Assembly (NCBI GenBank): GCA_021030905.1
Contig: JAGFMI010000009.1
Span: forward strand, 744,001 to 808,000
Source of the DNA: Pyrenula massariospora
Lineage: Eukaryota; Ascomycota; Eurotiomycetes; Pyrenulales; Pyrenulaceae
Direction: 5' to 3'
Length of the DNA: 64,000 nucleotides
Part shown: one piece after another, positions 1 through 64,000 of the stretch
Numbering within the stretch: position 1 is the first letter of the stretch
Layout of the letters: the number at the start of each line of letters is the position of its first letter
Notes under the pieces: generated by a model
Told to the model about the DNA's origin: nothing
Database searches by the model: none
The model's input: the letters and a program-made list of their open reading frames with translations, nothing else
Translations under genes and position numbers: made by a program

Positions 1-411
1 GCGCGTGGCCGTGATCGGCCAGCGCCGTAGCTGCAAGTCAAAAGCCCAGTTAGGCTTGGGACGCCTGTGTCCAAGTCGCGTGGGGTGCTCCAACATGGGC
101 AAAAATCGTGGTCTCCACAAAAGCAATCGTGGAAAAAAGCGTGGGCAGCAGAGCATCTTTTCAAATGCCTCAGGTTTCCAGGTCCGGGTGAGATGCGGAG
201 AGGGAAGGTGTAGCGAGATGCCAAGAAAAGCGGAAGGTTCCGATTAGATATCTAGCGGGATGAAGAACATCACTCGTTCGTAGCATACCGAAGACCACGC
301 CATTTCATTAGCAGTGCAGAGCGAACCGTGTATCTTGCTTCCTAGAAGAACCCTCTCTCTTCACACCTGTCGAGTTCAGAACTCACTCAGCCTCAAAGCC
401 CTCCCACCACC
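1..411. other. Left-edge flank, no gene supported
   Basis: I see no recognisable gene here. The only long open frame (5-247, +) starts at GTG, gives a basic low-complexity protein and resembles no family I know. The last ~100 bases are pyrimidine-rich and are probably the 5' leader of the SEM1 gene that starts at 412. Confidence 0.4.
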
Positions 412-794
412 ATGTCCGGCGCGGCGACCGGCGCCTCTTCAACAGCCAAGCTCCAAGACAAAAAACCGGAGGGCGAGCCGCAAAAGGACCAACAGCCTCA
501 GAGTCAAGGCCCTGCACTGCTAGAAGAGGACGATGAATTCGAGGATTTCCCTGTCGAAGGCATGTCGATGACGTCCGATCCTGACTGGTGCTGATAGATC
601 CTAGATTGGACGGTGGAAGAGGCGACGGCACCAGGTGGGAATACGCATCTGTGGGAGGAGAGCTGGGATGACGATGATCAGAACGAGGAGTTTTCGAAGC
701 AGTTGAAGTACGATGGCCTTCCCGAACGTTTTATGGATCCTAGCTAACGCTTTACAGAGAGGAGCTGAAAAAGGTTCAAACATCGAAGTCATGA
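412..794 (+). CDS. SEM1: 26S proteasome lid subunit Sem1/DSS1
   Basis: Exons 412-559, 605-707 and 758-794 give a 95-residue acidic protein. Sem1/DSS1 is a small intrinsically disordered protein of the proteasome lid, and also acts in TREX-2 and BRCA2-type complexes. The sequence shows the family signature: DDEFEDFPVEDW, then HLWEESWDDDD, then EFSKQLKEELKK. The first intron (560-604, 45 nt) begins with GC rather than GT; joining at this point restores GAA-GAT-TGG (E-D-W) of the conserved motif. The second intron (708-757) has a normal GTACGA donor and a GCTAAC branch site. Without splicing, exon 1 would run into a stop before the conserved tryptophans. The gene converges on PGK, with about 200 bases between the stops. 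The identification is firm; the GC donor is read from sequence and needs cDNA support. Confidence 0.93.
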
Positions 795-1000
795 CATTTA
801 CTTGCCAGTGGAGGCTGGATGAAGCATAATAGAATAGAGCATCTGTTGAAATGGAGTGTATTTTCAGACCATACTTTTTGGTTGAAGTTTAAAATGGTGC
901 AATGGGCCGTCTCTGATCCGGCTAGTTCTATTAGGGAGTCACATTCTTGGTCTCAGGTCTCGTTGCAGCATCAGGTTTCGTGCGCATCCCCAGTTCGAGC

Positions 1001-2382
1001 TCACTTACTAGACAGCGCCGACACTCCAGGCAGATCCTTCCCTTCTAGTAGCTCCAATGAGGCTCCTCCGCCTGTGGACACATGACTGAGCTTGTCCTCT
1101 ACACCATATTTCGCTGCAACCGTCGCAGTGTCGCCCCCGCCAATTATCACAATATTTCCTTTACTGGCAGCCTCCACCGCGGCATCGAGCGTCGCTTTCG
1201 TACCCTTGGCGAAAGGCTCCATTTCAAAGACACCTGGTGGTCCGTTCCAGAGGATCGTCTTTGCGTCCATGATTGCGTCCTTGTATAGCTGGATAGTCTT
1301 CTCGCCAACGTCCAGTCCCAACCAACCATCAGGAATGCCTTCCTCATCGGTGGCAGTTCCTGTCTTGGCATCGGCTGCGAACTTGTCTGCCGTGATATAA
1401 TCGACAGGTAGGACAATCTTTACATTGTTCTTCTTTGCCTTTTCTACGAGCTCCGCGCACTTCTGACTTCCCGGTTCGTCAAATAGACTGCTTCCGATCT
1501 TTACATTGTATAGTGCTTTCTTGAAGGTGAAAGCCATACCTCCAGTGATGATGAGGCTGTTCACCTTTGGCAAAAGGTTGTCAATCAGTTGAATCTTGTC
1601 GGACACTTTAGCACCGCCAAGGATGGCAAGGAATGGACGCTGAGGTTTCTCAAGAGCCTGTGCAAAATAGTCGAGCTCCTTCTTCATGAGGAAGCCAGAT
1701 GCTTTCTGCGGTAGTTGACACCCAACCATGGAGCTGTGGGCTCTATGGGCCGTTCCGAAGGCGTCGTCTGAGCAACTGTTAGCAGAGGACATGAAAGCGC
1801 CAAAGGCACTGACTGATATAGACATCTCCGAGCGCTGTGAGCCCTTTTCTAAACTCGTCTACCGCTGCCTTGTCTGCTTTGACTTTCTTGCCTTCGGCAT
1901 CTTTGCTGCTCCCTTCCTCTTCAGGATGGAATCGCAGGTTCTCCAATAGAATGACTTCTCCGCCACTTGCCTGGTTCACGGTGTCTTCGACCTCTTTCCC
2001 AACACAGTCATTGGTGAATACAACTTTCTTGACCAGGAGCTTCTCAAGCTCTGGCACGACAGGCTTCAGGCTATACTTCTCGTTTCGTTTGCCGTCTGGT
2101 CGACCAAGGTGTGACATGAGGATTACGGCTTTTGCACCATGATCAATGGCATATTTGATGGTAGGGAGGGCGCCGACAATGCGCTGGTTGTTGGTAACAT
2201 GCTTTTCGGAGTCGAGGGGAACATTGAAATCAACCTGTTGGTTCAAGAGTAAGCAAGGTAATCACGCACGAGCTTTGAGTTCACAGCGGTCCAATGACTA
2301 GCAATTGGAAACGTACCCGAATCAGAACTCTCTTGTCTTTCAGATCTACGTCTGTGATAGCGAGCTTGTTAGACAGAGACAT
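1001..2382 (-). CDS. PGK1: Phosphoglycerate kinase
   Basis: Three exons on the minus strand (2317-2382, 1814-2234, 1001-1767) give 417 residues, the usual length for eukaryotic PGK. The enzyme transfers phosphate from 1,3-bisphosphoglycerate to ADP in cytosolic glycolysis. The N-domain shows [12 protein letters not shown], the substrate-binding [10 protein letters not shown] and the [14 protein letters not shown] motif, which is rebuilt exactly across the second intron. The C-domain shows [24 protein letters not shown] and the GGGDTATVA nucleotide loop near the end. Introns are 2235-2316 (82 nt, GTACGT donor) and 1768-1813 (46 nt, GTCAGT donor). The start is the only ATG in frame ahead of the conserved [14 protein letters not shown] segment. 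It is probably single-copy and strongly expressed. There is nothing unusual about the protein. Confidence 0.98.
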
Positions 2383-3620
2383 GGTGCGCAAGGATCTGAA
2401 GTTGAGCAAGGTAAAGCTCAATCTGCGAAAGCTTTTTCTTTAAAAAATATCCGAGATAAACAGGCTAACAGATTATCGTAGGGTGAGCTTTTGAAGAATG
2501 GTGGGGGTTCGTTCTCTCGGAGCAGGCCGCAATTGACAACGGCTGACGTCGGCGGGCATTCCCTACCGACGCCCGTAGCAAGTGCACAGTCTGCCCCGCG
2601 GCATGTCCAAGACTCCGGCTGCAAGTGGTACCTGTTGTTGGGAGTCAATCCGGCCGAGCAATTACTTGGCCGAGCAACATCATCGGGTACCCTGGCCTTG
2701 TATATCTACCGTACTCAGAGACAGATAGACTCATTGAGAAGGCGCCGATATCCGTGAAGTCATGACACATGGACAGTAATAAAAGCATGAATAAAGGCTT
2801 GCCTATTTCACAGGTGGAAATGGCAAGAATGAGACAAGACTGTCAGGATACTCTGCCGCGGTAATAGCATCTCCTTGCCCTGCTGCTTCCGGGAAATGCA
2901 GCCAAGTGTAGATGAAGTCGCACATTAGAGCAACGACGTTTCTTGTTGTATCAAATAATGGTGGGGAAGAAGAATGATCAACGTCCCAAAACCAAAGCAG
3001 CAACACCCTAATGGTGAGCTTGGTTGGCTGGTACGAAATTACGCTGGTGGCCGATACTCGATAGGTCACAGGTAAAGCTAAGATTCCGAGGCCACCAGGG
3101 CCGATTCGCTTAGCAGCAACCAGGGCGGCTCGTTGGTCAAGCGGCTGTGGCACTGCTTCGCACTCCAACTCTGTCGAGACTCATCGTCAACGACATCATT
3201 ATCATAGTGACCGACATTCCTATCAAGAGCCGTATTCCCTAAGCTCCTGCCAAACGAGAGCGGCTGTCACCTGTCCTCAACAAAGACCGCTCAACCAGCC
3301 GCACTTCATCCGCTCTTTGCGTCATCCGCATTCACTACCGTGTCCGACGTCGAGGCATCCACTATCGCTGTTCTCGCCCCGAATAGATCCCTCATTTCTA
3401 TACAAAATGTTAGAATCATCAAGACGGAGAGCGCTGCACGCTCTGAACAGCAGGTACATTTATGGACGACTGGTGAGGCACCTTCTTTTCCCCAACCATC
3501 GCCAAAAACGATGTACTTGCAAACTTGCTTGTCCTACTCCACAAGCCAACCTATCATCCCTTCAACGCTTAATAACATCTAAACCAGCCTTTACTCCATA
3601 CCATCATCTTCCTCATTGAA
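2383..3620. promoter_or_regulatory. Divergent promoter region of PGK and the Mpv17-family gene
   Basis: A 1.2 kb gap between divergent starts. It must hold the PGK promoter (left side) and the promoter and leader of the Mpv17-family gene (right side). A C/T-rich stretch covers roughly 3300-3620, as is common in fungal 5' leaders. Open frames within it (for example 3317-3619 and 3340-3582) overlap one another and look like chance or leader ORFs. Confidence 0.5.
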
Positions 3621-4415
3621 ATGTTGATCACCGCCCGCCTGGCCGCAAAATTCAACTCCTACTATGCCGAAAAGCCCGTCCTAACAACCATGATCACCAA
3701 CGCCGTTCTGGGTGGCATAGCCGATACCGTCGCCCAAACATTGACAGCCTACCGCCTTCGTTCAAAATCCCTCCCCTCAAGCCCCACAGGAAAGAATGAT
3801 TTCATCTCTATCGAGATCAACGAATACGGGAAAGAGAAGCCGCGCCACTGGGGGGAGCTGATGCCTGCGAGACAAACATCTGCGCCTTTCGACTTTGAGC
3901 GCCTGACAAGATTCATGGCCTATGGTTTCCTCCTTGCTCCCCTTCAATTCAAGTGGTTTGGATTTCTGTCTACTACCTTTCCCATCACCAAGGAACGTGG
4001 TGGTGTGCCTGCTCTGCAGAGAGTAGCGATGGACCAGTTGGTCTTTGCCCCAATCAGTAACACACCCCATTCCCCATCCCACCCCCGAATCCTATCTGAC
4101 ACCCCCAGGTCTCGGCATCTTCTTCACGTTCATGACCGTCGCCGAGGGCGGCGGCAAGCGCGCCGTCATGAAGAAATTCCAGGACGTCTACATCCCCGCC
4201 CTCAAGGCAAATTATCTGCTCTGGCCCGCCGTGCAGGTCATCAACTTCCGCCTTATGCCTATGCAATTCCAAATCGTAAGCCAGAACTCCTTCCATGTTA
4301 AGTGTAACAACTTTTATTCTGACATTTCCTCCCTCCTTACCAGCCGTTCGTCTCCACCGTCGGTATCGCTTGGACAGCCTACCTGTCTCTCACCAACTCA
4401 TCAGACGAGGACTAG
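3621..4415 (+). CDS. Mpv17/PMP22-family integral membrane protein
   Basis: Exons 3621-4056, 4109-4275 and 4344-4415 encode 224 residues. The family (Mpv17, PMP22, yeast Sym1) comprises small four-helix proteins of the inner mitochondrial or peroxisomal membrane, thought to act as channels or in membrane homeostasis. The sequence shows the N-terminal family block (YYAEKPVLTTMITNAVLGGIADTVAQ), the DFERLTRFMAYGFLLAPLQFKWF block, then LGIFFTFMTVAEGG and the C-terminal LLWPAVQVINFRLMP...FVSTVGIAWTAYLS. Both introns are normal GT-AG (4057-4108, 4276-4343), and splicing joins APIS to LGIFF. A hydrophilic loop of about 45 residues lies between the first and second blocks. Which organelle it serves cannot be told from sequence. 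It converges on TRS65. Confidence 0.9.
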
Positions 4416-4731
4416 AGTATACAACCCGTCCCATGGACAGGACTAGAGTCCATTATACAGATTCATGACTGACATCACGGCGCTTTTCTCTTACTTTGGC
4501 TTGCCGCATGAATTGGCGTCTGGGGGCGCGGGAGTATTATAGTCCATGCATGGGGGTATTTCTAAGGCGGCGGGCTGCTGTTAAGGAGGGGGTTTCCTAC
4601 TTTATCCTTCCTCAAAAAACAAGCCTCTAGTTTAGGATTTGACCGTTAAAAAAATATAAAAAATGCAACATTCTTTCTAAAAACTGCTATGACTGTTAAC
4701 TGTCACCGCATACAGAATTGTCTAATGTGGC
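4416..4731. terminator. Convergent 3' region between Mpv17-family gene and TRS65
   Basis: A 316-base gap between two convergent stops. It includes an A/T-rich segment around 4620-4690 with AAAAAAATATAAAAAATG-like sequence, suitable for poly(A) signals on either strand. No gene seen. Confidence 0.45.
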
Positions 4732-6628
4732 TCATCCTGAACTCTCTAACTCCTCCCCATCCCCCTTCCCACCTTCAAACTCCAAAGCCACAATATCCGG
4801 TAGCTCGCGTATATCCATCGTCTCGCTCGTATCCAGATCCGCCACCCGGACCACCTCCAACCTCAGCGGGCCCGGCACCAGCGCGAGCAGCTTGAGCTCC
4901 GTGACGTGACAGCACCCGCTCGCCAACGGGCCCACCCTCACATCCGGGCTCACGCACACCAGGTCCGTGGCGCCGGCGCCGAGGCCCGCGCTGCGCTGCA
5001 TCGCGAGGAGGATGTTCTCGTCCGTCACGGCGGGGGCGATGTCTTCTTTTGGTTTGTTGCGGTGGGTCAGGCCCGAGTCCCGGACGGAGGAGGTTGTTGT
5101 TGTTGAGGCTTTGGGCGCGTGGCGGCGTGTCTCGGTGCGTTTGCGCTGGGGGATGGCGACGAGGGCGAGTTTTTGGGTCTTGGGGGAGCGGTTGACGACG
5201 AGGACTTGCCAGGTGAAGAGGGAGCCGACGCGGACGGTGGGGGGGCCGGAGAAGGTGAGGACGAGGCCGAATTCGGTGGTGGAGGAGGATGAGCGGGAGC
5301 GCTGCGGGTTTGGGATGGTGCTGGAGCTGTTGCGGACGGGGAGGCTGACTGGGCGGTTGGTGCGCTGCATTGCTTGGCTGGGTCCGCCGAAGGTGGGGTT
5401 CAAGGGCGTGGAGAAGTCGACGTGCGCGGTCCAGTTTAGATAGATTGTCGGGTGGCAGTCGTCTGAGACTAGTACTTTTGCAACGAGGGAGATGGAAATT
5501 AGGCCTGCGGTTGCTGTCGTGGAGGGCGAAGGGCTTTCGGCGCCGTTTGCTGGATGTAGGCGGTGGATGAAGGTAACGCTGTCTCTTGGCCGGCAAAGTA
5601 TAGGCAAGTCCAGGGAAGTCAGATCTTCGGTGCGACCATTCTCGAGCTCAAATCCAGCTTCGACCAATTCCACATTGTATTCGAGAAATGCAGTAATCTC
5701 AAAATCAAGACTTGCAATTGTAGCTGGCCGTTTTTGGTATGCGTTCATCCTCGAATATCTCACACGAGCATTAGCTGCAGGAATGAAGCGTGTCTTCCTT
5801 GCAGGTCTGTGGCGAATGCGAAGTGGACTCTTCTCGGAGTCTTGCTGGGGGAGTATGCGGGAGAGTCTTGGTGAAGACAGTAAGTTGGCTGTACCATTCT
5901 TGTCGCTAAATCCAAGCGGAGCTAGGAGATCTGTGGGGGGAGGTACAAAAGGTCGTAGATATTCGTCACCTAGAGGTAGATCTGATAAAGTCTTCGTAGC
6001 CGAGAGAGTGGCATAGGCTACGAATGAAATGGCTGGGTTGGGGAATCGCAGGCGTGGTCGATCTAGACGGGATGGTCAGCTTTCCTAGACGAGAATTCGA
6101 TCTTAGATGGAACTGACGAAGGACAGCTTCAGCTTTCCATACCGCAAGCAGAATTGGCGCACGTTCTGTTGCGTCATCTCCTTGTCCACCAAGTATCATA
6201 GGATTTTCCTTCTCCAGGACTGGTCCCGAAAATAGTAGATCTCGATTCGCTTCCCCATCCTCTCGAGGGCTTTGTGAGCCGTTGTCATTTGAGGCATACA
6301 CGTCAAGCCCAACATCCACTCGCGAGAGACGATGAGATAACCCTTCTCGGGATATATTAGGAACGCGCAAAACTATGAAGATCGCGACCTTTTCATCTGT
6401 AAATCTAGGAATGAGTAAGACAATGCGCCTACGACGTTATGTGCTGATCGTACCAAAGAAGACCAATGATCGTTGTTCAATCTCTTGCTGGGGGGACAAG
6501 TTGCCATTGTGTTTGCGCTCAAACGTGGGTCTCAGGACTTTTTCAACATCAATGGGAGAGCTGTTAGGTACGAAGGTGTCCAGGACCGCAGCTTTCAGGA
6601 AGTCTTCGTCATGAGAGATCTCTGACAT
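4732..6628 (-). CDS. TRS65: TRAPPII complex subunit Trs65
   Basis: Minus-strand exons 6454-6628, 6118-6396 and 4732-6062 give 594 residues. Trs65 is a fungal-specific subunit of the TRAPPII complex, which activates Ypt/Rab GTPases at the trans-Golgi. The best family match is the C-terminal block near the end: DLVCVSPDVRVGPLASG, then LLALVPGPLRLEVVRV and LPDIVALEF. The introns (6397-6453; 6063-6117, with a GCTGACC branch site) join FFDEKVAIF and VLHRPRLRFPNPAISFV smoothly. The open frame extends upstream to a GTG at 6637, but the first in-frame ATG is at 6628 and is taken as the start. The middle third is Ser/Arg/Pro-rich and probably disordered. It is divergent from PRP40, sharing about 310 bases. 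Confidence 0.85.
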
Positions 6629-6940
6629 GACCACCACAGGGCCACATGGCTAAGGGAATAGCATTGGAATGGATAGCTATAGTAATACGCACTATTTATG
6701 AATCTATAATCGCCAGTCGTTTTGATTGAAGCTGTTGTCAGTATGCTTGTATGCTAGGACAGATGCAGTTAGTCCGTAAATGTTACCCAACCGTAACTTA
6801 TTCTGGGAGCTCTTAAGTGTTCGCTGGAAATTTGCCATTTATTAAGTCGATCTCGTTCTGTTCACTTTTCACCTTCCATCATATGTGGCTGTGGACCCGG
6901 ATACCCGTCCTTAACATATGTTGATACCGGCCCTATCACA
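6629..6940. promoter_or_regulatory. Shared divergent promoter of TRS65 and PRP40
   Basis: 312 bases separate the two ATGs on opposite strands, so both promoters and leaders must fit here. Short A/T-rich patches lie around 6690-6720 and 6780-6850. I see no clear binding site. Confidence 0.45.
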
Positions 6941-9451
6941 ATGAACGGAGTTGTGGCTCCGCCAGGACTCTGGCAGGAGGCTCGAAATCCAGAGGGTCGC
7001 GTCTATTATTACAACGTTCAGACAAAAGCAACACAATGGACGAAACCAGTAGAGCTCATGACTCTGGTTGAGGTTTGTAATGCCTTTAAAGCAGATCCCC
7101 AATATGACTGACCCAGTTACAGCGAGCTCTTGCGGACCAGCCATGGAAAGAATATACAACACCGGAGGGCAGGAAGTACTGGTATAACACAGAGACAAGG
7201 GTCAGCTCATGGGAGATGCCAGAAGCTTACAAGAATGCCCTTGCACAGAGTCAACCTCAGTCGAAGCCGGCAGCTCCGTGAGTGATGCGCTTGCTATACT
7301 TTTCCAATTGCTGACCGAATTAGGGCTCCTACATTTGTCGCTGGTGGGACTACCTCACTTCCTCAAAATGACTTTGGTAACCAGGAACGGTTTGACGCAA
7401 ACAGAAGAATAGGCTTTGGTTCTACTGAAATGAATGGCATCCCGCTTAACAATGTTGGCACTGAAGCTGTCCCTGACTACCAAACTTTCGAAGAAGCGGA
7501 AGCAGCCTTTTTAAAGCTCCTACGCCGTTACAATGTGCAGCCTGAATGGTCATGGGAGCAAACCATGCGAGCCACAATCAAGGATCCTCAATACCGAGCG
7601 CTGAAAGATCCCAAAGACCGCAAGGCTGCGTTCGAAAAGTATGCGGTCGAGGTTCGCATGCAGGAGAAGGATCGAGCCAAGGAGAGACTGGCTAAACTCC
7701 GCACAGATTTTGGCACCATGTTGAAACGGCATCCCGAGATCAAGCATTACACGCGCTGGAAAACCATTAGACCCATCCTTCAGGGTGAAGCAATCTTCAG
7801 GTCCACCGATAATGAAGATGAAAGGCGACAACTTTTCGAAGAATACATCATCGACTTAAAGAAGACGCATTTTGACGAACAAGCCGCCGCCAAAGCCGCC
7901 GCGCTAAACGATCTTACTGCGATTCTAAAAGCATTGAATCTCGAGCCTTACACTCGATGGTCAGAGGCGCAAGGAATAATACAATCAAATGAAAGGGTCC
8001 AAAGCGACGATAAGTTCAAAACCCTTAGCAAATCAGACCTTCTGACAGCATTTGAGAGCCACATCAAATCCCTTGAGCGTAGCTTCAATGACACCCGGCA
8101 ACAGCAGAAAGCTAGTAAGACTAGGCTAGAACGCCAAAGTCGGGATAATTTCATTGAGCTTTTGCGAGGTCTGAGGAGCCAGGGGAAAATCAAAGCTGGA
8201 TCTAAGTGGATGCAAGTACTGCCTCTGATTGAGGATGACCCACGGTATGTAGCTATGCTGGGTCAGTCTGGTTCGACGCCTTTGGATCTCTTCTGGGACA
8301 TGGTCGAGGAAGAAGAGCGAGCGCTTCGAGGCAGGAGGAATGATGTCTATGACGTCCTTGAGGTAATTTGTTTACGGCCTTTGGAGTATCATTGTGCTAA
8401 TCTATGCTAGGACAAACGTTACGAAGTTACTCCCAAAACCACCTTCGATGAGTTTGTAGCTGTAATGGCCACTGATCGACGTACAGCCAATATTGACCAT
8501 GATGCTTTGAAGCTGATATTTGACCGGCTCTCTGAGAAAGTTTTAAAGCGCAACGAAGAGGAGAAACATGCAGCAGACCGCCATCAGCGCCGTGCTACTG
8601 ACGCTCTCCGATCGCGGATAAAGCACCTCGAACCCCCTATCCGCAGCTCAGATACATGGGACCAGGTACGCCCTCGTGTGGAGAAGACCGAAGAGTACCG
8701 CGCGCTTGATACTGATGAGCTCCGCAAAACCGCATTTGACAAGGTGATCCGTCGGCTCCAAGAAAAGGACGAGGACGCCGAACGCGACCGAGAGCATCGC
8801 CGACGAGAGCGCGATCGAGATCCATATCGCCGCGACGACGACCGCGATCACCGGAATGGACGATCGTATCGCGAGCGCGACTCTCGCCGGGGCCGACTGT
8901 CCCGGTCTCCCGGCGAAGTCGACGCATACGAAGCCGACCGACGCAAAGCCATGGCCGACCGCGAGAAATCTTACCGCAAGACCAATTCCCTCGGCGTGAG
9001 TCCCCCTCCGCGAAGAGACCGCGACCGCCGGGACGAGAGACACGGGCGTCTCGAGCGGGATCGCAGTCCCGAGCGCTTGAGCCACTATGACCGAGAACGA
9101 AGGGAGCGCGAGGAAGAGCGCGAACGGCTGTACCGCACGCGCGGCGACCCGAGGGGTTCGCGGGACGAATTGGATTACGGCGGCGGCGGCGGTGGAGGCG
9201 GTGGTGCTGACAGCAGGAGCGCAGCGGGGAGCGATCGGCGGAGACGACGCGGGAGCGAGGCGGATAGTGTTGAGAGTGGGAGGAGGGATAGTAAAAGGTA
9301 CAAGAGAGACCGGGACCGGGAACGGAGTACACCGCCGAGAAAGATCAGGAAGGAGAGGTCTGCGACGCCGGCGAAGGTCAAGAAGGAGCCGGACCCGGAG
9401 CCGGTGGGTGTGCACTCTGGGAGTGAAGAGGGCGAGATTGAAGAGGATTGA
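6941..9451 (+). CDS. PRP40: Pre-mRNA-processing factor Prp40 (WW-FF protein)
   Basis: Exons 6941-7072, 7123-7277, 7324-8362 and 8411-9451 encode 788 residues. Prp40 is a U1 snRNP component that helps bridge the 5' splice site and the branch-site complex early in splicing. Two WW domains lie at residues ~10-37 (W11 and W33 visible, with YYYN) and ~51-78 (W52 and W74, KYWYN). A linker follows, then several FF domains from about residue 160 to 600, with repeats of the type FxxLL...W...R...DPRY and A/TAFExxI. The C-terminus is rich in RD/RE/RS dipeptides with a glycine run, then basic PPRKIRKERS segments and an acidic end (EEGEIEED). All introns are GT-AG. The exon 2 to exon 3 junction restores PAAPTFVAGG. 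High G/C codon use in the C-terminal third creates long antisense shadows. Confidence 0.95.
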
Positions 9452-9901
9452 AATTTTGTGTGTGGAGGTGGTGGGGGGGTTGAATGAAGGTCAGTGTCTC
9501 CAAGTGGACAGTACTTACTGCTATTCTATTTCATCAGCATTAAGGGCCCGGGCGCATGTCAACGGAGGTTTCTCTCTGACTATGATCCTGAATTCGGTGC
9601 GTACATGTTCCTCTCTCGTCTTATATGTCTGTGATCCGTGTTGGAGAAAAGCGTGCATATATCTCGGGAAGATCCATGGTGGGCAGTTATCACTGCCGTA
9701 ACTTTTCTCGTAATTAGACAGCCAAATCCTCCTACCGAAATTGAAGAAATATCACATCAAATCAACCTTTCTAAATAGGTCTCCCAAGCCCAAGTAAGCC
9801 AAGAAAATCGCATCCTCCAAACCCCTTCAAAGCAATTGACTTCTCGTCTCCCCGGCCCTCTAAACCCCCCCAAAACACCCTCAGAACCAAACCCCCCAAA
9901 G
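9452..9901. terminator. Convergent 3' region between PRP40 and MED5
   Basis: 450 bases between convergent stops. No gene recognised. It contains a C/A-rich run (about 9740-9900) next to the MED5 stop. Confidence 0.4.
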
Positions 9902-12900
9902 CTAAAACATCTTATCCAAATCCAACTCAAAATCCCCCCCACCCCCGGCGCCGTCCCCGCCAAAAATATCCTCAAACCCGACCGCCGCCTCCGCCGCGTT
10001 GAGCATGTCGTCGATATTCCCCACCAGCGCGTCCGCGGCCGCCGCGTCCTCGTCGGTCTCCACCACCACCGCGGTGGAGGGATCGGCGGCAGCAGCAGCA
10101 GCAGCGGTGGTGGGTGCGTCGAGGCCGGCGGCGATGGTTTGCAGGTCGATGGGGACCATGTCGTCTAGGGGGTCGAGGGGGACGACGGGGGGGAGGGTGC
10201 TGGGGTTTTCGTTGTTGTTGTTGGCCTGGGAGGGAGCGATGTGGTGGGTGTCGAGGAGGCGGGAGAGGCGGACGAGGGATTCGGCGGTGGTTAGTTGGTC
10301 GGGGTCTGGGGGGGTTTTGTCGAGGAGTTTGGGGAGGGTGGTTGTGTAGGCTTGTTTTAGGGCGGTGGGGAGGGATTGCGGGGTGGGCACGGGGGTGCAG
10401 AGGAAGGCGAGGGTTATGTCGAGGGCGGGGGAGTCGGAGAGGGGTGGGGGTTGGGAGGTGAGGAAGGAAAGGAGGGTTTGGAGGACGGGGCGGGCGCCGC
10501 GAAGGGAGAGGGCGGTGGTGAGGAGGGAGGCGGTGAAGTTTGGTGGGGAGGTGGGGGCTTCGATTGCGGTGGTCCAGAAGAGGAGGGATTGGAGGGTGGT
10601 GCGGAGGGTGGTTAGGATGGAGCCGGAGGTGTTGGCCGAGCTGGAGGAGGTCCAGGTTGTGAGGTCGTCGCGGGAGACGTAATTGGTTCGTTGGAAGGTG
10701 AGGTGAGGTTGCAAGGCCGATATGAGAGGCCGGAGCTCTTGTTGACTAGGAGAGCGCTTGGAAAGATTTTGGAGTTCTTGGGTTAACGGAAGGGCTGCGG
10801 TGGCGATGATGGTTTCGTGGATGTCGCGAGCTTCGGGTGATAGGGATGCGGGCTTCACTAGAGCGAGCAAGAGTTGCAGGGGAAGCGAATAGTTTGCGTT
10901 GAGTTGAGCGAGGCTGTTGCGAAACCATGACAGGGCAATAACTAGGGAAGGAAGCAGGAATGGCTCCAGAAGGTCTATAATCGTGAGCTGTTGGTAGCAA
11001 GAACAACAAACTTGGCTTACATTCAAATCCAGATTTCATAGCCTCAAAGGTAAGTTTGCCAGCTTCGCATGCGTCCAGACTTTGAGAGAAGAGAGTAGGC
11101 ACAAGTAAGTAGAAGTCTTGTGGACTGCACGATGAAAGCAGTTCATCTCCCAGGCCCTCTTCCTTAAAAAGAGCACTGATCCATGAGCCAAGATGCTGGT
11201 TGGCGGGCTCGTCCAGCTGGCCCAATCTTTTCGCCATCGCACCTTGATGAATAAGTCGGGATATAAAAGCATCAGTCTCAACGGCACCGAGATCTCGCGC
11301 CGCAAGATCATAACGATGCTTCACAGTGAGCACGAGCAGCAGTATGCTCCCAAACTCGTCGTATACCGGTTGAGATTCTCCTAGTTCTGGTTTCAGTACC
11401 ATGGCTATTGATTGCGTCGCATAACATACCTTGGTCTTCTCCCCACCTCCATTCATCTAGTAAGGAACAGAGAGGCCCCAAGACGAATGATGGAGTCCGA
11501 AACATGAAGACTATGTCCAGCATCTGCGGTTTGCGAACGAAGCAAAGGCAGATGTTCTTCAGTGTCATAGTCTCTTTGCCGTGGCAAAGATGATGGATGA
11601 CCTACGTAAGATCAGTAAGATTATAGCAATGGAGCGGTTGCATTACCTCCACGAGAGCCTGCACAATTATCCCAGAGTTTCCTTCCATTGCACCAATGTC
11701 TTCAACAAGTTGTTCTGCCTTTCGTGATCCCGCGAGTATCTGCTGCGCCAATTCTTGTTTGTTATATAGGCCATGTTGCGGGAGACTTTGCATTGCGTCG
11801 TCGCCTGCAAGTTTCTTTGCAGTAGGCCCTGCGATGAGCTTGTGCAGAGCGCAAGCGAAGAGGAAGTCTTGTCGGAAGTCGGAGAGATTGCTCTTCTCAG
11901 GACTTACCTCTAGGGCACTCGATAGAGGAGGGAACACGGTAGGGTCAAGACGAGTCAAGGTCTGGGTCAAGCAGAGCTCTGCGGTCTCTTGGTTGACAGT
12001 AGGACCAACAAGCTCAGAAAGCAGCAGAGGGACTTTGTTGACAAGAAAGGACTGATAGACTAGCATGGACTGCTTTGATTCTTTCCTGTTGACACCATTC
12101 GCAATTACGTCGAATGCTGCAAGCGAAACATCGATGAAAAGCGCCGTGTGATCGTCCTGTCTCAGTAGTCAGCTACATGATTTAGGCGTAATGCAAGTAA
12201 CTCACTCCATAGCGGGCGTTCAGAAATCCAATCAAAGCATTTTCGTCTAGCAAGGGGCGTCCACTCAGCTTTTATTTGTCAGCACATTCAGATTTAGGGA
12301 AGAAGCTACAAACCGCGGCGTTGAAGTAGACGTAGAGCGAAGCTCTTGAGCGTACTGGCATGGAATTCGAGATGGAGCTTTCGAATTGTAGTGGATCTGT
12401 GGCTATTGTTCCCAGCAAGCTATCCTCGAGCGTTTTGTCTACAGCGCGATCGTAGAGCGCAACATGTTTTTGTATCTCCTCCAGTCTTGTACGCAGAAGC
12501 AAAGACAATGGCAAGGAAGAGCCGATAAGGTCATTCAGCGCTTGACTCAAAGCCTTGTTGAGATCTGCAGATGGTCAATCTCTCATGCAAGAATTGCTGA
12601 CCACACTGTGGCCGAAGCCTACCTTTCTCGCCAGGGTCCATTAGCGGAAGCATTCCAACCTCGGAAGCTGCGACTGCACACAACAGCGTACCAGTAGACT
12701 CCAGTAGCAAGATAAGTTGTGAATTGATCTCCTCATGATTTTCGGTAGCAAAGGATCGGTGAGCTTCGAGATTAATCAATGATAGGCACTTGGATAGCTG
12801 TAATAAGTTCCGACTTGCTTCGGCAGCGTCAAAAGAGGGTGAGCCAGCACAAACAACATTGATGAGTTCTTGTATGATTGATGTCAAAGATGTCAAGCGG

Positions 12901-13208
12901 TCTGTGTTTGTGGACTTCTGATCATCGACGCAATTGGGGAGAGCGGTCTTCAACTCATACTGAAGGACATAGACAATATCAGAAACCAGTACCGTTCCAG
13001 CAGTGACAAGAGCTCCCAGGTACAAGGCAGGAAGAGGGTCAGAAGCAACACAGAAAGACTTCTGGCACTCCAAAATGATCTTGACCAGTTTCTTAGACAG
13101 GATAGGGTTTTGCTTTTGCAAGACAATCGACAAATCTTGTACCTCAGGCGCGGACAGGCGTAGACGCAAAGACTGTCGGAAGAACAAGGCCCATTTTGCT
13201 GCTGACAT
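9902..13208 (-). CDS. NUT1: Mediator complex subunit 5 (Med5/Nut1)
   Basis: Seven exons on the minus strand: 12623-13208, 12314-12564, 12206-12268, 11647-12156, 11430-11601, 11021-11380 and 9902-10974, giving 1004 residues. Med5/Nut1 belongs to the tail module of Mediator, which links activators to RNA polymerase II. What is visible is a long, helix-rich, Leu-rich protein of the right size, beginning [18 protein letters not shown]. It includes the conserved [36 protein letters not shown] and [28 protein letters not shown] blocks and ends in an acidic, Gly/Ala-rich tail (ELDLDKMF). All six introns are 45-58 nt GT-AG with visible branch sites, and the sum of exons is in frame. The family name rests on these blocks and length rather than on a catalytic motif. 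Confidence 0.82.
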
Positions 13209-14478
13209 GATGGGATCCCTAGGTTGATATATGGATATATGCTACTCTGTTGTTGAGTGAATTGGGATGAATATCCTGAAGGATGTCGCAAGATTGAAGC
13301 GCAAGAAGCGGCAGCGTAGACGCACTGCTATCCAAACTGTCTTTTAGGAATTGCCCGTAAGATGGCGACGTGAGCATTCCGTCGGATACTCCTCTTACAA
13401 ATTAAGTCAGGTTTTTTGGCCACCAGCAACTTGTGTTTCAAGACCTGACATCTGTAAACACACCTATGAAGATTCCAAGCTATAGAGACTGAGAGGGCTG
13501 GATGGTGCGGCAAGGTGGTTGGATTGAAGCCGTGTTGTCGGGGTGGAACCTCCAAGCGCGCCGAAAAGATCTCGAGCAGTTTACAGGGTAGATTAGCGCC
13601 TCTCAGATAAGGATTTGGCTCCAACAGCTGATCGTCTGCTGGTTTGTAGTCTTTGATCCCTAGTGATGAATTGACAAATAGAAATTGCTTTCTTGCGGTT
13701 GGAGAATATTGGGTATGGGGTAAATCTATTTCCAGGTGCAAACACGCCCGAGCCGGGAGATCCGCGCTTGGAGCTTCCTCGGGTTGGACTTCCCTCCCGG
13801 GGAGTACCGCCCAAGGTCAATGCTTACTCCTCCCGCAGTTGTCAGTCTAGAACAACAACCCTCATCATCCTCTTGTCAACACTACCGAGAAAATAGGTGG
13901 GAGTGTCGACGTCCTGCTCCACAATGGCTCCCCTAATATTGCTCGACTTCATACTCTGCCATCACAAATTTAACAACTTTCATAGGGCTGCAATCCGGGA
14001 TCATTGCTAGGATTTGACTCGCCATTCTACAATGCTTCTGGGATCCGGGAAGCCACAACTACCCTTCAAAGACATCATCAGGGGCATTGATAAGCTCTCC
14101 CCGCTCGAATCGTCTTGGTATGCAGAAAGTACACGCCAACAGATCGCAGGCGTGTAGTCTTTATGTCTGTGGTAGCTGCACTCGAAGATTCTGTCAATTC
14201 GACATCATTCTTCTCTTGAGCCCCAACCTTGCCCCCAAACCCGGTCTCGACCAACTCCACTAAACATAACAAGTGGGTTATGCTATCCGGACTTTTGCTG
14301 TACTAAACACACTGTACCATTGAAGACCTGTAAGAATTTGATAGACCCGTGGCGGCGGTACTGCAGGCGTCAGCATCCAACAGACGAACAGGTTAATTGC
14401 AGTCGCTGGGATGGGGGAAAATAGTGTGTCCATGAGCGAAGATTGTTGTTTCGTACTGATAAATTTTACTAGCAACTG
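13209..14478. other. Gap upstream of MED5 and the SGNH gene
   Basis: About 1.27 kb between divergent starts. Short overlapping open frames at 13593-13936 show no family features. Presumably holds both promoters. No repeat or RNA gene seen. Confidence 0.4.
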
Positions 14479-17007
14479 ATGTGGTTCTCGATCTCTATTG
14501 AAATCATCATTCTCCATATCTTCTTCTGGTTGCACACTAAGAATGGTTTTTGCACATCTGATCTCTCAATCCCCTGTTTTTGCGGACAACCGCAAAAGCT
14601 TCAGTATTGCATATACTATGTTGCGAAGTTAAAAATTGTTCGTAGCCCGTTTAACGCTGGAGTCTGTGAGTCTGTATTACGCTCTATATTTACTCGGAAT
14701 GAAACCCCGAAAAACATTTATCTTTCTAACTCTCAGCTATCTGAGACTATCCTGTCAGCAAACCGTTATTTCATTGTACACAGTGTACCGGCCTTGCTGA
14801 CCATGATCTTAGATGCTGGTTTACTTGTTCAGAATCTGAGAAGAGGGGCAGGAGACAGCAGCCTCCGAATAACTACCAAAGTACCTTCAGCTGAGACTGA
14901 TGACGATATTCCCGTGCTGGTTGGTAGAGATGATCAGAAGACGCCGCCCAAGGTACCACCCAAGAAACCAGATCAAGCTGGCTCTGCGGCACAGAAGGCG
15001 TTGCCTGGAAATAACCCTCCGTTGACAGTCAAAGGATGGGCTGCAATTGGCGACTCATTTGCTGCAGGTCCCGGTGCAGGTATCACGCTACCAGATAACC
15101 CCTTGTGCCTGCAAGGTAGTGTGGCATACCCTCTCCAAATATCTAGGATGCTCCTTGACTCAGGGACAAAAGCGCCACTCGCGTTCAAGGCATGCACTGG
15201 TGACAGAGTCAGATATGTTCTTGATTCCCAAGAAGGGAAAATTGACCAGCTTGAGTCCCTCGGCCCCGACACGACGTTTGTCACGCTTTCTCTTGGGGGA
15301 AACGACGTCCGGTTTTCTGATATTGTCAAGACCTGTATCTATGGGTTTGCAAACATTGCCGATGCGACCGATAAAGATTGCCCGTCACTTCTTGAAACGG
15401 CTCGAGACTACCTCTATGGGCGCCGCCCCATTGATGAAAAGACTGGAGAGAGGTTTTTTGATGCATATAACGAAGTGGTAGCCCAAATTATTGATCGCAT
15501 GGGCTGGGAGAAGAGAGCGCCTTTTGACCGGCGCACTGCAATCTACGTAACGAGCTACCCGTCCTTCTTTGAAAGTCATACCACACAATGCGATAATGTG
15601 GCGTTTGTAATTTCTAAAGCAACATCACTTGGACCCCCTTTAACACAAGATCTACGCCAACAACTGAACGAGTTAACAGCAGAATTTAATTACGTCATGC
15701 AATTCTGGATTGACATACAGAACTTTATATTGTTTTCAAACTATCTGAAGAAATATGGATTTTTCAAGGTCAAGCTAAAGACCGATCCACTGAACTCACA
15801 AGGCTTAAAGATTACCACAGCGATCAATGTTGTGGACGTGGATTTACTGTATGATGGCCACCGTTTCTGCCGAGAGGATGTAAAGGAACCAGACAAAGGG
15901 AATTTGGGCACTTGGATTTTCCATATGAGTCTATCACAGTACACCGCGGACGTCATAAAAGCCCGAACCCAGAAAGTGAGGGGCTTCTTTCGATCCGCGG
16001 GTGAATACTGGAAGAAAATGCGAAAAGATGTCGGCAGTAGGAAATTCACTTCATATCTCGCTGAGGATTACATCGGTATCATCAAGACATTCCATCCAAC
16101 ACCGGCTGGGATGGCGGAAACCGCAAAACACATTGTGAGCGTCAGCTTGAACAAGGACCGCCTCGCTGTGCTTAATGGCGGCACGCTCAATCTCATGGTT
16201 GTAGGCGACGACTATGCTTGTGGAGGGCAAGTGTTTGAAGATGGCAGGGGGCACTTACCTCAGGGCTTCATCACCGAGCTCAATACCCTCTTGATGGATG
16301 AGACACTTTTCAGCGATCCTCCCGACGTCGAATTCCTTGGCAGTCAGAAGCCGCAGACAACTGATGAGGCTGGCCAGCCTCTCGGCTGGGCACACCCCAA
16401 TGAATGTTACCCAGGTCAGGCTCTCTTCCAAATGAAGTCCAGTATCAAGACGAGCCTCCAGCGTAACTCGGACATATGGTCCCAGCCCAAGATCGTACTC
16501 CTGTTCGCCGGCACCGTCGACAACACCAAAAACTTTCCCGCGTCCCGCTCGGCTCAAGATCTATCCGCTATCATCGACACCATATGCACCGGCCAGAGCG
16601 GCGCGGAGGACCCCTGTCTCCACGACACGGTCGTCCTCGTGGCCCAACCCCCTCTGCCCGGATCGAACGACGACGCCGACGGCAAACGCTTCACGAACAG
16701 CCTCGACTCGAGCCAGAGAACGATGATACAATACAACAGCCTGATCACGGTGCTGACGAACCGTCTCCGTGTCCAGAAGAAATGGCAGATTTTGAAGGTC
16801 CGTATGAGCGCGACGCCGTACGACCACCTTTCGCAGGATGATCTGCCCTCGGGCATGACCATGAGCCCCGGCGACTTGAGCAATTGGAAGAGCCCAATGG
16901 GCTACCGGCGCATGGCTTACGAGTTCCTGGAAGCAATGTCCATCGCCGGCGCGCGGGGGTGGCTCGATAAAATTCGCGCTGCGTCTGATATGTGTGAGCT
17001 TGAGTAG
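14479..17007 (+). CDS. Large protein with tandem SGNH-hydrolase-like domains
   Basis: An uninterrupted frame of 842 residues. Domain 1 is a typical fungal SGNH/GDSL hydrolase: block I GDSFAAG with the nucleophile Ser193, the GGND block (N275) and a FHPTPAGM block with His539. It also has the LYDGHRFC motif common in secreted fungal members. The position three before His539 is Lys, so the usual Asp of DxxH is absent. Domain 2 starts near residue 570 with VVGDDYACGG, where Asp replaces the nucleophilic Ser; it has a GTVDN block and ends with SPMGYRRMAYEF, lacking the expected His. Domain 2 thus looks like a catalytically dead relative. The start is uncertain: the first ~100 residues are A/T-rich and unlike coding sequence, and ATG 14803 is a good alternative. 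A PPK-rich linker precedes domain 1. Substrate unknown. Confidence 0.78.
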   Translation: MWFSISIEIIILHIFFWLHTKNGFCTSDLSIPCFCGQPQKLQYCIYYVAKLKIVRSPFNAGVCESVLRSIFTRNETPKNIYLSNSQLSETILSANRYFIVHSVPALLTMILDAGLLVQNLRRGAGDSSLRITTKVPSAETDDDIPVLVGRDDQKTPPKVPPKKPDQAGSAAQKALPGNNPPLTVKGWAAIGDSFAAGPGAGITLPDNPLCLQGSVAYPLQISRMLLDSGTKAPLAFKACTGDRVRYVLDSQEGKIDQLESLGPDTTFVTLSLGGNDVRFSDIVKTCIYGFANIADATDKDCPSLLETARDYLYGRRPIDEKTGERFFDAYNEVVAQIIDRMGWEKRAPFDRRTAIYVTSYPSFFESHTTQCDNVAFVISKATSLGPPLTQDLRQQLNELTAEFNYVMQFWIDIQNFILFSNYLKKYGFFKVKLKTDPLNSQGLKITTAINVVDVDLLYDGHRFCREDVKEPDKGNLGTWIFHMSLSQYTADVIKARTQKVRGFFRSAGEYWKKMRKDVGSRKFTSYLAEDYIGIIKTFHPTPAGMAETAKHIVSVSLNKDRLAVLNGGTLNLMVVGDDYACGGQVFEDGRGHLPQGFITELNTLLMDETLFSDPPDVEFLGSQKPQTTDEAGQPLGWAHPNECYPGQALFQMKSSIKTSLQRNSDIWSQPKIVLLFAGTVDNTKNFPASRSAQDLSAIIDTICTGQSGAEDPCLHDTVVLVAQPPLPGSNDDADGKRFTNSLDSSQRTMIQYNSLITVLTNRLRVQKKWQILKVRMSATPYDHLSQDDLPSGMTMSPGDLSNWKSPMGYRRMAYEFLEAMSIAGARGWLDKIRAASDMCELE

Positions 17008-20000
17008 GTAGGGACACATGATTCTCCTACGTGGATTTTTTTTCCCCGGCTTGATGGACAAGATCTGCTTGCAGTCTCTCATACCGGACGACCTTTAGAC
17101 CTCCGGGCTTTCTCTCTTTCGTAGCACAAACCCCGTCTGTAATATTTTCCTTTTCCGCCTTCATTTCTCTTGAGAGCTGTGCAATTCATGCCCATGCTCG
17201 TGCACATCCACGCCGTCTTCTCCACCCGGTAGGTAGATGGACTTCGTTACGAGCAGCGACTGCTGTTGCTCCGGCGGCGCTTGTGGTTGCTGCGAGCCCT
17301 GACCTTACTCACATCTGTTGACAGGGTCGAAGAGGGTGACGTCCGTGGTTGGCCGTGGGATCCGAAGGCCAATGAACGAGCGCGATCAGCAGCGTCGCGT
17401 CTTTGTGTTTGTATCTAGGTAGGTAGAAACAGCGGGGATGCAAAGGAAGGAGAAGGAAGACGAAGAGGAAGATGACATTAGAGGACGATAGCTGTGAGAG
17501 AGCGTAATCGGACGATATCTGCGAGAAACTAGGGGTATGCATCGAGGGTTTAGGTATTTTTGAGGCCGCCTTGAAGTCCGTCAGCGCGAGCACGATGTTT
17601 TTGTTCCCCATTTTGACTGAAAACTCCCAAATTTTATCTTGAGGGTACTGTACCTTTGGGTACAGTCTTGGGATGCTGTTTTAGGTGGAGCCTGTATAGC
17701 CCAGATCCCTGCCTGCTTTTTTAAAATCGCCAAGCTGCCTGTGTAGCTCAGGCTGAAAGCTGCGAACTAGATTTATGGTGGCGTGCTTCAACACTTCGAG
17801 ATTCGCTAATCGGAGGTCTTTCTTGACATGTACAGTACTTAGGAAGCTCCCCGCACCTCTAGCAGGGATCATCGTATGCAGCTGAGGTGGCCGCCAAGAA
17901 ATTAATGCGAGATCGTTTGTCGCTGAGATAGAGCTCATGGAACTGTGTCTGCAGTATAATAGAAGGATTCGCATTGCCTTAGTGTTTCTTGGGACGAGGT
18001 TAAGGAAGCGGCTGACAGGCCGGGGGGATGCATTGTATTTGGAGACAAAGCGCGCAAGAAGTGTCTATCTTTCAGTCGTTGAGCAGAGTATGATCTCATC
18101 ACGATGACTTTTAGGTAGCCAAGCTCCTATTAGCCGCCAGAAGCTCCATTCGACGATCGTAAAAGCTTAAGAATTGCTTCTCCTGGTGATTCTGGAGCGA
18201 TCTCATTGCATTTGGGTGCTGCAGACAAGACGAGGGAAGCCACCGCGACAGTGAAAGCTGTTAGATAAGTGGTTAAAGGGCGAAGGCTGTGCCATTCAGC
18301 ACTCCGAAGATTGTTGACTTTGAAAGGTCAAAGGCCTCGGTATCGAGTTCTTGGATAAAATTTCCAGCGCTGTCGGTATGATTTCCCGATCGGGACGATT
18401 GCAGGCTCCTCATCAGATCAGGCCAGAAACTTGCTGCACATCCAGAGATGTCACAGATGACAGCTCATGAGACAGAGCAGTTCGAAACCATCGCAATAGA
18501 TGTACCCTGCACACTATGCAGGCCCTGGTTATAAGATCTTGAATAAGGTCTCGGCAGTGAAGCGCGACAGTGAAGGCCGGGATGAGATAGAAGTGCAGAA
18601 GAAGAAGAAAGGTAAAGGCATCAGATAAGGCACCGTACGTAATGAAAATGACTTCATGGGGGTACCTGTAGTTGATGATGGCTTTATGACGGAAGAAGCG
18701 AAGACCCTTGATTCGAGATGTTTTTGCTCGGCATGCTCTGATCGGGATCTTGAACCAGGTGCTTGGTACCATGCTTCTACCAGTCGGAAAGAGTAGGAAG
18801 CACCCCCGTACACGTGAAGTACTGAAAATCACGGTCGCATGTCACTCTGTTGCCGGATTCGGTGCTTGACAAATGGGGCAATGGTCTCGCCATCGGAAGA
18901 GATTGCCTCGACCTCCGGAGATAAAACGTCACACGATCCTGCAAATGAAGAGCGAGAGGCGATCGATGCCTGTTCCTTGAACTTACATCTCGTCAAGCGG
19001 GCCGGCAGAAACCTATCCCTATCGAGATCCATGTCGCTGAAAGCCCTGAGGCAGGGTGTCGTAATCCCACAGAAGGCCTTGTCAAAGTGGCTGCTCTCGA
19101 ATAGGACTTGCCAATCCGGATGACACGACACGGAGAAGATGCTGGGGGCCAGGTGAGCAGCGAGTGTGCCGGCAATCGATGATCAATGCAGCGTATATGT
19201 AAGATTCCACGCGGAGAATATTGAGACTAGCAGCATGCCCAGGCATCTCCGAAGACTCGGTAGCGTGGGCGGGACAAGTCGTGCAGAGGCCGAACAGAGG
19301 CCAGTTTCTATTCCTGTACGCACGACGGCTTCGGCTCGGTCCTTACGCCGCATGAAGCTTTGTTATTGGGCGTCGGACGTAGGGTGGCGGTCCTGCTGTG
19401 CGACCATAGGCGCGCAATCTCGTCCCAATCAATCTGACATATCCGCTGGCAGAGCAATCGATCTCGGACCGCCGGGGGGAGAACAGGCAGAATGGCCAGC
19501 CGGGATCTCAATAGTTTCAGACGCCACCGTTTCCGAGTCACTGGGTACCGATGGCGCTGTCACGGGCCAGTGGCTGGATATGGGGGCTGCAAACAGTGCA
19601 TTGGGACTGGCACCACGGGCAGCCCAAGACCGCCACATCGACCTGGCTCCACGGCCCCGGGCGGGGGAGGAGGAGGAAATATGACGCCTGCCGCTGTCCA
19701 AGTAGCCGAAATCTGCTGCCTTGTGTGGACGCGTCGGCCTGAGCCTTGAGCCATGGCGGACGTGCGATGCTTCCTTCGCACCAGACACCCTGGCCGCTGG
19801 ACTCGCTGGCAGATGGTCGAGACTCGCCAAACGCGGCTCGGTGAGTGCAGCAGCCAGCCAGCGCTCCGGGCTGAGCCAATGGCGCCGCCCGCCTAAGAAT
19901 TTCCCGCGCTGTCCGCCTGGCCACGACGAATCATCACTTGCGGCACTCGTGAGGCTCGACGACACGCCCACGCCCACCACGCCCACTTCCTCCGGCCCAA

Positions 20001-20374
20001 GGTCACCACCGTCCTGGCTTGCCGGCGAATTCAGACATGCAGCTCCTTTGCCTCTTTCAGCTTCACAGGGTTCTCGTCCATGATGAAGCTATGTCGAGGA
20101 GAATGGGCTTCTGGTAGCATGGTGGCCCTCCCCATCCAAATCAATATCCTTCCTCTCCGGCACAGAGGTTTCTCCACCGTCATCCAAACCAGACCACCTT
20201 CTATTCTCGGTCGCTCGTTCCACCCTGGCCGAGTATTGCTCGTTGACCCCCTTCATACTTAAAGAAGGGCGCCCGGCAGTTCCAAGGCCAGTCAATTAGA
20301 GTTCGACTTACTCAAGCGCTTAGCAGCCCTCCACCTCTCTGCTGTTAACGTCCGCGCTCCTGCAGTCTAGCGAT
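17008..20374. other. 3.3 kb gap without a supported gene
   Basis: No gene could be supported. The segment 19166-20083 is G/C-rich and carries long open frames on both strands at once, which suggests base composition rather than coding. 18413-18832 (-) is open but without family features. Likely a long 5' region for the gene at 20375, with the leader beginning near 20290. Confidence 0.4.
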
Positions 20375-21153
20375 ATGGCTTCCTCGTCCTCGAGCGAGAA
20401 CATGAACGCCGACGCGCAGAGACAGTTCCACCGCGCCGCCTTCGGAAGTTTCGGCAATGTCGTCGATACCGCTCATCATACAGAGGAGACTCAATTCGAC
20501 ATCTTTCAGTGGTATCCCAAGTATCAGAGCTGCCAACGCTATTTCCTTGACCATGCCCAGCACGAAATGCCAGTCCAGGCGCTGACCTCTTTCATCAAGT
20601 ATGTTAAATACATATATTTTCCAGCAGTGTCACTGACTCAATCAGCATCCTCCTACCCTTCCAGAGACAACCTCATCCCGTTCACAACTCCGGAGCTGCA
20701 CCTGCTGGTCTTGGCAATCTTCCCACAAACCGAAGCCAAGGTTTCCGCTTCCAATCTCCGCCTTCTCCTGGCGCTTCAACGGCCCCTTCCGTATCTTTGA
20801 TACCCTATCTCCGGAGGTTGGTCGCCACTGGCATGGACTTCCCAGGAGTCCTGCATGGCTTTTTCGGCGATGACTGGACCACTGGTATTGGTCCGCTCCA
20901 TGAACAGGAGCGGCGGAACTATCTTTTTGCCGCAAAGAGCGGTGGTTGGGCCACTGTGAAGCAGACGTATGATCTGCCACCCCTCGAGACGGTGCCTTTC
21001 CTGCGGCCGCTCCAAGGCGCCGCCGAAGTCGAAATCGATGCTGCTGAACGGAGCTGGAGTGAATGGCTCGCAATGGAAGATTGGATGGTTGGGCCTCGAG
21101 CTCCGCATTCGTTTGAGAACAACGGTGGTACTTCAACGAGACGGCAGCGCTAA
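20375..21153 (+). CDS. Conserved fungal protein (Ilp-like)
   Basis: Exons 20375-20598 and 20646-21153 encode 243 residues; the 47-nt intron (GTATGT donor) joins LTSFIN to ILLPFQ. I recognise the pattern FQWYPKYQSCQRYFLDHAQ, then SVSLIPYLRRLVATGMDFP...LHGFFGDDW, then GIGPLHEQERRNYLFAAKSGGW and ERSWSEWLAMEDWMVGPR. These match a widespread ascomycete family that databases often label 'Ilp is an apoptosis inhibitor'. That label is from memory and experimental support is thin, so no function should be assumed. There is no signal peptide or membrane segment. The N-terminus is Ser-rich (MASSSSSENMNADAQ), and a Pro/Ser-rich linker separates the two conserved blocks. Confidence 0.75.
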
Positions 21154-21594
21154 TAGAAGGGGTGTGAATGTTACTTGAGCGTCGATTTAATGGTGCTTCG
21201 GGCAGTAAGGCCTGGCATAAAGTCCTATGTCATTACCTCGCTTATTTTGGGTTGCAAGGACATTGGCTTGATCCGGTGTCTGCATTGATTTTGCTGCTTG
21301 GTCATGCGGGAATAGAATTTTTAATTCGCATTATTGATATAATACCAAATCTACAACCAAGTTAATGTACGCAGACAAATTCGCCGTCTCTAGTGGGTTC
21401 GGAAGTTTCTCTAATTTGGAAGAGACGTGGTTTTGATGCCTTGACTACTCGATAAAAAGCGCCCTCATCTCTCTAGGGGACTTCTTAGGAGTCGAAAGAA
21501 AATTAAGAGGCGTGTTCTACGGCCGTGAAGCTGTCATGGTTGGCACACTATACCCGTGGGCTACGTCGTAGGCGTGCTATCGAGTCTAGGTCGC

Positions 21595-21664
21595 AGAAGT
21601 CGTGGCGCATCGGATTGTCCGTTTTGGCGCCCGCCCGGATCATTAATGCTGCGCCATGACTTCT
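21595..21664. repeat. Short inverted-repeat element, copy 1
   Basis: The ends AGAAGTCGTGGCGCA and TGCGCCATGACTTCT are inverted repeats with one mismatch in 15. The copy shares GCGCATCGGATTGT and the 3' flank CTTCTGATAC..CCTCG with copy 2 at 22209. It could be a small foldback (MITE-like) element or a structured site. Confidence 0.5.
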
Positions 21665-22208
21665 GATACCCAGCCTCGATAGATTTTCAGTGGTCAGCGG
21701 CGACGGAGCACAGGAGGCCCGAGTGGTTAGAGGGTATCAAACCACGCACTTATCAAAGGGAAACCTTATCTTCGATACCTCAACCTTTACCGGCCCCCGA
21801 GCTCTACCTCTTCTTTTAAGACATGCGGCCCATCTTCGTTGAAAGTCCTGCTCTACGTCCTCTGATACGGGGTCTGATCGCGAATCTTCTGACATTCTCA
21901 ACGTCCGGAGCAAGTAGTTACTGGATGACAGGGTTGAAAACTTTGAACTAAGACTCCCCGATCCGAGACGACAGTTGCCAGCGCAGCTGCTGTGCGGTGT
22001 TTGTGACTAGTTTAAAGACCAAAGTTTCTTGGCGCTATTAGATGTCAGTTTTGATCAATGATAGCACTGTACAATGAAAGTGCCAAAACACCCATCAAGT
22101 CCGCAGATTTGACGAAATCGTGATCAGCAGTATTATGAAACCCTCAACACTTGATAGATCTTGTTCTTTACCCGCGGATGCATCTAGTCAACATCGAGGC
22201 AGAATGCC

Positions 22209-41893: not shown

Positions 41894-42567
41894 GGCCGCT
41901 CAAGAGAGGCGTCAAAGCAGCAGCCAAACCATCGACGGCGGATCCGACCCCTCTCACAATTCCAACGAGCGCATTTTCCAGTGGAGAGACCAAGTCGTTG
42001 ACAAGCGGAGCTTAATATCATCAAGATTATTAGCATTACATATTCTTTTCATGAGCGACAGCAGACGCCAAGAGCAAGAAGGACAGCTCACCGAGTCCGA
42101 GCTCATTGAGCAACGGATTAATCGTATTTGCAACCTCCGTCAGCAGGAGTGTCAGAAGATCTGCCAGATCCAGCGGCGTGGTCGGGAGCTGGCGTGAGTC
42201 GAGCTCGACGGCGGACGGAAAGTCACGCTTGGTCACGGTTGGAGCTTTTGCGGCGGCAGCGTTGACCAGGCCGGTGAGGCTTTGGATCTCGGAGCGGAGG
42301 GTAGAGACGGCGCCGGGGTTTAGAAGAATGGTGAGGACGTTGAGGCCGGCGGCGGTGGAGTCTATTTGGGGGAAGTTTATGAGATAGAGAATGTGATTGG
42401 TAGATGTAGGGAGACTCACTGATCTTGGCATCCGTGGTGCGGACCTGGTTGTAGAGGTCTGTGACTAAGGCGAATTCATCTGCGGTAGCGTCGCGCTTGT
42501 CGATAGCAGCGGTGGAGGAGAGGGCAGTGAGGCCGAGAAGGGCAAGGGCGGAGGTGAAGAACTTCAT
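41844..42567 (-). CDS. Small secreted hydrophobic protein
   Basis: Minus-strand exons 42420-42567, 42092-42361 and 41844-42010 give 194 residues. The start MKFFTSALALLGLTALSSTAA is a clear signal peptide, followed by DKR, a possible Kex2-type cleavage site; a second site (TKRD) lies mid-protein. The rest is rich in Leu, Val, Ala and Asn with no Cys: INSTAAGLNVLTILLNPGAV, then LADLLTLLLTEVANTINPLL and a C-terminal GSAVDGLAAALTPLLSGL. It resembles, in pattern only, amphipathic fungal surface-binding proteins such as HsbA; I do not claim membership. Introns: 42362-42419 (GTGAGT) and 42011-42091 (GTGAGC donor, GCTAAT branch site). Without the second intron the protein would end early as VAHEKNM. 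Likely role at the cell surface or outside; function unknown. Confidence 0.75.
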
Positions 42568-44367
42568 GGTGGGCAAAGGGTATTGGATGACTCGCAAATG
42601 CAAACGCTAGGAAGAGGGAAGAAGTTGCCAACAATTCTGGTAGATCAGAAATTGACAAATGTGACTTGCAACATCTATCTCCCTCTTATATACAATTAAA
42701 TCTAGCTCCAAAGCCAAAAATCCGTGAAGGCGCGTCCCTTCGAGACAACCCCCATTTTGTTCTTTCTCGAAGTACATTTCGCAATAATTGTCATCTTCGT
42801 CACCGTGCTTTGGCGAGGTGATGACGTGCAGCGAGATGCAGTGGCCAATAGGCTACAGGGTTACTACTTTCGTCAATTAAGAGCGTCCCTGACAGCTGAT
42901 ATGTTGTGGGGAAGCAGGCCACAACGACGAATAGAGAACCTTAGTCGTGTTCTGGTACCAATACAGGTTGGAAATCAATAGAAGCGACGAGCTATGGACG
43001 TCGATCCATTCCCGAACCAGTAGAAGTCATTCTTATCCGGACTTACTCTGGAGATCCACGCTCAAGGTTGATGCATTGGTTTTGGTTGCAATACATGATG
43101 ATATGCCAACGGCTTCAAATGGAAAGCCGGATGGAACAAGGATTGTGACGTAATTTTAGCGTTATAGACATCGCTACCGTAAGGCAAAATGTTTGGATCG
43201 TTGGAAGCCTGCTTAACGGACAGTTCTGGAGGGCGCTTCACTCCTGGGTCGGTGATGTGACGTATAGATGAAATCAAGTGTGGAAATCCAAGGCTGTTGA
43301 GGAACGTTCAAGTGCTGGAGGAGGGGCGTGTGATATGCAGGGTGGAGCTAGCCCAGAGTTATCTCCAATAGATGCGACCTTCGGCCGAGACCTTGTTTGG
43401 CAGCAGCGCATCGGAGATCGATCGTGAATGGTTTCGCTGGAAGGACATAAGGTCAATCCGGACGGGCTTTGATGTGCTGGGATGGCTTGCTATACCTCTG
43501 ATATAGCTTAGGATCGGTTGTATTCCTGACTGTCGATAGTTGGCATGCATAGCCTACCTCCTAATGTACCGTGTGTCTGTGCCGGAGGAGCAATTGATAG
43601 CGGGCCTTGAAGAAATAACGACATGTCGAAGTTTCAATTAGCATCCAAGTCGTTGCTGTATCAGGAATTCCACGTCATATTCCCTTTGGCAAACCACTCC
43701 AAAGAACATTTCCTGCACATGGCGCCACACGCGATACTGCTAATATTGGATTGGTGTATCGCTTACTTTCGAGAAAGGCAATTGAAAAACTTTTTAAGGC
43801 TCTTGATTCTCATATCTGCCATTTCTATCGGGCTCTAACGTATCGGTAGTAGACGCACTGTGCGTCGGCGTAGAGAGTAAAGTATTAAGCATCTCCTTCC
43901 TGTGTGCACGGACCTCCAGACCCAAAACGCGTAAACCTCTACGTATCTATCCAGCTTGCAACATTTTCTATTAGTTCTGGGGTACTCTATGCTGACCTTT
44001 CGCCGCAACATACTTATTGCCACACGACGCCGACAGAAAATGTGTTACCGCCATACAGGACGAGCATGGCCAATACTGATATCAGATTGACTCCCACCGA
44101 CGCGTTACGGCCAGTCTGCCTTGCGTGGAGAACGGGATGGATTCTCCTTGTCGGGATGTGACATCATGAAATCTTGGTACAAAAGACAGAACCGTTCAAT
44201 TAAATTATATCAAAAATAACACAACATTATTTTTGATGAACTATATACATGCGTCTCAACTATTGACGAGCACCTCTCCAAAAGCTCTGCGCATAATCCC
44301 TAGTGTTGCTCTTGTTCTTTCCGTTAAATCTTGACAACGTCAGCAGAGCACTCAGCCTAAAAATACT
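42568..44367. other. 1.8 kb gap without a supported gene
   Basis: Scattered short open frames on both strands with no family features. Contains the promoter of the minus-strand secreted-protein gene on its left and that of the esterase on its right. No repeat seen. Confidence 0.4.
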
Positions 44368-45531
44368 ATGAATACTTTTCTTCTATTTATACTTCACACG
44401 GTTCCAGCCTCAGCATTCGCCCTCCCGGGCGGAAAAAGTCCATCATCCTGCAATGCCTGGCGTGGCGGCAGAAATCAAGTCTGGGACTTGAAGAAATTTA
44501 GCGTACACGTGGTATTTGGCGATAGCTACTCAGACGACAGTCGTTTCGCCTACTTTCTGGATCACAACGGCTCAGCACCGCCAATCGGGTGGGTCAACCC
44601 CCCAAATGATAACTCTCCCGATGGAGGCTTCCCGTGGCCGGACTACGTGCACTGGTATAGTGGGGCTCGGGTCTACAATTACGCCGTCAACGGCGCTGCT
44701 TGTTCGAATGACTACTCACCTCGATTCCTTGGCGCCATTAATGGGAATTATCCGGACGTGGAGCATTATGAGGTGCCCGCGTACATTGCCGATAGCCGAT
44801 ATGTCTTACCAGACGGATCCAAATTCCTAGTCACGCCTCCGGATGAGACGGTATACTCTATGTGGATCGGCACTAATGAACTGGACGTCGGCGGATTCCT
44901 CACGGACTCGCAGGTTCCAGGCACAAATATCACCACCTACATGGATTGCGTCTATGCACAGTTGCAACGCATCTACGAAAACGGCGGGCGCTACTTTGTC
45001 CTGCAGAATGTAAACCCTCTTTTCTTGACACCGCTTGTTGCGACGCCGGAGAATGGGGGCGTCGGACCAAATTTCTTATGGCCAACGAAGTCAGGCAATC
45101 TTACCGAGATCAGCTATAAGATGTTGGAGACGGTTGTGGGCGTTAACAACATTTATAAGTATCGCACGCCGTTTGAAGTCGTGATGGCTAGGAGATCCCC
45201 GGGTGCTAGATTTGCGCTCATGGACATGTATGGACTGGTGGGTCTAAATTGATTTCTTTCGGTCTTGTCGTTTCGTGCGCTGACTCCGCAGATTCTTGAC
45301 ATATACAACAACCCAACAGAATACTTGAATGGGACCGCACCGGCGAATGTTACAGGGTTCATCAACCACTGTACGATTGATGGCTCGGAATGTGTGCGAG
45401 AAGCGAGTCCGGATAGCTTCTTGTGGTTTGACGAGTCGCATCCAAGCCAGCAGACTGATCGAGTTATCGCAAGGACTTTTGTTGACGTCGTCAAGGGGAC
45501 GAGTAGGTGGGCTACATATTGGTCAGACTAG
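44368..45531 (+). CDS. Secreted CE16-type acetylesterase (SGNH family)
   Basis: Exons 44368-45237 and 45292-45531 give 369 residues. The signal peptide is MNTFLLFILHTVPASAFA. SGNH blocks follow in order: VVFGDSYSDDSRF (nucleophile Ser), WPDYVHWYSGARVYNYAVNGAACSN (Gly/Asn region), MWIGTNELDVGGF, and FLWFDESHPSQQTDR with the catalytic Asp and His. This arrangement is that of carbohydrate esterase family 16, which removes acetyl groups from short xylo- or gluco-oligosaccharides and acts together with xylanases. There are several N-glycosylation sequons (NGS, NIT, NLT, NGT, NVT). The 54-nt intron (GTGGGT donor, GCTGAC branch site) joins DMYGL to ILDIYNN. Likely role: plant cell-wall breakdown. 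Confidence 0.92.
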
Positions 45532-47094
45532 ACAGAAGTCTGGCGACGGAGGCTGTGCGCACCATGAGAAATTGTGTGTGGAGATGCCTCGGAAAAGTCT
45601 GCTCCTTTGCCTTCTCCAGCATTTCTCCGCCCTTGTATTGAGATCTAGATCTTGCTCTATGCAAGCCTTATCGCCGTCACAGGCCTTTTATCGCTTATCA
45701 TATTCTTTTGCTATTGAGGTCGTACACTACTTGAGGGGAGACAATTAATCTGCGGCAACGCGACGAGGTTGGGTTATCCAAATTTGTGTCAGAACCCATT
45801 ATTTCGCCGAGCGGCCGCCAGTGCTGATAATCAGAGGCGCTACCATTTTGGTACCTAGCCTGGGGACGATAGATGACTCTCGTGCCTCTCAAAAGCCCGA
45901 TTGACCCGCGTATGCTGAGAGTGAGGCAGTGACAATTGTGTATCTGCCTGATGTCGTCGCACTGAGACGATTGGGACTCTTTTGGACCTATCGCTCCAGA
46001 TATTGGCCCAAGTCTGGTCTTCATGAAGCATTTTCATTAACAGGAACATACAGGGTTAGCATTTCGATTTGGAAGTATGTGAATTGAACAACGCTTCGTT
46101 CTACCTTGCAACAAGTTTGACCTGTTATTGTCGGTGTTCTCCTGGCCTTCAAGCCAGTAGTTCGCTCTGCCAAAGCCACAACAGGATAACTCATCAAAAA
46201 TATGAAAGTCTAGCTAGCCCTTTGGGCCATATTTCCAGGAATCACATTTAACGAATGAATCTGAGCAGTTCAAATACAGACCACTATCGGAAAGTAATTG
46301 CATTCAGCTTCTCGAGACTTGTCTCGGCGAAAGCAATGAGCCAATTTCCTGTTTCTTTGTTGCGACCTGCTTGGACAACGCATCGCTTGAATACCATGCT
46401 CTATAGTACGTGTGGGGCGAGGCTAAAGCCAAAAGCGTAGGATTCCCTGTAGTAGTAAAACTCTTGATATTGGTTTGAAGCCGTCGTCTTTCCTAGAAAG
46501 TCTACGAGACAAACATTTAAGAAGTTTCGGCTATACTATTGAGGACCTCGAAGGAGCAGGGTCATCTATCCAACATACAACAGGGCCGAGCGCCTCCTGG
46601 CAGAACAGGACAGCTGATTTGGCCTCTAGGCCTTGGAAATGGCTATCATATTTGTTTTGGCGGGCTGCTGTTTGCCCCTATTCTCATCCAACCGCAGTGA
46701 TACACTTCAGAATTATGAGGTTTCCAATTCACTTTTTTTGAGGAGCTTGATTTTAAAGATTTTGTTCGTTTAATATGGCAAGCTAGTACAACCCTACGCG
46801 CTTTATCTTACGAGAACAAGCTTCCAAACACACTTGTGCTAACTTGGAAATTAGACCTGCTATGTTAATTTGAATTCGCCCTATGATGATAAAGACCGGA
46901 ATTTTATACTAAAGAAAGAAATTACCGGCCGGGGAGGTGGACAGCTGTAGACCCCACTTGTCACGGGACCACCTGTCAACCGCCTACACGGTTTGACGCC
47001 AGATAAAACTTCCTAGACTCTACACGCCACCACTCTCACATCTCTCCTCATCCATCGTCTCACGCTCCATGCGTCTCTCTTAAGTAGCCCATCG
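45532..47094. other. 1.6 kb gap between esterase and knottin-like gene
   Basis: No gene supported. A/T-rich from about 46700 to 46930. No repeat or RNA gene recognised. Confidence 0.4.
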
Positions 47095-47481
47095 CTACTT
47101 TTTGAAGCAGATGAACTTGTTACCGGACCCCTGGCATGTGAACCCCTTGCAGCAATTCCCCACCGGGCTGGGGCCGGGAACGCACGTTTGTCCATTCGTG
47201 CTGCAGCGTTTCTGGGACGGTCGTTTGGTTAGCTCTACATCCTATCAAGATTTTCGTTGGGATATGGATGAGATGACACAGAAAGTCGAAGCTGGGGAGC
47301 AGTATCAAGAAACATGATTGAAGAGGAACGGGGGTCTTGAAAGAAATGGATTGTCTACTTCGAGCTTGAGCGGCTTAGCCATAGCTTCGGGCTCGGCGTC
47401 GGGGCCTGGAACTGGGTTGGCAAGAGCGGTGCCCGCGACGGAGAAGGCGCTGAGGAGGGTGATGAGGGTCGAGAAGTACAT
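47095..47481 (-). CDS. Secreted cystine-knot (knottin-like) mini-protein precursor
   Basis: Not visible as a single open frame. Minus-strand exons 47359-47481 and 47095-47211 give 79 residues. Exon 1 encodes a signal peptide (MYFSTLITLLSAFSVAGTALA) and an acidic propeptide (NPVPGPDAEPEAMAKPLKLE). Exon 2 begins with the Kex2 site KR and then the mature 36-residue peptide. Its six Cys have spacing C-x6-C-x9-C-C-x4-C-x8-C, the pattern of the inhibitor cystine-knot fold (starts CSTNGQTC, contains NCCKGFTC). The intron (47212-47358, 147 nt) has a GTAGAC donor, a GAGCTAACC branch site and a CCCAG acceptor; the total is in frame. Comparable peptides in plants, animals and fungi are antimicrobial, protease-inhibiting or channel-acting; which applies here is unknown. 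The length, Cys spacing and processing site together make a chance reading unlikely. Confidence 0.82.
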
Positions 47482-49389
47482 GTTGGCTGAGTGGTGTTGA
47501 GTATTGTTGACTTGATTTAATGAAAGGACTTGGTGCCTGGTTGCAAGACTAGAACAAAATTTCTGGGGGTTAAGTTGTCAGATATCGAAGGAGAAAAAGA
47601 TTATAATGATGGACGACGCCCTTCTTATATGTCGCGGAGGACTGTCGCTACCGCCTGCGGTTACGTGTCCGTTCAACGGTTTTTTTTGGAAAACAAATGA
47701 GGACTTTGATGTAGATGAATTCAATTGGTCCGATGTCTCGCTAGAATACGAGCTGTAGAAGAGTTTCACAACGATTTTCACACATTCTCTGCTTCAACAG
47801 TGTAACGGCGGCACGGGCTTTAAGTTTGAAGATTGTGCATACATTGAGCATTCTGAGTCTCATGCTGAAAATGTGGAGCAGAGCAGATTACCTACCTTGA
47901 AACCATGCTTACCCATAGATCTAGGCGTTTAATTGTACATCCATCCCAAATCTATTCAGGCAGTAATGGGGGCGACCCCTTAAGTAGGGGATAAGGGGGG
48001 AATGAGATCCTTCATCATGATCTATACTGACACTGCCCTCGATACCACTGTCTCCGGCTCTTCTAATTATTCCGTGCAAATGGTAGTGAGGATAAGTATC
48101 TCATAACCATGCGGTACTACAACGAGGTAGCACGGGTTAGTGTAGTATAGTTTCAAGCACTGTGATGAAACCTTTACCTAATGCCTCTGGACAAGTTGTA
48201 CGATTGCAACTGGTCATGACGCGGTACGTAGGAGAAAGCATGAGGGAGTAGCACGCGGCGCTCATTAAGCTTATTGAAGGCTCGGAGAAGAGCCCGAAGT
48301 CGGGCTTTATCGGGGACCTGACGTCGTCCGATATACCTTGTATGTACTTGACAGTTGTATACTTTGGCCAAGACTAAGTTATCAAAAGCTTACCTGCACG
48401 TGCCACAGCGATAGCGACCGATTGCAGAACCGTCCAATTCTGTTGACAAACATAGAAGTAAGAAAGACGCGCGGTTGGACAGACGTAGGGGCAGGCAAGT
48501 CACCGAGAGAAAATGTGTCAGTACGCCTTGCGACACGCACTGATTCGACGAGAGTCTGAGAAGGTGACACAGCATCACGTCATTTAGACTTCGGAGCTTA
48601 AGGCAATGCCGCTCTGATGACCGAAGTAGCATCAAGAGAGCCTCTTATTCCCTGCGGCTATGCACCCAGATGAATCGAGCGGGAGATGTAGAGGGTCGCT
48701 AAAGCAATAGCAGCAACGAGGTATGTCTACTATAGGGATACGAGGAAGACCTGGAGAAGTTTTCACCTGCAGGTAATTAAAGGTACCTTCGACTTTGACT
48801 AAATAGGTACATTCGCTAAAAGAGAGCTGCTACGTTCAGTTTGTCGTGTAATATTGCATCAACGGTCTGTAGAAATCTACGTCGTATGGCACCCCCGGAA
48901 TCGCTGGCGAAATAATAACGGTATTAAAGCTTTTATAGCTTGCGCTGCAAGATTAGCCGACAGGCATCATGGCGTGGTGCTTGATGACATCTCTCCGAAA
49001 TCTAGAACCGGGACAACACTCAGAACAATATTAATCTTGGGGATGATAAAAAGAGCAGCTATTGGGGCAGGACTAGCGAGTAGTATATTATGTACTCTTG
49101 AATGTACCGTCTGAACGCCGAGTTGCGCCTACCGGATTCACCGCTATGACCGAATAGGTACCAAATATTGCAATCTGTCTTGTATGGCCAAGCTTAAATC
49201 TACCTTCGCCACTATCCCACTTCATTATGTCCTATTACCTAGCCTATCTTTTGTCCCTCAAGGAAAGCTCTCGATCTGTCAAAGATTTTGATTATTACCG
49301 TGGCTCGCATATAAACCTAATCAGATGCATTAGCATTCTCGAGCGGACTTCATCGCTTGACAGGACTTCGAGTACGATACCATGAGTAC
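47482..49389. other. 1.9 kb gap without a supported gene
   Basis: The left end holds the promoter of the knottin-like gene. Elsewhere only short open frames on both strands (for example 48174-48371, -) without family features. Confidence 0.4.
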
Positions 49390-50304
49390 TTAACTATGGC
49401 TCTCCTCAGCCTCACTGGCGGAAATCGCATTGTCGTCAGTTCGCTTATAGAAAGAGCCCCTGTGAGGACCAGCCGCATGATAGAAGGCGTATGGTTTTGC
49501 ATTCTTGTCCAGTTGGTAAGCGTAATCTTCAATCGCAACGTTCTTGGTGCCGAACAAGTTCTCCTGTCGGCGCTTAGTACAGACCGTAGTATCTGGGGGA
49601 TTACTATTAAAGAGTGCCCGGCAAAATGTGCCATAAACCCCAGCAGTTGAGAACGTTATAGTGAACCAATCACCATAATTCACACGACTTTGCCTATAAC
49701 CATTGGCTATTTGAGTACCCTGCTCTTTTCGAAACGTTAGTGGTCTCTCTTTACAAGGATCTGAATAGGTCGTGAACATACGATTTTGTTCTGTAACTGT
49801 TGCGGGAAATACATAAGCGCCTGCGCCACCTTGCTCCGTACTCTGCCAAGGAAACTCTTCTGCGCTCGTCGTGTCCCTATTGATTCGATCAGTGTGGCGG
49901 CTTGACAGTTGGTTTGTGAAGAAAGGGTTCGTGCTTGCTCCCGAGTCTCGATAATTGTCTCTCCTGGCGCTCGATGTCTGCAGCCTTTGACTAGAGATTC
50001 TCTCTTTAGTGCTTGAATCATAGTTTCAAATTACACCGAACTGCACTCACTAGGTTCTATCGCCGCCACGCAGGCAGAGCATCGCGTAACAGTTTTGCTC
50101 AGCTATGTTTGGCCATGTAGAAATATCGAAAACAGCATGGATGGGGTTGGATCGGGTTTCACCAACTCGTTTCACTAGGTCTCTCGTGTTGCTAAGATGG
50201 ACATCGTGTCTATCAGCTGGCTCGGAGGCCGGAACTGCCGAAATGACAGAGTACATAAGGGGAGCCAAATAGAGCATAGCAAAAAGAGACCGGATAATAG
50301 CCAT
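49390..50304 (-). CDS. Secreted NucA/NucB-type deoxyribonuclease-like protein
   Basis: Minus-strand exons 50051-50304 and 49390-49990 give 284 residues. A signal peptide starts MAIIRSLFAMLYLAPLMYS. A KR site (DLVKR) follows at about residue 46, then HAVFDISTWPNIAEQNC. The core block TTSAEEFPWQSTEQGGAG matches the NucA/NucB signature CDEYPFAS...GG, with the acidic pair kept as Glu-Glu but the family Cys replaced. After it come YVFPATVTEQN and WFTITFSTAGVYGTFCRALF. The family comprises secreted DNA-degrading enzymes (NucB of Bacillus digests extracellular DNA and biofilms). The intron is best drawn as 49991-50050 (60 nt, with CACTAA branch site); a 39-nt version ending at 50012 also keeps the frame. 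Whether it is catalytically active is not shown. Two tandem-repeat tracts lie upstream. Confidence 0.72.
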
Positions 50305-50435
50305 GCTGAGACAGGTCTGGAAGCGAGACTCAAGATGCTAGTGACAGATATGTCAGAGACGATGGAGTCAATGAAAGGGAGCGGAAAGTGTAAATGAAGA
50401 CAAAATTCGTTAATGCGTCTTGTTTGTCTGGATAC

Positions 50436-50516
50436 TGGAGACGGCAGCCTTTGATGACCGTGGAGACGGCAGCCTTTGATGACCGTGGAGACGGCAGCCT
50501 TTGATGACCGTGGAGA
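50436..50516. repeat. Perfect 25-base tandem repeat, three copies
   Basis: The unit TGGAGACGGCAGCCTTTGAT plus GACCG repeats three times without a mismatch (50436-50510) and starts a fourth. It lies about 130 bases upstream of the nuclease-like ATG. Absence of any difference between copies suggests recent expansion. Confidence 0.9.
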
Positions 50517-50830
50517 AAGCTCTTCTTATACCGTTCAAGAGGTTCCCGCGATCTTCGTCTGTTAAATAGTCCTCCATCATCTAAGATAGCGCGGAAGACC
50601 CAACGAGCAACAACGGCTGTGCTTGCTCGGCTGTGAACTCTCACGTAGCTAGTGAACTATCCAAACAGCCCCTTTTCCAACAGAACAGTCAACGAGCTTC
50701 GCTGAGCGACGTCTTGACGTTGGCCAGTGTCATGACATTAGGCGACGGGGTGAGGCTGCGCGACCAGCAACAAGTGGGATGAGACTGTTACCTCTGTGCT
50801 AGTTAAGCGAATTCTCGATGGATCTAGCCA

Positions 50831-50923
50831 AGGATCATCCTAAACTTATGTATGTGAAGCCAGGATCATCCTAAAGTTGTTTAGATGAAGCCAGGATCAT
50901 CCTATGGTTGTGTAGATGAAGCC
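50831..50923. repeat. 31-base imperfect tandem repeat, three copies
   Basis: Units at 50831-50861, 50862-50892 and 50893-50923 share AGGATCATCCTA and end in GTGAAGCC or GATGAAGCC. Copies 2 and 3 are closer to each other than to copy 1. Confidence 0.85.
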
Positions 50924-51616
50924 TTGCGGTTGATCGATGGTGGCCCGTCGTGCAACGTGTTGCACCAGCAGTTGCGCAGGCGTTTTTTGAAAATTTGCTC
51001 CCAGAAATGTAAGAGAACCAAGAGACTCCTGCAAGTCACACAAAGAACCGAGAAAAGATGCTCAATAATGCGTTGAAATCAACAATATCGATTAAAAAGT
51101 GTTCACCTGGAAAGTTATTAGATTGTACGCAAGGTACCTTTCTTATCTGTGAACGATTTTAGCCCTGCGGCCAAGCTTTCACTCTGCCTTCTACTACATG
51201 CTTCAAGGCGTTTTCAGCCTGGAAAGGCGGCTGTGAGGCGACCAATGTTTCAGGAAGGGAGTCTAGCAAGATTGGTTTAGTAATCTTGAATATGAGCAAC
51301 TAAGTGCCCTCCCAAATGAGGAAAGCAAGCTCGAGACAGTTGCCCCAAAGAACAACTGACTGTGGCGGAACTAAGATGTTGTTTCTTTTTGAGGACAGTA
51401 GCCAGTGACAAGAAGGTAAAGGCAAGACGAGAGTGCTAGGCTCGACTGATGGCAAGTCCAAAGTATAAAGGAACAGAGACGACCGTGTCAGAGAGAAGAT
51501 GTAGACTCAGAGCCAAAAGATATCGACACATTTTTCAATACCCAATTCAAGAAAGACATATCAATCACCAACGCTTCCTACACACGAGTAATCGAGTAAA
51601 AGTCCTCGTCCTCATA

Positions 51617-52237
51617 ATGCAGTCCAAATTGATCGCCGTCGTTTTCACCTGCGCCTCCAGCCTGATGGCTTCCCCATTTGGCACGGCCCCAACCGCCTCC
51701 AGCGTGGTGGCCCCTCCACTCGGTACGGCCCCCACGGGCACCACTAACTCAAACTGGTTGATTGAACTGGACCGCGAGCGAGCCCAAGGCTTAGAGGGAG
51801 ATCTCATCTACCTGGGCCACTCGACGGGAATCGCGTCAGCGACAGCTGGTACGGCGAGTACCGCCACTGTAGCTCGCAAAATCCAAAAGCGCACTACTTT
51901 TTGCCCGAAAAGCGAGACTCAATGCTCTACAAACCATTCTGCACGCAATGCTAACTGCGACGCGCTTGTCACTGAACTTGGCGGCGACTCAACGACTAAG
52001 GTGGTCGCTAATACGCGCCAGATCTGTTACAAGGGCGATTCATCTAAGAACGAGAAATGCTGCGTCTCGGTGGGTAGCGTGGTTTCTAATTTGGTCAAGG
52101 GGGACGTGGTGGATGCTGCCAATACACTGCTGCAGACATGCACTGAGAATGGAATTTCGGGCAAGATGACCAACGTTCTGATGGAAGGGGTCTGTGAGAG
52201 CGTGTGCCTGTCGAATCATGAAGCCTATTGCTTCTAA
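51617..52237 (+). CDS. Secreted Cys-rich protein (WD-like fungal type)
   Basis: 206 residues from ATG 51617, which begins a signal peptide (MQSKLIAVVFTCASSLMA). The frame is open 56 codons further upstream, but that part lacks any secretory or family feature. A low-complexity Pro/Thr/Ala/Gly segment with a repeated GTAPT motif follows, then a KR site (IQKR). The Cys-rich module runs from TTFCPKSETQC to the end and contains NCDALVTELGG, QICYKGDSSKNEKCCVSVG and VCESVCLSNHEAYC. About ten Cys in the last 110 residues suggest a disulfide-bonded secreted domain. The module resembles a fungal secreted family called WD-like in databases; I offer that name tentatively. It may act as an effector or cell-surface protein. 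Function unknown. Confidence 0.75.
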   Translation: MQSKLIAVVFTCASSLMASPFGTAPTASSVVAPPLGTAPTGTTNSNWLIELDRERAQGLEGDLIYLGHSTGIASATAGTASTATVARKIQKRTTFCPKSETQCSTNHSARNANCDALVTELGGDSTTKVVANTRQICYKGDSSKNEKCCVSVGSVVSNLVKGDVVDAANTLLQTCTENGISGKMTNVLMEGVCESVCLSNHEAYCF

Positions 52238-52949
52238 GCAGGCACAGAGGAGCTGCTGTTGGTCTGACAGGGTGATTATGGTTATGGAAGGAAACAGAGC
52301 GAGCGGAGGATATCTTACACACGGCGTAATGGTAACAATTGGGCTGGTCCCTGCAGCGTGGAAATGTGTTTCGTAGCTGTGCTTTTGTCCTTGGATACTA
52401 GTCGTACAGTCTGAAACAGGAAAATGATCGTGAGAACCCAGTCGTACATCGGTCAGGAATCGTGTTCTGTTGGTCTGGGAAAAGAAACTGTTGCATTTCA
52501 TGATTCCAAGTGCTTGAGTCTGCATCCTAAGCCTTATCCATTATCCTGTTAACAACGTCGACGGTTTTTTGATTAGTCTGCCTCGGCCCGTGCCATTCCA
52601 AATACTATCCGTGCCAACCCGGCCCAGGAATGCACGGACAGAGGTAGACCAATCAAAAACCCTCTGACACCATTAACAGGATAAGGAATACAAGGCTGTC
52701 GGATTTGGATGCGGCGTCGCTTGGGGTCGAAGTGATCCTTACAAGCGCGTTTCTCGATCGCCCAGCCTCATTTACAACTTGTCCCACCCTTACTTGCGTC
52801 AAGGACATGAGACTCCATAAGATTACAAAGTGCTGCATACCCGTCTACACTTGTGGGAGAAACATCATGAGAGAGGAATAAACGACCAGCTTTCCCTTGT
52901 GCAGTTACATCGCATTTCGAAGAAACCTAGAACCATTTCACCTTTGATC
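52238..52949. other. Gap containing a foldback element
   Basis: No protein gene supported. The main content is the inverted-repeat element at 52539-52686; the rest is the 3' end of the preceding gene and the promoter of the next. Confidence 0.45.
52539..52686. mobile_element. 148-bp foldback (MITE-like) inverted-repeat element
   Basis: The left arm (from CATTATCCTGTTAA, 52539, to GTGCCATTCC, 52599) and the right arm (from GGAATGCAC to TTAACAGGATAAGG, 52686) are inverted copies about 60 bases long. They are about 75-80% alike, with most differences being C/T or G/A. The loop is about 28 bases. No coding capacity. This looks like a small non-autonomous DNA element or an old inverted duplication; I could not define a target-site duplication. 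Confidence 0.6.
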
Positions 52950-53598
52950 ATGACTCGTATCTTGCTTTTTTGTGTTGCTGAGGAGGCTAAGGTCGTATGT
53001 GAAAGTCATTCGACATGCACGAGCATTGCAGCTAATGAGTTCTTCTAAACAGTTAGTCCACAAGGTCTTGGATGTTAAAATCAAGACCCCCGGCGGCGAT
53101 GGCGTAAGAAACTTTTATTTCGTTGAGTCACGCACTGGTCCACGCAGCGACGAGCAGAAAATCACACAAGAGCTGAAAGACATGGACCCTGTTCAAACGG
53201 ATTTCATCGGCGCCTCCCAGCAGGACTGTCAGAATTGGGCACTTGAGCAGCAAAGCCAGCACAATTTCATTGAACAAGATATCATTGCCATCGTGGATGC
53301 ACGCAGCGTTAGCGATGGCACTCTTTTAATGTCATACTTCAATCATCAAACGGACAAGCCTCTAGAATTTGGGAGATTCGGCCGTCTTCCTCGGGAAGGC
53401 GATACCTGGTATGACTTTAGAATCGATTATGAACAAGCCGCCGACTTCCAGGCCTCGCTGGGTTATGGTGCTATTGATTTTATCTATCCAGTGTATTTTG
53501 GACTCAAGGAGGAGCTGACAGATGAGCGCGGTGTTTTCGATGCCGCGAAGGCTCAGCGTCTTGCGATGGGTGAAGACCGCGCCATGACTGAATATTGA
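52950..53598 (+). CDS. Uncharacterised small soluble protein
   Basis: Exons 52950-52991 and 53053-53598 give 195 residues. The start ATG at 52950 is inferred through a 61-nt intron (GTCGTA donor, GCTAAT branch site, AACAG acceptor) that joins CVAEEAK to LVHKVLDVKIK; the open frame of exon 2 alone would start at GTG. The protein has no signal peptide or membrane segment. Visible features are a Gly/Pro turn (KTPGGDGVRNFYFVESRTGP), a Gln-rich middle and a hydrophobic core EQDIIAIVDARSVSDGTLLMSYF, followed by an acidic end with YPVYFGLKEELTDERGVFDA. The D-x-R-S-x-x-D-G-T-L-L core and the C-terminal Gly-Val-Phe recall the DUF6924 type, but this is a guess. Function unknown. Confidence 0.6.
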
Positions 53599-54821
53599 CG
53601 GGCAAGTGTCAAATCTCAGAGTATTCTGTAGATTGTTGCACCAGTCTGTCAAAAGGGGGGTCACAGCGAAACTGTTGCATCTATGGCATGCCGAAGATAG
53701 GTCTAAAACGCTTTCTTATCCTCCGTGAAGTAGGACACCACCTGAGAGTGATAGGGCAAGTATGCTTCAGGCTGTATCAGGCAGAATCTCTGGGTATCGA
53801 TCTCTCCAGGGAATGGGGATTATGAAGACTAATTAAGTCCACAAAGCTCCTACCACACTTGTGAACGAAAGTTGACAAGCCTTCTTCCAAGTACTGCTCT
53901 GCTGCAGATCGTTGGGATTTTCTTCGTTGGGACGCAAAACCTCGTCCCTTCGCCGAAGATAAGTTTGTTAAATGTCCTAAATTTTAGAGTTCTATCATAA
54001 AACCCTAACTTGTGCGAGTGTCACCGTACGACCTACTCACTCAGCATCCACTCTAGCTTTCCCTCTTGTAATATTCAGGGCCACTTGTAGCTATCTAATT
54101 TTCCCTCTTCTTTTGTTCTTGCTGCATTAACCAACCTTTCTGATCTCATACCGGCCAACGCGCCCGCTACACAACCTATTCTGGGGTAATTATCTATCTC
54201 TAATTCCAGCTATAGAAAGTCGGGACTGGAATCCTAAGCGTAAGCACGTAATATGAAAGCCGGCAAAGTCTAGCTGTTTACCAGAACTTTTAATTAGCCT
54301 GGTGATATATTCGAGGAAGGTTACTAATTGAAACACGGTTTCAACGCATGTCGCGGAATTTGCATCCTTGGGTGGGTGCTGCTTTGTGCTCAAGCCATCA
54401 TGAAATACCATATGTCTAGGAGAGCTGGTAGTTTAGGTTTCAGGGGCCCAAGGGGCCAAGGATTTAGCTTAAAGTCACTGTATAGTCCCTCCAGCGGTCA
54501 CGCTTTGGTCTCACTCTGAGCTCCGGCTATCAGCCCGTCAGAATATGCCAATAGAAACATGGATATTTAGCACGATGTTTAGCGACCCTACAGACGCCAG
54601 GAAGATTATTGTCAACGTTCGCCTCCGCGATAATCATCCTGAAGCTCTACCAGAGCCCACCGTTCTACCATCCAAACCTGGGCCTATTTATTCCGCAACC
54701 TCATTGTCTAGTCTGTCAAGAAAACCTTGTAAGCCCTCTTCCCCTCCTCCCCCCTAACGCACAATCGTCCCACGCACCAACGCGCTGCCTAAAACAACAG
54801 CTATCCTAGTATCAACGATGA
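53599..54821. other. 1.2 kb gap before the GFA pseudogene
   Basis: No intact gene. The frames at 54545-54809 lie directly upstream of the GFA remnant and could be its decayed 5' part, but none joins it in frame. 53930-54100 is A/T-rich. Confidence 0.4.
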
Positions 54822-55196
54822 CCAAACCCCACTCTGCCCCGCCCCGCCAATATCACCACTCTCGAATCTATCACCTCGGACGAAAAACTCTACAGTGGTA
54901 CCTGCCATTGTGGAGCGGGTGGCCTTGCCTTCAAGTCCGCACCAATCTCCACCGTCAAAGTCAAAGAATACAACTGCAGTCACTGTGTCCGCCACGGCTC
55001 TCTAAGTTTCTGACCGCTAGAGAAGAACGTAATCATACAGGGAGAGATGAGCCAATATCAATTTGGGAAAAGAGTGTTTTGGTGGAGATTTTGTAGGGGG
55101 TGTGGGGTGCGAGTTGAGGTTGATGGATCGGCGGTGAAAGAGAAGGATTGTTTGAAGGGGTTAAATGTCAGGTGTTTAGATGGATTGAATAGGTAG
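54822..55196 (+). pseudogene. GFA/CENP-V-domain protein, broken copy
   Basis: One frame reads as a GFA domain, the zinc-binding fold of glutathione-dependent formaldehyde-activating-type proteins. SDEKLYSGTCHCGAGGLAF supplies the first Cys pair, NCSHCVRHGSLSF the second, and MSQYQFGKRVFWWRFCRGCG the third pair with the usual aromatic-basic run. It ends NVRCLDGLNR at 55194. A TGA at 55011-55013 interrupts the frame between the second and third Cys pairs, while the code continues in the same frame (PLEKNVIIQGEMSQY). Upstream the frame meets a stop at 54819 before any ATG, so a first exon is missing or damaged. A 39-nt intron removing the TGA (55008-55046) is possible in phase but would be very short and would delete domain residues. 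Most likely a recent pseudogene of a host enzyme. Confidence 0.7.
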
Positions 55197-56169
55197 GAGT
55201 GGGAGGGAGTTAAGGCAAGTGGAGAGAGAGTCGATGGGTGGAGTAGGGGGGGGGGCAATCATGCTGTAAAATAGGCAGAATAGAATAAGAAGGAAAGGAA
55301 CTGAAGGAGAGATGGGTGTGAGGCGCTTTGATTAGTATTTATGGATAGTAACATTCATGGAGGGTCGTTTGGCATGGTCTGGAAGCTACCCACGCTTATT
55401 TGGCATTGCTTCAAAGTGGCACCTGGGTGGTAATGAGAGTGCCTGGAGATAGATAGGGGAATTAATCCTCTGAGCGCCATTGATCGAAGGCTACGTGTCT
55501 CATAAAGACATTGAGTAGCGTGACTCATCCGTAAGAAACAAGAAACATTGCAAGGCGTGGTATATCGTTAACCCGAACAAGATATGTTAAATTGTCGAGC
55601 CTATTGAGGACCCAAGTAAAGGCAGAAATCATCCACACTATACCCTAAGCCCTAATCACTGCATTGGGAAGGGACGACGTCTCTTGCCGTCCTGTAATGA
55701 CCTGGTTGTCTCGATCTGCTAGTTTGTTAGATGGTAGAATGCATCTCGCAGGATTGAGTTCTGGAAAGGGGATGTAGATGGGGCCTTGACTCCCCCTGGC
55801 TCCTCTGAACTTTGTCCACGGCGACGCCGGGGCCCTATCCTCATCAGGCAACGCCGTCTCGCCAAGGCCGTTTCCGAGCCGCGGACCTGGCGTCATGATT
55901 GGCTTCGGGGATTTTGTCTTCTCGAACCAAGCTTGTCCGCGATTGTCAGGTCCTTTCGATATTCACAATCAACGCGCAGGGATGGCCAATGGAGCCAGCA
56001 CGCGCGAAGATTCAGGGACACTGCTGCAGCACCATGATGTATCTCTCGGCCTCCAGTACCTATCTGGGATAGGTCTGGTCCTTGAGAAACGATGTTTGAA
56101 CTTTCGAGGTAGGTAAGCAGCTTGCTTTCTTTTCGTTATTCGCCCTTTCGTCTTGTCACCAAGAAGGAA
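55197..56169. other. Gap upstream of RNase T2 gene
   Basis: No gene supported. Short open frames overlap on both strands at 55645-56116. Holds the RNase T2 promoter and leader at its right end. Confidence 0.4.
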
Positions 56170-57226
56170 ATGATGATGCTCTCCCTCGCCGTGGGTGCTG
56201 TACTGGCAGGCAGCACTTTGGCGTCGCTCTACGGCGAAAGCAACCTCAACCATACCTGTGTCATAGGTAAACATACCCCGTGACGAGTCGAAAAATCAAT
56301 TCTGACAGCTACAGAAAAGCCGGTGCTCTCCTGCTCAGCCGATGCCAATCCTGCGAATGTCGACACCTGCTGCGTTGAAACATTCGGTGGTCTTGTGCTT
56401 AGCACTCAATTCTGGGATACACATACTGGTCTGGAAAGTCAAGGGCAGCTGCTACCAAAAGATTCTTGGACATTACACGGTCTATGGCCCGACTTCTGCA
56501 ACGGCTCTTTCACCCAATATTGTGATCTCAATCGTCAATATGACCCCTTTCCCTCGCCGAAGACAACAAATGGTCTCCCGAACGGAACAGTGGTATCTCC
56601 GTACACTGGTCCTAACATTGGCACCTTTCTTGAGCCATTTGGAAAATACGACTTGCTCGCGTACATGAACAAGTATTCACCTACTCCCAACCCCTCTACC
56701 ACCAACTCAAGCTGACCATTTCAGATACTGGATCAACCAAGGAGGTCCCAACTCCGATTTCTGGGGACACGAGTTCTCCAAACACGGCACCTGCTACTCC
56801 ACTTTCGACCTCCCCTGCTACGGCCCTCAGTACGTCAACCACTCCGATGTTGTTGACTTCTTTGAAACCGCGATACTCTACTACCAGCGCCTCCCCACAT
56901 TCGACTGGCTTGCTGCTGCCGGCATCACACCCTCCAATACCACAACGTATACCCTCTCGGATATCCAAGGGACGCTTGCAAGCAACTACGGCGCCATCCC
57001 ATATGTTGGATGTTCAGGATCACGATACAACTCGACGAGTGCGGGAAATGGCACACTAGATAACGGGTATACTGTCGTGAGCGAGGTTTGGTATTACAGC
57101 CATGTGTATGGTAGACCACAGGCGGGGAATAGCACGCCGGTCGATGCAACGTCGCCGTCAAGTAGCTGTGCGAAGAGCTCTGGGGCGCTACATTACTATA
57201 CTCGAGCTAATGGATCAGAAGCTTAG
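56170..57226 (+). CDS. Secreted ribonuclease T2
   Basis: Exons 56170-56266, 56309-56672 and 56725-57226 give 320 residues. RNase T2 enzymes are secreted or vacuolar acid endoribonucleases that cut RNA via 2',3'-cyclic phosphates. The signal peptide is MMMLSLAVGAVLAGSTLA. Both catalytic segments are present: CAS I in SWTLHGLWPDFCNGS and CAS II in WGHEFSKHGTC, so the two catalytic His are kept; in CAS II the usual HEW is HEF. Structural Cys include LSCSADANPAN...DTCCVET, CYSTFDLPCYG and VGCSGSRYNS. Many N-glycosylation sequons are present. The second intron (56673-56724) lies just before YWINQGGPN and restores it. Three ATGs in a row open the frame; the first is used. Likely roles are nutrient scavenging or action on foreign RNA outside the cell. 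Confidence 0.95.
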
Positions 57227-57976
57227 TAGTCTTAAAATTCAGAACCTAGTACGTCTAAACGAGCACTCATGTGGCACAACCAAATTTTTAAAGTGATGAT
57301 TTAATCACATCTTTTGTAGTTCAAGGATGTAATACTAGACTTACGGGCAATTGAGAGTCTTTGGGATAGCCTCCTAATGACGGAGACACTCGAGAAATTG
57401 TGCGGTCTAACGAGTATATTGGGCTGAGCCCTGTCTTAGGGACCGCTGGTTTTGGCGGGTGCCTGTAGCTTGGCGGTTGAGACAACTAACAAAACAACAT
57501 ATCTACATTAAATTGTAAAACCTTGGTACACCACAACTACTATCGCATCCTCTTAATCCCCACGCAGTTTATAGCTCAGGATCTCTGTAGCTGTAACTAG
57601 GAATTGCAGAGCCTGAGACAGAGGTCGCTTACAGCCAATCAAGGCTTCTCTGATCTTATGAGGAGAACGTTTGACGGAACGCTCTTGGGCACGTCGCACA
57701 TTTACTGTACGACTCTTTGCAACGACGAGCTGAAACAAATGAATGCAGCCCTACTTCACGGATCGCTGTGAAGGGACCTGCTCACCAACCGTTTGCGTCT
57801 TCAAGGCTCAAAGCGGTTCAGATGCCTAGCTTCAAACACAAGCTTTCTAAGCACGAAGGTCAAGTCCTAGAATCGGCGTCTTATTTACAGCAGCACACAG
57901 CGTCCGAGTCAAGCAGCGAGTACAAGTATCAAGCTCGCCCTATCAAAAGTGATATCGCAGCACCATATTCGTACTC
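57227..57976. other. Gap between RNase T2 and 2EXR-type genes
   Basis: 750 bases. The open frame 57717-58001 overlaps the start of the next gene in another frame and has no family features. No repeat seen. Confidence 0.4.
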
Positions 57977-59017
57977 ATGGCAAACCCAGGCTCGAATCTG
58001 ATGAGTTTACCGGTCGAAATCCGACGTCTCATTCTCGAGAAGCTCGTTGTGCCTTATCCGTGTGGTTCCGATAGCAACGCGGGACGAGGGTTTCGCCTCA
58101 AGGCGCCTCGCGATAATCAGGCCACATCTTACGTCTTTTCAAGTTTCAAAGAAGGAGAAGTCACTTGCAATGCCCAGATTCTTCGCACAAACCGACAACT
58201 ATACCAGGAAGCGTTGTCTTTACTCTACGGAGAGAATTCCTTCATTATGAAAAGTTTCTTTTACAATGGAAGAATCGACAACATTCAAAGGCTAATGAGC
58301 TCGTACAACAGCTTCGTTAAAGTACGGCATTTGCAACTCAGACCAGGAAACTGTCTACGTGATCTCATGTTTGCTGGCCAACCATTTACTCTTACCCAGA
58401 ACAAGTATATTTCTCGCTTCGACCTAAGCGAACCGGAATATCTCTATAAGCCCCGCTCATCCTACCTTCAGTACCAAATGCATAATTTCCCAGAACTAAG
58501 CTCCATTCTTTTAACGGATGATCTGGACGATCACTGTGATTTTTACCCGACACCCGAAAGCATCGTAATCGCCGCGGATAAGATCCTGATCCTTTCCGCC
58601 AACAACTCGGCGAACGTTGATGAGGGGAACCTCACGCCGTATATATGTCTAAATGACCCTCATCTCCACTTGAGACAGCCCGGTCTGCGCCAACACTCGG
58701 AAGATCTTCTCCAAGCACTCCTTATTCTTCACACATGGGAGCTGCTTTCGCGCGCGAGAGATGGAGCGGCGGCGGGTGTCTACTGGATGCGGGTCGGTTT
58801 TAGAGGGATCGGGCACCGAGACATCCAGATTATAAGGCCAGCTTTGAGATCTGGGTTCGAGGGCCCGTGGCAGCCATTGAACTTGCGAGAGTTGAGGGAT
58901 GTGATTCGCGATGAGGAGCGGTTCCTTTCGGAGAAGTTTCGAAAAGGTCAGATATGGGTGAGTCCAGACAAGGAGGAAAGTCTTGATGATGATAATAATG
59001 ACGGTGAAAATGAATGA
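57977..59017 (+). CDS. 2EXR/F-box-like fungal protein
   Basis: A single exon of 346 residues. The N-terminus reads MSLPVEIRRLILEKLVVPYP, an F-box-like LPxEIRxxI start, followed by VTCNAQILRTNRQLYQEALSLLYGENSF (residues ~60-90). This is the hallmark of the large, poorly understood fungal family called 2EXR or 'F-box-like', whose members may bind Skp1 or simply share the fold. The rest is mixed alpha/beta without motifs I know, ending in an acidic Asp/Asn/Glu tail. No signal peptide. Such genes are highly variable between strains and abundant in accessory regions. The partner is unknown. Confidence 0.8.
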   Translation: MANPGSNLMSLPVEIRRLILEKLVVPYPCGSDSNAGRGFRLKAPRDNQATSYVFSSFKEGEVTCNAQILRTNRQLYQEALSLLYGENSFIMKSFFYNGRIDNIQRLMSSYNSFVKVRHLQLRPGNCLRDLMFAGQPFTLTQNKYISRFDLSEPEYLYKPRSSYLQYQMHNFPELSSILLTDDLDDHCDFYPTPESIVIAADKILILSANNSANVDEGNLTPYICLNDPHLHLRQPGLRQHSEDLLQALLILHTWELLSRARDGAAAGVYWMRVGFRGIGHRDIQIIRPALRSGFEGPWQPLNLRELRDVIRDEERFLSEKFRKGQIWVSPDKEESLDDDNNDGENE

Positions 59018-59364
59018 TGGTAGGGATGGGTCCACCGACCATTTCCTTCCGAATAGCTGGGCAGGAAGTCATGCGGGTACTGGAATGATGTCGAAGATAT
59101 AGTGTGCCTCACACAAGGCTCTGCGGGAAAGCACAGGCCACGCGGTGAAAGTTGAAAGATGAAAGCGGTGAAGCGATGACCATCCGCTTAACTCGTGTTT
59201 TAGTCTCAACACGGCTTTAATTCGCAGCTCCTCTTCCGCAGCCTTCATCAACTTGCTTTGTCTTGAGCTGGGACTTCGGATGTCGTTTTCCTCTGCCAAA
59301 AATACCAGACCCCTACAGCTCCGTCACATGATCTAATGTATCCGTTTTGAAAAGCTTGAAAAAG
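59018..59364. other. Short gap
   Basis: About 350 bases with no supported gene. The minus-strand frame at 59069-59299 lacks family features. Confidence 0.35.
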
Positions 59365-59970
59365 ATGCATCTTGGGCGGAGCACTTGGAGTGCTTTACGA
59401 CACCCTTCCAGCATCCCAATTACGCAAATTCTGATCTCGACTACCTCTGCTTTGAAATCTCTACCTGTATCGTTGCAACGTGATCAGTTTGGGCTCAATT
59501 CCGGCACCTCATCGTTCCATATCTCGTCGTCGTTCCATCATCAAGAAACGAACGATAAAAAAGGTAGTTCCGTATTATCAAAACCTTTCGGAGTGATCGC
59601 TGTGAAGAAATCTTTCAGAAGACCCGCCAGCGAACGTGGACCACCGGGCGAGATAATAACGGCAATTTTTGCCAATGATGGCGACCGGAAATTATGGATC
59701 AGCATCAACGGAGAAAAGCCCATAGAGGAGGATCTTGCTCAGGTCTGGCCTCGAGATAAGCAGAAGAGAGTTGTGAGACAGCTTGAATTCTCACTAGATA
59801 GCCTCCTTGGTAAGGAAGGTGAATATGTGGAAAAGAATCTATACAAGGTGGTGGAGAAGAGGGGTCCTGGAGGGAGACGATTTTGGAGAGAGACGAAAAG
59901 CTTCGATTGGGACGAGCGCAAGAAGGAGGAAGAATTTTATGAAGATATCCAATTACTGATGAAGATGTAG
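59365..59970 (+). CDS. Hypothetical protein
   Basis: 201 residues from ATG 59365; the frame is open six codons further upstream to a TTG. I do not recognise it. The first ~50 residues are Ser/Thr/Leu-rich with scattered Arg/His and little acid, which could act as a mitochondrial presequence but may be non-coding. From residue ~75 it is strongly charged: VIAVKKSFRRPASERGPPGE, then LWISINGEKPIEEDLAQVWP and a C-terminal Lys/Glu-rich helix ending EEFYEDIQLLMKM. Codon use in the last 130 residues looks coding. No Cys-rich or catalytic motif is seen. Confidence 0.5.
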   Translation: MHLGRSTWSALRHPSSIPITQILISTTSALKSLPVSLQRDQFGLNSGTSSFHISSSFHHQETNDKKGSSVLSKPFGVIAVKKSFRRPASERGPPGEIITAIFANDGDRKLWISINGEKPIEEDLAQVWPRDKQKRVVRQLEFSLDSLLGKEGEYVEKNLYKVVEKRGPGGRRFWRETKSFDWDERKKEEEFYEDIQLLMKM

Positions 59971-61257
59971 TGACTGCGCCGAGAGGTGCAGCTTGCATGC
60001 GCTTTTGCAGTCTCTGGGACCCAAACCGGAAGAGCGCCGGTACAATAAATTGGTCCGTGCGAAAACACGAAGTTTCGGGAACAATCCAGCTTTTCCTTCT
60101 GCCTGGTTGTGCAACAGACTTTCCGTTGCTTTAAATGCTTGCGTTCCCTTGCCTATTGTGGCCGTGGCTCCTGGGCAAACGATAGAATGAAGAGAGCGCG
60201 TTGCGTTATTGGTTGTCTCACAAGCTCCCAGAGTGCGATAATCACGATCTAGGTGGCGCAAGTAATCTTGGTGGTTGATGATTGTTGTTGAGAAGCAAAC
60301 AACCTCAGCAACGCCTCACTAATTAACAAAACCTGGTAAGCTTACAAATCATGATGATCTCGCAAACGTATTAATATCAACCACAAATTCGCAGCTTCAA
60401 GCATTAAGAAAGCTTGATTAACTGCAAGTCAAACCTTTGTTGTCACGGTGCGTCGCCTGAAGACAGTGTGGAGATATTTATTTACGTACACTTATGAGAC
60501 CAATTTCACGCGCCAAATAAGCTTGCCTGCAGTTGCATGGATTATGAGCGAGTGAACTGTCAGAAAGATCCTGGATGCGGCTGAAGGAAGATGAGCTAAA
60601 AACCGCCCCCCAAAGCTCGTCAACAGTCCCCGTCTACTAGATCGGGCTAGAGTGTTTCAGCAGAACTGCGTACATAAAAGCACGCCTCGGCATTTCTGGC
60701 TCAAGCAATCTGAGCAGAAACATTAGATTTCTTTTGAGACCGGAGTCTGCCGTGATTGGGCATCAGGCTTGGCCTTGGTGTAATTAGCCATTTCAAGAGT
60801 TAAGGTACGCCAAGCCACCAGGAACCTACATGGTATTGAAGGGCTTTTCTAACAGGAACCAAGTCTCTAATGCCGAAAATTGACCAGCTTCGAATTCAGT
60901 ACTAGCTCTGCCGCTGGTCTTAGTGTGCGACTACATCATCACATTTTATTCGATCGTTGCCATTCAATAGCTGGTGGGCACGCCACCACCAATAGCAAAC
61001 GAGCAAGTCCAGAATATAGAACAATTTCAAATCAGCAGGCGATTCGAGGTACTTTGGCTCGTGGGCGGTACCAATACATAGACTCCTCTTGATTTGATGG
61101 ATTCAAGTCTCGACTATTGTTATAACTTTTCCTACCCTACTTCTTCATGTTGCCTCATATGAAGCTTCTATCCAAGTTCTCAAGTGTTTAAGTCCGCCAA
61201 ATTCTCTCCTACCTTGGAGTATCTTGCTACGCGCCTGGGGGACCTCGATAGACCATT
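59971..61257. other. 1.3 kb gap without a supported gene
   Basis: Short open frames only. The last 150 bases are A/T- and pyrimidine-rich and probably form the leader of the gene at 61258. Confidence 0.4.
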
Positions 61258-63282
61258 ATGTTGGACCAAAGCGATATCGTTGCCATCGTTTCGTTGGTTA
61301 TAGCGTTGGTAGCATTTGTACTAGCTATCATACAAGCAACGCAGACGACGATTGGTACTGCAGATGGCTTGCGCAAATGCAAAGCTTCTGTCATGGGGCC
61401 TTTTGGCCGACTTACTCACCTACGGCCCGTGTGGTGGGAGCTCCGGATGGAGACGCGGTACACTACACCAGAGATCGCCTTGGAGACGTGGAATTCTGAT
61501 AGCCCGGGAGAAATTCGAGGACGTATACAGAAACTCGGGATGGCACAGCCTTTAGTCCGGGAGCCTACTATTACACAAAGTCTAGAGGATGTAGTAAGAA
61601 ATTTGCGGAAACCTGAAAAAGCAACCAGTGACACTCTTTCGAGTCAAGACCCTCACAGCGTCTGGCCTTTGAATTGGTTCAGCACGAAGAAAGCCGGATC
61701 AAAAGCCGACGACGAATCTCTTTACCACCTGAGCGAGAAAGTGACAAGGAAGATTAGGAGATCTGAAAAGCGCATTGCGCGCGCTCACAACGTTATAGAA
61801 GAACTCGTCCATCCTAGCAAAGATAAAGACTATATCGACCAGGGAAACCTAGTCGAATGGTATGGCTTCCTGCGTGAGCTACACCGACTGCACACGCTGG
61901 AATGGCTAAGGGAATGTCCCTGCGCGCCTCTCGATCTCATAAAGAAATGGAAGTCAAAACGGATTCCCCAGCCTCAGCGGACCATGGTCATGTTGTTCTT
62001 GCGTGAGCGTAGCTGGGATTTTGTCCCTCCAGACGTCATACGCCCGCTTGCGTCCATACGGATCAACACGCTCATTATCCTCGTAATGAGACTTGGAATG
62101 GAGTGGCGCGGTCTTTCGCTGGCCTCTTCCAACCCGGAGAATGCCCTGTCCGCAGACGGCAATGGCTATGTCATTGGTTCAACAAGTATACGTGGGCTCG
62201 GCACAGTAATCAGGTTTGGCAACACCGGCAAGACTTCGCAGCCTACAGCGCGCATTCCAAGCGCGGCTGCTGATAAATTGCTTTTCGGGATACTTCCAGG
62301 ATGTCGGACACCAAATAGACAGCCGTTGTGCAGTGAATACAAGCTCATTGGTGACGATCGAAGAGTGTCCTTCCGGCAGATCTTCGAAGACCTACGTGTT
62401 AGCGATCGTACAATCGAAGACTTTTGCGATCGGGCCCTAAGAGAGAAACATGGATTTCGGGAGAGGATCTTCATTCGATGTGCCATCAATGACACGCTCG
62501 TCTTGCTTTGCCCATTCCTGCCCTTAGAGAATTGCCCTAACACCGACGTTGTTTTCTACGCCTGGTCCGGACAAAATCGAATGTGTTCGCTGGTGATGTG
62601 GGAAACGAGGAGACCGCTCTTTACACTGCTGGGCGCCCGTCCGAGAACAAAAGAGATGGATTACATCTATTCCGCCCTCAAGGAACTAGAAGGAAAAGAG
62701 GAATATAAATACGACTACTACCACGTCCCCCGCACCGCTCCTCGATCAGTCATGAACATGACCCAAGAACCCAACATCCCTCGACCGGACCCCAAAACCG
62801 TCCAAAACTTCGCCAACCACCTGCGCAGCTTATTCAACCACACAACCGCCTACTTCGACAACCTCCAAGGCCCCTCGCTCTCCCCCGCCAACGAGAAAAC
62901 CCACCCCACCCCGCAGCTCACCTACACCGACCTGGTCGGCGCCCACGCCGAGCTCCGCTGGCACGCCGGCGCCTTCGTCCGCGACGCCGGGCGCTTCCTG
63001 CACTGGCGACCGCAGGGAGACCCGGCCTGGCCGCGGCCGTCGCCGGGTTTTCCGGAGGCGTGGGACACGACGTACGCCACTGTGGAGAGGTTGCCGGAGC
63101 TGTGTGAGGATCTGAGGAGGAACAAGGGGTGCCGGTTGAGCAACGAGAGCATGGAGGAGGCGTGGTGGATGCTGCAGCTGAGGGGGGTTGTGTGGACGAT
63201 GAGCGTGAATTGTTTGAATCCGGGGGATGAGCCGATTGCGTCGAGTTTTTGTGAGAATCAGACGTTGGTTTGGATGAGCTGA
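61258..63282 (+). CDS. Modin-like fungal membrane protein
   Basis: A single exon of 674 residues. The N-terminus has one membrane segment (IVAIVSLVIALVAFVLAIIQ, residues ~7-26). It is followed by the conserved ADGLRKCKASVMGPFGRLTHLRPVWWELRMETRYTTPEI, a pattern I associate with a large ascomycete family often annotated 'modin', a name linked to Podospora vegetative incompatibility. That naming is from memory and its function is weakly supported. Further on there are a MVMLFLRERSWDFVPPDVIRPLASI segment, a central domain typical of the family (MRLGMEWRGLSL), and a C-terminal part with SLSPANEKTHPTPQLTYTDL and HAGAFVRDAGRF. Third-codon G/C rises sharply after about 62740, without a break in frame. 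It may be a plasma-membrane anchored cytoplasmic protein. Confidence 0.75.
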   Translation: MLDQSDIVAIVSLVIALVAFVLAIIQATQTTIGTADGLRKCKASVMGPFGRLTHLRPVWWELRMETRYTTPEIALETWNSDSPGEIRGRIQKLGMAQPLVREPTITQSLEDVVRNLRKPEKATSDTLSSQDPHSVWPLNWFSTKKAGSKADDESLYHLSEKVTRKIRRSEKRIARAHNVIEELVHPSKDKDYIDQGNLVEWYGFLRELHRLHTLEWLRECPCAPLDLIKKWKSKRIPQPQRTMVMLFLRERSWDFVPPDVIRPLASIRINTLIILVMRLGMEWRGLSLASSNPENALSADGNGYVIGSTSIRGLGTVIRFGNTGKTSQPTARIPSAAADKLLFGILPGCRTPNRQPLCSEYKLIGDDRRVSFRQIFEDLRVSDRTIEDFCDRALREKHGFRERIFIRCAINDTLVLLCPFLPLENCPNTDVVFYAWSGQNRMCSLVMWETRRPLFTLLGARPRTKEMDYIYSALKELEGKEEYKYDYYHVPRTAPRSVMNMTQEPNIPRPDPKTVQNFANHLRSLFNHTTAYFDNLQGPSLSPANEKTHPTPQLTYTDLVGAHAELRWHAGAFVRDAGRFLHWRPQGDPAWPRPSPGFPEAWDTTYATVERLPELCEDLRRNKGCRLSNESMEEAWWMLQLRGVVWTMSVNCLNPGDEPIASSFCENQTLVWMS

Positions 63283-63787
63283 AGGGGAAAGAGGTATATT
63301 GGTGCTGTACCACTTGCATGTTGTTGAAAGATGAAGAATATAGGATGCGAGGACCGCTGTGCCTGCAACCGTCAGAATGGCGGAGCTCATTTTGCGATAG
63401 ACCCTAGAACTAGAACTAAAAATATTTGTCAGTCCTAGAACTGCAAAGTGAACGGCTCTTTATCCCAGGCCGATTTCGATAAGCCTAAGTAAATGAATCG
63501 AGACAACGAGTGCAGTAAAGCTGGAGCAAATCTAGACATGTGTAGTTGTAGGCCACTTAATACCTCACTACCATCCCAAGTATCATCCCCCAAAATGAGA
63601 GCCGATAGATGGACAAAGAGAAAGCTGGAAAATGACAAGTCCTACGTTGCAAGTTGCGGAACGCCGACATCTCTACGGAGGAGGCGATCACTTGATAACA
63701 CCCCATAGACCCCAACAGCAGGTTATAGAAACACACAACTCCCTAACCACTCATAACTGCCCCCTTACCATCACCACAACCCCCCAA
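63283..63787. other. Right-edge gap
   Basis: About 500 bases, no supported gene. C-rich on the plus strand from 63710 onward. Confidence 0.35.
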
Positions 63788-64000
63788 TCAAACATCATTA
63801 TACCCCACCACCATTCCCCCCACCCCCTTCCCCGCCACCGCCCAAGCCCACGCCCTCCCGGCCTCTCCCCCAAAAAGCCCCCACGGATGATCACTCCTCC
63901 TGCCCACCCCCACCCTCCCCAACCTCTCCGCACAACTCCCCTCCAGCAGCGCCATCCTCTCCCCCTCCCCCTCCAGCGCCAACGCATTCCCGCTCGCCCC
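63788..64000 (-). CDS. Possible 3' end of a gene leaving the window
   Basis: A minus-strand frame is open from the window edge to a TGA at 63788-63790. It ends with HPWGLFGGEAGRAWAWAVAG and MVVGYNDV, has strong G at third positions as in nearby coding ends, and reads as plausible protein (ERMALLEGSCAERLG). The competing frame one base away is Gly/Trp/Arg-rich and less protein-like. Product not recognised; the 5' part lies outside the window. Confidence 0.35.
   Translation of the reverse strand, partial: GASGNALALEGEGERMALLEGSCAERLGRVGVGRRSDHPWGLFGGEAGRAWAWAVAGKGVGGMVVGYNDV

What the first reader, a model, noticed from the sequence alone, without database searches (positions are those of the whole stretch)
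47095..47481. Hidden knottin-like secreted peptide with exon split at the processing site
Seen: a two-exon minus-strand gene with signal peptide, acidic propeptide, KR cleavage site and a 36-residue mature part with six Cys spaced C-x6-C-x9-CC-x4-C-x8-C. The intron falls exactly before KR, so one exon is prepro and the other is the mature peptide. Known: this spacing fits the inhibitor cystine-knot class found in plant and animal defence peptides. Inferred: a fungal secreted peptide with antimicrobial, inhibitory or effector role. The 147-nt intron and 79-residue size make it easy for gene callers to miss.
Basis: partly seen in the sequence, partly recalled or inferred. Interest (0 to 1): 0.78.

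Follow-up and report, generated by a model that had tools for sequence, protein, structure and literature searches.

The report
Small fungal knot-peptide gene family
A fungus carries what looks like a real gene for a tiny secreted, knot-shaped peptide, one of three scattered sister genes whose leader parts stay alike while the peptide loops differ widely, a pattern resembling that of cone-snail toxin genes.

Summary
A two-exon minus-strand gene (47481-47095; 147-nt phase-0 intron 47358-47212) encodes signal peptide, pro-region, KR and a 36-residue, six-Cys mature peptide. Two unlinked copies in the same 37.8 Mb genome keep the exon split, intron length (144, 145 nt), branch-point motif and all six Cys, which supports splicing and frame without RNA data. 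KR is kept in one copy; the other reads KC. The mature peptide alone is predicted to fold like an inhibitor cystine knot (pLDDT 88); sequence and fold matches are individually weak but mostly knottins. No Pfam family passes its cut-off. No homologue was found among 5.8 billion proteins, where close relatives are sparse. Mature loops differ more than the intron; a 78-nt non-coding stretch after the stop codon is the best-kept part. Positive selection is not shown. Best reading: a Kex2-processed fungal knottin acting on another organism; target unknown. Such scaffolds are known in fungi (Avr9, a rust AvrP4 homologue, Histoplasma, Beauveria), so this is a new member of a known kind.

The parts
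47359..47481 (-). exon 1: start codon, signal peptide and pro-region (41 codons)
   Evidence: copies
47419..47481 (-). signal peptide, 21 residues, hydrophobic core, A-L-A before the likely cleavage point
   Evidence: hydropathy; the cleavage point is inference, no signal-peptide predictor was run
47359..47418 (-). pro-region of 20 residues, beginning with eight successive X-Pro/X-Ala dipeptides
   Evidence: Pro/Ala at 8 even and 0 odd positions, given cleavage after A-L-A
47212..47358 (-). 147-nt phase-0 intron, GTAGAC...CTAAC...CAG
   Evidence: copies have 144 and 145 nt
47095..47211 (-). exon 2: KR site, mature peptide, stop codon
47206..47211 (-). KR dibasic site, Kex2-type
   Evidence: sequence; KR in copy P3, KC in copy P2
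47098..47205 (-). mature 36-residue six-Cys peptide, four Lys, no Asp/Glu
47621..47630 (-). TATA-like ATATAAGAAG, present in all three copies
   Evidence: alignment
46920..46997 (-). best-kept stretch of the duplicated unit, non-coding, 98-175 nt after the stop codon
   Evidence: its limits were chosen after seeing the conservation profile

Best explanation
The locus is a functional gene for a secreted inhibitor-cystine-knot peptide. Shown by sequence and copies: two exons, a phase-0 intron just before the dibasic site, a conserved Cys frame. Predicted: a knottin fold. Inferred: signal peptidase removes residues 1-21, a Kex2-type protease cuts after KR, a dipeptidyl aminopeptidase could trim the X-Pro/X-Ala run, and three disulfides form in the secretory pathway. 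The variable loops then bind a target outside the cell. Because the loops differ more than the intron while the leader stays alike, I think the target most likely belongs to another organism (microbial competitor, or a symbiotic or host partner), so the peptide is of toxin or effector type. Within that I put an antimicrobial or competitor role slightly ahead of a partner effector.
Against: No expression, mass or activity data. Foldseek has 38 matches at E<=10 and none at E<=0.001; its first row is a Dickkopf domain, not a toxin, and IGF-binding-protein domains are listed too; VIA Z stays below 5. The single-sequence PDB search has two unrelated bacterial lipoproteins first. Nei-Gojobori dN/dS is below 1 in every pair (0.27-0.52) and synonymous sites of exon 2 are near saturation, so positive selection is not demonstrated; the loops (0.22 invariant) are as diverged as the far downstream flank (30 of 151). 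Copy P2 has lost KR and carries a seventh Cys. The fungus and its way of life are not named.
Confidence: 0.6

Rival explanations
1. The peptide acts on the fungus itself, as a secreted signal or development factor, and the variable loops only reflect weak constraint.
For: Few copies known (3); a TATA-like box and a 3' stretch are kept in all, so regulation seems more constrained than the product. dN/dS under 1.
Against: Weak constraint alone would not make loops differ more than the intron while 16 of 18 Cys-codon positions stay fixed.
Confidence: 0.15
2. Protease inhibitor on the knottin scaffold, protecting the fungus or its partner from secreted proteases.
For: Knottins include protease inhibitors (PMC4503680, passage).
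Against: None of the 11 PDB profile matches is a protease inhibitor by name; this is weak, as those matches are weak.
Confidence: 0.15
3. One or more copies are decaying: P2 has KC for KR and a seventh Cys, so part of the family may no longer give a free mature peptide.
For: P2 sequence.
Against: P2 keeps frame, splice sites, branch point and the six Cys; this concerns P2, not the window gene.
Confidence: 0.3
4. Chance open frame and no gene.
For: No homologue found in two protein searches.
Against: Chance rate; two copies with the same structure.
Confidence: 0.02

Closest known systems
Fungal knottins of the KNOTTIN 'Fungi1' group (Histoplasma and other Onygenales; Avr9 of Cladosporium fulvum stands in the same tree)
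   Same: small secreted fungal proteins with a C-terminal six-Cys knot, in expanded sets (PMC4503680, passages); Onygenales belong, as I recall, to the same class as this fungus
   Different: their alignment was not available here, so sequence kinship is untested
MLP124266 / AvrP4 family of rust fungi (solved cystine knot)
   Same: secreted, six Cys in the C-terminal part, spacing within the same published consensus (PMC6889267, passages)
   Different: mature protein of 69 residues with a flexible N-terminal half and eight Cys; here 36 residues, knot only
Spider-toxin-like knottins of Beauveria bassiana
   Same: fungal, predicted to resemble spider toxins (PMC12099005, passages)
   Different: sequences not compared here; no gene structure seen in the passages
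Conotoxin genes
   Same: conserved signal exon, fast-changing mature exon, intron near the pro/mature border in several superfamilies (PMC3862624, passages)
   Different: introns over 3 kb and mostly three exons there; below the Pfam cut-off here; no common descent implied

Membership tests
Inhibitor cystine knot (knottin) scaffold | six Cys within C-x2-7-C-x3-10-C-x0-7-C-x1-17-C-x4-19-C | tested here: met
   P1 6,9,0,4,8; P2 and P3 6,8,0,4,9; consensus from a passage of PMC6889267
Inhibitor cystine knot (knottin) scaffold | compact fold with C-terminal beta hairpin, like solved knottins | tested here: met
Inhibitor cystine knot (knottin) scaffold | disulfides I-IV, II-V, III-VI (recalled definition) | not testable with these tools
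   model coordinates are not given; needs chemistry or NMR
Pfam PF02950 Conotoxin | score over the curated cut-off | tested here: not met
   20.8 bits against 25.1 for the P1 precursor; no match for the P1 mature part alone
Pfam PF07740 Toxin_12 / PF05980 Toxin_7 | score over the curated cut-off | tested here: not met
   P2 mature part only: 17 of 21 and 17.3 of 27 bits
Pfam PF11410 Antifungal_pept | score over the curated cut-off | tested here: not met
   not among the matches of the three proteins; the genome search gave five matches below the cut-off, none at the three genes
KNOTTIN Fungi1 / Avr9 family | match to the curated Fungi1 profile | not tested
   alignment not held here

The most novel reading that the evidence does not exclude
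A fungus has independently arrived at the cone-snail way of making toxins: a conserved leader exon, an intron at the processing site, and a knottin exon free to change, in dispersed copies that share a family-specific 3' element, giving a small diversifying peptide arsenal.
Probability: 0.25. Interest if true: 0.62.

Novelty: new member of a known kind. Interest (0 to 1): 0.4.

Why it matters
It shows that a two-exon fungal knottin can be found and checked from one genome through its copies. Knottins are known in the wider class (Histoplasma and other Onygenales, PMC4503680); for Pyrenula, the nearest named relative, none of the papers listed in my two searches spoke of them (10 of 127 listed, 8 of 12,855), which is a thin check. 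If the exon-wise rate difference holds in relatives, it makes a clean test of whether fungal knottins diversify as animal venom peptides do, and the shared 3' stretch gives a handle on how such a family is regulated.

Tried and rejected
Homologues: single-sequence and three-sequence searches of 5.8 billion proteins gave none (1 and 39 candidates, none scored). This is weak evidence for an orphan family: the control with the window's Nup160-like protein found 21 proteins among 7992 scored, one unnamed at 77% over 66% of the query, the best named one a Pyrenula MAG at 46%.

More members in the genome: protein, pattern and Pfam searches gave none beyond the three. This is also weak: the mature parts of P3 and P1, used as queries, found only themselves, so a diverged member would be missed; the leader query found all three. 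The pattern had 3 matches, as many as its control (3); two are P1 and P3, the third (C9) has an in-frame TAA and is rejected; P2 is not matched because of KC. The sub-cut-off Pfam loci and the C9 locus hold no six-Cys CC frame (8 loci).

3' stretch: no Rfam match, no folding excess (z -0.78, -0.25, +1.38); an alignment fold has 53 pairs, 6 with changes on both sides, and a covariation term of +0.24, which I do not count as support. P1 and P3 share a stop-free forward frame over it (and one on the other strand), but P2 breaks it with three separate one-base gaps, and P1-P3 mismatches are even over the three positions (6, 5, 6), so a coding exon is unlikely.

Shared neighbours: in 15 kb of window against 9.9 kb around each copy, only the gene unit (under 1 kb) and an unrelated repeat match. 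The NCBIfam match (TIGR04252, 15.7 of 35 bits) is taken as chance. The Conotoxin match of the precursor vanished with the mature part alone. Paper searches gave nothing on intron position or dipeptide pro-regions of fungal knottins in the listings; I read no paper whole, and none beyond passages of PMC4503680, PMC12099005, PMC9632046, PMC12204505, PMC6889267 and PMC3862624.

Full report
The gene. On the minus strand, exon 1 (47481-47359) encodes 41 residues, an intron of 147 nt follows (47358-47212), and exon 2 (47211-47095) encodes KR, 36 residues and a stop. The intron is phase 0 and ends just before KR, so the leader and the mature peptide sit on separate exons. The donor GTAGAC looks weak; a CTAAC motif starts 20 nt before the acceptor. 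Of 10 GT/AG combinations that keep the Cys frame, three use this acceptor, and only this donor begins with GTA. In 60 simulated windows a six-Cys CC frame of this kind appeared once, never with a dibasic site.

Copies. The genome (37.8 Mb, 33 contigs; the window is C33:744001-808000) holds two further copies on other contigs: P2 on C2 (start codon 877804, plus strand) and P3 on C27 (531793 down to 531442 plus stop, minus strand). Both have exon 1 ending in LE, an intron of 144 or 145 nt, a CTAAC or CTGAC motif before the acceptor, and exon 2 starting with K. The six Cys are kept in 2 of 2; loop lengths are 6,9,0,4,8 in P1 and 6,8,0,4,9 in both copies. KR is kept in P3; P2 has KC, so it has seven Cys and no plain dibasic site. 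I take the shared structure as the main evidence that the gene is real. No RNA was available.

Evolution. Over ungapped columns of one three-way nucleotide alignment, invariant columns are 59 of 99 in exon 1, 63 of 140 in the intron, 19 of 87 in the mature loops, 16 of 18 at Cys codons, 57 of 78 in the 3' stretch, 49 of 96 between stop codon and that stretch, 110 of 289 far upstream and 30 of 151 far downstream. Loops differ more than the intron in each pair (p=0.021, 0.042, 0.0009); the pairs are not independent, and the loops are no better kept than the far downstream flank. In the codon alignment 15 of 81 loop nucleotides are invariant against 6.0 when codons are shuffled (3 of 2000 shuffles reach it), so the exon looks homologous and diverged, not swapped. 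Third positions are also diverged in exon 2 (3 of 27 invariant) and dN/dS is below 1 in the three pairs, so I claim fast change, not proven positive selection. In conotoxins both Dn and Ds were reported higher in the later exon (2- to 8-fold in four subfamilies, as I read it of the A superfamily; PMC3862624, passages), which is a similar picture.

Pro-region. Given cleavage after A-L-A, the pro-region begins with eight X-Pro/X-Ala dipeptides in P1 (8 even, 0 odd; p=0.0004) and much the same in P2 (8 and 1; p=0.004), but only two in P3 (p=0.23). P1 and P2 are related, so this is one observation. Trimming by a dipeptidyl aminopeptidase is my inference from recalled knowledge of such pro-regions.

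3' stretch. 46997-46920, starting 98 nt after the stop codon, is the best-kept part of the unit (31 of 40 columns at its peak, against 28 in exon 1 and 10-17 in exon 2). Its limits were chosen after seeing that profile. A core pattern taken from the three copies, with up to 2 mismatches allowed, occurs 3 times in the genome, once after each copy, against 0 for the reversed control; that the three are found is by construction, that no other is found is the result. A DNA search with 111 nt found P1 and P3 but not P2. P1 and P3 share an open frame there, but P2 breaks it and mismatches are even over the three positions, so I read it as non-coding. It has no Rfam match and no folding excess. A linear regulatory or 3'-end element is the simplest reading.

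Organism. The Nup160-like protein of the window is nearest to an unnamed protein (77% over 66%) and then to a Pyrenula MAG (46%); the other matches with an organism name, Paecilomyces, Cladophialophora, Knufia and Aspergillus, are at 32-35%. Pyrenula belongs to Eurotiomycetes; that the others do is recalled. A lichen-type lifestyle is possible but not shown.

Mechanism and verdict. I read it as a secreted, Kex2-processed knottin whose variable loops bind an extracellular target, most likely of another organism. Fungal knottins are already described (passages), so the find is a new member of a known kind, made more interesting by the exon-wise rates and the 3' stretch.

Noticed in passing
46920-46997: Non-coding stretch after the stop codon, kept better between the three copies than any exon; its core pattern occurs only after these three genes.
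   Followed up: partly
52535-52664: Dispersed repeat that matches L026 6503-6634 in one orientation and, in part, 6489-6543 in the other: palindrome-like, apparently unrelated to the knottin gene.
   Followed up: no
51449-52237: Secreted-looking Cys-rich protein with the Pfam domain WD-like_fungi (PF20493); its Cys-rich part starts soon after a KR.
   Followed up: no
50050-50304: Small minus-strand ORF with a signal-like N-terminus and a KR, perhaps the first exon of another small secreted protein (49390-49779 could belong to it); no Pfam match for either.
   Followed up: no
44368-45531: GDSL lipase gene (PF00657 on 44368-45249); the frame ends at 45252 and another open frame follows to 45531, so probably an intron lies there.
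   Followed up: no
31566-33821: HET domain fused to ankyrin repeats.
   Followed up: no
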